In this document: positions 1 to 64,000 of the stretch, one piece after another | How positions within the stretch are numbered: position 1 is the stretch's first letter | How the letters are laid out: each line of letters opens with the position of its first letter | Assembly (NCBI GenBank): GCA_937998875.1 | Contig: CALLBO010000035.1 | Location: 62,001-126,000, forward strand | Direction: 5' to 3' | Length of the DNA: 64,000 bases | DNA from: an uncultured Granulosicoccaceae bacterium | GTDB taxonomy: Bacteria > Pseudomonadota > Gammaproteobacteria > Granulosicoccales > Granulosicoccaceae | The notes under the pieces: model-generated | What the model was told of the DNA's origin: nothing | The model's input: only the letters and a program-made list of their open reading frames with translations | The model's database searches: none | Program-made: the position numbers and the translations under genes

Positions 1-458
1 GTTGCAGCTGAAATTGCAATGATTGAACTGGTTGTCAGTCCGAGCAGCGGGTTGATCAGCCTTCTCTTCCAGCTGTACCGGTCAGGATGAAAGCGACCAT
101 GTTCTGTAAACACTACTTTCGCGCTACTAAACAGTGCTGCCAGTACACCGTATACGTATGGTGTATACTGATGGCAATGGACAATATCTATTTTTTCTGA
201 CTGGATCAGACGTCTGACAGATTTGATCAGGTCGGTGTCAAAGCCCGGCGCTCGATTGAGTACATGAAATTGTGTACCGGAACTCTGCAACTGTTGCCCG
301 ATAGCGCCGACTTCGCCCTCCAGGCAGACGATTGCATTCTCGAATACAGCATCGTCTGCGTTTTTTACCAGCTGATAAATAACCTGCTCTGTACCACCAA
401 TACCCATGTGATACGTCAGGTGCAGAATTTTTATTTTCGCTCTCACTCGGGCTGTCAT
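1..458 (-). CDS. Glycosyltransferase family 4, N-terminal part (cut by left edge)
   Basis: A minus-strand frame opens with ATG at 458 and stays open to the window edge (about 152 codons). The product begins MTARVRAKIKILHLTYHMG, followed by GIGGTEQVIYQL, the glycine-rich loop and first helix of GT-B fold family 4 glycosyltransferases. Further on come DIVHCHQ and VFTEHGR, the usual GT4 N-domain acceptor-side motifs. It would add a sugar to a lipid-linked or capsular polysaccharide at the cytoplasmic face. It starts only 13 bp after the amidotransferase stop, so the two are surely co-transcribed in the exopolysaccharide locus. The nucleotide-binding C-terminal half lies outside the window and the sugar specificity cannot be told. 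Confidence 0.85.
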   Translation of the reverse strand, partial: MTARVRAKIKILHLTYHMGIGGTEQVIYQLVKNADDAVFENAIVCLEGEVGAIGQQLQSSGTQFHVLNRAPGFDTDLIKSVRRLIQSEKIDIVHCHQYTPYVYGVLAALFSSAKVVFTEHGRFHPDRYSWKRRLINPLLGLTTSSIIAISAA

Positions 459-471
459 CAGAAATGTCTGG

Positions 472-2367
472 CTAGTTAGCGGTTGGGTCTATGTAGCGTT
501 CCCACCAGAGTTCAAAAGCCAGCATACTCCAGAGTTCACTGGAGAAGTCTCTCGAGCCGCTTTGGTGTAGTTGCCACACATTCCGCACTTCATCGGGTTT
601 GAAAAACTGAGAGAGGCCGTTGTTTGGGGCAAAGAGTTTTGATTCTGCTATATGTTGTATTTCGCTTCTGAGCCAATTCGCAAGCGGTACTGAAAAACCC
701 ATCTTCTTTCTATACAAAGTTTCGTTAGTGAGCAGACGTTCCATTGTTGTCTTAAGGATATATTTTGATTCTTTGTCTTTAAGCTTAAGGTTGGCGGGAA
801 TAGTGGCGGCGTATTCCACGACTCGATAGTCAAGGATCGGTGCTCTGGTTTCGAGTGAGTTAGCCATGCTCATTCTATCCACCTTAACAAGTATATCGCC
901 AGGCAGGTAGCTCTTGATATCGGTGTACAATATTTTGGAAAGATGGTTGTCTGTGTCGGCAGAATTGTAGAGTTTGGTGGTGATGTCAGCGGGGTTATAG
1001 TCTGTCAGCTCAGACTTAAAATCATCTCTTACTAATTGCTCCCATAGCGTGTCACTGAAAAAACTATTTGAGATAAAAAACCCCGTGTCAGGGGTCACCG
1101 CCAGAGAACTCAATAAGGATGCTCCCCTGCGCAGCTGCCTGTTATTACTGTCGAACAACATTTTTGAGCCTTTGTTAAAAATGCTTCGAGGCAGAATTGC
1201 AGGCACCATTGAACGAATTTTGTTTTCAAGCTCATCCTGTTGGTACTTGCTGTAGCCTGCAAAGTTTTCGTCGCCTCCATCGCCGGCGAGTGCGACTGTT
1301 ACCATTGATCTGGCGAGTTTTGATACGAAATACGTAGGTACAAAGGATGGATCGGCAAACGGTTCGTCAAAATAGCCTGCAATTTCAGTTAAATTGTCCG
1401 CAACCGTTTCCTTTACTGTGAGTTCGTGATGATCTGTTTTGAACCTCTCCGCCACTTTTGCGGCATAGGCTACTTCATCGAACTTTTCTGAATCAAAACC
1501 GATAGCGCAGGTAGTTACTGCGGTCTCGCTGTTACCCGCCATCAATCCGACCACTGCACTTGAATCGACACCGCCGCTTAGGAATGCGCCCAGCGGTACG
1601 TCACTTACCATGCGACTTTTAACGCTGTCATTAAGCAGCTCGTACAGTTCATCCTGAATTTGATTAACTGATTTGTCGCTGGTGTCCGCAAATGATACAT
1701 CCCAGTATTGCCGTGTTTTTACATCGTCTTTGCTGATCAGCATCCAGTGTCCTGCCTGCACCTTGTCAATGAACGTAAAAATTGATTTTGATTCAGGCAC
1801 GTACTGATAGAAGAAGAAATCTTTTACTGCATCGTTGCGGATGGATCGATCTATTCCCGGTGTTGCGAGGATTGCTTTTATTTCGGAGGCAAAAACAAAT
1901 TGATTACCTTTGCGGTAGTAGTAGAGTGGCTTTTTGCCGAGCCTGTCTCTGGCGAGAAACAAAGTTCTTTCAACCGTGTCCCAGATTGCAATCGAGAACA
2001 TGCCGTTCAGGTACTGCAGGCAGTCGGGCCCGTGCTTCTCGTAGAGCGCCAACATGACCTCGGTGTCGGAGGCACTCTTGAATTTGACACCTTCTAACTC
2101 AAGTTCTGCCCGAAGGGATTGGAAGTTGTAAATCTCACCATTAAAAACCGTTACATATCGCCCTGTTGGGGACCACATCGGTTGACGGCCTGACTCGGTC
2201 AGGTCGATAATTGCCAGCCGCCGGTGGCAAAGGCCAACTTCGGTATCGGTGTAGACATCTGAATCATCGGGTCCACGGTGAGCAATCGTGTTACCCATTG
2301 TTTCGAGCAGTTTTTCGGGGTTGTCGTACGAGTGATCGAATTGGGTGAAGCCTGCGATACCACACAT
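472..2367 (-). CDS. Asparagine synthase-like amidotransferase (XrtA/EPS type)
   Basis: The 631-residue product starts MCGIAGF, giving the Cys2 nucleophile of class II glutamine amidotransferases after Met removal. The frame extends 43 codons upstream, but Cys2 fixes the start at 2367. An N-terminal glutaminase domain (HRGPDD, then FNGEIYN) is followed by an asparagine-synthase ATP domain (AFLSGGVDSS P-loop, then LAGDGGDENFAGY). It uses glutamine ammonia to amidate a carboxylate. The length and setting match the amidotransferase family that travels with XrtA/PEP-CTERM exopolysaccharide loci, so a sugar or uronic acid substrate is more likely than free aspartate. It is divergent from the deacetylase gene across a 232-bp gap that must hold both promoters. 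Confidence 0.88.
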   Translation of the reverse strand: MCGIAGFTQFDHSYDNPEKLLETMGNTIAHRGPDDSDVYTDTEVGLCHRRLAIIDLTESGRQPMWSPTGRYVTVFNGEIYNFQSLRAELELEGVKFKSASDTEVMLALYEKHGPDCLQYLNGMFSIAIWDTVERTLFLARDRLGKKPLYYYRKGNQFVFASEIKAILATPGIDRSIRNDAVKDFFFYQYVPESKSIFTFIDKVQAGHWMLISKDDVKTRQYWDVSFADTSDKSVNQIQDELYELLNDSVKSRMVSDVPLGAFLSGGVDSSAVVGLMAGNSETAVTTCAIGFDSEKFDEVAYAAKVAERFKTDHHELTVKETVADNLTEIAGYFDEPFADPSFVPTYFVSKLARSMVTVALAGDGGDENFAGYSKYQQDELENKIRSMVPAILPRSIFNKGSKMLFDSNNRQLRRGASLLSSLAVTPDTGFFISNSFFSDTLWEQLVRDDFKSELTDYNPADITTKLYNSADTDNHLSKILYTDIKSYLPGDILVKVDRMSMANSLETRAPILDYRVVEYAATIPANLKLKDKESKYILKTTMERLLTNETLYRKKMGFSVPLANWLRSEIQHIAESKLFAPNNGLSQFFKPDEVRNVWQLHQSGSRDFSSELWSMLAFELWWERYIDPTAN

Positions 2368-2599
2368 TTTTTTAAGATCCGATAAATAGTTGGTGTAGCA
2401 GAAGAAGGGAGCTCCAGACCGCCACGCCCATACCCAAAAGTAGCGGCTGATTGTGGAGAATCTGTTCACCAGAGTGTCGATCCCTGGATCGGTCACCAGA
2501 TAATGACTAGGAGCATTTTAATTGTAGTTTGCGGCCGAAATAAATACGGATTGTGCATCCTGAGCCGATTAAGCCTAAAACAACTGCGTCGCGATCAAA

Positions 2600-3469
2600 A
2601 TGACTGATAAAACAAATTCAAACACCCGGCGCGCAAGCGCTATGACAGTGGACGTCGAGGACTACTTCCAGGTCTCTGCATTTGATCCGTATGTCGACCG
2701 TTCCACCTGGGGAGACTTTGAAAGCAGGGTTGAGGAAAACACCGACCGCATCCTGGCGATGTTTGATCGGTACGATGTGAAAGGGACTTTCTTTACGCTG
2801 GGATGGGTGGCAGAAAAGTATCCTGCTGTAGTACGTCGGATCGTGGAGGGCGGGCATGAACTCGCGTCACACGGTTGGGACCACATTATGGTGACGCGGT
2901 TTACCCGTGAGGAATTCGGGCAGGATATAAAGCGGGCTAAGCAGACGCTTGAAGATGTGACCGGTGCACGGGTGAGTGGATATCGGGCGCCGAGCTACTC
3001 TTTCACACGCAAGAATGAGTGGGCTCACACTGTGCTTGCGGAGCAGGGATATCGATACAGTTCAAGCGTTGCCCCCATACGTCATGATCTGTATGGAATA
3101 CCGGATGCACCACGCTTTGCGCACTCGCGGGCTGAAGACGCCGTCGTTGAGTTGCCAATAACGACCACACGGGTGCTGGGTCGCAATTTACCTTGTGGTG
3201 GTGGCGGCTGGTTCCGGCTTTATCCGTACCAGATGAGCCGGTGGGCGATCAATCGGGTATATAAGCAAGATGGCGAGCGATCTATATTTTATTTTCACCC
3301 CTGGGAAATTGATCCGGAGCAACCGCGAATCGAAGGCCTGAGTCTTCGCACGCGCTTTCGCCATTATCAAAACCTGGCTCGCATGGAGCCAAAAATTGTG
3401 CGGCTTTTGCAGGATTTCGAGTGGGACACGATGGCCGAAGTGTTTGCCGAGGAGTTGGCTGAGAAGTAA
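2600..3469 (+). CDS. Polysaccharide deacetylase, XrtA-associated (DUF3473 type)
   Basis: This 289-residue NodB-type deacetylase carries the metal-site motif DVEDYF near residues 18-23 and the His pair in SHGWDH (about 91 and 95). RAPSYS and the late FYFHPWEID segment are typical of the family with a DUF3473 C-terminus found in exosortase-linked EPS loci. It would remove N- or O-acetyl groups from the nascent polysaccharide, probably at the periplasmic side, although no signal peptide is visible. ATG 2600 is used here; Met15 just before TVDVEDYF is a possible alternative start. It opens the plus-strand EPS gene run. Confidence 0.9.
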   Translation: MTDKTNSNTRRASAMTVDVEDYFQVSAFDPYVDRSTWGDFESRVEENTDRILAMFDRYDVKGTFFTLGWVAEKYPAVVRRIVEGGHELASHGWDHIMVTRFTREEFGQDIKRAKQTLEDVTGARVSGYRAPSYSFTRKNEWAHTVLAEQGYRYSSSVAPIRHDLYGIPDAPRFAHSRAEDAVVELPITTTRVLGRNLPCGGGGWFRLYPYQMSRWAINRVYKQDGERSIFYFHPWEIDPEQPRIEGLSLRTRFRHYQNLARMEPKIVRLLQDFEWDTMAEVFAEELAEK

Positions 3470-3743
3470 GCTGCATAAAGATGTTGAACGCTGAACTGTT
3501 CCATTTAATTAACAATTCTGTTAGAGGCAAATATGGTTTGAGACGTAAGTCACGCAGATCTTGCCAAGCCATTGAATTTGCTTCCGATGTCTAATTCGGC
3601 TGCTGCCGCAGCTAGCGCGTTAAATTTGTTATTAAGAACAACTACAACAAGAACTGATTCAGTTTTGAAGCGTTGTGAGAATTCGTTCGATGTAAATAGT
3701 CGGTGTTGTCCGTATAGTTCTGCGTTTTCCAGCAGGCCGAGTT

Positions 3744-4592
3744 ATGTACCAGGAACACTACAGTTTAAAAGCGGAACCATTTCCACTTACAACTCGAGGC
3801 GAAAACCTCTACTTCCATGAGTCGTTCAAACGATCTATGTCGTATCTCTTGTATGCTTTTCACAGAGGTGAGGGTATGGTCCTGATCACTGGAATACCCG
3901 GCAGTGGTAAAAGTACACTCATTGAAGAGGTTGTTGCGGAAACCAGTGATACCGAAATGCCGGTTACGGTGGTAGATTGTGCAAGTCTTGCGGGCAGTGA
4001 TCTGCTCGAGCTCTATCTGGAGCAGCTTGGTATAGTGGCAGCACCTGAAGTTTCAAATTCACGCGCTGTTCGCGATACACTAGCTAACCTGAGGCAGTCA
4101 AAACGACCTGTGCTGATATTGGACGATGCACATTTGCTGTCCGAGGAAGACTTGAGTACGGTCTACATGTTGTGCAACTTGAAGCAAAACGGTGTTTATG
4201 TCGTACAAGTGGTGCTGGCTGGCCACCCGACACTGCGTGAGACACTGCTGTCGCCCGGATATGAACAGCTTCATCAAAGATTAGTTGCAACTTGCAACAT
4301 TGATGCACTGGAGATGTCAGAGACACGGGAGTACATTCTGCATAAGTTGCGCTCCGCGGGATGGACCGACAATCCTAGTATTGCAGAGAGTGTTTACGGT
4401 GCCGTGTATCGATCGAGCCTTGGTGTACCACGCTGGATCGATTTGATTTGCAGTCGCATGTTGTTGAACGCCATGGCTGGTGATAGAAATTTTATTTCCC
4501 TGGATGATATCTGTGAAGTTATCAGGGATCTTATTAACGAGGATTTGCTACCGGATCAGGTTCGGTTGTCAACCCAGAAAAAAGTAGCTTGA
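3744..4592 (+). CDS. ExeA-like AAA ATPase, XrtA-associated
   Basis: The 282-residue protein begins MYQEHYSLKAEPFPLT, the usual opening of ExeA/GspA-like ATPases. Walker A is GIPGSGKST (residues 50-58) and Walker B VLILDDAH (about 123-130). Unlike GspA it has no C-terminal transmembrane or peptidoglycan-binding part, which matches the XrtA-associated ATPase family. Its role in EPS export or PEP-CTERM sorting is not established; energising assembly is an inference. Its TGA ends 8 bp before the ATG of the export lipoprotein gene, so the two are coupled. The 274 bp before it contain no convincing gene. Confidence 0.88.
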   Translation: MYQEHYSLKAEPFPLTTRGENLYFHESFKRSMSYLLYAFHRGEGMVLITGIPGSGKSTLIEEVVAETSDTEMPVTVVDCASLAGSDLLELYLEQLGIVAAPEVSNSRAVRDTLANLRQSKRPVLILDDAHLLSEEDLSTVYMLCNLKQNGVYVVQVVLAGHPTLRETLLSPGYEQLHQRLVATCNIDALEMSETREYILHKLRSAGWTDNPSIAESVYGAVYRSSLGVPRWIDLICSRMLLNAMAGDRNFISLDDICEVIRDLINEDLLPDQVRLSTQKKVA

Positions 4593-4600
4593 GTGCCATC

Positions 4601-5245
4601 ATGAAAATTTTGTTAACTGCCACTATTGCATTGCTGGTAACCGTTGGATGTACCGGGGGTACTTTGCAGCCGGATGAGGCAAAGCCTGTACAGGCGACTG
4701 GGGCCACTGACGGGACCACTGCCGCTACTGAAGATACTGGATACCAGTACATTATCGGTCCCGGTGACACGCTGGACATTTTCGTCTGGGGTTACGAAGA
4801 TCTGTCTGTTGAGGTTCCGGTTCGTCCGGATGGCAAAATCACCACGCGCCTGATCGAAGACATGCAGGCGAGCGGGAAGACACCAACAGAACTCGCGCGT
4901 GACATCGAGCAGAAATACGTCACGTATGTGAAAAACCCGACAGTGACAATCACCGTTGATCAGTTCGTTGGAGATCCGTCACAACAGATTAAAGTTGTAG
5001 GTGGTGGCTCAGAACCGAAGACAGTCCCCTATCGCAACAATATGACTGTACTTGATGTGATGATTGAAGTTGGCGGGCTGAGTAAGTTCTCAAACGGCAA
5101 CAAGGCTCGCCTGGTGCGAAATGTCAATGGCCAACAACGGTCTTATCGAGTCAGGTTGCACAGCCTGCTTAAGGGTGGAGATATTAGAGCCAACCGCCCG
5201 GTACAACCTGGCGACATCATTATTATTCCCGAATCATGGTTCTAG
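4601..5245 (+). CDS. Polysaccharide export lipoprotein (Wza-like, SLBB domain)
   Basis: From ATG 4601 the product is 214 residues. A TTG at 4589 overlaps the previous stop and is a less likely start because it would only lengthen the signal peptide. The N-terminus MKILLTATIALLVTVGC is a lipoprotein signal with Cys17 as the lipidated residue. A Poly_export segment (YIIGPGDTLDIFVWG to about ITVDQF) is followed by one SLBB beta-grasp domain (KVVGGGSEP to VQPGDIIIIPESWF). It should form the periplasmic/outer-membrane export channel for the polymer, and its size suits the short XrtA-type Wza homologues. It stands 54 bp upstream of its partner chain-length gene. Confidence 0.92.
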   Translation: MKILLTATIALLVTVGCTGGTLQPDEAKPVQATGATDGTTAATEDTGYQYIIGPGDTLDIFVWGYEDLSVEVPVRPDGKITTRLIEDMQASGKTPTELARDIEQKYVTYVKNPTVTITVDQFVGDPSQQIKVVGGGSEPKTVPYRNNMTVLDVMIEVGGLSKFSNGNKARLVRNVNGQQRSYRVRLHSLLKGGDIRANRPVQPGDIIIIPESWF

Positions 5246-5299
5246 GGTTGACTGAACTTTTGACCGGTAACCGAATTACAGTAAAGGCTAGTAACGATA

Positions 5300-6886
5300 A
5301 TGCATGAGTTATTTGACAAGTTAAGTGAGTTTGTCTGGGGTGTAACCAGATATCGATGGACAGCGCTGGCAATCGCCTGGACGCTGGCCTTACTTGGGTG
5401 GCTGATGGTTGCTCAGGTGGACTCCCGATATCCGGCCACAGCCAGGTTGTTCGTTGATACCAATCGTATCCTCGGCCCACTGATTCGAGATATTTCGGTT
5501 CAGACCGACGTGAAGAAACAGGTAGCACTCATGAGTAAAACTCTGTTGAGCCGTCCTAACCTTGAGGCGCTGATAGAGAAAAACAACCTTGATGCAGGTA
5601 TTCCACCTGGCGACACAAGCGCATACGAGGGACTCATTGAGGGATTAGCAAATCAGATCGACATCTATGACACCAATGGCACTAAATCACTCTACTCAGT
5701 TGAGTACTCGCACGCTGAAGCTGACGTGGCACTGGGTGTTGTTGAAACTCTGGTAGATATCTTCGTAAACAGCTCGCTTGATGAAGAACGCAAAGACAAT
5801 CAAACAGCGATTACATTTCTTGACAAGCAGATCCAGGACTACGAAGAGCGCTTGACTGCTGCAGAGCAACGGCTGGCTGATTTCAAATTGAAAAATGCCG
5901 GTTCACTTCCAGGTGAGGAGGGTGGTTACTACAAGCGCATGGAAACTCTGGTAGGGCAGCAGCGTGCCTCTGAGTTGGGTTTCCAGGAAGCTTTAAACCA
6001 GCGTAATTCGCTGCGTGCCCAGCTAGCTGAGGTTGAGAGAAAAGTGTTGAGTGGTGCCAGCAGTGCAACTCCTGAGGATGCTCGAATTGAGGAGCTGCAA
6101 AACACGCTTGATGAATTGCTGGTTCGATTTACAGACCGCCATCCGCAGGTTTCAATCCTACGCCAGTCTATTGCTGATCTGGAGGTCGCGAAGCTTAACA
6201 GCAGTGGTGGTGTCGGCGATAGAGCGGCTCTGTTGCAGGGCGATGTGGTCTATCAACAAGTGAGCACATTGCTGGCTGAAGCCGAGGGTGAAGTTGCCAA
6301 GTTTCAAGCGAGAAATCAAAACTATCAGTCGAGGCTAAACTCGCTAAAGAGTACTGCCGATAGCTTTCCGCTGGTTGAAGCTGAGTTGGTACAGCTGGAT
6401 CGCGACTACAACACAGTTCGTAAGCAGCACAGTACGCTGCTAAATAAGCGTGAAGCGGCCAGACTTACCGGCAGCGTTGAGCAAGACTCTAATGACGTGA
6501 AGATACGCCTGATTGATCCGCCATTTGTTCCATCACGTGCGACTGACCCGGACAAACTGTTGCTGAACGCTCTGGTGCTGATCGGTAGTATTGCAGTCGG
6601 TGTTGCAGTCAGTTTCTTCCTGTCGCTGCTGCATCCGGTTTTTTATAACCGTCGTGCCCTTGAGCACTACACGCGAATCCCGGTGTTAGGCGGGGTCAGC
6701 ATGTCGCAAAAGGCACACGGCTTTAACAATACAGTGTCTAACTTGAATTTCGGTATCCTGGCGTTGTTACTTCCAGTTGTGTTTGGTGGCCTTCTGTACA
6801 TGCAAGTTAAAAACAATGCGGTGTATGAAAGCCTGAAACTCGATGCCTTCAGCGGGACTAAACAAGTTTCGATGTTGGACAAGTAA
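5300..6886 (+). CDS. Polysaccharide chain length determinant (Wzz/PCP, XrtA type)
   Basis: This 528-residue inner-membrane co-polymerase has a first transmembrane segment at about 21-40 (LAIAWTLALLGWLMVA) and the Wzz N-domain directly after it (YPATARLFVDTN). A long periplasmic coiled coil rich in Glu, Gln and Leu (about 150-370) leads to a PxxP-like stretch (DPPFVPSRATDP). Two further membrane segments sit near 420-440 and 475-495. It sets polymer length and bridges polymerase to export pore. No kinase domain is fused; the tyrosine kinase is the next gene, 38 bp downstream, the split arrangement usual in XrtA loci. Confidence 0.92.
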   Translation: MHELFDKLSEFVWGVTRYRWTALAIAWTLALLGWLMVAQVDSRYPATARLFVDTNRILGPLIRDISVQTDVKKQVALMSKTLLSRPNLEALIEKNNLDAGIPPGDTSAYEGLIEGLANQIDIYDTNGTKSLYSVEYSHAEADVALGVVETLVDIFVNSSLDEERKDNQTAITFLDKQIQDYEERLTAAEQRLADFKLKNAGSLPGEEGGYYKRMETLVGQQRASELGFQEALNQRNSLRAQLAEVERKVLSGASSATPEDARIEELQNTLDELLVRFTDRHPQVSILRQSIADLEVAKLNSSGGVGDRAALLQGDVVYQQVSTLLAEAEGEVAKFQARNQNYQSRLNSLKSTADSFPLVEAELVQLDRDYNTVRKQHSTLLNKREAARLTGSVEQDSNDVKIRLIDPPFVPSRATDPDKLLLNALVLIGSIAVGVAVSFFLSLLHPVFYNRRALEHYTRIPVLGGVSMSQKAHGFNNTVSNLNFGILALLLPVVFGGLLYMQVKNNAVYESLKLDAFSGTKQVSMLDK

Positions 6887-6924
6887 ACCGAACTAATTTT
6901 AAATTTAAGCAAAGGATAGAAGTA

Positions 6925-7872
6925 ATGGGCGCTATTGAGAAAGCCATTGCGAGATTTAACGCTGCTAATAAGCCTCTGGTACAGGGTGCGTCGGCTGAGG
7001 ATCCGTTGTCGATCCCGCCAATTCCCGGCGTGCCGCCAAAGACCGTGATGAAGGCGGAAAATCCCGCTGTTCAGCTTGTAAAGAGCGGTAGTCTCCGATC
7101 GAGTGCTGCAACCTCAAATAAGACCTTCACGCTGCCGTACAAAGCAATGGAGCTCGAAGGATTACTGTCCTTGTCCGCTCCTCGAAATCAGATGTCTGAG
7201 GAGTATCGTGCCATTAAGCGCCCGATCCTTGCGGCTGTCGATTCGCAGGATCACCTGGATGGTGCGTCGGTAAACCGTAACGTAATTATGGTGACAAGCT
7301 GCGTTTCCGGTGAAGGAAAAACGTTCTCTGCTATTAACCTTGCTCTGAGTATCGCGCTCGAGAAAGATCGCGAAGTACTGCTGGTTGATGGGGATATTAC
7401 AAATCCGAGTTGTGGTAAACGGCTTGGGTTCGATAACGATCGTCCCGGCCTGACTGAGCTCTTGCATAACAAAGATCGTGATCCTGAGGAATTGATCTGG
7501 CAGTCAGACTTGCCGAACTTCCGTTTTCTGCCAGCGGGAATTTCGCACAATCATGTGACAGAGCTTTTGTCGAGCAAAAACATGTCAGACCTCGTTGACG
7601 GGTTGTCGCGAAACTATCCGGATCGGGTAATCATTGTCGATTCTGCTCCGCTGCTTTTAACCAGTGAGGCGAGCATCGTTGCCGATCTGGCGGGACAGAT
7701 TGTATTTGTTGTAAGCGCGGAGTCTACTACCAGAGGCATGGTTTCGGACGCGCTTAGGATTGTTAACGATCACTCAAGAGTTGGCTTTGTGCTGAATAAA
7801 ACACGAAAGGCGCAGAACAACATTTATGGTTATGGCTACGGTTATGGCTATGGCTTCGGGAATACCGGGTAG
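6925..7872 (+). CDS. BY-type tyrosine autokinase for EPS (XrtA-associated)
   Basis: A 315-residue cytoplasmic bacterial tyrosine kinase. Walker A lies in TSCVSGEGKTF (about 124-134, Lys132), Walker A' in VLLVDGD (151-157) and Walker B in VIIVDSAPLL. EEYRAIKRPIL (about 92-102) is the helix that mediates ring formation in this family. The C-terminus alternates Tyr and Gly over about ten residues, giving five tyrosines as autophosphorylation sites. Phosphorylation cycling would gate the chain-length protein encoded just upstream. The first 70 residues are Pro/Ser-rich and probably unstructured. Family membership is very secure; phosphorylation of the tail is inferred. Confidence 0.92.
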   Translation: MGAIEKAIARFNAANKPLVQGASAEDPLSIPPIPGVPPKTVMKAENPAVQLVKSGSLRSSAATSNKTFTLPYKAMELEGLLSLSAPRNQMSEEYRAIKRPILAAVDSQDHLDGASVNRNVIMVTSCVSGEGKTFSAINLALSIALEKDREVLLVDGDITNPSCGKRLGFDNDRPGLTELLHNKDRDPEELIWQSDLPNFRFLPAGISHNHVTELLSSKNMSDLVDGLSRNYPDRVIIVDSAPLLLTSEASIVADLAGQIVFVVSAESTTRGMVSDALRIVNDHSRVGFVLNKTRKAQNNIYGYGYGYGYGFGNTG

Positions 7873-8110
7873 CTGGTCTAAAAACCGAAGTTGTCAAAAC
7901 GAGCCAGACCACGTGGTTCAGGTGGTCTGCTCGTGCTATGAATCGGGATGCTAAACGCTATCCCAAATACCCGACGATAGCCGTTCAAGCTCTCAGACCT
8001 ATCGTGGTTGAGTTTGTCTGAACAGTGGCTGATTTCGCGCAATATGGTCGAATAATCAGCTAGCCTGATTAGCGCCAGTCGTTGCAGCACTACACCGGAT
8101 ACTCCTTAAT

Positions 8111-9430
8111 ATGTACAGAAATATAATCCCCGCATCACTCTTGTTATCGCTACTCGGTTTTGCACCAGACCCAGCGAAAGCAGACTGGCAGGTGTATAAG
8201 TTTCTTGATTTAGGTGTAACCGCTACGGACAGTCGCCAGTTTGCTGATGTTGATGAGATTGCTTACAGCGTCAGACCCTCTGTTGAACTGGCGTTTGAAG
8301 GTAACCGCTTTAATACTGATATTACGGCCTCGGTGGAGGCTTATCATTTTAATGAGCAGGATGATGAAGTTGTCGATCCGCGGTTCGAACTGGACACCAG
8401 TGGTACATTGGTTGACGGTTTACTCTACATAAACTCCAGCCTTGAGTACGGTAAAGTTTTTTCCGGTGAGAGTCCATTTGATCTTGATGCATCTTCAGAG
8501 CCGAAGGCGCGCATAAGAGTAAATCCGTTTATCGCTCGCCAGATTGGTCGCTATGCTGACTTCTATCTTGGCTTTGGTCATCAGGCACTTGATAATGATG
8601 TCGATAGTGACTTTGATTTCCGTCAGGATACCGTGGGGTTCTCGTTTTCCCGCAATCCACGCTTCGGTGGTTTCATTTGGGGGGTAGGTGGCAGCTATGA
8701 AAAGTCCAGAGTGAATGAAGATGGCCTCAGGGACTACGACAGTAGCGCGTTGTATGCTTCCCTGGGATCAACCGTTGGCGAGTCTGTTTTGCTTCAATTG
8801 ATTGGTGGTCAGGAGACCAATGATTTTGCCTCGCTTGATGAAGTGCCGAGTTCCAACTCCTACATGGAGGCACGTCTTAACTGGACACCCAGTGAACGTA
8901 CTTCGCTCACAGTTGGTTTCAGTGATCGTTTTTATGCTGAAGGCCCTACGTTGTCATTCACCCATCGGGTGCGAAAATCCAGTATGACTGCCAGCTGGGC
9001 ACGCGGTGTAAACAATTCACGTGTTGCGCTCGATTCGGTTACCGCCTTCACCGAAACTGCTGATGCTGTGGTGCCCACGAATTCAGGTTCAATCAACTTC
9101 GGCGACGCAACTTCCGAGCGATTGTTTGTAGATGAGCGATTTAGCTTTGAGTACAAGCTTGCAGGCCGTCGCTCTGACTTTGTCGTAGATGCTGTTTACT
9201 CTGATCAGAGGGAACTGGGCGGAGATCTATCCAGGAAACAAGGCATTGGTCGTCTGGCGTTTGATCGCCATTTAAGCTCGCTAACGACACTGCGTCTGCA
9301 ATATGAGCATTTGATCGAAGAAACTGTTGAGTCGGAAAATTTGAATGAGAACCGGCTCGGTATCAGACTGATTTACAATTTTGATCGCAAGGAACGCGTG
9401 TCTATAATCGATGAAGATTCAGATCTTTGA
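8111..9430 (+). CDS. Outer-membrane beta-barrel protein of the EPS locus
   Basis: The 439-residue product has a clear signal peptide (MYRNIIPASLLLSLLGF, cleavage after PAKA at about residue 24). The rest is alternating beta-strand sequence with many aromatic and acidic residues, and charged turns repeat through the whole length. Position between the autokinase and the sugar transferase matches the outer-membrane beta-barrel family (TIGR03016-like) of XrtA loci. Its function is not known; a secretin-like or lectin-like aid to export through the outer membrane is conceivable. The 238 bp before it show no gene, so it may have its own promoter. The fold call is firmer than the family call. Confidence 0.75.
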   Translation: MYRNIIPASLLLSLLGFAPDPAKADWQVYKFLDLGVTATDSRQFADVDEIAYSVRPSVELAFEGNRFNTDITASVEAYHFNEQDDEVVDPRFELDTSGTLVDGLLYINSSLEYGKVFSGESPFDLDASSEPKARIRVNPFIARQIGRYADFYLGFGHQALDNDVDSDFDFRQDTVGFSFSRNPRFGGFIWGVGGSYEKSRVNEDGLRDYDSSALYASLGSTVGESVLLQLIGGQETNDFASLDEVPSSNSYMEARLNWTPSERTSLTVGFSDRFYAEGPTLSFTHRVRKSSMTASWARGVNNSRVALDSVTAFTETADAVVPTNSGSINFGDATSERLFVDERFSFEYKLAGRRSDFVVDAVYSDQRELGGDLSRKQGIGRLAFDRHLSSLTTLRLQYEHLIEETVESENLNENRLGIRLIYNFDRKERVSIIDEDSDL

Positions 9431-9676
9431 GTTAATTTCTGTGACATCGCTTGCGTGAAATTTAATACCTTTGTAGACCCTCTTTGAGTCTATTCCAGTG
9501 TGATTCAGTCGGCTGCCCACCTGGCACGGTTTTTTCTGCCGGCTTGCCGCTCGTTGATATCTTTATGTGATCTGTCTATTGCTTTAAACTCTGGCTCCGC
9601 CAAGCGCGTCACTGATCGTTTCGTTGCATTACGCTATTCTGGACGCGGTAAGCAAAGAGGTTTGGCAACAGAGTCG

Positions 9677-11074
9677 ATGGATATTAATTCAGCAAACGTA
9701 GATAGCGCAGCCAATGTGACGCGCACATTGGTGGGCCCCAAAGCCACCAGGAAACGTTCCCTCGCTGGCATTCGTCCGTGGACATGGTTCGTTATCGATT
9801 ACGCGATGGCCTATGCGAGTTCGACTCTCGCTTTTGCTTTAACTCCCTATGCCTTGATTGCTGTGAAAGGTGATCATGTTGGCCAACTTGGGTTTTCCTT
9901 TGGTGCAGCACTAATGGTAGCGGTTGTGGCGCACATTGCAGGGCTGCACGAGCTCAACCAGAAAAAAAGATCTTTCGGCTTACTCGCTCGCTGTTTCTTT
10001 GTGTCTTTGATTGCAGTGGTTTTGATAAACGCTGAGCTGTTGTTCGTTCATTATTTAACCGTGGGTCGTTTGATCACAGTATTCACTTTGCTGGGTTGTA
10101 CAGTCGGTTTATTTGCGCTTCGTGCGCTGATTGTAGGTTTGGCAGAGCGAAATACGTTTGTCGCGGCACTTGTCGGGTCAAATGACTTCATCAAACACAG
10201 CATGGGATTTCTTGGTGATACAAAGGCCGGCGGCGTGAAGATCATTTCGCTTGATCTAAGCGAAAATCCTAGTATTGATCTCAGGCAATGGGCAACCTTG
10301 AATGGAGTCGATCAGGTTGTAGTTGATGTAGATGACCCTCTTGCCCCTTCCCAGAGTGATTTGCTCAAACTACTCGACGGCACCTTAACAGTGTCGCGCT
10401 TTACCAGTTTTGTAGAAAATCTGTACGAAAAAGTACCTACGCAACACATCAGTGCGCAATGGATTATTGACTCGCAGTCAGAACACGAGAGCTTGTATAA
10501 AAGCACGATGAAAAGAGTGTTTGATTGTGTGATTGCCTCGATCGCCCTGATACTATCGCTGCCGTTTGTATTGATTGCTGCCATCGCCATTAAACTTGAA
10601 AGTCCCGGGCCAATAATCTTCAGGCAGGAACGTGTTGGCCAGTACGGTGAGACCTTCACGATGCTCAAGCTTCGCAGTATGCGCTCAGACGCTGAGAAAG
10701 ACGGTGCACAGTACGCTCAGGAAGGTGATGCGCGTGTGACCCGCATCGGAAAATTTCTGCGCAGCAGTCGCATCGACGAAGCACCTCAGCTGATCAACGT
10801 GCTTTTAGGTCATATGTCTCTGGTCGGTCCAAGACCCGAACGTCCGGAATTTACCAGCAAGCTTGAGTCAAATATTCAGTTTTTTGTGCACCGGTTGATG
10901 GTCAAGCCAGGTATAACGGGTTGGGCACAAATCAACGCTGACTATGCTGTCAGTGAGGAAGACTCAGTGAACAAGCTGTCTTATGACCTGTACTACGTGA
11001 AAATGCTTTCGTTTGCGATGGACCTGCGCATTTTATTGAGAACTATCTCCAGGTTTTCTGCCGGCGCGCGATAG
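9677..11074 (+). CDS. Undecaprenyl-phosphate sugar phosphotransferase (EPS priming)
   Basis: From ATG 9677 the protein has 465 residues, normal for WcaJ/EpsB-type polyprenyl glycosylphosphotransferases. The frame reaches back to a GTG at 9500, but the extra 59 residues look non-conserved. About four N-terminal membrane spans and a nucleotide-binding-like domain precede the membrane re-entrant helix (VFDCVIASIALILSL). The catalytic domain follows with FRQERVGQ, FTMLKLRSM, RSSRIDEAPQ (catalytic Asp-Glu) and SLVGPRPERPE. It transfers a sugar-1-phosphate to undecaprenyl phosphate, the first step of polymer synthesis, at the cytoplasmic face. It closes the EPS block. Confidence 0.9.
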   Translation: MDINSANVDSAANVTRTLVGPKATRKRSLAGIRPWTWFVIDYAMAYASSTLAFALTPYALIAVKGDHVGQLGFSFGAALMVAVVAHIAGLHELNQKKRSFGLLARCFFVSLIAVVLINAELLFVHYLTVGRLITVFTLLGCTVGLFALRALIVGLAERNTFVAALVGSNDFIKHSMGFLGDTKAGGVKIISLDLSENPSIDLRQWATLNGVDQVVVDVDDPLAPSQSDLLKLLDGTLTVSRFTSFVENLYEKVPTQHISAQWIIDSQSEHESLYKSTMKRVFDCVIASIALILSLPFVLIAAIAIKLESPGPIIFRQERVGQYGETFTMLKLRSMRSDAEKDGAQYAQEGDARVTRIGKFLRSSRIDEAPQLINVLLGHMSLVGPRPERPEFTSKLESNIQFFVHRLMVKPGITGWAQINADYAVSEEDSVNKLSYDLYYVKMLSFAMDLRILLRTISRFSAGAR

Positions 11075-11200
11075 CGACAGCTCCCTCTATTGCCGATGTG
11101 ATATCCAATTTTCGGCGAAAGTGCGCATTCGTATCGTATTAGATCGAACGTTGTGCAATAAAGCTGGTCGTAGTGTTCACTCAATCAGGGAACTAACACT

Positions 11201-11872
11201 ATGAGCCTTAAACGTAAAATGCGACTAATTATGGTTCTGCCGGTCGTGGTGTTGCTGTCACTTGCAGGCGTTGCGACTTCCACTGCAAACGACTCTACCG
11301 GCACGGGTACTGCCAACGGCGCTGGCGACAATACTGCTACAGCGATTTTTGCCGGCGGCTGCTTCTGGTGTGTGGAATCTGATTTCGATCATGTACCAGG
11401 CGTACTGGAGACGGTGTCCGGCTACTCGGGGGGTGAGACCACTCAGCCCACTTACAAGAATCATCATCAGGGCCGGCATCGTGAAGTGGTGCGCATAAGC
11501 TATGACCCTAAGACGGTCAGTTACGGTCAATTACTGGATATTTTTTGGCGCAGTGTCGACCCGACCGATGCAGGTGGTCAATTTTGCGATCGTGGCCATA
11601 GCTACACCACCGCCATTTATTCAGTAGACGAAAATCAGCGAGCTGAGGCGCTTGAATCATTGAATAAACTAAAAAGTGATGGCGTTTTGAAAGACTCGAT
11701 AGTGACGGCGATCGAACCTGCTAGCGAGTTCTGGCCCGCGGAAGATTATCACCAGGATTATTACCTCAAAAATCCGCTGCGCTATAAGTATTATCGAGCA
11801 GCGTGTGGCCGCGACAAGCGGGTTAAAAAAGTCTGGGGCAATGAGGCCCATGCGGGAATCGAGAAGAGTTAA
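11201..11872 (+). CDS. msrA: Peptide methionine-S-sulfoxide reductase, exported
   Basis: The MsrA signature FAGGCFWCVE (about residues 50-59) provides the catalytic Cys, followed by GYSGG and DPTDAGGQFCDRG. The 223-residue protein starts with MSLKRKMRLIMVLPVVVLLS, a signal peptide, and then about 20 Thr/Gly/Asn-rich linker residues, so it should repair oxidised methionine in periplasmic or lipid-anchored proteins. Both residues of the GCFWC motif are cysteine codons; it is not a selenoprotein although it neighbours the selenocysteine genes. Convergent with selA across 54 bp. Confidence 0.93.
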   Translation: MSLKRKMRLIMVLPVVVLLSLAGVATSTANDSTGTGTANGAGDNTATAIFAGGCFWCVESDFDHVPGVLETVSGYSGGETTQPTYKNHHQGRHREVVRISYDPKTVSYGQLLDIFWRSVDPTDAGGQFCDRGHSYTTAIYSVDENQRAEALESLNKLKSDGVLKDSIVTAIEPASEFWPAEDYHQDYYLKNPLRYKYYRAACGRDKRVKKVWGNEAHAGIEKS

Positions 11873-11926
11873 CCCGCATGCTCCCAACTAGTTGTTAAAA
11901 GAACTAATTTGATAACTGAACCAGGG

Positions 11927-13351
11927 CTAAGATAGTCCGGCGTCGATCACTGCAGTTATCTCCTCCAGCTCATGGAAGAGTGCTCGGCAATCAAACCACA
12001 GTGATTCTTGACTCACCCGCCCGACTATCGGTGTGGTTAAATAACGGAAAAGCGAGGCGAGTTTGTTTGCCGGGTTTTCTGAGTCACCAGTGATAACCAC
12101 GGCATAACTGTCCAGCGTTCTGGTTGGCAGCGCGCCACTGCCGATCTGGCTTTGGCATGATTGAACCGATACCTCCAGCTGTGGCAATTGTTTTGCCACC
12201 GCCTTCTGTAGCTTAACCGCGGTTTTCTTTATGTCGTCCGGTTTGCGTGAAAGCAGTGTCAGTGCCGGAATTGTATCCACCAGTTTTTCAGGTTTTGCAT
12301 AGAGTTTAAGCACTGCTTCTAACGCAGCCAGCGTAACCTTGTCAAGTCTCATTGCCCGCTTCATCGAGTTTTTTTCTATTAACTGGATAAGGTCTGCACG
12401 TCCGGCAATGATGCCACACTGCGGGCCACCCAGTAGCTTGTCGCCACTGAAGGTTATGATATCCGCCCCGTCGGCAAGTGCTTCGCGAGCAGTTCGCTCA
12501 TAGGGTAAGCCCAGGTTGCTGAGGTCAGTGAGCGTACCGCTGCCAAGGTCATCAATGAGCGGAATGTTATACTTGTGGGCAAGATCAGCAAGCTCTGTTG
12601 CAGCAATACTTTTAGTAAAGCCGTTAATCTCATAATTGCTGGTATGCACCTTCATCAGCGCTGCAGTTTTTTTATCTATTGCAGCTTCGTAGTCATGCAA
12701 ATGGGTTCGGTTTGTCGTGCCGACTTCACGCAGCTTGCACCCGGCTTTTTCCATGATGGCCGGTACTCGAAATGATCCGCCAATTTCAATAAGTTCGCCG
12801 CGTGAGACAACCACTTTTCTTTTCGGCGCGATACTATTTAGTGTTAAAAGTACCGCTGCAGCATTGTTATTGACTGTGGTTGCGGCTTCAGCACCTGTGT
12901 GTTTGCAAATCCATGCTTCGACATGGTCATCACGTCTGCCGCGTTTACCTGACGCGAGGTCAAACTCCAGATTGCTGGCACCACGACTCACTTCGATCAT
13001 CGCTTCTATCGCAGATGCAGGGTAGGGCGCACGCCCAAGGTTGGTGTGTAGAATCGTACCGGTGAGATTGATAACACGCTTAAGCGAAGGGCTGAAACTA
13101 CTCTGCAGCAGGCTTGCTACTGCGGTATGCAGAAGATTAATCACTGCTGTTTCACTGACTTCGTGTGTTTCAATTTGTGTCGAGGTGGCAGTATCCTTAT
13201 TTACAAGATCATGTCGAACGCGATTGAGATGATTTCTGACTTCATTTACAACGACCTCTCGACCGTAGCACTCACTCAGATCGGTAAACACTCCGGATTG
13301 CAGTATTTTATCCACAGAAGGGAGCTGATTTGGATGTGTGAGGCTCTCCAC
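11927..13351 (-). CDS. selA: L-seryl-tRNA(Sec) selenium transferase
   Basis: SelA, 474 residues, converts Ser-tRNA(Sec) to Sec-tRNA(Sec) with selenophosphate using PLP. The N-terminal domain reads LPSVDKIL; the PLP fold has INLTGTILHTNLGRAP, NNNAAAVLL and the lysine motif FSGDKLLGGPQ (Lys305). It starts with GTG at 13351, directly after an in-frame stop, so there is no earlier choice. It lies 103 bp downstream of, and in the same direction as, the selenoprotein gene, suggesting an operon. selC and selD are not seen in the window and must be elsewhere. Confidence 0.96.
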   Translation of the reverse strand: MESLTHPNQLPSVDKILQSGVFTDLSECYGREVVVNEVRNHLNRVRHDLVNKDTATSTQIETHEVSETAVINLLHTAVASLLQSSFSPSLKRVINLTGTILHTNLGRAPYPASAIEAMIEVSRGASNLEFDLASGKRGRRDDHVEAWICKHTGAEAATTVNNNAAAVLLTLNSIAPKRKVVVSRGELIEIGGSFRVPAIMEKAGCKLREVGTTNRTHLHDYEAAIDKKTAALMKVHTSNYEINGFTKSIAATELADLAHKYNIPLIDDLGSGTLTDLSNLGLPYERTAREALADGADIITFSGDKLLGGPQCGIIAGRADLIQLIEKNSMKRAMRLDKVTLAALEAVLKLYAKPEKLVDTIPALTLLSRKPDDIKKTAVKLQKAVAKQLPQLEVSVQSCQSQIGSGALPTRTLDSYAVVITGDSENPANKLASLFRYLTTPIVGRVSQESLWFDCRALFHELEEITAVIDAGLS

Positions 13352-13454
13352 TGTTCAAGCCGCGAGGTGCTGTGACATCTGTTGATACATACGATTACCA
13401 ATTTGCCTGTCAGTATCTGCACTGGCTTTGTATAGGGATAGACCAGCTACGGTG

Positions 13455-14624
13455 TTAGTCTCGCCACAAGTGCGGCACAATGAATTTTAATCCAATATCT
13501 GCAACCTTGGTATTGTCTGAGTCCATAAAACGATGTCTTAGTTCTCTGAGTCGACTGCCCAGTAAAGAGTCTTTCCAGAACCAGTCATAGATCTGCCTGC
13601 TTGATGGATTACCGCGACCTGCCAGTGCGGCTTCAATGTAGTAGGCTTTCAAATCATCTATTGCGAGCCGAAACATCAGGCGATCTGAGATGTCTGATCT
13701 GATTGGTTGGAATTCATTGTCCAGGTATGTCTTGTCTACCAAAGCGGCCAGTTCATCAATTGCAATTGCAGATACGCCAACTGCGGTTCTGCTTTTATCA
13801 ACACACTGTCGCTGATAGAACGGTTTGAGTTCGGTGACCTCGTCCAAAATTGCTTGGTGAGTCCCGATGTCAGGCGCTTGCCAATCTTTATCTGCGATGC
13901 GTCGTGGATCTTCTGTTTCAAAGTCTATCAGGCACTGTTTGTCCGAGTTTTCGACGAGCCGCAGTGCTTTGTCCAGCACTGCACGTTGCAATTGCGGGTT
14001 CGCGGGTGCTCCGAGTGGGCGGCCGAGTTCAAATGGTACCCACAGAGCGCGCGGCGGACGTATTTTTTCAAGATGCAATTTAACCAAACCAATAACCACG
14101 GTGCTTATACCTGCCTGTTCCAACCAATGTGCAATTGCGCTCACGGCGCGAGTACAGTTTGGTCAAACAGGAAGCAGACAAGCAGTATTTATGTTGGCTG
14201 CGGCTAATTCATCGGCAAGGCGCAACACGTTTGATTGCATTTTCTCAGGTGTAGTCGCGCCCATGAACGCGTAATGTCGCACCGCTGCTTTTTCGATAAC
14301 CTTGTCTTCTGCCATCTCCTTTAATATTGCTCTGGGGAATACGGTGTTAATGTCTTCGGCAAATGCCGTTCGATCAAAATTAATTGACACGTGGTTCATC
14401 AGGATGTCCCGGTCCGGGCACGCGTTGTCAAAGGGTCTGTAATCGGCGCTGTCACCTGGAATGTTCTCGGCCTTGCGCTGCATCAATCCTGCGGATGAAA
14501 TAAGGGCCACACGACACTGGTTCAGCGGTCTAGCGGGCACAAATGCGGCGTCGTCTATTGATGGGCATTCCAGCGTTTCGAGCCCCTCACGCTGATTTGC
14601 TGTCAATTCGTCGAGTCTAGCCAT
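13455..14624 (-). CDS. Selenoprotein of the GrdB (glycine/sarcosine/betaine reductase B) family, in-frame UGA
   Basis: A single 389-codon gene read through TGA at 14163-14165 (codon 154). The upstream part ends NINTACLLPV; after the TGA the same frame continues PNCTRAVSAIAHWLEQ and runs 235 further codons to TAA/TAG-type termination at 13455. The junction is therefore U-P-N-C, a UxxC redox motif at the place where GrdB-family proteins carry it. RHYAFMGATTPEKM upstream and RPPRALWVPFELGRPLG downstream are family motifs. ATG 14624 has a GGAG Shine-Dalgarno six bases ahead. selA follows and selB is divergent. A two-gene or pseudogene reading is unlikely given the conserved junction. Clostridial GrdB works in reductive glycine cleavage; the role of the proteobacterial relatives is unknown. 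Confidence 0.88.
14140..14152 (-). promoter_or_regulatory. Candidate bacterial SECIS hairpin
   Basis: Eleven nucleotides after the UGA, the mRNA reads CUCGC-GCC-GUGAG, a five-pair stem (one G-U) with a three-base loop starting with G. Bacterial SECIS elements sit right behind the UGA inside the coding region and have a small apical loop with an early G, so size and place fit. The lower stem was not worked out, and recognition by this SelB is inferred. Confidence 0.5.
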
Positions 14625-14756
14625 GGTTTTCTCCGTGATTGCGGTATTTTTGTGTGTGGGACAGAATACCGGAGTTATCGATATGCTTATTTATGTTTCC
14701 AGCAACGAGTATAGAGGGCATTCGTCCAAAGAGGCCTTCACCATGATAAAGAACTT

Positions 14757-16694
14757 ATGATAATTGCGACAGCCGGGCATGTTGATCATGGAAAAACCTC
14801 ACTGGTAAGAACTCTTACCGGCATTGATACGGATCGTAACCCGGAAGAAAAAAGACGGGGATTGACGATAGATATCGGCTTTGCCTACATGCAGGATGAT
14901 GACGGGCGGAATATAGCAATCATTGACGTACCCGGTCATGAAAAATTTGTTCGCAATATGATCGCGGGCGTTGGGCTTGTTGATATCGCGCTGCTAGTGG
15001 TCGCGGCAGATGATGGTCCAATGCCGCAGACAATCGAACACATTGCCATTCTTCAACTAATGAACGCCAAACTGATAGTGCCCGTTATAAGTAAGACAGA
15101 TCTGGTAAGTAGTGAACGCCAGTCACAGGTGGTAGATGCGGTAAGTGGGTTGCTACAAAGTGCTGGTTTGCCGACCACTGACTTCTATTCAATGTCTGTA
15201 TTGGATAAAAGTGCAGTGTCGAATCTGAAGGCCGGGCTATTGGAACTTATAAAGTCGTTGCCGCACCGAAGGGTTGGCGGTTATTTTCGTATGGCAATCG
15301 ACCGCTGTTTTACTCTTGATGGCAGCGGCACAGTAGTGACGGGCACAGTGTCCTCCGGCATGCTTGAAAAAAATGATATTTTGACGCTGGTCTCGGATAA
15401 CTCATCCGAAGGCGATTCTGCCCGTGCCCGTGGCATACATGCGCAAAACACGGAAGCAACTGAAGCCTCAGCGGGGCAAAGGTGTGCGATAAATTTGAGT
15501 GGCAGCTTATCCCGGGAGATGCTGCGACGCGGTGGATGGATGGCGGCAGATGCATTTGCAGTGCGGACTAAAGTAGTGGATGTAGTTCTTTCTGCGGCGT
15601 TTTCCCCCGGGGAGGATACTACTCATAGTAAACGAAAAGTAAGTCACTGGACGCCTGGGCATCTTCATCTCGGTACAGCAGATATACCGTGTCGTATCGC
15701 TTTGCTCGATACGTCAAGCTTTACCTACGGACAAACTGTCTTAGCGCGATTAATCTGTGAAAGGACAGTTACTGCGTCGCACAACGACAGGTTTGTTCTT
15801 CGCGATCAGTCCGCACGCTCCACCATTGCAGGGGGAAGAGTTCTTGATGTGTTCCCCCCGCGGCGTGGCCGCAGTCAGCCGGCAAGGCTTAAATACCTCG
15901 CAGCGTTAAACACCAGCACGGCTGCTGAAGCACTGAGCAACTTGCTGGAATTACACTCTGGTGGGGTGGAGCTTACTAAGTTCGCGCGCCAGTTTAATCT
16001 GCTTGCTGTTGAAGTCGCAGAGCTTGTCGAAAATAAAGCGCTTTGCGTTGTTAACACTGCGTCGGGTAAATGGTGTTTAACTACTTCGCAAAGTGGAGAC
16101 ATTGAAGAAAAAATTTTAGAAACGTTACTTTCTATGCATAAAGACAATCCTGATCTGGCCGGCGTCGGGCTGGATGTTTTGCTTCAGGCAACGAACAGAG
16201 AATTTGACAAGGAGGTGCTTGAATACTTTGTACAGAAACTGATTAAACAGAACCGGGTGGTTCGATTGGCCTCGGTACTTCGTCACGCTGAGCATCGGGT
16301 GCAGATGAGTCAGTCAGACGATGAATGCTGGAAAAAAATTGAACGTGAGCTTTTCACCGCCGGGCAAACGCCGCTCAGACTGACTGAACTGGCTGGTGTA
16401 TTGAATAAGGAGCTTTCAGAGACCCGACAGTTTATGAACCACTGTGTGGCCCATGGCAAAGTGTTTAAGGTAACGGACAATCGTTACTTTTTACCGGCTA
16501 CGCTGAAGGAGCTGGCCGAGATCGCCGAGAGTCTGAGTGCTGCGGATAACCTTACTGTTGCTGAATATCGCAACAAAACGGGTATGGGCAGAAACCTTGT
16601 TGTCGAGCTACTGGAGTACTTTGATCGTTATCGATTCACGCGCCGGGTTGGCGATAAGCGAACGGTGTTAATGACGTCTGCGGAGGCTTTTTAG
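14757..16694 (+). CDS. selB: Selenocysteine-specific elongation factor
   Basis: SelB, 645 residues, brings Sec-tRNA(Sec) to UGA codons preceding a SECIS. The GTPase domain has G1 GHVDHGKT (7-14), the switch [11 protein letters not shown] and G3 DVPGHEKF; G4 is SKTD instead of the usual NKxD. Beta-barrel domains with SGTVVTGTV follow, and the last 200 residues are winged-helix repeats that bind SECIS RNA ([24 protein letters not shown]). Start is ATG 14757; divergent from the selenoprotein gene over 132 bp, which must hold both promoters. Confidence 0.97.
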
Positions 16695-16705
16695 GCTTGA
16701 TGTAC

Positions 16706-18181
16706 TTATTCCGCGTGTTGCATCGAAAGTAACAGCCTGCCGGCAAATTGCATTAGATCTTCTACACCATGGATGTATCGTCCATCAATATGCACGAGGT
16801 AGTTGCCGCTGGTCGCGGTGACAACTTCGACCGGATACTCTGCATTCACCAGGCCGTTTCTTATATATGTGCTTGCAGTGTGCATTTCTATTTGCTGTGA
16901 TCCGACGTACTTGTTGTCGATTACAGCGCTGTGGTGGTTTTCCTGCCAGACATCTATATCAACCAGATCGCCTTGCAATTGTCTGTAGGTGCTAAGCGTG
17001 CTTTCGAAAATAAGGTTCGCGGTTTGTTGTGCAGTCGATTTGGAATCTGTTTGTAATGCGATTACTGCGACTGGAATAGGTGTGTCACTGGCGTGTTCGT
17101 AGTATTCGTGCTTGGTAGCGGCAATAATTTTTGAGGTATAGAAATTAACTACGGGCTGACGTGCGGTTGGGTCCACTGCAAATGCTGCGGCCGCCAGAAC
17201 ATTTCGCTTAAGGCCTCCTGTGCTGTGTATGTTCCATGGTTTTTCTGCGTTTTCAATTGCTGCTGATAGGGCATCGTTTCGTTTTTCGCGTGATCTATTC
17301 GGAAATGAATCCGGATCAATGATTTGAATGGTATCGCGCGGGGGTTTTTTGAAGGCCAGTTTAAGCATGGTGTTGCTGTTTCTGCGCTCTTGTATTTGAT
17401 CTATAAAACGCTCGCCTTCCTTGTAGATGAATTCGAGGTTTTTGAAGCTGCGGCTTTGTACATACTTTAAGGCCGGATCTTCGGGAGTACCTGAATCAAA
17501 CATGTACCTGTTAAGTTCGGCGAAAGCGTAGTTGCAACCGTGCAGTTTGCAGATTCTTCGAGTCTGCCACTGTGCATGGCCCTCAATTACCGCAGACTTT
17601 GCAAAAACTTCCTGATAAGACAAAGCCTTCTGCTTGAAGGCGTTGTATTTTTTGTCGTCTGCTGCGTGTACCAGTTCGTGAATCAAAAGTGCCTGAACGG
17701 CCTGTTTGGGAGATGCGTTCTGATGATTCAGGTATTTTTCCAGATTCTGATCGTGCAACAGGATCCGCTTGATTGACGGCGCATAGATCGCCAATACCGA
17801 TTCTGTTTGTACCGTCAGAATATTGTTTACCAGATTTTCAGCGAAATTTGGATTATCAAGATCGTGCTCGAGAGCATCCATCAGGCTCTCTTTGGCATGT
17901 ACAGCGATGCCTTTGGTATCGGTTATCTGCAGATCTATTTTCGACAGATCCGTGTCCAGCTCCTGACTGACCAGATCACGGGCCTCCCGGAACCATGATT
18001 GCACGGGCGGATTTGGTGAGCCGGATAGCAGTTGGTTTTCGTGAGCGAGTAAATGCTCAACCTGCCCGCGCTTGAGTTGGCCGGACTCCGGTTGCACTGG
18101 GTTGCCGGCGCAACCGACGATTAGTGCACAAGCCAGCGCAAATGGGGCGACTGTTATGATTTTAGTGAGATGTTGTAGCAT
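16706..18181 (-). CDS. Lipoprotein with HELVH zinc-metallopeptidase motif, unknown function
   Basis: The 491-residue product has a lipoprotein signal ending ALIVGC (Cys24). At residues 168-172 stands HELVH in LLIHELVHAADDKKY, and 28 residues later EGHAQW supplies a plausible third ligand (Glu200). This HExxH...E spacing is that of gluzincin-type metallopeptidases. The C-terminal 200 residues, with TATSGNYLVHIDGRYIHG, resemble no family I know. It would act at the inner face of the outer membrane or in the periplasm. It ends 11 bp from selB on the opposite strand, so its relation to the Sec genes is positional only. Peptidase activity is inferred from the motif. Confidence 0.7.
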   Translation of the reverse strand: MLQHLTKIITVAPFALACALIVGCAGNPVQPESGQLKRGQVEHLLAHENQLLSGSPNPPVQSWFREARDLVSQELDTDLSKIDLQITDTKGIAVHAKESLMDALEHDLDNPNFAENLVNNILTVQTESVLAIYAPSIKRILLHDQNLEKYLNHQNASPKQAVQALLIHELVHAADDKKYNAFKQKALSYQEVFAKSAVIEGHAQWQTRRICKLHGCNYAFAELNRYMFDSGTPEDPALKYVQSRSFKNLEFIYKEGERFIDQIQERRNSNTMLKLAFKKPPRDTIQIIDPDSFPNRSREKRNDALSAAIENAEKPWNIHSTGGLKRNVLAAAAFAVDPTARQPVVNFYTSKIIAATKHEYYEHASDTPIPVAVIALQTDSKSTAQQTANLIFESTLSTYRQLQGDLVDIDVWQENHHSAVIDNKYVGSQQIEMHTASTYIRNGLVNAEYPVEVVTATSGNYLVHIDGRYIHGVEDLMQFAGRLLLSMQHAE

Positions 18182-18601
18182 GGGAGCTTGTAGTGACCTG
18201 TGTCAGGTTCTTGTGTCGCTTCAGTGCTACCTGTGTCGTTCAGGTGTCAGCGGCGAAATAAAACTGTCTACAAGTGATATCGAACCATGCAATATTTGCT
18301 TGATACGACTGGTACTGATTGTTGAACCGGGCATTTGTTTAGACCGGATTTGTTGAAGTGCCGCGCTTAAATATAGTGAAGAATGTGATAACTGCCTGAA
18401 ATAAGTGGCTGCCTGATTGGCGTGACTGGAACGGGGGCCAGGTCAGCTGGGAAATACAACTACAATGCCGGAGTGCGGTGAAAGCGCGGTAGACTTTGCT
18501 CCCGGCTATAAACATTTAGTTAGATCTGCCTGTTAGTTGTCGAGCTAATCGGATCATTGGAGTGAAGTTACTCCAACACCAAATAGAACAAGATAATTAG
18601 A
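18182..18601. other. Intergenic region, 420 bp, divergent promoter area
   Basis: No convincing gene. It lies between the divergent lipoprotein and flavoprotein genes and must hold both promoters. The left part contains two ACCTG/CAGGT inverted repeats (listed separately). I looked here for a selenocysteine tRNA and found none. Confidence 0.6.
18196..18245. repeat. Two inverted repeats ACCTG...CAGGT upstream of lipoprotein gene
   Basis: ACCTG-TGT-CAGGT at 18196-18208 and ACCTG-TGTCGTT-CAGGT at 18229-18245. Both begin with the same nine bases (ACCTGTGTC), 33 bp apart, about three helical turns. They lie 15-64 bp upstream of the lipoprotein start and could be operator half-sites for a dimeric regulator. 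Function is inferred from symmetry and place only. Confidence 0.4.
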
Positions 18602-19984
18602 ATGAATGAATTGAAGCCACGTGATAACAAGCTAGCGCGGGACATCCTGCAGCAAAGGTTTGGTGAACGGCTCCTGACCGGCGATAGTGTTCGGGAACAG
18701 CATGGTCACACCACAACGTATATAGAAAACCAGCCACCTGACGCCGTTGTTATTGCGCAATCGGCTGAAGATGTGAAATGGGTGGTGCAGGTTTGTGCGG
18801 AGCACAGGTGTCCGGTTATCGCATTTGGCGCGGGTTCTTCGCTTGAAGGTCAGTTGAATGCGCCGGCGGGTGGAATATCTATCGATTTAACGGCATTGAA
18901 TCAAATCATCAGTGTTGACCAGGAAGACCTGACTGTGACAGTTCAGCCAGGGGTGACAAGAGTTGCGTTGAATGAGCACTTGCGTGATACCGGTTTGTTT
19001 TTTCCAATTGATCCCGGTGCTGATGCCAGTATTGGCGGTATGGCTTCAACGCGTGCATCCGGTACCAATGCGGTTCGTTACGGAACCATGAAAGACAATG
19101 TGCTCAGCTTGAAAGCGGTGATGGCAGATGGCAGAGAGATAAAAACAGCGAGCAACGCGCGCAAGACTTCAGCCGGTTATGATTTAACGCGGCTTATGAT
19201 TGGTGCAGAGGGAACCCTTGGTGTTATCACCGAACTCACACTAAAACTACACGGACTTCCTGAGTCTATTGTGGGTGGGGTATGTAATTTCCCGGATATA
19301 AATTCGGTTTGCCGCGCAACGATTCAGACCATTCAATACGGGTTACCGATAGCGCGAATAGAGATGCTCGATGCAGTGCAGGTTGCTGCATGTAACGCCT
19401 ATTCAAAACTGGAACTCGCTGAAAAGCCAACCCTGTTTGTTGAGTTTCACGGTAGTGAGGCGTCAACTAAAGAGCAGTCCGAGACGTTTGCTGAAATCAT
19501 TGCAGAGTTCGGCGGTTCTGATTTTCAATGGACGGCCAACAACGAAGAGCGCAGCAAGCTGTGGCAGGCACGACATGATGCCTACTGGGCAGCAAGAGCG
19601 CTGCGCCCCGGGACTGATGCTATTGTCACTGATGCATGTGTGCCTATCTCCCGTCTGGCAGACTGTGTAGAAGAGACGCTGGCAGACATTGAAGAACACG
19701 GTTTGCTCGCACCGATCGTCGGACATGTTGGCGATGGAAACTTCCATACCGCAGTGATAGTCGATATGGATTCACCCCGGGATATAGAAACGGCGAAAAA
19801 GTTTGCTGAACGCTTAAGTCAGCGCGCCATTGCAATGGGGGGAACCTGCACCGGTGAACACGGAATCGGGCAGGGCAAGAAGTCTTATCTGCGCAAGGAA
19901 CTGGGTGATTGTGTGGATTTTATGGCAATGATCAAAAATTCACTCGATCCCCAGAACATCATGAATCCGGAAAAAATATTCTAG
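18602..19984 (+). CDS. FAD-linked D-2-hydroxyacid (D-lactate/glycolate) dehydrogenase
   Basis: A 460-residue flavoprotein of the GlcD/DLD family. An N-terminal PCMH-type FAD domain reads PVIAFGAGSSLEGQ, then IDPGADASIGGMASTRASG, RYGTMKDNVLSL and IGAEGTLGVITELTLKL. The C-terminal substrate domain ends with HVGDGNFH and GTCTGEHGIGQGKKSYL, the metal/substrate motifs of D-lactate and glycolate dehydrogenases. It oxidises a D-2-hydroxyacid to the 2-oxoacid, passing electrons to cytochrome c or quinone. Without glcE/glcF neighbours the single-chain cytochrome-type D-lactate dehydrogenase is the better guess. The product pyruvate could feed the aminotransferase encoded 223 bp downstream. Confidence 0.88.
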   Translation: MNELKPRDNKLARDILQQRFGERLLTGDSVREQHGHTTTYIENQPPDAVVIAQSAEDVKWVVQVCAEHRCPVIAFGAGSSLEGQLNAPAGGISIDLTALNQIISVDQEDLTVTVQPGVTRVALNEHLRDTGLFFPIDPGADASIGGMASTRASGTNAVRYGTMKDNVLSLKAVMADGREIKTASNARKTSAGYDLTRLMIGAEGTLGVITELTLKLHGLPESIVGGVCNFPDINSVCRATIQTIQYGLPIARIEMLDAVQVAACNAYSKLELAEKPTLFVEFHGSEASTKEQSETFAEIIAEFGGSDFQWTANNEERSKLWQARHDAYWAARALRPGTDAIVTDACVPISRLADCVEETLADIEEHGLLAPIVGHVGDGNFHTAVIVDMDSPRDIETAKKFAERLSQRAIAMGGTCTGEHGIGQGKKSYLRKELGDCVDFMAMIKNSLDPQNIMNPEKIF

Positions 19985-20207
19985 CGAGATGGCATCACAC
20001 TGGAGCAATGGAACCTAGCGGCGTCACAGGGCACTGATAAGCTGCGGTTTTTGACAATGTGAGAACGGTGTCATCCTTTGCGCAAGCTGGAGCCATCTGG
20101 ACCACGCTGAATTCTGGCTGTGTCGCTATCAAGGTGGGGTTGATTTAGGCATGCTGCTGCTATCCTAATGCATAGTTGCGAATAGGCATTCCAACCGAGG
20201 AAAAGTC

Positions 20208-21593
20208 ATGAGTCTCGATACCCCGCAGATCGATCTGGATGAAGTTGTCGACAATGATCAGGCCCACGTCTGGCATCACCTGACGCAGCACAAGCCTTAC
20301 GAAACAGCCAAGCCACCTGTAATGATTAGCGGGTCCGGTATCCACGTTAAGAATGCCGACGGCAAAGAGTTTATCGATGCCGTGTCCGGGGGGGTCTGGA
20401 CCGTTAATGTAGGCTACGGTCGTGAGCGTATCGCGAATGTAGTGCGCGATCAGTTGATTCAGATGTGCTATTTCGCGGGTTCTGCGGGTAACGTACCGGC
20501 GGCCATGTGTGCGGCCAAGTTGATTGAGAAAATGCCTGGTATGAGCCGCGTCTACTACTCGAACTCTGGTTCAGAGGCTAACGAGAAAGTTTATAAGATG
20601 GTGCGTCAGCTCGCTGCGATCGAAAACAACGGTGTGAAACACAAGATCATTTATCGTGATCGTGATTATCACGGCACCACAATAGGCGCGTTGAGCTCCT
20701 GTGGTCAGTCACAACGAAAAGATCAGTACGGTCCGTTTGCACCCGGGTTTGTGATGATGCCTGATTGTCTTGAGTATCGCAGCGCCTATGGCGATGTTGA
20801 TGATTACGGTGAGAGAGCTGCTCGCGAATTAGAAAAAGTTATTCTTGCAGAAGGCCCGGAAACAGTAGGTGCTGTAGTGTTGGAGCCAATCACGGCAGGT
20901 GGCGGAGTTATCCCTCCACCGGCCGGGTATTGGGAAACCATTCAGGAGATCTGCAAAAAATACAATGTACTGTTGCATATAGATGAAGTTGTTTGCGGGC
21001 TGGGTAGAACCGGGAAATGGTTCGGTTATCAGCACTATGGTGTTAAGCCTGATTTTGTCACGATGGCCAAAGGTCTGGCCAGCGGTTACGCGGCTATATC
21101 ATGTACCGTTACCACTGAAGAAGTGTTTGATCGGTTTAAGGCAAATGCAGATGATCCAATGAGCTATTTTCGCGACATCAGTACGTTTGGCGGTTGTGCA
21201 TCGGGTCCGGCGGCAGCCCTTGAAAATATTCGTATTATTGAAGAAGAGAACCTGGTGGAGAACGCCGCTGAGATGGGTGAGTATCTTGTCGGTCGTTTAA
21301 ACGGTCTGAAAGACAAGCACGAAATCATTGGTGATGTTCGCGGGGTTGGGTTGTTCGTTGGTGTAGAACTGGTTGAAGACCGGGTAACCAAGGTGCCGGT
21401 GGATGAATCTGTGCCAGCAGCCATTGCGGCAGATTGTATGGCCAATGGCGTTATAATCGGTCGCACTAATCGAAGTTTCGATACTTTCAACAATACGCTT
21501 TGCTTAAGTCCAGCTTTAATTTGCACCAAAGAGCACCTGGACACGATCGTTGATGCGATTGATGCGGCTATTGCGAAGGTCACAGCTGCTTAA
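20208..21593 (+). CDS. tpa: Taurine:pyruvate aminotransferase
   Basis: A 461-residue class III PLP aminotransferase whose sequence closely follows Tpa: AHVWHHLTQHKPYE, DAVSGGVWTVNVGYGRE, MSRVYYSNSGSEANEKVYK, YRDRDYHGTTIG, LLHIDEVVCGLGRTGKWFG and the PLP lysine in TMAKGLASGYAAISC. It moves the amino group of taurine to pyruvate, giving sulfoacetaldehyde and alanine. The usual partners (xsc, pta, taurine transporter) are absent from both sides, so sulfoacetaldehyde must be handled elsewhere, or the enzyme serves another omega-amino acid such as hypotaurine or beta-alanine. Family assignment rests on recognition of these motifs. Confidence 0.88.
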   Translation: MSLDTPQIDLDEVVDNDQAHVWHHLTQHKPYETAKPPVMISGSGIHVKNADGKEFIDAVSGGVWTVNVGYGRERIANVVRDQLIQMCYFAGSAGNVPAAMCAAKLIEKMPGMSRVYYSNSGSEANEKVYKMVRQLAAIENNGVKHKIIYRDRDYHGTTIGALSSCGQSQRKDQYGPFAPGFVMMPDCLEYRSAYGDVDDYGERAARELEKVILAEGPETVGAVVLEPITAGGGVIPPPAGYWETIQEICKKYNVLLHIDEVVCGLGRTGKWFGYQHYGVKPDFVTMAKGLASGYAAISCTVTTEEVFDRFKANADDPMSYFRDISTFGGCASGPAAALENIRIIEEENLVENAAEMGEYLVGRLNGLKDKHEIIGDVRGVGLFVGVELVEDRVTKVPVDESVPAAIAADCMANGVIIGRTNRSFDTFNNTLCLSPALICTKEHLDTIVDAIDAAIAKVTAA

Positions 21594-21620
21594 AACTACA
21601 CACAGTAGTTAAATTAAAAA

Positions 21621-21650
21621 GGCGCGTAGCTGATGCTACGCGCCTTTTTT
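21621..21650. terminator. Bidirectional rho-independent terminator
   Basis: A perfect ten-pair stem, GGCGCGTAGC-TGAT-GCTACGCGCC, is followed by six T on the plus strand and preceded by AAAAA, so it can end both the aminotransferase transcript and the converging DUF3127 transcript. Confidence 0.95.
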
Positions 21651-21674
21651 GTGTACTGTTGTTATTCGTAAGAG

Positions 21675-22037
21675 CTAGAAAGGGATGTCATCCTTGAAGT
21701 CGTCCGGAGCCTTCGTGAGTTCAGGATAGTCTGCATCCGAAACTGCACCTGCAGGAGCTGCCTGCGAGCCGTTTGCGCTTTCAATGCGCCACGCATCAAG
21801 GTTGGTAAAGTAACGGTCATTCCACTCTCTGCCGCGCAGATTGAAGTGCACTGTGATTTCATCACCGTCATTGTAGTCATCAATCAGCTCACATTTGTCC
21901 TGTGTGAGCTGGAACTTGATCATTTGCGGGTAGTTGCCATCCTGAATTTCTATGACAAATTCGCGAGCACGAAACTTTTCTGATTTCTGCTCAGTGTTGA
22001 AAGTCTTGTGTAACTTACCGTCTACCTGAAATGCCAT
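21675..22037 (-). CDS. DUF3127 protein (OB-fold, ssDNA-binding-like)
   Basis: Starting at the Met of MAFQVDGKLHKTF (ATG 22037) the protein has 120 residues. It shows the DUF3127 pattern: KFRAREFVIEIQDGNYPQ, IKFQLTQDKCELID, GDEITVHFNLRGREW and YFTNLDAWRIE, followed by an acidic, Pro-containing tail ending DDIPF, as in single-stranded-DNA-binding proteins. Members look like small OB folds and are often annotated as DNA-binding, but no role is proven. The tail could recruit partners as the SSB tail does; that is inference. The frame runs 28 codons further upstream without a better start. Confidence 0.82.
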   Translation of the reverse strand: MAFQVDGKLHKTFNTEQKSEKFRAREFVIEIQDGNYPQMIKFQLTQDKCELIDDYNDGDEITVHFNLRGREWNDRYFTNLDAWRIESANGSQAAPAGAVSDADYPELTKAPDDFKDDIPF

Positions 22038-22175
22038 GTTCTGTCGAAGCCTGATGTATGGAATGCGGGATGAAATTTTACCGCAAATCCGCTCTGCGAT
22101 ATGGAAATTTTCCTCCATCAACCCTGATCATAGTTTCATGACACCAGGCAGTAGCAAGAGGTACGGGATTTTTGA

Positions 22176-22580
22176 TCAAACCTGTTCCAGTTCAATGAGA
22201 GTTCCACAGAAGTCTTTCGGGTGTAGAAAGATGACCGGCTTACCGTGTGCACCGATCTTCGGCTCACCATCGCCCAGTACCGTGGCGCCGTCTGACTTCA
22301 GTTTTGAAATTGCCTGTGCAATATCATCCACTTCATAGCAAATATGATGGATGCCTCCGGCGGGATTTTTTTCTATAAAGCGCTCGATTGGAGAACCTTC
22401 ACCCAGCATCTGGAGCAATTCTATCTTGGTGTTCGGCAATTCTATAAAGACCGTGGTCACTCCGTGTTCCGGTAGATCTATTGCTTCTGTGACTGTCGCG
22501 CCGAGCGTGTCGCGGTAAACACTGGCTGCAGCAGTGATGTCGTTAACGGCGATCGCAACATGATTGAGTTTGCCGATCAT
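22176..22580 (-). CDS. mce: Methylmalonyl-CoA epimerase
   Basis: A 134-residue vicinal-oxygen-chelate protein with metal ligands His7 (KLNHVAIAV), Glu in TKIELLQ, His in GGIHHICYEV and the final Glu in GTLIELEQV. It interconverts (S)- and (R)-methylmalonyl-CoA between the carboxylase and the B12-dependent mutase. It overlaps the pccA stop by four bases (ATGA), so it is translated from the same message. No mutase gene is in the window. Confidence 0.94.
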   Translation of the reverse strand: MIGKLNHVAIAVNDITAAASVYRDTLGATVTEAIDLPEHGVTTVFIELPNTKIELLQMLGEGSPIERFIEKNPAGGIHHICYEVDDIAQAISKLKSDGATVLGDGEPKIGAHGKPVIFLHPKDFCGTLIELEQV

Positions 22581-24571
22581 GATACTTCGAACTCCAGAAT
22601 TTTTTGATCAACATCCAGTGTGCTGCCCGGAGTTGCTACGACTTTAGCCACTGTGCCGTTGCGTTCAGCTCTAAGTACGTTTTCCATTTTCATCGCTTCG
22701 ACTATCGCGAGTGAATCACCTGCACTTACGGTGTCACCCTCTTGTACCATTACATCGATCAATAATCCCGGCATTGGTGATAACAGCAAGTTTGAAGTAT
22801 CTACCTCTTTACGAATGGGCATTAAATGAAATTTTGCAGCAGCGCGTGGCGACATAACCTGCAGTTCTGCCGTCTGGCTGGCATTACTGATTTCGTAGCC
22901 GATGAATGTACGCTTCCATTGCAGAATAAATTCTTCATTATCAATGCGTGCGTTAAACACTGGATCGGCAGGTTTCCAGTCTGTTTCAACAGTGATGGTA
23001 TTGGTTTCATACTGCAGCTCAAAAGTCGTGTTGGAACGCTGCGTTACTGTAAAAGGTATCTGCTGGTTGTTGTCTATGACCACCAGTGGTAGCGAAGTTA
23101 CTGCATTCACCGCTCGCATCGTACCGCTTATAGCCATTGATCTCTGCCGTAGTAAAAATCGTGTTACGGCTGCTGCGATATGTTGATGTAACTTCTCTTT
23201 ATCTGTGGCTTCGCGTCGACTGAAGCCTTTAGGGTAGTGTTGCTCTATAAAATGGGTGGAAAAATCACCAGCACGAAAATCATTGTCGCTGAACAACGCT
23301 GACAAAAAAGGAATATTCGTAGTCACCCCGTCGATTTGATACTGATCAAGGGCCGCGTGCATTCGATTTATAGCAGTGTTGCGGTCTTCACCCCAGGTAA
23401 TCAGCTTTGAGATCATCGGGTCATAAAATATAGAAACCTCACCACCCTCAAATACACCACTGTCAATGCGAACATTGTCAGAGCTTGCAGGCTCGATATA
23501 TCTCGTGACTCGACCGGTTGACGGTAAAAACTCGCGAAACGGATTTTCAGCGTATACCCGTGCTTCCATCGACCAGCCATTGATGCCGATATCTGATTGC
23601 TGATGTTTTAATTTTTCACCAGCGGCGATATAAATCATCTCTTCAACCAGATCGAGGCCGGTTATCATCTCGGTTACCGGGTGCTCAACCTGCAAGCGGG
23701 TATTCATTTCAAGGAAGTAGAAGTTTCTATCTGCATCGACAATAAACTCGACAGTCCCAGCAGAATGATAGTCTACGGCTTTCGCCAGAGCGCACGATTG
23801 TTCACCCATCGCCTTACGTGTTGCTTCATCAAGAAATGGTGAAGGTGCTTCTTCAATCACTTTCTGGTGGCGGCGTTGAATGCTGCACTCACGCTCGTTT
23901 AAATAGATTGTGTTGCCATGTTTATCAGCCAGCACCTGTATTTCAATGTGGCGGGGTTTTTCAATAAACTTCTCAATAAAAATACGATCATCACCGAAGC
24001 TTGATTTTGCTTCGTTGGTAGCTCGTTCAAAACCTTCTCGGCATTCGTCGTCGTTGTAGGCGACACGCATACCTTTGCCACCGCCACCGGCGCTCGCTTT
24101 TAACATCACCGGGTAGCCAATGCCTGAGGCAATTGTTACCGCATGATTGGTGTCTGTGATGATATCGGTGTGACCGGGTACCGTATTAACACCGGCTTCA
24201 ATGGCCAGTTTCTTTGACGTGATTTTGTCACCCATGCATTCGATGGCATGTTGTCCCGGACCGATAAAAGTTATGTTGTTGTCGTTAAGCGCTTTGGCAA
24301 AAGCCGAGTTCTCCGATAGAAAACCATAGCCCGGGTATACGGCATCGGCACCTGTGTCTTTACACGCTTGAATTATCTTATCTATTGATAAGTAGCTCTC
24401 GGCGGACGCCGCAGCACCAATATGAACAGCCTCATCAGCGGTGCTTGTGTGTAATGCGGTTCGGTCCGCATCTGAGTAAACGGCAACCGTTGCAATGCCC
24501 ATTTTCTTTGCAGTGCGCATAGCACGACAGGCAATTTCACCACGGTTAGCAATCAGTATTTTTGAAAACAT
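22577..24571 (-). CDS. pccA: Propionyl-CoA (acyl-CoA) carboxylase, biotin-containing alpha subunit
   Basis: The 664-residue protein combines a biotin carboxylase (FSKILIANRGEIACRAM; ATP-grasp KASAGGGGKGMR; FLEMNTRLQVEHPVTE), a linker region, and a C-terminal biotinyl domain with the target lysine in EAMKMENVL (Lys628). It carboxylates its own biotin with ATP and bicarbonate; PccB then passes the carboxyl to propionyl-CoA. It could also be a methylcrotonyl-CoA carboxylase subunit, but the epimerase directly after it and the propionyl-CoA synthetase upstream favour propionate use. Cytoplasmic. Confidence 0.93.
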   Translation of the reverse strand: MFSKILIANRGEIACRAMRTAKKMGIATVAVYSDADRTALHTSTADEAVHIGAAASAESYLSIDKIIQACKDTGADAVYPGYGFLSENSAFAKALNDNNITFIGPGQHAIECMGDKITSKKLAIEAGVNTVPGHTDIITDTNHAVTIASGIGYPVMLKASAGGGGKGMRVAYNDDECREGFERATNEAKSSFGDDRIFIEKFIEKPRHIEIQVLADKHGNTIYLNERECSIQRRHQKVIEEAPSPFLDEATRKAMGEQSCALAKAVDYHSAGTVEFIVDADRNFYFLEMNTRLQVEHPVTEMITGLDLVEEMIYIAAGEKLKHQQSDIGINGWSMEARVYAENPFREFLPSTGRVTRYIEPASSDNVRIDSGVFEGGEVSIFYDPMISKLITWGEDRNTAINRMHAALDQYQIDGVTTNIPFLSALFSDNDFRAGDFSTHFIEQHYPKGFSRREATDKEKLHQHIAAAVTRFLLRQRSMAISGTMRAVNAVTSLPLVVIDNNQQIPFTVTQRSNTTFELQYETNTITVETDWKPADPVFNARIDNEEFILQWKRTFIGYEISNASQTAELQVMSPRAAAKFHLMPIRKEVDTSNLLLSPMPGLLIDVMVQEGDTVSAGDSLAIVEAMKMENVLRAERNGTVAKVVATPGSTLDVDQKILEFEVS

Positions 24572-24590
24572 TTATTGATTCTCGTGGCGA

Positions 24591-26123
24591 TTACAGTGGC
24601 AGGTTGTCGTGTTTGCGCCACGGGTTTTCAAGGCTCTTGTTGGCCAGCATATCCAGTGACCGGCAGATATGATTTCTGGTGTTGTCGGGACTGATGACAT
24701 CGTCAATATAGCCGCGACTGGCTGCGACGTACGGATTGGCAAATTTGTCTCGATACTCTTCCGTGCGCAGCTCTATTTTTTCCGCATCACCGATGTCTTT
24801 GCGGAAGATTATTTCAACTGCCCCTTTGGGACCCATGACCGCAATTTCTGCTTTCGGCCACGCTAGATTCACATCACCGCGAAGATGTTTGGATGCCATC
24901 ACATCATAAGCACCCCCATAAGCTTTGCGCGTGATCACCGTAATTTTCGGTACCGTGCATTGTGCGTAGGCAAACAATAGTTTTGCACCGTGTTTGATAA
25001 TTCCGCCGTACTCCTGCGCTGTGCCGGGAAGAAAACCGGGCACGTCAACAAAAGTGACTATTGGAATATTAAAGGCGTCGCAGAATCGAACAAAGCGCGC
25101 TGCCTTGATAGATGACTTGATATCAAGGCAGCCGGCGAGTACCAGCGGCTGGTTGGCGACAATACCTACCGTTTTACCATCCATGCGAGCCATGCCGACG
25201 ATAATGTTTTTTGCATAGTCTGGCTGGATTTCAAAGAAGTGATTGTCATCAACCACTTTTACAATAAGTTCGTGGATATCATAAGGTTGGTTCGGGTTGT
25301 CCGGTACCAGCGTATTTAAAGAGGTCTCGCGTCGATCTGTCGGGTCATAGCAAGGTCGGTGCGGAGGCTTTTCTTTGTTGTTAAGTGGCAGAAAGTCGTA
25401 AAACTCACGAACCTTTCGTAGTGCATGTAACTCGTTTTCAAAAGCGATATCACAAACGCCTGAGACAGTAGCGTGCGTGTCTGCACCACCAAGCTCTTCA
25501 TGGGTTACTTCTTCGTGCGTTACGGTTTTAACAACTTCAGGGCCGGTAACAAACATATAAGAAGTATCTCGCACCATGAAAATAAAATCGGTCATCGCAG
25601 GGGAGTACACAGCACCGCCCGCACAAGGGCCCATCACCATTGAAATCTGTGGCACAACGCCGGAAGCCAGCACGTTGCGCTGAAATACCTCAGCGTATCC
25701 ACCGAGAGATGCCACACCTTCCTGTATGCGTGCACCGCCGGAGTCATTCAATCCGATAACAGGCGCGCCGACTTTCATGGCCTGATCCATGATCTTGCAG
25801 ATTTTCTCTGCGTGAGCCTCAGAAAGCGAGCCACCAAAAACAGTAAAGTCCTGACTGAAAACAAAAACCAATCTGCCGTTTATCGTGCCCCAGCCGGTAA
25901 TGACACCATCCCCGGGAATCTTTTGATCCTGCATGCCGAAGTCGTTGCAGCGGTGCTCAACGAACATATCTGATTCTTTGAAGCTATCTTCATCCAGCAG
26001 GATCTCTACGCGTTCCCTTGCGGTTAACTTTCCTTTTGCATGGTGTTTGTCCACCCGTGCCTGACCGCCTCCCACGCGGGCAGCGTCGCGTCGTTCGATT
26101 AGTTCCTGATTGATTGAAGGCAT
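24591..26123 (-). CDS. pccB: Propionyl-CoA carboxylase beta (carboxyltransferase) subunit
   Basis: A 510-residue carboxyltransferase of the crotonase-like duplicated fold. Motifs include [53 protein letters not shown] and [16 protein letters not shown] in the N half. [33 protein letters not shown] and [16 protein letters not shown] are in the C half. It transfers carboxyl from biotin to propionyl-CoA, giving (S)-methylmalonyl-CoA. It sits 19 bp upstream of pccA and 87 bp downstream of prpE, in the same direction. Confidence 0.95.
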
Positions 26124-26210
26124 ATGCTAAATTTTTCCGTGACAGATGTTGCACTGCAGTCGGACAGATTTCTGTTCGACTTCAGTGTTATAGCTGATCT
26201 TGATGCTAGT

Positions 26211-28109
26211 TTACGAAGCCTGCGGGTAGCCGATACCGGCCAGCGATTCCGAGATTTCGTCGAGGATAGCCGGGTCATCAATAGTTGCCGGCATTTTCCA
26301 GTCTGTACCGTCTGCAATTGATCGCATGGTTGCACGAAGTATTTTACCAGAACGGGTTTTTGGTAAACGCTTAACCACCACGGCACTTTTAAATGCCGCA
26401 ACCGGTCCAATTTCATCTCGCACTTTCTGAATGACTTCTTTGCAGATGTCTTCTTCATTGCGATCACAGCCGGAGTTCAATACCAGCATGCCAACAGGAA
26501 CCTGACCTTTCAGGCTGTCTGCTGCTCCCATGACAGCGCATTCGGCTACATCTGCATGTCCGGCGAGTACCTCTTCCATTGCACCGGTTGATAGCCTGTG
26601 ACCTGCCACGTTAATCACATCATCGGTGCGAGCCATGACAAAGATATAACCATCATCATCAATGAAGCCCGCGTCACCTGTTTCATAGTGACCGGGAAAA
26701 GTGGTGAAGTAGGATTCAACGTAGCGTTCCGGTGCTTCCCAGAGTGTCGGAAACGTTCCGGGTGGAAGCGGGGATTCTACAACCAGTGCGCCGATGTCGC
26801 CTGCTTTGCATTCATTGCCATCGTTGTCCAGCACCTTAAGTTTGTATCCGGGTGCGGGCAGACTGGGTGAGCCTGATTTAACCGGTAACAACTCAATGCC
26901 TGTGCAGTTAGTGGCTATTGACCAACCGGTTTCGGTTTGCCACCAGTGATCGATAACGGGGACCTTAAGGTGGTTTTCAGCCCAGTTAAGGGTATCCGGA
27001 TCACAGCGCTCGCCGGCAAGAAAGAGATATCTCAAGCCAGACAGATCGTATTGCTTTAGGTAATCACCCGATGGATCTTCTTTTTTTATTGCCCGAAATG
27101 CGGTGGGTGCAGTAAACAATACCCTGACATTATGTTCTGAAATGACACGCCAGAATGCCCCAGGGTCAGGTGTGCCAACTGGCTTGCCTTCATATAGCAC
27201 TGTGGTGTTGCCATGAAACAGCGGCGCATAAACAATATATGAATGCCCGACTACCCAACCTACATCTGATGCCGCCCAGTAGACTTCACCCGGGTCAACG
27301 CCATAGATGTTTTTCATGGTCCACTTCAACGACACGATACTACCGCCGGTATCACGCACTACACCTTTGGGTGCCCCGGTAGTTCCTGAGGTATAAAGAA
27401 TATACAGAGAATGATTCGAATCTACAGAAACACAATCAGCCGGTATTGCCTTTGATTCGGCTTCTTTCCAATCAATATCTCTGCCGTCAATGATGCTGGC
27501 GCGTGCTTGCTCTCGTTGCCATAGATAGCAGTTATCCGGTTTATGTTGTGCGAGTTCTATTGCCTGATCAAGTAGTGGTTTATATTCGACCGTTCGGCCG
27601 GGTTCTAAACCGCAGGAGGCCGCAAGAATAGCTTTGGGCTTGCAGTCATCGATGCGTACTGCGAGTTCATTGGCAGCAAAGCCACCAAACACGACACTGT
27701 GCACGGCCCCGATACGTGCACATGCAAGCATGGCAATAGCAGCTTCAGGAATCATCGGCATGTAAACGATCACCCGATCGCCCAGGCCGACTCCGCGTTC
27801 CTGAAGCATACCTGCGACCCGCGATACCCGGGACTGTAACTCTCGATAGGTGATTTTTGCAGTTTGATTGGTAATCGGGCTGTCGTAGATGATGGCGGTC
27901 TGATCTGCGCGGCCGTTTTCCACGTGCAGGTCTACGGCGTTATAGCAAGCGTTGGTGCGGCCGTCCGGGAACCAGCGATAAAAAGGTGGCTCACTGTCGT
28001 CGAGAGCACGCTGTGGGAACTGATCCCAATGGATGTCGCGAGCAGCCTCCAGCCAGAACTGCTCTTTGTTGCTGATCGATTGATCGTAGACTTTGCTATA
28101 GGCTGACAT
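26211..28109 (-). CDS. prpE: Propionyl-CoA synthetase
   Basis: A 632-residue AMP-forming acyl-CoA ligase. ACAS N-terminal domain, then VVFGGFAANELAVRIDD, the P-loop YTSGTTGAPKGVVRD, WWQTETGW, ETGDAGFIDDDGYIFVMART, the hinge NVAGHRLSTGAMEE, and the acetylatable lysine in LPKTRSGKILRATMR. RDTGG right after the P-loop is usual for PrpE rather than acetyl-CoA synthetase. ATG 28109 (MSAYSKVYDQS) is chosen; the frame extends 37 codons upstream with unconserved sequence. As first gene of prpE-pccB-pccA-mce it supplies propionyl-CoA to the carboxylase. Confidence 0.93.
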   Translation of the reverse strand: MSAYSKVYDQSISNKEQFWLEAARDIHWDQFPQRALDDSEPPFYRWFPDGRTNACYNAVDLHVENGRADQTAIIYDSPITNQTAKITYRELQSRVSRVAGMLQERGVGLGDRVIVYMPMIPEAAIAMLACARIGAVHSVVFGGFAANELAVRIDDCKPKAILAASCGLEPGRTVEYKPLLDQAIELAQHKPDNCYLWQREQARASIIDGRDIDWKEAESKAIPADCVSVDSNHSLYILYTSGTTGAPKGVVRDTGGSIVSLKWTMKNIYGVDPGEVYWAASDVGWVVGHSYIVYAPLFHGNTTVLYEGKPVGTPDPGAFWRVISEHNVRVLFTAPTAFRAIKKEDPSGDYLKQYDLSGLRYLFLAGERCDPDTLNWAENHLKVPVIDHWWQTETGWSIATNCTGIELLPVKSGSPSLPAPGYKLKVLDNDGNECKAGDIGALVVESPLPPGTFPTLWEAPERYVESYFTTFPGHYETGDAGFIDDDGYIFVMARTDDVINVAGHRLSTGAMEEVLAGHADVAECAVMGAADSLKGQVPVGMLVLNSGCDRNEEDICKEVIQKVRDEIGPVAAFKSAVVVKRLPKTRSGKILRATMRSIADGTDWKMPATIDDPAILDEISESLAGIGYPQAS

Positions 28110-28473
28110 TGCACCGCACCAGTTTAGGGTTGTAGGGTGGCGTTGATTGTCGCAAAGAATCGCTGATCGACACAATGCACTGAGGTTGTAAAAGCAGCTG
28201 TATATGCTAGAAAGATACAATGTGGTGGTGTTAAAGAGGACAAGTCAACTAAAGCCACCTCCGTAAATTATTGTGACCTGGTTGTCTAAAAGGCTGGCCA
28301 CGGGTTGTTATGGCCTGATTGAAATTGACAGCATGTTAACGATGGGTAACAATTCAGGAGTGATATCGGAATAAGGTAGCCGCGCTGCGGCTTCCGTATG
28401 CGGTTGAGCCAACGCCCGGCCGGTGAGCCAGTCCATCTATCGGGCGAAAAATAAAAAAACCAGGAGTGATGAC
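28110..28473. other. Intergenic region, 364 bp, between prpE and hfq
   Basis: Divergent control region. Apart from a candidate hfq promoter and the hfq ribosome-binding site (AGGAG at 28462-28466) I see no gene or RNA. In many relatives miaA precedes hfq; it does not here. Confidence 0.6.
28325..28353 (+). promoter_or_regulatory. Candidate sigma-70 promoter for hfq
   Basis: A perfect -35 box TTGACA (28325-28330) stands 16-17 bp before a poor -10 (TAACAA / AACAAT, 28347-28353). It would give a leader of roughly 110 nt before the hfq start at 28474. Confidence 0.4.
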
Positions 28474-28725
28474 ATGGCAAAAGGGCAATCGTTACAAGAA
28501 CCCTTCCTCAACACCCTTCGCAAAGAGAGGGTGCCGGTGTCGATCTATTTGGTAAACGGCATCAAGTTGCAGGGGCAAATAGAATCCTTTGATCAATTCG
28601 TGGTGTTGTTGAAAAACACAGTCAGCCAGATGGTCTACAAGCACGCTATCTCAACCATCGTACCTGCACGAGCAGTGAAAATTGCACCGCCGTCAGCCGA
28701 GGAGCAGGAAACTGCCGATTCATAG
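28474..28725 (+). CDS. hfq: RNA chaperone Hfq
   Basis: The 83-residue Sm-like protein begins [20 protein letters not shown] and carries the Sm1 motif ([21 protein letters not shown]) and the Sm2 YKHAIST signature. It forms a hexameric ring that pairs small RNAs with mRNAs. ATG 28474 is fixed by AGGAG seven bases upstream; the 17 codons before it in frame are not part of the family. The C-terminal tail is short and acidic (EEQETADS). hflX follows after 32 bp, the conserved gammaproteobacterial order. Confidence 0.97.
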
Positions 28726-28757
28726 ATCGCCCTTAACGGCACAACCAGAGGTACAGC

Positions 28758-30038
28758 TTGTTTGATCGACCGCAGGCGGGCAACGATTGCATCATTGTCA
28801 ACATCGAACTGCATGGTGAAGACAACTACCCCGGGGAATTTCAGGAACTCGTAAAGTCGACGCAAGCCAACGTGGTTGGCAGTATGTCGGTAAACATCCG
28901 TAATCCGCACCCCAGATACTTTCTGGGCACAGGTAAAGCTGAGGAAGTTGCGGAACTTGTGCATGACAAGAAATCTGACCTGGTGATCATCGATCATTCG
29001 TTGTCTCCGAGTCAGGAGCGCAATCTCGAGTCCCTTTTAAAATGCCGTGTACTCGATCGTGCCGGCCTGATCCTGGATATTTTTGCGCAACGAGCGCGCT
29101 CCTTTGAAGGCAAGCTACAGGTTGAGCTGGCGCAGCTCGAACACTTGTCTACCCGCTTGATTCGCGGTTGGACTCACCTTGAAAGACAGAAGGGTGGTAT
29201 CGGCTTGCGTGGACCGGGTGAAACGCAGCTTGAAACAGACAGGCGTTTAATCAGCGTAAGAATCAAACAGATTAAGAAACGTCTTGCGCGAGTTGATTCA
29301 AGGCGTGAACAGGGAAGACGCAACCGCAAGAAAAACGAGCTACCTACGGTATCGGTTGTCGGTTACACCAATGCTGGAAAGTCAACTTTGTTTAACCGGC
29401 TGACCAATTCGGATGTCTATTCTGCGGACCAGCTGTTTGCAACGCTTGATCCGACAATCCGCAAGCTTAAACTCGGCGCGGGCGGTGATGCGGTAATTGC
29501 CGACACAGTAGGTTTTGTAAGCAATCTGCCGCACGAGCTGGTTGAGTCATTCCGTTCAACCTTGCAGGAAACGCGTGAGGCAACTGTGCTTTTGCATATC
29601 ATTGATGCAGCGGATCCTCTGCGTGAGACGCGTCGTGATCAGGTTCAGGAGGTGCTCACTGAGATAGGTGCCGACGTGCCGCAAATTTTGGTGCTGAACA
29701 AAATAGATCTGCTGAACAAAACCGAACGTGATGAGCTGCTGGACGAATTTCTTGGCCAGGACGTGGTCGCGGTCTCTGCGGTGAGCGGTGAGGGTATTGA
29801 GGATTTGTTAGCCAGAATTGCCACCGAGGTTCAGCCGGAACGCCGAACCGGCTGGCTTACGCTGGGCGCACAACAAGGCAGAGAGCGAGCAATGCTCTAC
29901 AATCAGGATGCCGTGAAGCAGGAACAAATTGGCACCAGCGGCGAATTTATCCTGCAGCTGGAGATAGCCGAGCACGAATGGCGTCGGTTTCTCAAAGCGA
30001 CAGGTATTGAAAGTGAGCTTGTAATGCATCCCGTTTGA
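28758..30038 (+). CDS. hflX: Ribosome-associated GTPase HflX
   Basis: A 426-residue GTPase that splits or rescues stalled ribosomes. The N-terminal HflX domain has RNPHPRYFLGTGKAEE and ERQKGGIGLRGPGETQLE; the G domain has GYTNAGKSTLFN (G1), DTVGF (G3) and LNKIDL (G4). The start is TTG at 28758, supported by AGAGG six bases upstream and by the usual FDRP-like N-terminus directly after it. Lies between hfq and hflK. Confidence 0.96.
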   Translation: MFDRPQAGNDCIIVNIELHGEDNYPGEFQELVKSTQANVVGSMSVNIRNPHPRYFLGTGKAEEVAELVHDKKSDLVIIDHSLSPSQERNLESLLKCRVLDRAGLILDIFAQRARSFEGKLQVELAQLEHLSTRLIRGWTHLERQKGGIGLRGPGETQLETDRRLISVRIKQIKKRLARVDSRREQGRRNRKKNELPTVSVVGYTNAGKSTLFNRLTNSDVYSADQLFATLDPTIRKLKLGAGGDAVIADTVGFVSNLPHELVESFRSTLQETREATVLLHIIDAADPLRETRRDQVQEVLTEIGADVPQILVLNKIDLLNKTERDELLDEFLGQDVVAVSAVSGEGIEDLLARIATEVQPERRTGWLTLGAQQGRERAMLYNQDAVKQEQIGTSGEFILQLEIAEHEWRRFLKATGIESELVMHPV

Positions 30039-30179
30039 CCACATTCATCTTGATACCTATCGGTCTGCCGCCTAAACTTAGCGGCTTGGCCGGAGTAAAC
30101 GTAATCCGATTCAACACCAATCTGTAAATACGCTACTTGAGCGTTACGCTGAATATTCAACCCAATTTTGGAGTGGGCA

Positions 30180-31376
30180 ATGGCCTGGAATGAGCCCGGG
30201 GGCAATAATAATGACCCTTGGGGAAATAAAAAAAACGACAGCGGTCCCCCCGATCTTGATGAGGTTTTCCGTAACCTTCAAAAGAAGCTGGAAGGATTGT
30301 TCGGTTCCAAGCGTGCTGCCGGTTCCGGCAACGGTGGATCCGGTGGTTTTAATTTCCCCGGTAAGTTCGGTTCAATCGGCCTGATGCTGCTTGGCCTGAT
30401 TGTAGGTCTCTTGTGGCTGCTGAGTGGTATTTACATTATCCAGCCGGCAGAGCGTGGCGTGGTTACCCAGTTTGGTCGGTTCGTCAAAGAGACAAACCCG
30501 GGCCCGCACTGGCATATTCCGTGGCCGATACAATCGTATGAACGGGTCAATGTTGATCAGACTCGCTCTATTGAGCTCAGGCAGCAGGATATTCTCACCA
30601 GAGATGAAAACATAGTGGTCGTCGATGTTGCTGTGAACTACAAGCTTGACAGTGCGTTGGAAAACCCGGGTGCAGACTATCTGTTTAATGTTGAAAGCCC
30701 CGACATGACACTTCGCCATGCCGCTGAGAGTGCGCTGAGAGAAACCGTTGGCCAGACACTGATGGACACAGTGCTTACCGAGGGCCGTGAGGTGCTCGCA
30801 GATGAAACACTTGAGAAGATTCAACAAACACTCGATGGTTATAACAGCGGTATCAGAGTCACTGCGTTCAACCTCAAGCGTGCAGAAGCACCCGAAGCGG
30901 TAAAAGAAGCGTTTGATGATGTCGTTAAAGCACGAGAGGATCAGCAACGCTTTATCGATCAGGCAGAAGCCTATAGAAACGGAGTCCTGCCGCAAGCGCG
31001 TGGGGAAGCGGTGGTCATGACCGAACAGGCTCGCTCCTATGAAGCTGAAGTAGTCAACGCTGCTAAAGGTGAGGCGGCGAGATTTGAATCACTACTGACT
31101 GAGTATGCCAAGGCACCGGAAATAACCAAAGAGCGTTTGTACATAGAATCTATGGAATCGGTGTTATCAAAAAGCAGCAAGGTGATGGTAGGTACGGGCG
31201 ACAGTGGCAATAACATGATGTACCTGCCAATAGATAAGTTGATCAACAATAATCAGGAAAAAAGCAGCACCGAATCAACTGCACCCAGGCCCGCACCTTC
31301 GATAAATACGCAGCCGACCCAATCGACACCGCGTACCACCACCAGTAACCGATTGCGATCACGAGGAGCAAACTGA
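30180..31376 (+). CDS. hflK: FtsH modulator HflK
   Basis: A 398-residue SPFH/band-7 protein. A Gly/Asn-rich cytoplasmic start (MAWNEPGGNNNDPWG) precedes one membrane helix at about 64-87, then the SPFH domain (QPAERGVVTQFGRFV). A long helical region (VVKAREDQQRFIDQAEAYRN) and a Thr/Pro-rich tail follow. With HflC it builds the periplasm-facing cage that modulates the protease FtsH. ATG 30180 is preceded by GGAG at six bases; an in-frame ATG at 30168 is less likely. Its TGA overlaps the hflC ATG (TGATG). Confidence 0.96.
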   Translation: MAWNEPGGNNNDPWGNKKNDSGPPDLDEVFRNLQKKLEGLFGSKRAAGSGNGGSGGFNFPGKFGSIGLMLLGLIVGLLWLLSGIYIIQPAERGVVTQFGRFVKETNPGPHWHIPWPIQSYERVNVDQTRSIELRQQDILTRDENIVVVDVAVNYKLDSALENPGADYLFNVESPDMTLRHAAESALRETVGQTLMDTVLTEGREVLADETLEKIQQTLDGYNSGIRVTAFNLKRAEAPEAVKEAFDDVVKAREDQQRFIDQAEAYRNGVLPQARGEAVVMTEQARSYEAEVVNAAKGEAARFESLLTEYAKAPEITKERLYIESMESVLSKSSKVMVGTGDSGNNMMYLPIDKLINNNQEKSSTESTAPRPAPSINTQPTQSTPRTTTSNRLRSRGAN

Positions 31377-32254
31377 TGCTCAGGATGCTGTTAATTATTG
31401 TCGCCGCATTACTGCTGTTGTTTTCGATCAACAGCACAGTTGCACCGTTCTTTGTTGTGCATGAAACGCAGCGAGCTATCAAGCTTTTTCTCGGGGAAAT
31501 TGAAGAGAAGGAATATGGTCCCGGACTGCACTTCAAGTGGCCGCTTGCAAACACGGTTCACAGGTTTGATGCGAGAATTTTGAATATTGACTCTCAACCG
31601 GAAGAGCTGCTCACCAGCGAGAAGAAACGGGTTGTGGTTGATTCATTTATCAAGTGGCAGATTGACGATCCGACTGAGTACTTCAAGGCAACCGGTGGCA
31701 ACATCAGTCGTACTGAAGACATCATGTCTCAGTTTTTAAGTAAGGGTATTAAGGATGCAATCGGTAAGAGAACCATTACTGATGTGATCTACGGTGAACG
31801 TCTGGCAATTATGGCTGAGGCGGCCGCCGCGGTAGACAAGCAAGCGAGCGAATCGCTCGGTGTTAAAGTGCTTGATGTGCGTATTAAGAAAGTTGAGTTG
31901 CCTGCTGAAGTTCGTGAGTCTGTGTTCAGCCGTATGGAACAGGAACGTGAAAAAGTTGCTCGTGACTTTCGCAGTAAAGGCCGGGAAACTGCTGCGGGTA
32001 TTGAGGCTGATGCCAATCGTCAGAGATCGGTTCTGCTTGCAGAGGCGTACAATGAATCTCAACAGATTCGCGGTCAGGCAGATGCTGAAGCTGCAGAAGT
32101 TTACGCAAAAGCCTACGGCAAAGATCCGGATTTTTACGGTCTGTATAGAAGCCTGAATGCTTACAAGACGACCTTTACCGGCGCAAACGACGTGTTGTTA
32201 ATTAAGCCGGATTCGCAGTTCTTTAAATACTTTAATGGTACTGAGGGTCAGTAA
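31376..32254 (+). CDS. hflC: FtsH modulator HflC
   Basis: A 292-residue SPFH protein with an N-terminal membrane anchor (MLRMLLIIVAALLLLFSI). The band-7 domain shows VHETQRAIKLFLGEI, GPGLHFKWPL, SEKKRVVVDSFIKWQI and FRSKGRETAAGIEADANRQR. Partner of HflK; translation is coupled through the overlapping stop/start. Length is normal. Confidence 0.97.
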   Translation: MLRMLLIIVAALLLLFSINSTVAPFFVVHETQRAIKLFLGEIEEKEYGPGLHFKWPLANTVHRFDARILNIDSQPEELLTSEKKRVVVDSFIKWQIDDPTEYFKATGGNISRTEDIMSQFLSKGIKDAIGKRTITDVIYGERLAIMAEAAAAVDKQASESLGVKVLDVRIKKVELPAEVRESVFSRMEQEREKVARDFRSKGRETAAGIEADANRQRSVLLAEAYNESQQIRGQADAEAAEVYAKAYGKDPDFYGLYRSLNAYKTTFTGANDVLLIKPDSQFFKYFNGTEGQ

Positions 32255-32255
32255 A

Positions 32256-32438
32256 GTGGCCGAGGTATTGACCGCAATTGCATTGGTAATCGTGATAGAA
32301 GGGCTTCTGCCTGCCATCAGTCCGGCAACTTATCGTCGGGCTGCGATGCAACTCGGCGCTATGCCTGATCGGGTAATCCGCTACACCGGCCTTGGACTTA
32401 TGATTGTAGGTGCAATTGTTTTGCACCTGATCCACTGA
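32256..32438 (+). CDS. DUF2065 small membrane protein
   Basis: Starting with GTG at 32256, one base after the hflC stop, this gives 60 residues, the usual size of the family. GAGG lies nine bases upstream. Two hydrophobic helices flank the conserved centre VIEGLLPAISPATYRRA and LPDR-like MPDRVIRYTGLGLM. The function is unknown; the gene sits between hflC and hisZ in many Gamma- and Betaproteobacteria. An in-frame ATG at 32235 inside hflC is a weaker option. Confidence 0.85.
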   Translation: MAEVLTAIALVIVIEGLLPAISPATYRRAAMQLGAMPDRVIRYTGLGLMIVGAIVLHLIH

Positions 32439-32480
32439 TGAGATCTCAAAAATTGAGCCTCGAAAAGTGAGTCTCAGAGG

Positions 32481-35002
<2,522 letters not shown>

Positions 35003-35032
35003 GTTCGACAGTAAGTATTACCAGTACTTCGA

Positions 35033-35061
35033 TTGACATCAACAGAGCGGGCTTCTATAGT
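35033..35061 (+). promoter_or_regulatory. Sigma-70 promoter of tRNA-Leu
   Basis: TTGACA (35033-35038), a 17-bp spacer, and TATAGT (35056-35061), followed by a GC-rich discriminator (CTCGCGC). Such discriminators are typical of stable-RNA promoters under stringent control, so growth-rate regulation is likely. Confidence 0.85.
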
Positions 35062-35084
35062 CTCGCGCTCAACTGCATCACCTT

Positions 35085-35171
35085 GCCGAGGTGGCGGAAT
35101 TGGTAGACGCGCTAGCTTCAGGTGCTAGTGGGGGTAACCCCGTGGAGGTTCAAGTCCTCTTCTCGGCACCA
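35085..35171 (+). tRNA. tRNA-Leu (anticodon CAG)
   Basis: An 87-nt class II tRNA including an encoded CCA. The acceptor stem GCCGAGG pairs with TCTCGGC, followed by discriminator A and CCA. The D arm contains TTGGTAGACGC. Anticodon stem CTAGC/GCTAG encloses the loop TTCAGGT, giving anticodon CAG (35119-35121), which reads CUG. The long variable arm GGGGTAACCCC is the leucine feature, and the T arm reads GAGGTTCAAGTCCTC. Confidence 0.97.
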
Positions 35172-35430
35172 GACGCTCATTGTCTGACCTGCTTTTCGTA
35201 TTCCAGCACGCAAACAATCACCGAAACCAGTTTGCTCATCGGAACCGATTCTTCAAAGCCAGAGTGTATGGCTGCGGCCATGTTAGCCTTTAGCAGGTAC
35301 TCAGCACAGTTGATCCAGAAAAAAGCTAACAAGGCATAATTAAGCTAACAGGCAATATTGCTTGTAATGCTGCCGCGCGAACGTCAAAAGGCGAATATGA
35401 CGCGCGCATGTTTTAAATTTAGAGGAATGT
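35172..35430. other. Gap between tRNA-Leu and rnr
   Basis: No gene or clear terminator recognised. The rnr Shine-Dalgarno AGAGGA lies just before 35431. Confidence 0.5.
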
Positions 35431-38226
35431 ATGGCGCTACGAAAAAAGCCCAAATCAGTAAAAAAGAAAAAATCGACGCGGCGTAAATCAGGCCGACCGG
35501 CGCTGGTCACACCTGCGCAAAAATCGTCGACATCGGCAAAGAAAAAGACCAGCCGCAAGAAAGTTGCAAAAAAAAAGAAGGTATCAGAAAACGGTAAGGT
35601 TAAGGCTGGGAAAAAGAAAACGGTCAGTAAGAAAAAAGCCGTTAGGAAAAAAGCCCGCCATGTAAAAACAGAACAGAAAAGTGGTAACAGTAAAAGTACA
35701 AGCCAGAAGAGCACTAGTCAAAAACAAGCTGACCAGAAAGAATCCAGCCAGAAAAAATCTAATCAGAAAAAATCTAACCTGAAGCAAACTGGCCGAAAAG
35801 AAAACAAAAAGAAATCTGTTGCCAGAAAACGCCAAGCTGCGAACACTACTTCTGCGGCAATAGACTCGGGTGCTGTTCGCGATAAGAGGAAGCGGAGTGG
35901 TAAGCCTGATAGGCAGCCGCGTAAGTACGCTTTCGAGATTGCCAGCCGGGAGCAATTGATTGATGAGTTAGTCAGTGCTGCAAAGCCCCTCAATCACGCG
36001 CAAGTCGCCGCTGTATTGCAAATCGATGAAGACGATGAAAAGTTTGAAGCACTGGGCCGTCGGTTGGGTGCAATGGTGCGTGACGGTCAGATAGTACGTA
36101 ATCGGCGTGGTGGCTTTCTACCTGTTGATGAAGACAGCCTCATTCGCGGACGCGTGTCTGCACATCCGGATGGGTTCGGTTTCTTAATTAATGAAACCGG
36201 TGGTGAAGATATTTATCTCGCGGCGCGCCACATGCGTTCAGTTATGGATGGCGATCGTGTTGTTGTACAAGTCACTGGCTCAGATCGTAAGGGTCGCCTA
36301 GAAGGTGCAGTAATCGAAGTTGTTGAACGTGCAGTGAAAACACTTGTTGGCCGATTGCAGATAAGCCGTGGTGTAGCTGTCATACAACCGGATAACAAGC
36401 GACTGTCGCGTGAGATAGTGATCAACGACACGGCAAATGCCAAAGACGGGCAGATAGTACTTGCAGAAATTGTTGAGCCGCCTACATCCAAGCGGCCTGC
36501 GATCGCAGGTGTGGTTGAGGTGCTTGGCGAGCATTTGTCACCGGGTATGGAAATCGATATCGCGATTCGATCACGTGATATTCCAGATAGTTGGCCTGAT
36601 GATGTTATTGCGCAAAGCGGTGCAATCGGTGCGGACGTTGATCCCAAAGCTGTCAAGCAGCGGCGCGACATTCGCACAATGCCCCTGGTCACAATTGATG
36701 GGGAAGACGCACGGGATTTTGACGATGCCGTCTATGCAGAGGCTAAACCTAATGGATTCCGTCTTGTGGTTGCGATTGCTGACGTATCGCACTATGTGAT
36801 ACCGGATTCACCGTTAGACAAAGAAGCGTTTAACCGCGGTACCTCGGTTTACTTTCCTCAACGTGTTGTGCCGATGTTGCCCGAAAGTTTATCGAATGGT
36901 CTGTGCTCATTGAATCCGGATGTGGATCGCCTTTGTATGGTCTGCGATATGTCAATCGACATGGAAGGTCAGATCAAACGTTCAAAGTTTTATCCAGCCA
37001 CGATGCGATCACATGCGCGATTAACGTATACCGAGGTACATCATTATCTCACTGCTACCGGTAGTGATGCGGTTAAGGCTGAACCTACCAGAGCACAGCA
37101 GGCTGCCTGTGAAAAGATTGGAGTGCTAGGCCAGCACATTGATGTATTGCACCAGCTTTACGGAGTAATGCGTGAAGCGCGAAGCGAGCGTGGTGCGATT
37201 GAGTTTGAAAGTAATGAAACCCGTATTGTTTTCAATGATCAGAAAAAGATTGATCAGATTCTCCCGGTGGAACGCAATGAAGCGCATATGTTGATTGAGG
37301 AGTGCATGATTGCAGCGAACATTAGTGCTGCAAGATACATTGGAAAACGCAAAATACCGGCACTTTACAGAAGTCATGAAGGGCCGGGTGCGGATAAGCT
37401 CTTTGAGTTACGAAAATTTCTCTCACTCCGTGGCCTGCAGCTGGAAGGCGGTGATCATCCGGGGGCAATAGACTATGCGCGTACGCTGGCCAGTGCTGAT
37501 GGCCGCCCGGATAAACTGGTGATTCAGACGGTGATGCTTCGGTCGATGAACCAGGCCGTCTACAGCACCCGTAATGCCGGGCATTTTGGATTAGCGCTGG
37601 AAGAGTATGCTCATTTTACATCGCCTATCCGGCGCTATCCCGATTTGATTGTGCATCGGGCAATTAAACATATGCTGGTTCACAACGATAAGAGCAGCTT
37701 TGAATACAGTCAGAATCATATGGCTGAGATAGGTGATCACTGCTCTACCACGGAGCGTCGTGCCGAGGAAGCAACACGCGATGTTGTCGCCTGGTTGAAG
37801 TGCGAGTTTATGCAGGATCACATTGGCGGCACTTACGATGGCGTTGTTACCGGTGTGACCTCGTTTGGTCTGTTTGTAGAGCTTTCCGGTATTCATGTTG
37901 AGGGATTGGTGCATATCACTTCACTGCCTCAGGACTACTATGACTTTGACTCTGCCAATCATCAGTTGTTGGGTCGTAGAGAGGGTTTATCGTACAGCCT
38001 GGGTCAGGTGATCAGTGTGGTAGTCGCAGCGGTGAATCTTGATGAACGTAAGATTGACTTTCAAATAGATAAAACAAACGTTGGATCGCGAAAGCCTAAA
38101 GGCGGGCCTAATGGCAGCCCCAATAGCGGTAAGAGTCGCAAGCAGAAGCAGGAAAAAGGCGGCACCTCTTCCCGGCGCAGAACAGCAAAGAAAAAGAAGA
38201 AGTCCGGTAGCAGAAGAAAGCGCTGA
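35431..38226 (+). CDS. rnr: Ribonuclease R with long lysine-rich N-terminal extension
   Basis: A 931-residue RNase R. Residues 1-165 are low-complexity, mostly Lys with Ser, Thr and Gln, then comes the winged-helix domain (SREQLIDELVSAAKPLNHAQ). Cold-shock domains with GRVSAHPDGFGFL, the RNB catalytic domain (TIDGEDARDFDDAVYAE with the metal aspartates, SPIRRYPDLIVHRAIKH), an S1 domain (GVVTGVTSFGLFVELSG) and a basic C-terminal tail follow. It degrades structured RNA 3' to 5'. The C-terminal basic tail is normal; the N-terminal one is not, E. coli RNase R beginning almost at the helical domain. The stop overlaps the rlmB start (TGATG). Confidence 0.97.
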   Translation: MALRKKPKSVKKKKSTRRKSGRPALVTPAQKSSTSAKKKTSRKKVAKKKKVSENGKVKAGKKKTVSKKKAVRKKARHVKTEQKSGNSKSTSQKSTSQKQADQKESSQKKSNQKKSNLKQTGRKENKKKSVARKRQAANTTSAAIDSGAVRDKRKRSGKPDRQPRKYAFEIASREQLIDELVSAAKPLNHAQVAAVLQIDEDDEKFEALGRRLGAMVRDGQIVRNRRGGFLPVDEDSLIRGRVSAHPDGFGFLINETGGEDIYLAARHMRSVMDGDRVVVQVTGSDRKGRLEGAVIEVVERAVKTLVGRLQISRGVAVIQPDNKRLSREIVINDTANAKDGQIVLAEIVEPPTSKRPAIAGVVEVLGEHLSPGMEIDIAIRSRDIPDSWPDDVIAQSGAIGADVDPKAVKQRRDIRTMPLVTIDGEDARDFDDAVYAEAKPNGFRLVVAIADVSHYVIPDSPLDKEAFNRGTSVYFPQRVVPMLPESLSNGLCSLNPDVDRLCMVCDMSIDMEGQIKRSKFYPATMRSHARLTYTEVHHYLTATGSDAVKAEPTRAQQAACEKIGVLGQHIDVLHQLYGVMREARSERGAIEFESNETRIVFNDQKKIDQILPVERNEAHMLIEECMIAANISAARYIGKRKIPALYRSHEGPGADKLFELRKFLSLRGLQLEGGDHPGAIDYARTLASADGRPDKLVIQTVMLRSMNQAVYSTRNAGHFGLALEEYAHFTSPIRRYPDLIVHRAIKHMLVHNDKSSFEYSQNHMAEIGDHCSTTERRAEEATRDVVAWLKCEFMQDHIGGTYDGVVTGVTSFGLFVELSGIHVEGLVHITSLPQDYYDFDSANHQLLGRREGLSYSLGQVISVVVAAVNLDERKIDFQIDKTNVGSRKPKGGPNGSPNSGKSRKQKQEKGGTSSRRRTAKKKKKSGSRRKR
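35690..35800 (+). repeat. Degenerate in-frame tandem repeats inside rnr N-terminus
   Basis: The DNA repeats short Lys/Gln/Ser units, for example AATCAGAAAAAATCT twice in a row near 35757-35785 and related units before it. The units are in frame, so length can vary without breaking the gene. Confidence 0.65.
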
Positions 38227-38972
38227 TGAGCAAGACGAAAGTATTCGGACTGCATGCAGTAAGGTCTGTACTGCAGAATAATCCGAAGTCTGTTGTTAAG
38301 TTGCTGCTTTCGGAGATGCGTTCTGACCAACGCCTGAATGAAATAGAAGAACTGGCGGGCGAATTTGATATTGAACTTGAGCGCACAGCCCCGCGCGATT
38401 TACAAAAGCTCGTCGGTGAAGAAAGTCATCAGGGCGTGGTGGCTGTTTGTCGTGCGCGGGAAGTATTGTCTGAGCCGGAGTTGTTGAAGCTTGTGATGTC
38501 ACTGGACAAAGCATTCTTGCTGGTGGTTGACGGGGTCACAGACCCGCACAATCTCGGTGCGATTCTGCGTTCAGCCGATGCAGCCGGAGTTGACGCGGTA
38601 ATAGTGCCGAAGAACGGAAGCGTTGGATTAACTCCTGTGGTGCGCAAAGTAGCCTCAGGTGCAGCAGAGACGATCGCTTTTTGCCCGGTGACAAATCTCG
38701 CCCGAACGCTCTCGGAATTAAAGTCCATGGGGATCTGGTTTTATGGCGCTGCAGATGCGGCCGCATCTGATTACACGACAGTGGATTTTACCGGTGCCAC
38801 GGGGCTGGTATTAGGGGCGGAAGGAAAAGGATTGCGCAGGCTGACGAAAGAGGCCTGCGACGGATTGATCTCTATCCCAATGGCGGGCACCGTCAGCAGT
38901 TTGAATGTTTCTGTGGCTGCGGGTATCTGCCTTTTTGAAGTGGTTCGGCAACGGCGCAAGGCTGATCACTAG
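38226..38972 (+). CDS. rlmB: 23S rRNA (guanosine-2251-2'-O)-methyltransferase
   Basis: A 248-residue SPOUT-class methyltransferase. The N-terminal substrate-binding domain starts VFGLHAVRSVLQNNP; the trefoil-knot domain holds DGVTDPHNLGAILRSADAAG (motif 1), LVLGAEGKGLRRL (motif 2) and ISIPMAGTVSSLNVSVAAGI (motif 3). It methylates G2251 in the ribosomal P loop. Its start overlaps the rnr stop, the conserved rnr-rlmB arrangement. Confidence 0.96.
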   Translation: MSKTKVFGLHAVRSVLQNNPKSVVKLLLSEMRSDQRLNEIEELAGEFDIELERTAPRDLQKLVGEESHQGVVAVCRAREVLSEPELLKLVMSLDKAFLLVVDGVTDPHNLGAILRSADAAGVDAVIVPKNGSVGLTPVVRKVASGAAETIAFCPVTNLARTLSELKSMGIWFYGAADAAASDYTTVDFTGATGLVLGAEGKGLRRLTKEACDGLISIPMAGTVSSLNVSVAAGICLFEVVRQRRKADH

Positions 38973-39025
38973 CGCGCCGGCGCCGACTACCCCAACCTGC
39001 TGGAGTGAAAATCCTGTCGGCTGAT

Positions 39026-39053
39026 TTGCCTGATACAAGTCTTCTGATATACT
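39026..39053 (+). promoter_or_regulatory. Sigma-70 promoter of the rpsF operon
   Basis: TTGCCT (39026-39031), a 16-bp spacer, then TATACT (39048-39053) with an extended -10 TGA just before it. Transcription should start near 39060, just at the leader hairpin. Confidence 0.7.
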
Positions 39054-39055
39054 TG

Positions 39056-39089
39056 GGAGTTCCGCTGGGAGAACATCCCGGCGAACTCC
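39056..39089 (+). promoter_or_regulatory. rpsF leader hairpin, candidate S6:S18 autoregulatory site
   Basis: GGAGTT (39056-39061) pairs with AACTCC (39084-39089). Inside, CCGCTGGGA pairs with TCCCGGCG leaving one C of the CCG bulged and a five-base loop GAACA. rpsF leaders of many bacteria carry a hairpin with a conserved CCG bulge bound by the S6:S18 complex. Place and CCG fit, but I could not compare with the covariance model, and the outermost pairs may lie before the transcription start. Confidence 0.5.
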
Positions 39090-39135
39090 TTGTCCAGTGG
39101 CAATTCGGCTGCGGGCAAATTCCACAGGAGCGACA

Positions 39136-39651
39136 ATGCGTCACTACGAGATTGTGTTTCTGGTCCATCCGGATCAGAGCGAGCAGGTACCTGCCATGGT
39201 TGAAAGATACCGCGGCATCATTGAAAACAGCGGTGGCACTGTCCACCGTGTTGAAGACTGGGGCCGCCGCCAGCTGGCCTATCCGATTAACAAAGTCTAC
39301 AAAGCTCACTATGTTCTCGCCAACATCGAGTGCGAGCATGCAGCTTTGGAAGAACTCACCAGTGCGTTCCGCTTTAACGACGCGGTCATCCGGCACCTGG
39401 TGATAAAACGCAATGCTGCCGTCACTGGTGAGTCACCGCTTCTGAAGAAAGAAGAGGAAGAGACCCGTCGTCCGCGTGAAGATCGCTCTCGCGATGATCG
39501 TCCCAGAGATGATCAAGCAAGAGATGATCAAGCCAGGGATAATCAACCTGGTGATGATCAACCCAGCGAAGACGGTACAGAATCAAACGAACCGTCAGCT
39601 CCGGTTGCGGAAGCGACCGCTGATACAAACTCTGTAGGAGAAGAATCCTAA
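39136..39651 (+). CDS. rpsF: Ribosomal protein bS6 with long acidic repeat tail
   Basis: ATG 39136 ([16 protein letters not shown]) has AGGAG five bases upstream. Residues 1-100 are a normal S6 ([29 protein letters not shown]). The total of 171 residues is well above the E. coli size of about 135, because of a tail made of RDD(Q/R)-type repeats and then an acidic Glu/Ser/Ala stretch. E. coli S6 receives extra C-terminal glutamates from RimK; here an acidic tail is encoded. Its TAA overlaps the rpsR ATG. Confidence 0.97.
39486..39572 (+). repeat. Tandem 15-bp units in the rpsF tail
   Basis: AGAGATGATCAAGCA-like units, four to six degenerate copies in frame, encoding [15 protein letters not shown]. 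The repeats lie outside the folded S6 domain. Confidence 0.75.
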
Positions 39652-39875
39652 TGGCTCGTTTTTTCCGAAGAAAAAAATACTGCCGCTTTACCGCTGAGAA
39701 TATTGCTCATATCGATTACAAAGATCTTGAGTTGCTGAAAGCCTACGTAACAGAGACTGGCAAGATTGTACCTAGCCGCATCACCGGCACCAGTGCTCGT
39801 TACCAGCGTCAATTGGCAACTGCTGTGAAACGCGCAAGATATCTTTCGCTGCTGCCATACAGCGATCAACACTAA
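39651..39875 (+). CDS. rpsR: Ribosomal protein bS18
   Basis: A 74-residue S18: [56 protein letters not shown]. It binds the 30S platform as partner of S6, whose gene overlaps by one base. Confidence 0.98.
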
Positions 39876-39906
39876 GTTAACGTCTTAGAACGTTGTTGTA
39901 ACTGAT

Positions 39907-40815
39907 ATGTGGCAAGCGCTTGCCGGGTATGCAGTGCGCGGACCGGCGCAAGGGGCGTTGCTGGCGGTTGGTACTTTACTGCTTTCGTTGCGAGTTTTTC
40001 CACCGTTAGTGGTAATCAGCAATGCGCTGATGGCGCTTATCTGGCTCAGGCTCGGTCCAAAGAAAGGTCTGATCTCCGTTGCCATTGCCCTGGCTATAGG
40101 TACCGTCATGGCAGGGATGTCTGGTAGCCCGGCTATTCCTGCCGCCATGATGGTTTCGTTCTGGTTGCCGGTGGTGATGATGGCTTATCTGCTGCGTCGC
40201 ACAGTCAGCCTCAATCTGGCGCTGCTGTCGGGGGCGGCGCTGGCGTTGGCAGGCGTAGTCATTGTCTATCTGGTAGCGGATGATCCTGCTCAGTCCTGGC
40301 AGGGTATGGTGCAACAGATCAGGGCACAAACAGAAGCAGCGACCGGTAGTGTGAATAACGCGAAGGTTGATGAATGGTTAAGTAAAGCTGGTACCTGGAT
40401 GACAGGATTTAGTGCGGCGACGCAGTTCACGGTAGCGGCATTGAGTTTGTTACTTGCCAGAGCGTGGCAGGCAAGGATGTTCAACCCCGGAGGGTTGCAA
40501 AAAGAGTTTCACGAATTGAGGTACGGGCTTGCTGCAGGAACAATCGGGCTGCTCATTGTGGCGGCTGCGGCTTTTCTTGAAAGTCAGTTGCTAACAAATC
40601 TGGCGATCGTGGTATTGGTCGTATTTGCGTTTCAGGGCCTGTCGGTACTGCACGCACTTGCGGCAAAGCTTGGTGTACATGCGTTGGTGCTGGTGGGCAT
40701 CTATGCTTTTTTATTGATATTGGTGCCAACATCCCTGAAAGTAATCGGGATACTGGGACTGGCGGATACCTGGGTGGATTTTAGATCCAGGATAAATGTA
40801 TTAAAACGTGATTAA
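39907..40815 (+). CDS. DUF2232 integral membrane protein
   Basis: 302 residues with about eight hydrophobic segments (for example GALLAVGTLLLSLRVFP, ALMALIWLRLG, LLIVAAAAFLE, ALVLVGIYAFLLILVP). Between rpsR and rplI many Gammaproteobacteria carry a DUF2232 membrane protein, and the sequence and size agree. Function is unknown; a transport role has been guessed for the family. No enzyme motif is seen. Confidence 0.82.
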   Translation: MWQALAGYAVRGPAQGALLAVGTLLLSLRVFPPLVVISNALMALIWLRLGPKKGLISVAIALAIGTVMAGMSGSPAIPAAMMVSFWLPVVMMAYLLRRTVSLNLALLSGAALALAGVVIVYLVADDPAQSWQGMVQQIRAQTEAATGSVNNAKVDEWLSKAGTWMTGFSAATQFTVAALSLLLARAWQARMFNPGGLQKEFHELRYGLAAGTIGLLIVAAAAFLESQLLTNLAIVVLVVFAFQGLSVLHALAAKLGVHALVLVGIYAFLLILVPTSLKVIGILGLADTWVDFRSRINVLKRD

Positions 40816-40854
40816 CAAGCGTGTGAATAGCGCTTTAGACACAGGTAAAACCAA

Positions 40855-41307
40855 ATGCAAGTCATACTGTTAGAAAACATCGGTAACGTGGGTGCTCTGG
40901 GTGATCTGGTTGAAGTGCGACCGGGTTTCGCAAGAAACTTCCTTCTTCCCGGGGGCAAGGCGCAACTGGCGACCAAGGAAAATATTGCTGACTTTGAACA
41001 ACGGCGCGCAGAATACGAAGCGCAGCAGGCGGAGCAGCTGACAAGTGCGAAGCAACGTGCGGCCTCACTCGAAGATGCATCAGTGACAATACTCGCAAGA
41101 TCCGGCAACGAAGGTAAGCTCTTCGGATCTGTTGGCGGTGATGAAATTGCACAGGCGCTGACGGCTAAGTACTCACCGGTTGAAAAGCGTGAGTTGCGCC
41201 TTCCGGATGGCCCGTTGCGAACCACTGGTGAGCATCAGATCAATGTGCACATACACGCTGAAATTGATGTGACTGTCACTGTGATAGTTGAAGGCGAAGA
41301 AGAGTAG
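40855..41307 (+). CDS. rplI: Ribosomal protein bL9
   Basis: A 150-residue L9. The N-domain reads MQVILLENIGNVGALGDLV, VRPGFARNFLLPGGKAQLAT; a long central helix and the C-domain (LFGSVGGDEIAQAL, GPLRTTGEHQINVHIHAEI) follow. It ends the rpsF operon. Confidence 0.98.
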   Translation: MQVILLENIGNVGALGDLVEVRPGFARNFLLPGGKAQLATKENIADFEQRRAEYEAQQAEQLTSAKQRAASLEDASVTILARSGNEGKLFGSVGGDEIAQALTAKYSPVEKRELRLPDGPLRTTGEHQINVHIHAEIDVTVTVIVEGEEE

Positions 41308-41384
41308 GAAATTGCCTGAGCTGCTTTAACTAATAGCAGCCGTAACGCTTTTGAACCGGTAAGGTTTACGTCTTTATTGACGCG

Positions 41385-41410
41385 CGCCTCTTTAAAAGGG
41401 GCGGTTTAGT
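41385..41410 (+). terminator. Possible terminator after rplI
   Basis: CGCCTCT-TTAAA-AGGGGCG (41385-41403) folds as a seven-pair stem with one G-T, followed only by a mixed T-rich stretch (GTTTAGTTCT). It is a weak intrinsic terminator at best. Confidence 0.35.
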
Positions 41411-41416
41411 TCTAAA

Positions 41417-41444
41417 TCTTACCGGCAAAGTAGTTGCCGTAAGA
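41417..41444 (+). other. Strong hairpin in the dnaB leader
   Basis: TCTTACCGGCAA, loop AGTAG, TTGCCGTAAGA: eleven pairs with a single bulged C. No T-run follows, so it is not an ordinary terminator. An alternative pairing exists, because CCGGTAAG at 41356-41363 is complementary to CTTACCGG at 41418-41425, so the two structures exclude each other. Confidence 0.5.
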
Positions 41445-41492
41445 TCAGCCACAGCGTTAAGATGATCGGCCGCTCATCTGTCTGGTATCTCG

Positions 41493-42884
41493 TTGGAATC
41501 ACCGCTCCCGTTCGATGCGTCTGCCATAAGGCTTCCCCCGCACTCACTTGAAGCAGAGCGCTCTGTGCTGGGTGCGCTCATGCTCAGTCAGGATGCATGG
41601 GACAAGATCGCCGATGTGGTTACCGATCAGGATTTTTATCGCAACGATCATAGTCTTATTTTCCGCGCCATCAAACAGTTGGTGGAACGCAACTCTCCAC
41701 GCGACGCAGTTACTGTTTCTGAATACCTTGAGAATATCGGTGACCTGCCGGATACCAATGGTCTGCCTTATCTAGTCGAGTTAGTAGAACAAACACCCAG
41801 TGCAACAAACGTTGTTGCCTACGCTGACATAGTTCGGCAGCGTTCAGTACTTCGACAATTAATATCGACTTGCAACGGCGTGGCTGATCTGGCTTATCGT
41901 CCTGAAGGTCGAGATGTTGCATCGATACTCGATACAGCAGAATCAAGAATGTTTGCCATCGCCGATCAAACCAACCGCACAGGGAGTGGTTTGACAGCGG
42001 TTGGCGACATCATGATGGACACCAAAGAGAAGCTTGAAATACTTGGGCAGAATCCATCGAGCCTGACTGGTATTTCCACGGGTTACAAAGACCTTGATAC
42101 ATTGACTTCAGGGTTTCAGAAGTCTGATCTGATCATTATTGCCGGTCGCCCGTCGATGGGTAAGACTTCGTTTGCAATGAATATTGTAGAGAATGTGGCA
42201 CTTTCGCAGAAGCTACCGGTAGCCATGTTTAGTATGGAGATGCCTGGTGAACAACTGTGTATGAGAATGATTGCGTCATTGAGTAAGATCGAACTCAACA
42301 AAGTGCGCAACGGTAACCTTAATGACGCAGACTGGGCGCGCATTACCTCGGCCACTAACCTGTTGCATCAGCACAGCAGAATATATATTGATGAAACCCC
42401 TGCGATGTCACCAACGGAAGTACGTGCACGATGTAGACGGTTGGCACGTGAGCAGAAAGGCCTTGGGCTCGTGGTGCTTGACTATCTGCAGTTGATGCAA
42501 ACCGGTGATCGTTCAGAGAATCGTGCAACTGAAATCTCCGAAATATCGCGTTCCTTAAAAGCGTTGGCTAAAGAGCTGTCTGTGCCGGTTATTGCATTGT
42601 CGCAGCTGAATCGTAGCCTCGAGTCGAGACCGGACAGGCGCCCGATTATGTCGGATTTACGTGAATCAGGTGCGATCGAGCAGGACGCAGATGTGATAGC
42701 GTTCGTCTACAGGGACGAGGTTTACAACCCGGACTCACCTGACAAGGGAACAGCGGAGATTCTTATTCGTAAACAACGCAACGGTCCAACTGGCATGGTG
42801 CGACTGACATTCAACGGTCAGTGGACCCGGTTCGATAATCATATTTCTGACGATTACTACGGAGTCGCAGATCTTGACGAATAG
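41493..42884 (+). CDS. dnaB: Replicative DNA helicase
   Basis: DnaB, 463 residues. The N-terminal primase-interaction domain (LPPHSLEAERSVLGALML) is followed by the RecA-like motor with Walker A GRPSMGKTSFA, FSMEMPGEQLCMRM, Walker B VVLDYLQLM and SQLNRSLESR. There is no intein. No ATG is available: an in-frame TGA at 41463 leaves TTG 41493 (MESPLPFDAS) as the best start, without a good Shine-Dalgarno. Its 3' end overlaps alr by 11 bases. Confidence 0.95.
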   Translation: MESPLPFDASAIRLPPHSLEAERSVLGALMLSQDAWDKIADVVTDQDFYRNDHSLIFRAIKQLVERNSPRDAVTVSEYLENIGDLPDTNGLPYLVELVEQTPSATNVVAYADIVRQRSVLRQLISTCNGVADLAYRPEGRDVASILDTAESRMFAIADQTNRTGSGLTAVGDIMMDTKEKLEILGQNPSSLTGISTGYKDLDTLTSGFQKSDLIIIAGRPSMGKTSFAMNIVENVALSQKLPVAMFSMEMPGEQLCMRMIASLSKIELNKVRNGNLNDADWARITSATNLLHQHSRIYIDETPAMSPTEVRARCRRLAREQKGLGLVVLDYLQLMQTGDRSENRATEISEISRSLKALAKELSVPVIALSQLNRSLESRPDRRPIMSDLRESGAIEQDADVIAFVYRDEVYNPDSPDKGTAEILIRKQRNGPTGMVRLTFNGQWTRFDNHISDDYYGVADLDE

Positions 42885-44013
42885 CGATCGTCCCAATCGC
42901 AATGTCAATTTGCGGATAGATCTTGCATCCATCCGTCACAACCTCACTTGTGCCAGAAAGCTCGCGCCAGACAGCAAAATCATAGCAACAGTAAAGGCGG
43001 ATGCTTACGGGCATGGAATGATCAATGTGTTATCCGCACTACAGGATGCTGATGCATTTGCTGTTGCAACAATGGAAGAGGGGGTAGCTCTTAGACGCAG
43101 TGGTGCATCCAAGCCTATTATGGTTTTGCAGGGCTTTAGAACAGAGAGCAATTTATATGAGTGTGTAACGCTGGACCTTTGGCCGGTGATACATGCTCGG
43201 TATCAACTCGAAATCATCACCAAACAGAAGCTTGCGTCGTTATCGTGTTGGGTTAAGTTTGATACCGGTATGGGCAGAGTCGGCTTACGTTGTGAGAATG
43301 CGCAGTCTATCCACCGTCGCCTGACGGCATCGTCAGTAAATGTTGTTGGCATCATGTCGCACCTTGCAAACGCTTCTCACATTGAAGATCTGTCTAATGA
43401 CAGGCAGTTACGGGAATTCAGTGCTATCCGCTGGCCAGATGCTGTTGATCGTTCTCTGGCTAATTCGGCGGCGCTGATCAGTCGCCGCGATATGCATTTT
43501 GACTGGGTGCGACCTGGCATTATGCTTTATGGTGCCAGTCCGTTGGAAAGCAGTGATGCGGCCTCGCTCGGGTTGCAACCGGCGATGCGGGCAACGGCCC
43601 CGGTGATAGCGATTCGTGAATTCAAACGTGGCCAGCGAATTGGCTATGGAGGCCGATACCAGTGTTCACAGGATACCAAGGCGGCAATAGTCGGCGCGGG
43701 ATATGGCGATGGATATCCGCGATCAGTGCCTGATGGCACGGCAGTTATGCTGGGTAATCAGCGTTGCCCGATTATCGGTCAGGTGTCGATGGACTCCATG
43801 GTGGTGGATATCTCGTCCCTGACCGTACCACCACCCATCGATTACCCTGTTACCCTGTGGGGGCACAGTCAGTTGCCGGTAGATGAGATTGCTGCACTGG
43901 CCGGTACTATCTCCTATGAGCCGCTCTGCGCCATTCGCGGGCAGAGGCACTGGATCGATGCGTCAAGCAACCTGAATGTGCGTAAAATTGTCAAAGATTT
44001 GTCAACCCATTGA
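42874..44013 (+). CDS. alr: Alanine racemase
   Basis: A 379-residue fold-type III PLP enzyme that makes D-alanine for peptidoglycan. The PLP lysine is in TVKADAYGHG (Lys41); KFDTGMGRVGL, MSHLANA, WVRPGIMLYGASP, RIGYGGRY and GYGDGYPR follow, and the second catalytic segment is PIIGQVSMDSMVVDIS. The start is TTG 42874 inside the dnaB 3' end, with GGAG nine bases upstream, so translation is coupled to dnaB. dnaB-alr is a conserved pair. Confidence 0.95.
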   Translation: MTNSDRPNRNVNLRIDLASIRHNLTCARKLAPDSKIIATVKADAYGHGMINVLSALQDADAFAVATMEEGVALRRSGASKPIMVLQGFRTESNLYECVTLDLWPVIHARYQLEIITKQKLASLSCWVKFDTGMGRVGLRCENAQSIHRRLTASSVNVVGIMSHLANASHIEDLSNDRQLREFSAIRWPDAVDRSLANSAALISRRDMHFDWVRPGIMLYGASPLESSDAASLGLQPAMRATAPVIAIREFKRGQRIGYGGRYQCSQDTKAAIVGAGYGDGYPRSVPDGTAVMLGNQRCPIIGQVSMDSMVVDISSLTVPPPIDYPVTLWGHSQLPVDEIAALAGTISYEPLCAIRGQRHWIDASSNLNVRKIVKDLSTH

Positions 44014-44229
44014 AGGGTTGCTGAAATTCTTGCTGAATTGAAAACTTCTGTGGGTAACTCTTATCAGTCTTTCCATGCTCATGTACAGTAGTGTGAGTTA
44101 GTCCAAAAAGAGCGTTGCGTTACAGCAGTGTGGCACGAACTGTGTGTCTAAACGGGTATCGTTGTGGTTCCGGAATAAGATCATTTACTTCAGTGAATCC
44201 CGGCTATTCGTTATGGAGTTATTTAATAG

Positions 44230-45144
44230 ATGAAAGCTATGAAATCAATAAAAAAGGCGGTTTTTCCGGTTGCAGGGATGGGCACGCGTTTTCTCCCGGC
44301 AACCAAGGCCAATCCCAAGGAAATGCTACCGGTCGTCGATAAGCCGTTGATTCAGTACGCGGCTGAAGAAGCGGTGGCCGCGGGTATAGAAACGCTAATT
44401 TTCGTGACCGGGCGAAACAAGCGTTCTATTGAAGACCATTTTGATACTGCCTACGAACTTGAGCGCGAACTCGAAGAACGTAACAAAGAAAAAATGCTCA
44501 AGGTGGTTCGCGAAATTCTGCCACCGGAAGTAGATTGCGTGTTTATTCGCCAGTCTGAAGCGCTGGGCCTTGGTCACGCTGTATTGTGCGCCAAACCTGT
44601 TGTAGGTAATGAGCCGTTCGCTGTACTGCTTGCCGATGATCTATTGAGCTCAGACAAAAAACCGGTCCTCAGTCAAATGGTCGATGTGTTCGATTACCAC
44701 AAGTGCCCGGTACTCGGTGTACAGGAAGTACCAATGGAAGACGTTCATCAGTATGGCATCGTCGACGCCAAACTTTCCGGAGATCGTACTTACGATGTTG
44801 CTGGAATGGTGGAAAAACCATCACAGGCAGAAGCACCGTCCAATCTCGCGGTTGTCGGTCGGTACATTCTCCCGGGCAAGATTTTTGACCTGCTTGAAAC
44901 ACAGGAGCGTGGCGCCGGTGGTGAGTATCAGTTAACCGATGCAATTGCGCGGCTGCTCGATACTCAACGAGTACTTGCCTATAGCTTTGAAGGAAAACGC
45001 TTTGACTGTGGTAGCAAACACGGTTACCTGCAGGCTCAGGTAGAATTTGCACTCGCACATGAAGAAGTGGGTGAAGAATTCAGGGAGTACCTGCTTGGTC
45101 TTGACTTAGGTGGTGTTGCACCTGCAAAGGCAGCGAACGGTTAG
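44230..45144 (+). CDS. galU: UTP-glucose-1-phosphate uridylyltransferase
   Basis: GalU, 304 residues: [77 protein letters not shown] and [18 protein letters not shown]. It makes UDP-glucose, a precursor for cell-surface glycans including, plausibly, the EPS of region 1. The 216 bp before it hold its promoter area and no gene. A terminator follows the stop. Confidence 0.97.
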
Positions 45145-45179
45145 TAGTATCAGTAAAAATAAGTTTGTGTGGTAAAAAA

Positions 45180-45204
45180 GGCAGCCAGTGGCTGCCTTTT
45201 TTTT
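45180..45204. terminator. Bidirectional rho-independent terminator after galU
   Basis: GGCAGCC-AGT-GGCTGCC stem followed by eight T and preceded by six A, so it also serves the converging MttB-family gene. Confidence 0.95.
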
Positions 45205-45233
45205 GGGAGTTAATATTAATAGTTAAGCCAATG

Positions 45234-46787
45234 TTATTTAGTCATTACGTCCCGCGGCAATTTGATATTGAATTGTTCACGTAGAGAGCGATCAGTTTCT
45301 TCACTGATGTGAGCTGGAAAGTGGCCGGTTAATATTTGATCAACCCGTTTCTTCGCCTCTTCCAGTAGTATCGGTCGGCCTTTCTCCGCCCATTCCTTGG
45401 GACTGTTGCGATCTCCGATTTCGGGGTATAGATATTCCTTCTGCATCAGATTCATGGTTTGCTCATGTCCCAGGTAATGCAGTGGTCCGTCTACACAGAC
45501 GTCTCGCATAGTACTAATAGATAGTGTTTCATCGTTAACTTCAATCCCTTTTACGGTGCGATTGATTGCCCCAAGCATGTCGTTGTCTATCACATAGCTC
45601 TCAAGGCAGGCACCGAGCAGGCTGCCATGCATACCAGCGGATTCGTAAATTAAATTTGCGCCTGAATGTGCAGCAAGTGTGACCGTATAACCCTTTTCAT
45701 ACCCTGACTGCGCATCGGGCAGTTTTGCATCCGCCATGCCTGCGGCCACGCCGGTTGGCAGGTTATAGTAGCGACCCATCTGTCCGCAGGCAGCCATGAG
45801 GATTGCCTGTTCACCACTACCACCGCTCATCGCGCCGGTGCGTAAATCTGAAACAAACGGCCAGGTCCCGAAAATAGCCGGATGTTTTGGTTTTAGTGCA
45901 TTGACGTATACCAGTCCTGCAAGAACTTCTGCGACTGCCTGTACCACAGACCCTGCAACCGCAGCCGGGCTGGTTGCACCTGCCTGGCCGGCAGAAAGCA
46001 GCAATACCGGCATACCGCCATAGACAGCAGACTCAAGACAGGCGCAGGCATCTTCCGCAAAGCGCAGGGGTGGTACGACAAAGCAACAGGACATCGACAC
46101 GAACGGCCTGTCGCGCCAAGCCTGCTCAGAGCCTGCAATCTGGTGCAGCATCTTGAGCGATTCATCCACATGCTCGGGGAGTACCCAGCTTGTGCCAACA
46201 TGCTTTGAAGTACCTGCTACCGATGCATACATGGTATTCAAATCAAGGTCAGCGGGTTCAATCATGTCTCTGGCGACTATTGAACGCTGAAAGAAATGAA
46301 TGTGATCGGACTGATCAACAATGCGCGCAATGTCATAGAGATCTTTGAGCGTTGAATCGCGATACTGGCGGTTTTCAACATCGACAATATGTACGGCTGC
46401 TCCAGCGGTGCCGAAGTACATCTTCGAATCACTTATCTGAATATCGTGCTCAGGGGATTGGCCGCACAGCGTAAAGTCGCGTGCACAGTTGGCAATGGTG
46501 TCTTCAACCAGTGAGCGCGGGAAGTGCAGGCGGTCGTCTTTATAGACGCCGCCAACTTTTTTAACGGCATCCACACAGGAGGGTATTGCCTGTGACAGTC
46601 CGATTTCCTCAAGGACGTGCATCACCGCATCATTAACCTTGGCGATGTCAATTTCGTTCAGCGGTGCGAAACGTCCGCCGGACATACCCGGGTTAACAGC
46701 ACGTTCATCGAATGCCAGTGGGGCTGCACGTTCTGCTTTTTTGGCGGCTCGTGCGCCACGGCGTGGTCTGCGTTTTGGTTCGTTCAT
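45234..46787 (-). CDS. MttB-family (trimethylamine/betaine) methyltransferase, non-pyrrolysine
   Basis: 517 residues from ATG 46787 (MNEPKRRPRRGARAAKK); the frame extends 33 codons upstream without family similarity. The body is an MttB TIM barrel: FAPLNEIDIAKVNDAVMHVLEEIG, KMYFGTAGAAVHIVD, TSWVLPEHVDESLKM, GTWPFVSDLRTGAMSGG and GLxxAGMADAKLPDAQSGYEK-like core. It has no in-frame amber codon, so it belongs to the non-Pyl branch, some of which demethylate glycine betaine or similar quaternary amines onto a corrinoid protein. No corrinoid protein gene stands beside it and the substrate is unknown. The strongly basic first 25 residues are unusual. Confidence 0.85.
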   Translation of the reverse strand: MNEPKRRPRRGARAAKKAERAAPLAFDERAVNPGMSGGRFAPLNEIDIAKVNDAVMHVLEEIGLSQAIPSCVDAVKKVGGVYKDDRLHFPRSLVEDTIANCARDFTLCGQSPEHDIQISDSKMYFGTAGAAVHIVDVENRQYRDSTLKDLYDIARIVDQSDHIHFFQRSIVARDMIEPADLDLNTMYASVAGTSKHVGTSWVLPEHVDESLKMLHQIAGSEQAWRDRPFVSMSCCFVVPPLRFAEDACACLESAVYGGMPVLLLSAGQAGATSPAAVAGSVVQAVAEVLAGLVYVNALKPKHPAIFGTWPFVSDLRTGAMSGGSGEQAILMAACGQMGRYYNLPTGVAAGMADAKLPDAQSGYEKGYTVTLAAHSGANLIYESAGMHGSLLGACLESYVIDNDMLGAINRTVKGIEVNDETLSISTMRDVCVDGPLHYLGHEQTMNLMQKEYLYPEIGDRNSPKEWAEKGRPILLEEAKKRVDQILTGHFPAHISEETDRSLREQFNIKLPRDVMTK

Positions 46788-46971
46788 CAAGCGTCTTTCG
46801 GTTCGTGGCCTCAATTCGGCCGCACATAAACTTGTCCTGATGTTGATATCACGAATAGCGGTTGGCAGGGTCGGGAATTGCGACAACTAATGTATCGCAA
46901 CAGGCAAGACAGCGACAGGAAGGTCTGCCGCTGTTCTATTCTTCCAGTTTGGTACTGATCCCGGTGCAGAA

Positions 46972-47631
46972 TTACTTTATTTCGAGAAGTTCGACTTCAA
47001 AAATCAACGTTGCGCCCGGGCCGATTGACTGACCCTGGCCCCGCTCGCCGTACGCGAGATCTGATGGAATCACAAACCGGTATTTACTGCCGGTATTCAT
47101 CAGCTGCAGTCCCTCGGTCCAGCCGGGAATGACTCCGTTGAGCGGGAACTCTGCTGGCTGGCCGCGAGCAACCGAGCTGTCGAACTCTGTGCCATCAAGC
47201 AGGGTGCCAACATAGTGGACGCTAACGGTATCTTCAGCGGTCGGCTTCGGACCGTCCCCTTCGGTCATTACTTCATACTGTAAACCCGAGTCAGTCACCA
47301 TCACCCCGTCTTTTGCCTTGTTTTCTTCGAGATATTTCATGCCCTCTGCAGCCGCAGCTGCCTGTGCTTTTTGCATCGCAGCCTGTTCGAAAGTCTGCAG
47401 GTTGGTCTGTGCTTCCTGCATGGATATCTGCGTTTCTTTGCCTTCATGCGCCTGACTGAGTCCTTCGATCAATACGTCGTAATCGAGGTCCCCGAATCGT
47501 TTGGTAAAACGGTCGCCAAGCAGCAGGCCGAGGCTGTAGCTCAGATTTTTCTGCTCGTCGCTAAGGTCGACTTCGGCATGGGCGACGGAGCAGGTGGCAG
47601 TGATTAATGTTGCCAGTAAAAGCTTTTTCAT
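46972..47631 (-). CDS. FKBP-type peptidyl-prolyl isomerase, periplasmic (FkpA/Mip-like)
   Basis: 219 residues with a signal peptide (MKKLLLATLITATCSVAHA, cleavage before Glu20). An N-terminal helical dimerisation domain with an Ala-rich long helix leads to the FKBP domain (SVHYVGTLLDGTEFDSS, FPLNGVIPGWTEGLQLM, RFVIPSDLAYGERG, PGATLIFEVELLEIK). It folds proline-containing envelope proteins. A monocistronic unit. Confidence 0.94.
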   Translation of the reverse strand: MKKLLLATLITATCSVAHAEVDLSDEQKNLSYSLGLLLGDRFTKRFGDLDYDVLIEGLSQAHEGKETQISMQEAQTNLQTFEQAAMQKAQAAAAAEGMKYLEENKAKDGVMVTDSGLQYEVMTEGDGPKPTAEDTVSVHYVGTLLDGTEFDSSVARGQPAEFPLNGVIPGWTEGLQLMNTGSKYRFVIPSDLAYGERGQGQSIGPGATLIFEVELLEIK

Positions 47632-47839
47632 GAATATCCTGATAAGTAAGAGGGGGAGGTAGATAAGACAGTTGTCAGACCGGCTGGTTCAAGCACGCTA
47701 AGAACATAGAGTCGGGACGTTGCGGCTAGGCCGGAGTTTAGTGCAGGCATTGTATTATAGTAGCCAGACCGTTGCTGAATGCGCGATGACCCTGCGTTAG
47801 CGCGTTACCGCATGTTTAATAAGCCGGCTGGAGCCAATA

Positions 47840-48469
47840 ATGAAATTCTACGATTGCGCCACTGCCCCAAGCCCGCGCCGGGTGAGGATGTTTATTGCAG
47901 AGAAAAATCTCGATGTTCCGGTGGTTGAAGTAGATCTCGGCAGCAGGGAACAGCACGGTGATGCGTTTGCCAGTCTCAATCCGCATCGTACAGTGCCTGT
48001 ACTGGAACTGGCCGACGGTACTGTGCTCACGTCGTCCCATGCAATCTGCCGGTATCTTGAGGAAGTGCATCCCCGGCCGGCATTGATGGGAAGCAACCCG
48101 CAAGAGCGCGGGCGGATCGCAGATCTCGACTGGCGTATTGAGCAGGAAGGGTTTCTTGCAGTGGGTGAGTCTTTTCGTAATCGTGCAAAATCGTTTAAAA
48201 ATAATGCGGTACCTGGTAAGCACGAACATGCGCAGATTCCAGAGCTGGTGGATCGCGGCCGCAGCAGAGCATCCCAGTTTATGCAGTGGCTGGATACACA
48301 ACTCGATGATCAGACTTTTGTAGCTGGTGAGCAATTCAGTGTTGCTGATATCACCGCATTTACGGCGATTGAATTTGCAAAGTGGATAAAGCTCGAAGCA
48401 CCTGCAGAGTATGTAAATCTTCACCGATGGTATAGTGCGGTATCGGCGCGAGATAGTGCCCGGTTATGA
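47840..48469 (+). CDS. Glutathione S-transferase
   Basis: 209 residues. The thioredoxin-like N-domain has MKFYDCATAPSPRRVRMFI, NPHRTVPVLELADGTVLTSSHAICRYL (the cis-Pro and glutathione gamma-glutamyl site), then the helical C-domain with FVAGEQFSVADITAFTAIEF (the N-capping box). The substrate is unknown. Divergent from the FKBP gene over 208 bp; convergent with the next gene. Confidence 0.93.
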   Translation: MKFYDCATAPSPRRVRMFIAEKNLDVPVVEVDLGSREQHGDAFASLNPHRTVPVLELADGTVLTSSHAICRYLEEVHPRPALMGSNPQERGRIADLDWRIEQEGFLAVGESFRNRAKSFKNNAVPGKHEHAQIPELVDRGRSRASQFMQWLDTQLDDQTFVAGEQFSVADITAFTAIEFAKWIKLEAPAEYVNLHRWYSAVSARDSARL

Positions 48470-48531
48470 TCGGGCACTGGAATCTCGAAGTGGTTAGCTA
48501 AGACCTGCCTTTTGCAGTTACTAGTAACCCG

Positions 48532-49836
48532 TTACCAATACTTAAGAGCTCCGCTGTACATATTCTCAAGATCAACCAGATTGGAGTCACGCGGTGCGTT
48601 GGCGATTGCACGCTGTTGTCTAAAAGAGGATTCGGCCAGCGCGTTTACATGTGAATGATCAAAGCCGACACCGCTCAAGCCGTTCGGTATGTGCGTATCA
48701 CGCATCAGTTCTACCAGACGCTTATGTAGAACTTCACCGGCTTCATCTTTGGTAGCTCCTTTGGTATCGGCGTTTAGAAAGTTTGCACCCTCAAGGTGTC
48801 TGTCAGGCGTCGCCTCTGCGGTGTGCTTAAAAATAGACGGGGCGCTTATAATGACGCTAATACCGTGTGGAATAAACGGTGATGAAACCTGATATCCATC
48901 AGTTGTGATGTCTTTCATCAAATGCGTAATGCCATAAGACATTGCGTGTGGCAGGTGCGTACCGGAATTACCAAATGCAATGCCTGCCAGTGTCGCTCCC
49001 CACATCAGATTGTCTCTGGCTTCTTTATCGGTGTTGTCGGCAACACCCCGCACCAGATATTTACCGGCAATCTCCAGCGCTTTCTGCGCACTTAAATCGC
49101 TGAAAGGGTTCGCGCCCTGTATCAACTGTCGGGCATTCGGGTCTTTGATTTCAAGGTGTCTGGTATAAGCCTTTGCTGTGTAACACTCCAGTGCATGGCA
49201 CAACAAATCAAACCCGGTGGAAGCAACGACGTTGCCCGGCAGTGTATCGCAACACTGAGGGTCAACAATTGCCTGTGTTGCAAGCAAATGCGGACTGGCA
49301 ACCACAAACTTGGTGTCAAGATCGTTCAATCGAATCACGGTGATAGACGTACATTCGCTGCCGGTGCCGGAGGTAGTTGCGCAGGCAATATGCGGTAGTA
49401 CCGGTCCCGGTACCGGTTTGCTGTTGCCGATTGGGGCAGCAAAATAATCGCGTATATGGCCACCGTGTTGTGCAACCAGTAATGCGCCCTTGGCTGTGTC
49501 AATAACGCTGCCACCACCGACTGAAATCACACCGTCCGGATCAGCATCTTTAAGCATGGCTGCAGCCTGCATCACACAATCGTCGTCAGGTTCAATGCGA
49601 ATAGCAGAGAAAATGCTGAACTGGATATTCTGTTGCGTCAAAGATTTTCGGACTATCTCAACGATGGGTCCTGACTCAAGTATGGGGTCTGTAAACAGGA
49701 CAACTTTTTTAAAGCCTATTGCGTTTGCACGTTCTCCGACTTCGGCAAGTGAACCTCTGCCGAATGTCAGTTTTGGCATTGCGACTGTAAAACTGTTGGC
49801 GCCGTTGTCTGTTGGTTCGAAGTATTGACAGCCCAT
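48532..49836 (-). CDS. Iron-containing alcohol dehydrogenase, hydroxyacid-oxoacid transhydrogenase-like
   Basis: A 434-residue type III alcohol dehydrogenase. NAD-site motif GVISVGGGSVIDTAKG; metal site in STGFDLLCHALECYTAK and FGNSGTHLPHAMSY. Length and the features CATTSGTGSECTSITVI and HGISVIISAPSIFKHTA are those of the HOT/ADHFE1 branch, which couples 4-hydroxybutyrate oxidation to 2-oxoglutarate reduction without free NAD. A general alcohol dehydrogenase role is the alternative. Confidence 0.85.
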   Translation of the reverse strand: MGCQYFEPTDNGANSFTVAMPKLTFGRGSLAEVGERANAIGFKKVVLFTDPILESGPIVEIVRKSLTQQNIQFSIFSAIRIEPDDDCVMQAAAMLKDADPDGVISVGGGSVIDTAKGALLVAQHGGHIRDYFAAPIGNSKPVPGPVLPHIACATTSGTGSECTSITVIRLNDLDTKFVVASPHLLATQAIVDPQCCDTLPGNVVASTGFDLLCHALECYTAKAYTRHLEIKDPNARQLIQGANPFSDLSAQKALEIAGKYLVRGVADNTDKEARDNLMWGATLAGIAFGNSGTHLPHAMSYGITHLMKDITTDGYQVSSPFIPHGISVIISAPSIFKHTAEATPDRHLEGANFLNADTKGATKDEAGEVLHKRLVELMRDTHIPNGLSGVGFDHSHVNALAESSFRQQRAIANAPRDSNLVDLENMYSGALKYW

Positions 49837-50009
49837 GAGATGCTCCCGATGTTGATAGCTACCAGTGTATCAATACTGCGAGAATTTGCACCGCTCAGGA
49901 GATGTTCAAGCCTGATTTCCCGATTGATTCGGGTGGTGTGGCCGGAGACTCATCTGTTTGCGAAATTGTACAGCCGCACTTCTGCCGGTACTGGTTAATG
50001 ATCAGACTG

Positions 50010-51626
50010 TTATAGCGGATAATCTTCGAGGATAAGATCTGCGGCTTTTTCTCCCACCATAATCGCCGGCGCGTTGGTGTTGCCGGTAGGGATAGACGGA
50101 AAAACAGATGCATCTGCAATGCGCAGGCCTGTGAGATCATGTACTTTTAAGCGTGCATCAACAACCGACGTATTACGATCAGCACCCATTTTACAGGTGC
50201 CACATGGATGAAAAACCGTCCATGCGTTCTCAGAGATGAACTGACCCAATTCGTCATCGCTTTGAACGCTAACTCCCGGGTAGATTTCCTCCTCTACCAG
50301 ACTCTGCATAGATTCAGTTTGCAGGTAGCGTCGCATCAGCTTCATGCCTTTGAGCATCAGATGTCTGTCGTGCCCGGTGGCCAGATAGTTTGGCTGTATA
50401 GAAGGTGCAGCGAATGGATCATCTGATTGGATGTGAATGTTGCCGACACTGGTAGGCTTACAGGGATTGTAACCGAGCAAAAAACCGGGAAACGGGTCAG
50501 GATTTATCAGTGGCCGGGTTCCGACTGGTGCACGGGTGTAACTCAATGGTGAGAAATACAACTGCAGATCAGGTCTGTCACTATCCGGCTGGCTCCGTAT
50601 AAACCCGCCTGCCTGATTAACACTTAGGCTCAACGGACCTTTACGGCCGAACAAATATTTTAGACCGGCACTAAGTTTGCCGGTCAGTGGTCGTAGCTCT
50701 TCGTTAAGAGAAGGCAGGCGTGACTTACAAACGATGTCGCCTCCAAGATGATCAGATAGATTTTCACCAACCTGTGGCAGATGATGAATCGGCTTGATGC
50801 CATGTGGTTTGATAACAGCAGGGTTGCCTATGCCGCTAAGCTCAAGCAACTGCGGTGTGTTAACGCTACCTGCGCAAACAATGATCTCGGCTCGGGCGAA
50901 GGCGGTGACGTTCTTACCGTTCTGTCGGTAGTCAACCCGATCAATTGTAGAACCGTTGCCATGCAACTTTGTTACCTGTGCCGCGGTTTCAAGTGTCAGG
51001 TTTTTTCTTGTCAGGGCAGGGTGCAGGTAACATCTGGCAGTAGATCCCCGCCATCCATGCTGAGTTGTTATCTGGTAAAGCGCGGCACCTTCCATTTCAT
51101 CTGCGTTGTAGTCCGGGTTAAACGGAATCTGCAATTGTTTTGATGCTTCAATAAAATGACCGCACAGAGGATGAACTTCATTGTGAGTACTGTGAACTGA
51201 GAGCAGGCCATCAGTGCCGCGCTGTAGATGTTGCGTGCCATCCCAGGCTTCCATGCGTTTGAATATCGGTGCAACATCTGCCCAGCCCCATCCCGGTGCC
51301 GTAACCGCCCAGTCGTCGTAGTCCTTCGGGTGGCCTCGCACAAATACCATCGCGTTGATTGAACTTGATCCGCCAAGCACTTTCCCTCTTGGCCAATAGC
51401 TTGGTTTATTGTTTAACGTCGGAACCGGCTCAGTGTGGTATTTCCAGTTGACGCGCTCATCGTAGTAAGTCTTGCCGTAGCCAATCGGCATTTGCACAAA
51501 CAGTCTGCGGTCGGTGCCACCGGCTTCCAGTAACAGAATCTGATGGCGACCGTTGGCGCTAAGCCGGTTGGCGAGAACTGCGCCGGCAGAACCAGCGCCA
51601 ATAATAATAAAATCGAATTCTTGCAA
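50010..51626 (-). CDS. GMC-family FAD oxidoreductase (choline/alcohol dehydrogenase-like)
   Basis: 538 residues if started at TTG 51626 (reads MQEFDFIIIGAGSAGAVLA), which places the dinucleotide loop at residues 10-15 as in relatives. The frame runs back to GTG 51728, but the extra 34 residues look non-coding and neither start has a Shine-Dalgarno. Further motifs are WPRGKVLGGSSSINAM, ELSGIGNPAVIKPHGI, the catalytic His in WTVFHPCGTCKMG and TNAPAIMVGEKAADLI with the second catalytic residue. It oxidises an alcohol or choline with electrons passed to the respiratory chain. No betB or betI is nearby, so choline is not assured. Confidence 0.9.
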   Translation of the reverse strand: MQEFDFIIIGAGSAGAVLANRLSANGRHQILLLEAGGTDRRLFVQMPIGYGKTYYDERVNWKYHTEPVPTLNNKPSYWPRGKVLGGSSSINAMVFVRGHPKDYDDWAVTAPGWGWADVAPIFKRMEAWDGTQHLQRGTDGLLSVHSTHNEVHPLCGHFIEASKQLQIPFNPDYNADEMEGAALYQITTQHGWRGSTARCYLHPALTRKNLTLETAAQVTKLHGNGSTIDRVDYRQNGKNVTAFARAEIIVCAGSVNTPQLLELSGIGNPAVIKPHGIKPIHHLPQVGENLSDHLGGDIVCKSRLPSLNEELRPLTGKLSAGLKYLFGRKGPLSLSVNQAGGFIRSQPDSDRPDLQLYFSPLSYTRAPVGTRPLINPDPFPGFLLGYNPCKPTSVGNIHIQSDDPFAAPSIQPNYLATGHDRHLMLKGMKLMRRYLQTESMQSLVEEEIYPGVSVQSDDELGQFISENAWTVFHPCGTCKMGADRNTSVVDARLKVHDLTGLRIADASVFPSIPTGNTNAPAIMVGEKAADLILEDYPL

Positions 51627-51872
51627 GTGGCTGACGCCATGCCTTGAGTTGCTGACAGCGTACCTATTTTTTATTGATGCGCAATATCTAATTTGTCGAG
51701 TTGAAGACCTGATGCCACCAGGTATCACAGCCGTTTCGGGCCAGTTACTTGTTAATTCTTCAATCGGCTTCAGCTAACTGTGCCGATAACCTTTTTCGTT
51801 TTGTAGAATCCCGGTTTTTGTTGGGCCCGCAGGACTTCTGCGCTTATTGAACATATTGGCGCTTACAGGATG

Positions 51873-51908
51873 AAAAAAAGCCCGCACCTAGTTAAGGCAC
51901 GGGCTTTT
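51873..51908 (-). terminator. Rho-independent terminator for the repeat lipoprotein gene
   Basis: On the minus strand GCCCGTGCC and GGTGCGGGC pair around TTAACTA (two G-T pairs), followed by seven T. It lies 24 bp after the stop at 51932. Confidence 0.9.
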
Positions 51909-51931
51909 GTAAAGCACAGTCTTGGTGTGTT

Positions 51932-53017
51932 TTACTTTACGCCAAGAGCGCGAACAGTTGACATGTTCAAGTACTTATCAACCGGAAGACCTTTAGCGCG
52001 CTGAAACGCGTTTACTGCAGACATGGTGTCCGCACCGATGGTGCCATCGATTGGTCCAGGGTTGTAGCCTGCTGACTTAAGCGAGCGCTGGATTTGAGAT
52101 ATCTTGCTTGAAGTCATGTTGGTTTCGCAAAGGATTTCACGCCACTCTACAGACTCGGCGCTTACCAGTTCCTTACGCGATACATTGCTGTACTTAGCAG
52201 GAATTTCAATAACACGTTGCGAAGCAGGAGAAGCCTGTTCAGTGACAGAGATAGTCTTATACTTGGCTGGTATCGTAACCTTGCGAGTGGTTGCAGCAGT
52301 TGCTACAACCTGCTTGGTAACAGACTTGTACTCAGCAGGGATTGCAACGGTACGCGTAGTTGCAGGTGACTTCAGTACGCGCTTAGTCACAGTTTTGTAA
52401 ACAGCGGGTACTTCTACCAGACACATGATTTCGCCAGTGTCATTATCAATACGCTGGATAGGGCCTGAACCTGCTTTCCACTCTTTACGCGCGGCAGAGA
52501 CTAGTACGCGGCTTGAAACGGTTTCATATTGCGCTGGAACCTGTATGAGCTTTTTGGAAGCCGGCTTAACCAGTACTCTTTCAGTGACAGTTTTATATGT
52601 CGCTGGTACTACCTCAAGCTTTTCAGTCGCTTCTGAAACCAGTACACGTTTGGAGCCTTGCTTGAAGCTCGCTGGAATCACCTCGATGCGTTGACCCGCT
52701 TCTTCGACCAGTTGTCTTTCTGTCACGCTACGATATTTAGCGGGCTTGATGATCTTTGTGAAGCACTGACCGGGTTTTGCGTTTGGTGGTGTCAGGCTGC
52801 TTCCAGCAGATGATGCGGGAATGATTGCAAGCTTGGCTTCTTTTGCTGCAAGTATGCGCTCGCGCGCATCAAGCTCCGACGCACGGCTTTTAAGTGCCAT
52901 GGCATCAGAGTCAGAAGTGATCATGCCTTTGTCGGATGTTGTAGAACAAGCGCTGAGTGCAGACACCAGTACAGCGCAAGAGGCTGCTGCAAACAATTTA
53001 GTTGAAAAACGCTGCAT
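51932..53017 (-). CDS. Lipoprotein of tandem repeats with peptidoglycan-binding domain
   Basis: 361 residues. A lipoprotein signal ends LVSALSAC (Cys24); a short helical region follows. From about residue 85 to 290 there are eight degenerate units of 22-23 residues with the core IPAxYKTVTxRVLVxPA, for example VVPATYKTVTERVLVKPA and VEVPAVYKTVTKRVLKSPA. The fourth unit carries an insertion (RIDNDTGEIMC), and the last unit ends with CETN. The C-terminal 60 residues are a PG_binding_1 domain (IQRSLKSAGYNPGPIDGTIG, AVNAFQRAKGLP). It probably links outer membrane and cell wall; the repeats have no assigned role. A strong terminator makes it monocistronic. Confidence 0.85.
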   Translation of the reverse strand: MQRFSTKLFAAASCAVLVSALSACSTTSDKGMITSDSDAMALKSRASELDARERILAAKEAKLAIIPASSAGSSLTPPNAKPGQCFTKIIKPAKYRSVTERQLVEEAGQRIEVIPASFKQGSKRVLVSEATEKLEVVPATYKTVTERVLVKPASKKLIQVPAQYETVSSRVLVSAARKEWKAGSGPIQRIDNDTGEIMCLVEVPAVYKTVTKRVLKSPATTRTVAIPAEYKSVTKQVVATAATTRKVTIPAKYKTISVTEQASPASQRVIEIPAKYSNVSRKELVSAESVEWREILCETNMTSSKISQIQRSLKSAGYNPGPIDGTIGADTMSAVNAFQRAKGLPVDKYLNMSTVRALGVK

Positions 53018-53336
53018 TGAATTCTCCGTGAGATTACTAACCCGGGAATCGCTAAAAAACCGGGGTTGAAAAATGAATCAGCGGTAGCGCAAGGAAACAA
53101 TGTCGCTGTGCAGATCCGCTGTCGACCCAGTTATCGGCAGTCAGTGCTTAACACGTAGATACCGAGCGCCAAAACTTGCGGGTAGAATGTGGTTATTGAT
53201 CACACAACAATGTAAGTCTCTGGGTTGCAAAGATATTTTCATACTCAACAGGAATGTTAAAAATTATGAAGTGACAAATTGCAATACATCGTTTAGGTTC
53301 ACAGCACAAATTTCTTTCAAATTGTCCGGAGGTACC
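53018..53336. other. Intergenic region, 319 bp
   Basis: Divergent region between the lipoprotein and the first Lin0512 gene. The only signal is the strong Shine-Dalgarno GGAGG at 53328-53332. An open frame from 53100 continues into the Lin0512 gene, but its upstream 79 codons show no family similarity. Confidence 0.6.
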
Positions 53337-53690
53337 ATGTCCAGGAAACGGCTGGTTGTTGAGATGGGAATGGGGGTAGATCTACGTGGTGGCGACTACA
53401 CCAAGGCTGCCGTAAGGGCCCTCAGAGATGCGCTTTGGCATAACTCACTGACGGTTGTACCTGCGCTTGGGTACTCTGTTGATCAGATGGAAGTTGATGT
53501 AGAAATTGGTGTCGCACAACCTGAACAGGTAGATAAAGAAAAAGTTGCGGCGGTACTGCCCTATGGAAAAGCGACGGTCACGGTGTCAAAAGGCGGGCTG
53601 GATATTCAAGAAGAAGATAAGCACACAATTGTTGCTAATGCCGCTGCGGTTGTTTATCTGAATTTTGAATCTTCCCCAGCAGTGGAGTGA
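53337..53690 (+). CDS. Lin0512 family protein, first of a tandem pair
   Basis: 117 residues from ATG 53337, set by GGAGG four bases upstream. It begins MSRKRLVVEMGMGVDLRGGD and has YTKAAVRALRDALWHNSL, VDVEIGVAQPEQVDKEKVAAVLPYGKA and the end IVANAAAVVYL, the pattern of the small alpha/beta Lin0512 proteins, whose function is unknown. The neighbour six bases downstream is a paralogue, so the pair may form a heteromer. Confidence 0.82.
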   Translation: MSRKRLVVEMGMGVDLRGGDYTKAAVRALRDALWHNSLTVVPALGYSVDQMEVDVEIGVAQPEQVDKEKVAAVLPYGKATVTVSKGGLDIQEEDKHTIVANAAAVVYLNFESSPAVE

Positions 53691-53696
53691 CTTGTT

Positions 53697-54068
53697 ATGC
53701 CGCTGAAAAGAATTATCCTCGAGATGGGAACCGGTAACGACCTCTATGGTGAGGACTATACCAAGGCTGCGAAGCGTGCAGTGCAGGATGCATTACATCA
53801 CAGCTCCATTATTCTATTTCGGTCATTGGCCAAAGATCCGGCAATTGATCGCAAACGTATGGTGGTGAAGGTGGCGATCGGCGTTCAGAAGCCTGATCTG
53901 GTTGATTGTGATGCGGTGGCGTCAGAGCTGCCCCACGGTAAAGTGAGTGTTGTCGCAGAGGTGGGTGGTTTAAATGTTGTTGATGAAGAGAATGATACCG
54001 TGTCTGTTATCGCCACGGCTGGTATCTCAGCCTATCTTGATCTGCCGGAGGGCAAGTATACTTTATAG
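53697..54068 (+). CDS. Lin0512 family protein, second of a tandem pair
   Basis: 123 residues: MPLKRIILEMGTGNDLYGED, YTKAAKRAVQDALHHSSI, VVKVAIGVQKPDLVDCDAVASELPHGK and VSVIATAGISAYLDLPEG. Clearly homologous along its length to the previous product, with a seven-residue longer middle (FRSLAKDPAIDRKR). It is closer to the family consensus (EMGTGNDLYG) than the first copy. Function unknown. Confidence 0.84.
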   Translation: MPLKRIILEMGTGNDLYGEDYTKAAKRAVQDALHHSSIILFRSLAKDPAIDRKRMVVKVAIGVQKPDLVDCDAVASELPHGKVSVVAEVGGLNVVDEENDTVSVIATAGISAYLDLPEGKYTL

Positions 54069-54261
54069 GCGTGCAGGTAGCAGATGAGCTGGTGGCATAA
54101 CTTGACGCTTGCGTGCCATCCTTGGCGTGTTTCGATGCCAGTCTCTGGCGCTATTACCCCGACTCCAGGTGACTGAAAAAAACTGAAAAAACAATTCAGA
54201 CGCCTGGTGTTACATGAGCGATGATACCTTGCGCCTAAAGTCTATTCGAACAAACAGCCCG

Positions 54262-55146
54262 CTAGTGCAGGTAGGCAAACATCTTTCGGCGATAAGGCCC
54301 TACAGACGGATCGTCACCGAGCATGTCAAAGATAGACAATAACGTTGTTCGAGCACCGTCCTCCCCAAATTCCCGATCCCGCTGCATCAGTTCCAGCAGC
54401 GTGGTGATTGCAGTGTCCGTGTCACCCCGAAGGGCTTGTTTAATGCCAAGCTTATAGGCAGCTTCACTGTTTGTTTTATCTTGCTGAAGTGCACTGGCAA
54501 GGCTCGCCTCATCGGTCGAGGCATCATCTGCGTCTGATAAGGTCAGCATGCCACGCAGCATTCCGGCTTCTGTCTTTTTGGCATCTTCTTCACTTAGTAT
54601 CGACAGGCATTGTCGCGCATCATCATATTGACCGGCGGCAACGCAAAGCCTGCCGAGTGCAATGGCTACATCACCATTGGCAGGATCCTCTGCCTGAGCC
54701 TCACGCAGAACAGCCATGGCCTGATCTATATTTCCCTGTTCCTGCAGTTGAGTAGCCAGCTCAATCGGGCTCGCTGCCTGTGGTTCCTCTTCTGCGGGAG
54801 GAGCTGCCTGCAGGTGTTTATCCAGGAATGCCCGCACTTCAGATTCCGGCAGCGCACCGGCAAATTCATCCACCACAGCCCCCTGATGAATCAGCTTGAC
54901 CGTCGGTAAACTGCGAATGCCGAGCTGCTGTGCAATCTCCTGCTCTGCCTCTGTGTCAATTTTGGCCAGTATGAAAGCACCTTGGTACTCATCGGCAAGT
55001 TTGGCAAGAATGGGCATGAGTGTCTGGCACGGCTGGCACCAGTCTGCCCAGAAATCCACCAGCACCGGCGTCTGCATTGAGCCGTGAAGAATCACGGCTT
55101 CAAAATTCTCTTTCGTTACTTCAACAATATAGGGGGAGTCAGACAT
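54262..55146 (-). CDS. cnoX: Thioredoxin-TPR co-chaperone (CnoX/YbbN)
   Basis: 294 residues: an N-terminal thioredoxin domain with the active site WCQPC (Cys37, Cys40) and LGIRSLPTVKL with its cis-Pro, then an Ala/Pro/Glu linker and TPR-like repeats (QGNIDQAMAVLREAQAEDP, AAYKLGIKQALRGDTDTA). E. coli CnoX lost the reducing CxxC; this one keeps both cysteines and should be redox-active as in Pseudomonas-type proteins. It protects proteins from aggregation under oxidising stress and hands them to chaperones. Confidence 0.93.
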   Translation of the reverse strand: MSDSPYIVEVTKENFEAVILHGSMQTPVLVDFWADWCQPCQTLMPILAKLADEYQGAFILAKIDTEAEQEIAQQLGIRSLPTVKLIHQGAVVDEFAGALPESEVRAFLDKHLQAAPPAEEEPQAASPIELATQLQEQGNIDQAMAVLREAQAEDPANGDVAIALGRLCVAAGQYDDARQCLSILSEEDAKKTEAGMLRGMLTLSDADDASTDEASLASALQQDKTNSEAAYKLGIKQALRGDTDTAITTLLELMQRDREFGEDGARTTLLSIFDMLGDDPSVGPYRRKMFAYLH

Positions 55147-55295
55147 TCTTGGGTCCAGGAGTAATCAGATAGGAGTATTGTGAGGGAGTCGCCGCCATTA
55201 TCAAGTTGCAATTAGCGCAGAACGATTCTTTCTGACCAGCGCCAGCCGTTGCGGTACCATTCGATCGCTTCTCGAAATCCGGAAATCAATACTCA

Positions 55296-57185
55296 ATGGC
55301 AGCCAAATATGATGCAGCGTCGATTGAAGTACTCAGTGGTTTAGACCCGGTACGCAAACGGCCGGGCATGTATACCGACACCACCCGCCCGAATCACCTC
55401 GCACAGGAAGTGATCGACAACAGTGTTGATGAGGCGATTGCCGGTCATGCCAGTGAGATATCTGTCACTGTATTTAAAGACGGGTCACTCGAAGTCACAG
55501 ACAATGGTCGCGGTATGCCGGTTGATAAGCATCCTAAGCTCAAGCTGCCGGGGGTTGAAGTCATACTCTGTACGCTGCATGCCGGCGGCAAATTTTCTGA
55601 TGCGGCGGGATATCAATTCTCGGGTGGATTGCACGGGGTGGGGGTATCGGTCGTTAATGCCCTATCAAAGAAGCTTGAAGTCAAAATTCGCCGCAACGCC
55701 AAAGAATATCTGGCAACCTTCAAAGGTGGCAACAAAGATAAACCGTTAAAAGCGGTTGGTAAGGTCGGGCAGCGCAACACTGGCACCACGATTCGCTTCT
55801 GGCCGGATAAAAAATACTTTGATAGTGAAAAGTTTTCATTGTCAAAGCTAAAGCATGTGTTACGTGCAAAAGCTGTGCTTTGCAGCGGCTTAAAAGTGAA
55901 GCTTGCCGTAGAGGGTAGTAAGGAAAAATTTGAATGGTGTTATCAAGACGGGCTGGAAGCGTATCTTCAGGAAGCGCTGGACGGGTACGTGCTACTACCC
56001 ACAACACCGTTTGTAGGATCTCACGAAACTAAAAATGAAGCGTGCCAGTGGGCATTTCTGTGGTTGCCGGAAGGAGGCGAGGCGGTACACGAAAGCTACG
56101 TTAATCTGGTGCCAACTGCGCAGGGCGGGACTCATGTAAACGGCCTGCGTACAGGTATCAGTGATGCGGTAAGAGAGTTCTGTGAAATAAGAAGCCTGTT
56201 ACCACGTGGCGTAAAGCTCACACCAGAGGATACCTGGGAACGGGTAAGCTTTGTGTTGTCGGTAAAGCTGAATGATCCGCAGTTCATTGGTCAAACCAAA
56301 GAGCGTTTATCTACCCGTGAGTGTGCTGGTTTTGTTTCTGCTACGGTAAAAGACCAGTTTGTGCAATGGTTAAACCAGCATCCGGAAACCGGAGATCAAA
56401 TTGCCCACCTCGCCATTGCTGCAGCAGCACAAAGAATGCGTGCTGGTAAAAAAGTGGTGCGTAAGAAGGTATCTGCCGGCCCGGCACTGCCCGGCAAGCT
56501 CGCAGATTGCGTATCAACTGATATCAATCACACCGAGTTATTTCTGGTAGAGGGTGATTCTGCCGGTGGTTCTGCAAAGCAGGCACGTGATCGGGAGTAT
56601 CAGGCCATCATGCCGTTGCGCGGTAAAATTCTTAATACCTGGGAAGTCGGTGCAGATCAGCTTCTCGGCTCGCAGGAAGTGCACGATATATCAATTGCGA
56701 TTGGTATAGAGCCGGGTTCTGCTGACTTGGGTGGGCTGCGTTACGGGAAGATTTGTATCCTGGCAGATGCTGATTCAGACGGTTTGCACATTGCAACCTT
56801 ACTGTGTGCGCTCTTCGTTAAGCATTTTAGAATGCTTGTTGAAGCAAGGCATGTTTATGTGGCAATGCCGCCGCTGTTTAGAATTGATGTGGGAAAGCTT
56901 AAATTCTATGCGCTAGATGAGGCAGAAAAAGAACGCGAGCTTGCCCGCATAGAAAAGGAAAAGCTCAAAGGCAAAGTAACTGTTACCCGGTTTAAAGGAT
57001 TGGGTGAAATGAATCCGTTGCAGTTAAGGGAAACCAGTATGCTACCCGATACCCGCAGGCTTGTTTGTTTAACGATTGATGATGAAAAGGGTACCCACAA
57101 GCTTATGGATATGTTGCTTGCGAAGAAAAGATCCGGTGATCGCAAGTCATGGCTTGAGAGTAAGGGTGATCTGGCTGAAGTCTGA
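55296..57185 (+). CDS. parE: DNA topoisomerase IV subunit B
   Basis: ParE, 629 residues: the GHKL ATPase (QEVIDNSVDEAIAGH, VTDNGRGMPVDKH, HGVGVSVVNALS), the transducer domain, and TOPRIM (VEGDSAGGSAKQARDREY, ILADADSDGLHIATLL). The size without the GyrB insert and RDREYQAIMPLRGKILN assign it to ParE. With ParC (not here) it decatenates chromosomes. A monocistronic setting. Confidence 0.95.
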   Translation: MAAKYDAASIEVLSGLDPVRKRPGMYTDTTRPNHLAQEVIDNSVDEAIAGHASEISVTVFKDGSLEVTDNGRGMPVDKHPKLKLPGVEVILCTLHAGGKFSDAAGYQFSGGLHGVGVSVVNALSKKLEVKIRRNAKEYLATFKGGNKDKPLKAVGKVGQRNTGTTIRFWPDKKYFDSEKFSLSKLKHVLRAKAVLCSGLKVKLAVEGSKEKFEWCYQDGLEAYLQEALDGYVLLPTTPFVGSHETKNEACQWAFLWLPEGGEAVHESYVNLVPTAQGGTHVNGLRTGISDAVREFCEIRSLLPRGVKLTPEDTWERVSFVLSVKLNDPQFIGQTKERLSTRECAGFVSATVKDQFVQWLNQHPETGDQIAHLAIAAAAQRMRAGKKVVRKKVSAGPALPGKLADCVSTDINHTELFLVEGDSAGGSAKQARDREYQAIMPLRGKILNTWEVGADQLLGSQEVHDISIAIGIEPGSADLGGLRYGKICILADADSDGLHIATLLCALFVKHFRMLVEARHVYVAMPPLFRIDVGKLKFYALDEAEKERELARIEKEKLKGKVTVTRFKGLGEMNPLQLRETSMLPDTRRLVCLTIDDEKGTHKLMDMLLAKKRSGDRKSWLESKGDLAEV

Positions 57186-57516
57186 CTTGACTGTTGATTA
57201 ATTGATCTTTCCAGAGTGTTGCGCAAACAGCCATTCATGGCTGACAGCGCACTTTACGCCATCCCGAGCGTGCCGACCCACCTCCAGGATCAATCACAAA
57301 ACTGAGTAGACGCGGGTCAGAGCAAAACCAAAACGCTTTGCTTCTTTGGCGTTAGTTACTATCTGTGTGAAAATCCATCAGGCTGCAAACGGGCTGATGC
57401 TGGCAGGCTGGAAATATATCGTTTAATCTTCCCAGGTTTCGCCACATCATCAGAGCAGTCAGCGGAATTCTTTTCGCTAGGGTGCAACAATCACGAACTG
57501 GCCCATATAGGATTCA
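57186..57516. other. Intergenic region, 331 bp
   Basis: Between parE and the ABC exporter gene. I find no gene, RNA or clear terminator; the promoter of the exporter must lie here. Confidence 0.5.
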
Positions 57517-59376
57517 ATGAGCGTCACCAATCGACTATTCGACCCTTTTGAAAAGCTAATCGCGCCACTCGATTTACCTATCGTGCCGATGCCAAATGAT
57601 GGGCCGGTGAAGCTTGTGTGGCATTTTGCGAAAATGTTTCGCGGGATATTGATTGCCGTTTCAATATTGTCGGCTATTTCCGCACTTATTTCGCTGCTGC
57701 TGGTTTGGGCGTTGGCATTTATTGTTGATGGCGTCTCTTCGACTGGCGCTTCCGGTTTCGTTGAACAAAACATAACTGCGCTCATTGGCCTCATCATCTT
57801 GCTGGCCGTTGTCGATCCTGTTATCGAATTTCTCAACCGGGCTTTCATGTCTCAATCGGTGCAAACGCTGCTACCCGCTGCTTTGCGGTGGCAGGGACAC
57901 AAGGCTGTTGAGGCGCAGGATGTCGCCTTTTTTGAGGATATGTTTGCCGGTCAGGTCGCCTCGCGAATTTCGCAAGTGACAAGTTCAGTGCAGCGTCAGA
58001 TGATGATAGCGATGCGGACCATTCCGCGTGTCACCATTCAGTTTATCGGCTCGTTCGCGCTACTGTTTGTTTTGTCCTGGCAACTCGCCATGCCTGTGCT
58101 GGTGTGGATTGTTGCCAATATCGTGTTGGCCTATTTCGCTGTGCCAAAGTTCATGGCGCGCTCCAAAAAAGTGGCGGCTGCCAGTGCAAAAGCAACCGGT
58201 GCGATGGCCGATATTTACAGCAATATATCGATGGTGAAATTATTTGCCGCCGAGGATTCAGAAGCGGGCGCAATCCGCGATGTCATCACCAAAACCATTG
58301 ACACACAGCACAGTGAGAATCGTGCGCATATTCTCGCGCGCTTTGCTGTTCATGTGTTCAATGTCGTGCTCGTTGTTGCTGTTTTGCTGATCGGTCTTTG
58401 GGGCATGGTGTCGGAATTTGTCACCCTCGGTGAATTTGTGGCTGCTATCACTGTCACCCGAACGCTATCAAATTCATCAGATGCTTTTATCGGCCTTGGC
58501 CAGGCCATTACACGATCACTGGGTACAATCAGTGATGCCATGCCGGTGCTCACCACCCTGCCCACCGTGACAGACAATCATGATGCAAAAGCCGTTGATG
58601 TTCAGAATGGAGAAATTTCATTCAAAAACGTTTCCTTTGCCTATGGTGATGAAACAAAACCCGTTTTGAAAAACCTGTCGTTGAAAATTCAGTCAGGCGA
58701 AAAAGTTGGAATTGTCGGCCTGTCCGGCGCAGGCAAGTCAACGCTCATCGCCTTGTTGCTTCGCCTGCGCGACCTTGATGACGGCTCAATAGAAGTTGAT
58801 GGCCAACAAATTACTGCTGTAACTCAAAAATCTTTACGCGATGCGGTTGGCGTTGTCACGCAAGATGTATCGCTTTTGCACCGCTCTATCCGCGATAACA
58901 TACGCTATGGCAAACCAATAGCGACAGACGCCGAAATTATAAGAGCCGCCGAGCAGGCGGAAGCTTATGAGTTTATTAGTGACCTTGAAGACAATGTGGG
59001 TCGCAAAGGACTTGATGCCCATGTGGGCGAGCGCGGCGTTAAGCTGTCGGGCGGACAACGACAACGAATAACAATAGCGCGCGTATTGTTAAAAAACGCA
59101 CCGATACTGGCATTGGACGAGGCAACATCTGCTCTCGATTCAGAAGCGGAAGCGGCCATCCAGAAAAATCTCGACCTTCTGATGGAAGGTAAAACTACCA
59201 TCGCTGTGGCACACCGCCTGTCTACAATTGCCGCGATGGATCGACTTGTTGTGATGGACAAAGGTCAGATTGCTGAAATGGGCACTCATGAGGAACTCAT
59301 TGCAAGCAATGGCATTTATGCAAAGCTGTGGGCTCGACAATCCGGTGGATTTATACTCACAGAACCAATGCAATAG
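57517..59376 (+). CDS. ABC exporter half-transporter (fused permease-ATPase)
   Basis: 619 residues. About six membrane segments in residues 40-320, then the nucleotide-binding domain: Walker A GLSGAGKST (401-409), Q-loop VVTQDVSLLHRSI, signature LSGGQRQRITIAR, Walker B APILALDEATSALD and the H-loop VAHRLST. A homodimeric exporter of lipid, peptide or drug; the substrate is unknown. It is distant from MsbA and, from recall of the family, recalls exporters common in Alphaproteobacteria, so lateral transfer is possible. Stand-alone gene. Confidence 0.92.
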   Translation: MSVTNRLFDPFEKLIAPLDLPIVPMPNDGPVKLVWHFAKMFRGILIAVSILSAISALISLLLVWALAFIVDGVSSTGASGFVEQNITALIGLIILLAVVDPVIEFLNRAFMSQSVQTLLPAALRWQGHKAVEAQDVAFFEDMFAGQVASRISQVTSSVQRQMMIAMRTIPRVTIQFIGSFALLFVLSWQLAMPVLVWIVANIVLAYFAVPKFMARSKKVAAASAKATGAMADIYSNISMVKLFAAEDSEAGAIRDVITKTIDTQHSENRAHILARFAVHVFNVVLVVAVLLIGLWGMVSEFVTLGEFVAAITVTRTLSNSSDAFIGLGQAITRSLGTISDAMPVLTTLPTVTDNHDAKAVDVQNGEISFKNVSFAYGDETKPVLKNLSLKIQSGEKVGIVGLSGAGKSTLIALLLRLRDLDDGSIEVDGQQITAVTQKSLRDAVGVVTQDVSLLHRSIRDNIRYGKPIATDAEIIRAAEQAEAYEFISDLEDNVGRKGLDAHVGERGVKLSGGQRQRITIARVLLKNAPILALDEATSALDSEAEAAIQKNLDLLMEGKTTIAVAHRLSTIAAMDRLVVMDKGQIAEMGTHEELIASNGIYAKLWARQSGGFILTEPMQ

Positions 59377-59435
59377 ATGTAGCGATCAATTCCTAATATA
59401 GCCTACTAGAGCGGGTGGAATATAGGTGCGTGCTA

Positions 59436-60869
59436 TTACGAAAAATCATCCCTGCAAAGATGTGGTTTCATCGGCCGCGCATCAAGTGTTTGCATTCCGC
59501 ACCAGGCACTGAATTCAGACAGTACAGAGTTAACGTTGCCTGGCACCAGAACAAAATGATGCTCCAGCCCGTGTGACATCACTGTGTGTACCACATCTTC
59601 AAGTGATAGCGTCTGCCCATCGATTATAAAGTTGTCTAACCAGCCACGGCAGCCGGTAAAGCCGCTGTGTTCATGGTCTGCTACATGGCACTGCATTTGA
59701 AAAAAGGCCTGTGCATCTCTGGCAACTCGAAACACACTGACTTCACCGTTACGAAATACCAGATCGGCAATAGCACCGTAGACAGGGCCGGTGCTGGTGC
59801 CACGGCCAATCATTGGATGATTTATCCATCGTGCTCCGTCATCATCTGCAAGATATAAAGGGCCACCGCCGCCATGCCACATTAACAGCTTGCCGGAATC
59901 AAGGTCAGGTTCTGTCATGTCGAGCAGGTAACCGCAACGCCCTGTAACTGATTTTGCAACCAGTTGCGTAATCGCACCCAGTACATCGCCTTCTGAAGCA
60001 ACGGGTAGGGCATCGACTTCTTCAAGCCAGGTAAATGCTGCACCCGGGTGCATACCCGGATAAACCTGTAAAGCCGGCCAATCACTCACCGCTAACGCGT
60101 CATAGTTGTTCTCCGCGGCCATATCACGCAGTGCGAGTGCGGCGCGAACGGTTAGCTGCATCTGTGCTTCACTGACACCATCAACCGTTGCAGCTTCAGC
60201 CATCAATGCAGATTCCCTTGCAATTCGATCGTCGGCAATCGCATCCATGCGTTGAGTCAGCTCATGTATATCGTGGTGTGAGACTTCAACACCGAGTCGT
60301 TTTCGCAGCTCGTTGGTTGAGACTTCCATATTATAAAACGTCATTGCCAAACCACCGATCACACCAATTCGAGCACCCTGTAGTGTTTTTATGGCTTGCA
60401 GCGCCTGTATTGTTGTTCGCATGCGATCGATCAGTGCATCGCTTTTTGGATCACCGTGGTACCACTGAACAGGATTATTTTTAAGATTGCGAACCTGTCT
60501 GGCAATGGACATCGACATATTCAATGAAACAAAGTTGTTCAGTTGAATATCACCGGTGCGAATCGGTTCAGGTACTGACCAGAACCCGGCGCGCACCGGT
60601 GCTGATGCAATAGTACGCGCTACATCACCCATGGTGAATCCGCCATGCAGCAGCAGGATAAAATCGGCACCAGCACGCTGACACTCCTCAAGTGCCTGTG
60701 TGGTATCAACAGCACCCATTGGAATAGTAGGGGCAATGAACAAACTGGCTGAGCATTCATTGCACAGTTTCAGAACGGCTGCTTCTGCGTTTGACCAGAC
60801 CTGATGTTTTTCCGGAAAGTAGCTCGGCAAAGATGCTTTGATGAGTCCGATTGTGAGTTTATCAGTCAT
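59436..60869 (-). CDS. L-fucose/L-arabinose isomerase-like protein, last gene of sugar operon
   Basis: 477 residues with the general layout of FucI/AraA-type isomerases: an N-terminal alpha/beta domain (AGADFILLLHGGF), GARIGVIGGLAMTFYNMEVS in the middle, VSDWPALQVYPGMHPGAAF, and a C-terminal barrel with LLMWHGGGGPLYLADD and HHFVLVPGNV. Such enzymes interconvert aldose and ketose using Mn2+. Metal ligands cannot be assigned with certainty and the identity to true FucI is low, so the substrate is open. It lies 43 bp after the aldolase gene. Confidence 0.7.
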   Translation of the reverse strand: MTDKLTIGLIKASLPSYFPEKHQVWSNAEAAVLKLCNECSASLFIAPTIPMGAVDTTQALEECQRAGADFILLLHGGFTMGDVARTIASAPVRAGFWSVPEPIRTGDIQLNNFVSLNMSMSIARQVRNLKNNPVQWYHGDPKSDALIDRMRTTIQALQAIKTLQGARIGVIGGLAMTFYNMEVSTNELRKRLGVEVSHHDIHELTQRMDAIADDRIARESALMAEAATVDGVSEAQMQLTVRAALALRDMAAENNYDALAVSDWPALQVYPGMHPGAAFTWLEEVDALPVASEGDVLGAITQLVAKSVTGRCGYLLDMTEPDLDSGKLLMWHGGGGPLYLADDDGARWINHPMIGRGTSTGPVYGAIADLVFRNGEVSVFRVARDAQAFFQMQCHVADHEHSGFTGCRGWLDNFIIDGQTLSLEDVVHTVMSHGLEHHFVLVPGNVNSVLSEFSAWCGMQTLDARPMKPHLCRDDFS

Positions 60870-60912
60870 GGTATTTTCCTTTTATCGCAGCTTAACTTCA
60901 GTGCGTTGTTTG

Positions 60913-61815
60913 TTAACCGAGCGCTGCGATAAGGCGATTCAGTCGAGGGCGACCGGTCTCTACCAGCCAGTGACGCAGAGTAGCTTCACCCTGTGCTCCG
61001 TAAATATCTACCGCATCCGCCCAAAGTGCACGGCCGCACATGAAGCCGTTAAAATCCACACCAGCGGCTTTTGCCATTTGCAGTGATGCTTCAAAACGAT
61101 CGAACGGTACACCCGCACTTAAATAGACCAGCTGATGGTTTGCAGCCGGTGCTGCCGCAGCTCGAAACGCGTCCATTGCATCATCCTGGCTCATCACTGC
61201 TTCGCCAAAGCCTTCAACAAAATCGAGATCAACAGGTACTTCTACTTTTAAAACATCTGCGTGATATTGCGGCTGGCAAAACTCTGCCGTTGCACGTAGC
61301 ACCAGATCAGGCTTTAACAGTGCATACTCTTTGGTTCCGGGTTTCAGTGTCGGGTGATATACCAATGGTTCCATCAGAAATACGAGGTCGTGTTCCACAC
61401 ACTGTTGACCAACAGAGGCTACGACATCTTGCTTCCTGCGATTTAATTCACTGTTATCATCGGGCGCATAGTACATAAAGAACTTCAGCTGCTTAACACC
61501 GAGCCTTGCATAGTCTGTTATTTTCAGGTTCTCGGGCAGCAGGGTAATCTTGTCTCCTTCAGCAAAGTGATACACATCTGCTTCATAAGCAAGCATTGGC
61601 GTACAGCCTACAGGGTAGTGAGGTATAAGTGGGGGCCCTGTCTGTGCATCAACCAGTACCGTACTGGCGCCTTGCCCAAGCACTTCCAATACACAACGTT
61701 TAAATATGGCTAGGTCATCGGGATGTGCCTGATTCCCACGGGCAGTTTTAATTGCGGCTTCAAGTCCGCTACCGGCATCCACTGCCACACCGTGAATCAT
61801 CGCTGACTGAATCAC
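60913..61815 (-). CDS. Class I ketose-1-phosphate/1,6-bisphosphate aldolase, LacD/YihT-like
   Basis: 300 residues. The Schiff-base lysine is in DVLKVEVPVDL (Lys190), as in LacD tagatose-1,6-bisphosphate aldolase and YihT sulfofructose-1-phosphate aldolase. LGVKQLKFFMYYAPDD, FLMEPLVYHP and VYLSAGVPFDRFEASLQMA are further barrel-strand motifs of this family. It would cleave a phosphorylated ketose to dihydroxyacetone phosphate and an aldehyde. Its start overlaps the dhaK-type stop by four bases, so it uses the product of that kinase in all likelihood. Substrate unknown. Confidence 0.82.
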   Translation of the reverse strand: MIQSAMIHGVAVDAGSGLEAAIKTARGNQAHPDDLAIFKRCVLEVLGQGASTVLVDAQTGPPLIPHYPVGCTPMLAYEADVYHFAEGDKITLLPENLKITDYARLGVKQLKFFMYYAPDDNSELNRRKQDVVASVGQQCVEHDLVFLMEPLVYHPTLKPGTKEYALLKPDLVLRATAEFCQPQYHADVLKVEVPVDLDFVEGFGEAVMSQDDAMDAFRAAAAPAANHQLVYLSAGVPFDRFEASLQMAKAAGVDFNGFMCGRALWADAVDIYGAQGEATLRHWLVETGRPRLNRLIAALG

Positions 61816-62831
61816 ACTGACCCTCCTGCAAAGATCTTTGGAAAATGAGGTGACTCATGTTCTGCCTGCCAAAGTGCTAGCATGTCGGGTGTTGGCGTAA
61901 ATAACGAGATTGAAAAGCCTGCCATCTCCTGTGTAGTAGAAAATGAACCTACCATGGGGGAAGTAGTGGGTATGTTCTGTTCGCCCAGCAATCGCGATAC
62001 TTCGCCATGTATGGTTAGCAGTTCCATCATTGTGGTACCACCGGACCCATTGATTAGAATTACTGTTGTGGTCCCGGCGCTGATAGGTCTTTCATCCAGC
62101 AGGTCTTCAACCATTGATTTGACCAGTTCATTGACCGGCCCCATCGTGCGGCGACTGACACCGGGTTCGCCGTGAACACCCATACCGATAAATACTTCAT
62201 CGTCAGGCAGGTTAAACATTAACTCACCTGTCAAGGGTGATACACCCGGTGCGACTGCCGCCCCCAGGGTTCGAACCCGGGATCTGACTGATTCACCAAG
62301 TTGTAGCAGCTCATCCAGTGGCATGTTGTTTTCTGCCGCAGCACCCAGCACCTTGTACATAAACATGGTGCCTGCGGCTCCTCGGCGTTCATGCTCCTGA
62401 TCTTTAGGGGCTGAAGATATATCGTCGTACATTAGAAACGGCTGAACATTAAGACCGTCATCCTGTGCCAGTAACGCCGCCGCATTGCCATTGATAACAT
62501 CGCCTTCGTGGCGCGAGATCAGTAGCAGTGCGCCGGCATCACCAGTCACTTCTTCAATGCCTTCAAGAATAAGGTCAGGGGAGGGTGCTGCAAATACATC
62601 ACCGACCACATTGGCATCAAGCAAACCAACCCCGACAAACCCCATGGCTATCGGTTCGTGACCGGAACCGTTACCAATCAGGATCGCCACCTTGCCTTTT
62701 TTGGTTTTTAGCTGTGTTCTGCGTACTACGCGCGGATGTGCACCGCGCTGTACAATGGTTGGATAGGCGGCAATAAATCCGTCGATCATATCGTCAGGCA
62801 TGCGTTCTTTTGAGTTAAAAAGTTTCTTCAT
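61812..62831 (-). CDS. DhaK-type ketose kinase subunit
   Basis: 339 residues of the dihydroxyacetone kinase K-domain: GNGSGHEPIAMGFVG (His58, substrate stabilisation), FLMYDDISS, RRGAAGTMFMYKVLGAAAE and the covalent substrate histidine in GMGVHGEPG (His220). The first Gly of the usual GGGSGHEP is Asn-shifted (GNGSGHEP), seen in non-DHA members such as erythrulose kinases. It overlaps dhaL-type and aldolase genes by four bases on each side. It binds the ketose through a hemiaminal; the L subunit brings ATP. Confidence 0.88.
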   Translation of the reverse strand: MKKLFNSKERMPDDMIDGFIAAYPTIVQRGAHPRVVRRTQLKTKKGKVAILIGNGSGHEPIAMGFVGVGLLDANVVGDVFAAPSPDLILEGIEEVTGDAGALLLISRHEGDVINGNAAALLAQDDGLNVQPFLMYDDISSAPKDQEHERRGAAGTMFMYKVLGAAAENNMPLDELLQLGESVRSRVRTLGAAVAPGVSPLTGELMFNLPDDEVFIGMGVHGEPGVSRRTMGPVNELVKSMVEDLLDERPISAGTTTVILINGSGGTTMMELLTIHGEVSRLLGEQNIPTTSPMVGSFSTTQEMAGFSISLFTPTPDMLALWQAEHESPHFPKIFAGGSV

Positions 62832-63382
62832 GATTTTGTTCCTGACGATTCATCATTGGCAGATGATGTGACTTGCGCAAAGACCTCTAACAGTTCTACA
62901 ACAGAGGTAGCTCCCGCATCAATGTGGCCGACACCGCATCCTTCAACGTATTTAGCCCGCCCGCGTTTGGCAGCCATGCCAGTGGTATTTTTACAGCCCG
63001 CGCGGGCTGCAATGAGTGCTGTGTCGATATCTTTTTCTAAGGATGCCGGAATCAGTGCATCCAGCATGGTCTTGTCACCGGCGATTGCCTGACCCATTTG
63101 ATGAATGCGTTCGGCAGCATTCGCAAGTGCATCGGGGAGTGTCGTTTCACCCTTTGCTGTCTTGTCCAGTGCGCTGATTAAAATACTGAATAGTGAGCCG
63201 GACGCACCACCGGCGGCTTTTCTAAACGCTTTCACAGCACCGGCCTGATCGCTGCCCGCTGCACGTAAACCTCGTAACATGGTGGAGCCATGATCACCGT
63301 CACCGGTAGCAGCATCGAGTGTGTTCAGCTGTTGCTCAAGCGTCTCAAAACGCTTGATCCATGTTTGGTAGAGATTGTTCAT
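62828..63382 (-). CDS. DhaL-type ATP-binding kinase subunit
   Basis: 184 residues. The Mg-ADP aspartates lie in LDAATGDGDHGSTMLRGLRA (Asp23, Asp28, Asp30, the DhaL DxxxxDxD pattern), followed by GGASGSLFSILISAL and GxKTMLDAL-like AGDKTMLDALIPA. It phosphorylates the ketose held by the K subunit. No DhaM is seen, so ATP rather than a PEP-phosphorylated DhaM is the likely donor. Overlaps the epimerase stop by four bases. Confidence 0.88.
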   Translation of the reverse strand: MNNLYQTWIKRFETLEQQLNTLDAATGDGDHGSTMLRGLRAAGSDQAGAVKAFRKAAGGASGSLFSILISALDKTAKGETTLPDALANAAERIHQMGQAIAGDKTMLDALIPASLEKDIDTALIAARAGCKNTTGMAAKRGRAKYVEGCGVGHIDAGATSVVELLEVFAQVTSSANDESSGTKS

Positions 63383-64000
63383 TGCGAGAAAGTTTTACGC
63401 ATGAATGCCAATGCTCTGCCTGCTGCATCTGTCGCTTCCGGCTCAATGTTGCGCCAGATATTAAGATCGCGGCTGGCAGGGTTGCCGGCAATAACAAACA
63501 TTTCTGCGACAATCCAGCCATCGTAACTGATAGTGTCGAGACCGCTCTTCACTTCAGACCATGGAACATGTCCGGAACCGGGTACACCACGATCGTTATC
63601 GGAGACATGAAAATGCACCAGTCGATCCCCTGCCAGTGTGATCGCGGCTTTAATGTCCTTCTCTTCAATATTAAGATGAAACGTATCGAGAAGCGCACCA
63701 ACATGATCAGAGCCTGACGCCTCAGCCATCGCAACGGCTTCTGCAGATGTGTTTACCAGATCCGTTTCAAAACGGTTGATTGCTTCAATGCCAAGCTTGA
63801 CGTCATTCGCACGAAGATCAGCATCGAGTTCTGCAAACGCTGCAGCTGAACGTTCAGCCCGGATGCTTTTGTTGTCAGGATCATAGACACCCCAGGGCGC
63901 ATACACCACACCTGCCAGTCCGTTGGAACCTATTTTTGCCGTGGTACTGATGGCCCATTTCAGGTAATCAATGCCAGCTTGCCGAACAGTGGGATCATCA
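63379..64000 (-). CDS. D-tagatose/psicose 3-epimerase-like protein, C-terminal part (cut by right edge)
   Basis: The frame is open to the window edge; 206 residues of the C-terminal part are visible, beginning DDPTVRQAGIDYLKWAIST. It is a xylose-isomerase-like TIM barrel with the ketose 3-epimerase metal and substrate motifs: LGIEAINRFETDLVNT (Glu), LLDTFHLNIEE (Asp/His), HFHVSDNDRGVPGSGHVPW (His) and IVAEMFVIAG (Glu). D-psicose and D-tagatose 3-epimerases have the same order and spacing. It would invert C3 of a free ketose before the DhaKL kinase acts. Four-base overlap with dhaL. Confidence 0.83.
   Translation of the reverse strand, partial: DDPTVRQAGIDYLKWAISTTAKIGSNGLAGVVYAPWGVYDPDNKSIRAERSAAAFAELDADLRANDVKLGIEAINRFETDLVNTSAEAVAMAEASGSDHVGALLDTFHLNIEEKDIKAAITLAGDRLVHFHVSDNDRGVPGSGHVPWSEVKSGLDTISYDGWIVAEMFVIAGNPASRDLNIWRNIEPEATDAAGRALAFMRKTFSQ

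Follow-up and report, generated by a model that had tools for sequence, protein, structure and literature searches.

The proteins closest to the one described here are PrdB and GrdB, in whose chemistry selenocysteine (Sec) is the nucleophile and a pyruvoyl subunit activates the amino acid. "Proline reductase PrdB" is also among the most abundant selenoprotein labels in the surface ocean, which is odd for an enzyme of anaerobic fermentation. The Sargasso Sea and GOS surveys, as far as their accessible text goes, report 42 and 235 "PrdB" selenoproteins with a UxxC motif from the surface ocean (PMC1088965, PMC2398784). The fused selenoproteins listed in the accessible part of the later survey are Prx, Prx-like 2 and 3, and UGSC, with PrdB not among them, and Ndh-SelD fusions are described there too (PMC2398784). 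The Sec trait itself is reported, in the accessible part of a third paper, to be transferred along with a client gene, mostly fdhA (PMC1794560). Since both marine "PrdB" selenoproteins and client cassettes appear in these texts, the kind of locus is known. New here are the long form of the protein, the absence of PrdA alongside it and its constant position within a Sec cassette; no description of the long subfamily or its cassette was recognised in the accessible open-licence PMC literature.

The locus lies in a window of 64,000 nucleotides (the whole stretch analysed) from an uncultured Granulosicoccaceae bacterium. Minus-strand translation from the ATG at 14624 to the stop at 13455 yields 389 residues with a single UGA, around which the product reads LLPV-U-PNC-TR (Table 1); the plus-strand frame over the same interval is closed by stops, and a GGAG (14631–14634) stands 6 nt ahead of the ATG. 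Two same-frame ORFs split by one TGA had been proposed in the initial annotation, and mechanical ORF calling gives exactly these two pieces; the frame and coordinates are as claimed, and the strand, which the annotation did not give, is minus. Its reading of the V-U-P-N-C junction as a UxxC motif agrees with the read-through translation. Likewise, the GTG-started ORF was rightly called spurious, as its "start" is codon V161, which is GTG in 23 of 23 sequences and falls inside the loop of a predicted SECIS hairpin. When both strands of the window were scanned for pairs of open stretches, each 140 codons or longer, with one lone TGA between them, this split pair was the sole match. The interval almost certainly encodes one intact selenium-containing protein, with the UGA presumably read as Sec.

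Table 1. Features of the locus, in coordinates of the window.
Feature	Position	Strand	Remarks
Long PrdB/GrdB-like selenoprotein gene	13455..14624	-	389 codons + stop, read-through translation
First ORF piece	14163-14624	-	153 aa, ATG start
Spurious GTG-started ORF, gene-caller product	13455..14144	-	229 aa
UGA codon 154, in frame, putatively read as selenocysteine	14163..14165	-	TGA in 24/24 long-form sequences
UxxC motif U154-P155-N156-C157	14154..14165	-	U154, P155, C157 invariant in 23 long-form proteins
Predicted SECIS hairpin	14130..14156	-	stem columns 10-20 with 26-36 from UGA
Hairpin loop CGUGA	14141-14145	-	17 nt past UGA
N-terminal alpha/beta domain, ~residues 25-235	13920..14552	-	homologous to PrdB and GrdB C-terminal half; TIGR04483, TIGR01917; model pLDDT 90
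C-terminal domain, residues 240-389	13458..13907	-	predicted all-helical; absent from PrdB
selA	11927..13351	-	TIGR00474 566 bits (cut-off 267.9); 103 nt downstream of gene
selB	14757..16694	+	TIGR00475 392.1 bits (cut-off 242.25); divergent, 132 nt upstream

Elsewhere in the window, a 62.5-bit Rfam PYLIS_3 match (45638–45737, minus strand) lies inside a minus-strand ORF of the MTTB family (45234–46886), which contains no in-frame stop; its score for the pyrrolysine TMA methyltransferase is 346.5 bits, below the cut-off of 525. This ORF probably encodes a non-pyrrolysine MttB relative, the PYLIS_3 match reflecting mere homology.

The UGA occupies one alignment column in all 24 long-form sequences, namely 17 linked to selA (own included), five second copies and two from another gammaproteobacterial family; the invariance of the motif in Table 1 was counted in 23 proteins, leaving out the partial L021. 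Because the match to PF07355 ends at residue 148, that model cannot test column 154, and four plasmid-encoded true PrdBs of clostridial and enterococcal origin were used instead. All four have Sec at the column aligned with U154, and the Cys-type relatives have Cys there; homologues without Sec or Cys at this column, one of the two refuting outcomes named in the initial annotation, did not turn up. Besides the UGA, the long-form frames contain no further stops. In L008/L009, the sole pair with unsaturated dS and the one on which the rates rest, dN and dS are 0.028 and 0.72 before the UGA, 0.034 and 0.56 after it, and 0.041 and 0.61 in the C-terminal extension. The half downstream of the UGA is, by these substitution rates, under purifying selection, and the decay past the TGA that the initial annotation had named as its other refuting outcome is absent. 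Its reading of the gene as a selenoprotein is borne out.

The codons just past the UGA are frozen at synonymous sites (GCC in 23/23, GTG in 23/23 and CGC in 21/23), within a region predicted to form a SECIS-like hairpin, a stretch of which reads CGCGCCGTGAGCG. The mean codon entropy of the six conserved columns there is 0.72 bit versus 1.82 in 39 others, the comparison columns being conserved ones with at least four codons, and an entropy as low was obtained in 1 of 100,000 permutations. In the predicted hairpin, which we drew from single-sequence folds using general rules for SECIS loop and distance, 90.5% of cells are paired in the 21 of 24 sequences aligned, compared with at most 61.4% once the partner side is slid; one pair has changes on both sides in nine sequences, and in L031, L099 and L100 the base of the stem has a G-G mismatch. 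An unguided consensus fold gave six pairs, none with double changes. Folding energy is weak support for the hairpin: it lies below the mean of synonymous shuffles in 23 of the 24 sequences (L011 being above), it passes the 0.05 level in only three (L014, L018 and L020), and in three the hairpin, when constrained, does worse than the average shuffle.

The gene is flanked by selA and selB, both scoring above their cut-offs (Table 1), as the initial annotation had stated. The own genome has the full Sec set, with tRNA-Sec (selC) at C29:2670-2761 (71.8 bits, UCA anticodon by ARAGORN) and selD at C24:85932-86855, above its cut-off, in a 725-aa frame. Among the 48 genomes of the family, the 17 that contain selA are the same 17 that contain the long selA-linked gene, and the other 31 have neither; these are kin, so the Fisher value of this co-occurrence cannot be taken as an independent probability. 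In all 17, the gene and selA are neighbours; selB is also present in the stretch in 15, the remaining two ending at contig ends. Gene order varies, selB being divergent in the window's genus and in G001, while G004 and G005 have a collinear gene-selA-selB arrangement with tRNA-Sec nearby; the distance between the gene and selC is at most 250 nt in G041 and G004 and about 1.7 kb in G005. A tRNA-Sec of at least 63 bits occurs in 19 of the 48 genomes, i.e., in those 17 and in G012 (C92:15091-15182, 78.1 bits) and G022 (C67:2626-2717, 66.3 bits). Neither selA nor the long gene was found in the latter two among the 48 genomes searched, so the Sec trait may be decaying there or the assemblies may be incomplete.

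The linkage extends to another gammaproteobacterial family (f154). In G310 and G405 the UGA gene is likewise close to selA, separated from it by a transposase remnant in G310 and by a histidine kinase gene in G405; no selB was found in the 18 kb covered in G405. Distances of the long protein and of SelA correlate over 153 pairs (Pearson 0.95), a value that carries no control for background kinship and so only fits shared descent. As to other clients, a SelW-like CxxU gene with an in-frame TGA is present in 12 of the 17, including the own genome (L125, G000:C101:1293-1481, minus strand, CMQU motif), so the long PrdB-like protein is not the sole Sec client in most of them. It is nevertheless, of the Sec families searched, the one found in all 17. 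Over the 21 genomes searched, SelW-like genes number 13, with one TGA in each, and the formate dehydrogenase matches, in 20 of the 21, carry no in-frame TGA.

Matches to the protein occur in 24 of the 48 family genomes. In 17 of these the best match is a copy with one TGA (16 full-length, own included, and one cut by a contig end), and in seven only the Cys type is present; selA was found in none of the seven. Three loci (L001, L002 and L003) are the same records as G017, G006 and G014 and were counted once. Five of the 17 genomes have a second long copy with one TGA, 31–35% identical, located away from selA and bearing the motif IP[VI]UPFC (L029-L033). The neighbours of the second copy differ, a GFA-domain gene adjoining it in G006, and no partner common to all the second-copy loci looked at was found. 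The 23 long Sec proteins group together in the tree with support 100/99, apart from PrdB and the Cys type, and fall into selA-linked (94/90) and unlinked (99/98) subgroups. The position of the root was not relied on, because the program warned of long branches meeting (PrdB with the long Sec group).

Short Sec forms were seen in two f92 genomes, and G535 has two more (L103 and L104). The G535 copies have TGA at the Cys place and are nested among Cys forms; they are probably recent Cys-to-Sec changes, by which Cys and Sec would have been exchanged more than once. The own genome also encodes a Cys-type GrdB-family paralogue (L057:2412-3386, G000:C8) next to a TPR-like gene of 431 aa. In 7 of the 15 Cys-type loci looked at, the gene comes after a Liv-type ABC transporter on the same strand; no such transporter was found in the own genome's 12-kb stretch around L057. 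The transporter link hints at small imported substrates for the Cys type, not for the long form itself. Further afield, matches at E <= 1e-20 were obtained in 8 of 369 genomes in a class sample and 16 of 398 in a phylum sample, both samples being thin, and the long Sec forms in these were those of the own genome, G310 and G405. Viral contigs gave six pattern matches and no relatives, and the E. coli genomes gave no match to the long PrdB-like protein.

The initial annotation had placed the protein in the GrdB family. This holds at the superfamily level, but the nearest described family is PrdB: TIGR04483 (PrdB) scores 77.8 bits over residues 27–229 (model positions 19–223 of 238; equivalog cut-off 300), compared with 37.5 bits for TIGR01917 (GrdB; cut-off 602.2), of which positions 220–422 of 431 alone are matched, and 33 bits for TIGR01918 (cut-off 65.45). 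The PrdB model ranks first, with the GrdB, GrdF and GrdH models behind. Against PF07355 (gathering threshold 22), the match is borderline, the joined protein scoring 20.2 bits and the first piece alone 23.5. TIGR04483 and PF07355 each match 21 of 22 long sequences, PF07355 at E <= 0.001. With PrdB the protein shares the homologous residues 27–229, Sec at the aligned column and a UxxC motif with a helix-borne Cys. It differs from PrdB in being 389 rather than about 240 residues long, in its extra helical domain, in the lack of any PrdA found, and in having selA and selB as neighbours instead of prdC-prdA; genuine prdC-prdA-x-prdB operons are present on two of the four plasmids from which the true PrdBs were taken. 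On a 21-kb Terrisporobacter plasmid (L116, NZ_CP117524.1), prdC-prdA-prdB is accompanied by a selD that contains a single in-frame TGA. GrdB, GrdF and GrdH (PF07355, TIGR01918) are homologous to the long form through their C-terminal half (positions ~210–430), and the long form lacks their N-terminal half. The Cys-type GrdB-family proteins of proteobacteria, about 30% identical, have CPVC at the place of UxxC, but are shorter, contain no UGA and form a separate clade.

The marine "PrdB" selenoproteins belong to the same Pfam family and have UxxC (PMC1088965, PMC2398784); the surveys label theirs proline reductase, and they may or may not be of the long form. The cassette resembles the selA-selB-selC cassettes with fdhA, as described in the accessible text of PMC1794560, in having a client beside selA, selB and sometimes selC. 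It differs from them in its client, which is PrdB-like, the formate dehydrogenase matches here being without UGA.

AlphaFold2, run with a 22-sequence alignment and with Sec as Cys, predicted the whole protein with a pLDDT of 90.0 and a pTM of 0.89. In the model, an alpha/beta part reaches to about residue 235, Sec154 starts a helix (155–170), and six helices span 259–381; the C-terminal domain modelled alone has a pLDDT of 91.5. Foldseek against the PDB returned nothing at E <= 0.001 for either the whole model or the C-terminal domain (best E 4.2 for the latter), and a PDB sequence search with the profile of 22 gave no match to E 0.1. No Pfam family matched the own C-terminal domain. Among 24 C-terminal domains, four families matched one member each (best E 0.0047), which we take as chance. 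A hutG match on Pseudochrobactrum plasmids (tblastn with the C-terminal domain, E 3e-3) was lost in the profile search.

Taken together, we consider it probable that the locus is an intact selenoprotein gene, that its product is a one-chain Sec/Cys reductase working without a pyruvoyl partner, and that it is a resident client of the Sec-decoding cassette. The UGA would be decoded as Sec with the aid of the hairpin directly downstream, by SelA and SelB from both flanks and by the tRNA-Sec and selenophosphate synthetase whose genes lie in other parts of the genome. Two domains would make up the product: a PrdB/GrdB-type alpha/beta domain that bears Sec and Cys where a helix begins, and a helical C-terminal domain specific to the family. 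The Sec154 selenolate may attack an electrophilic small molecule or a disulfide, Cys157 would resolve the intermediate by forming a selenenyl sulfide, for which a cellular dithiol would serve as reductant. Unlike in the PrdA-PrdB and Grd complexes, no pyruvoyl subunit would be needed, and the C-terminal domain may shape the substrate site and help bind another electrophile. The suggestion of partner-free reduction has the absence of PrdA as its sole basis and would be compatible with an unrelated partner encoded elsewhere. Client gene and Sec cassette would be inherited and lost together.

Two readings would deny the gene its Sec altogether, and each has next to nothing left in its favour. That the gene has decayed, or that faulty sequencing or assembly introduced a stop into a Cys gene, might be suspected from a draft assembly of 121 contigs and from a UGA that is one base away from the Cys codons. 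Against this, all 24 sequences have the UGA at one and the same codon and no other stop, purifying selection continues past it and the synonymous sites beyond it are frozen; the conserved UGA rules out a pseudogene or sequencing error. Equally negligible is a UGA read as tryptophan, or simply leaked through. The frame would indeed be open under such a code, but the window contains one such long frame pair, the relatives have Sec or Cys and not Trp at the column, and the selenium machinery is complete; we rejected a tryptophan code.

As for function, a clostridial-style subunit of a D-proline, glycine, sarcosine or betaine reductase acting with a pyruvoyl partner would explain why PrdB is the best model and why the Sec column is identical. 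We regard it as very unlikely. PrdA was detected in none of the 21 Sec-bearing genomes (17 of the family, two of f154 and two of f92), though in both control records, which makes a D-proline reductase role very unlikely; PF09338, the component B partner, was found in none of the 21 and PrdD in none of the 48, though for neither did a positive control match. With scores also far below the equivalog cut-offs, a true D-proline or glycine reductase was rejected. Somewhat less improbable, though still unlikely, is a part in the selenium economy, the protein serving as a carrier, sensor or reductase to supply or protect SelA/SelD and not as a mere client. It might then form a self-contained selenium module with (selC)-selA-selB, in which it would handle selenium, for instance by reducing or carrying the donor for SelD/SelA, or would sense it; we hold such a module to be similarly doubtful. 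The protein adjoins selA in 17 of 17 and is present in exactly the selA-positive family genomes, the long form showed no further conserved neighbour of a catabolic kind, and the other clients vary, the SelW-like one being in 12 of the 17. On the other hand, the control genome E. coli has selA, and E. coli is known to make selenoproteins without a long PrdB-like gene. Five genomes have a second long copy away from selA, and the linkage is explained if a client stays next to the machinery that serves it, an arrangement described for fdhA in the accessible text of PMC1794560. Were the module real, the "PrdB" selenoproteins that abound in the oxic ocean would in part be selenium-handling proteins, not proline reductases.

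Returning to the one-chain reductase as a resident client, ordinary gene callers miss the gene, reporting a protein that is cut short and, within the predicted SECIS loop, a false GTG start. What emerges is a long PrdB relative in marine-type gammaproteobacteria, without PrdA and with an extra domain of its own, that appears to be inherited as a unit with the selenocysteine machinery. If the ocean "PrdB" proteins are of this long kind, their label would be misleading, and they would represent a common marine selenoenzyme without a known reaction.
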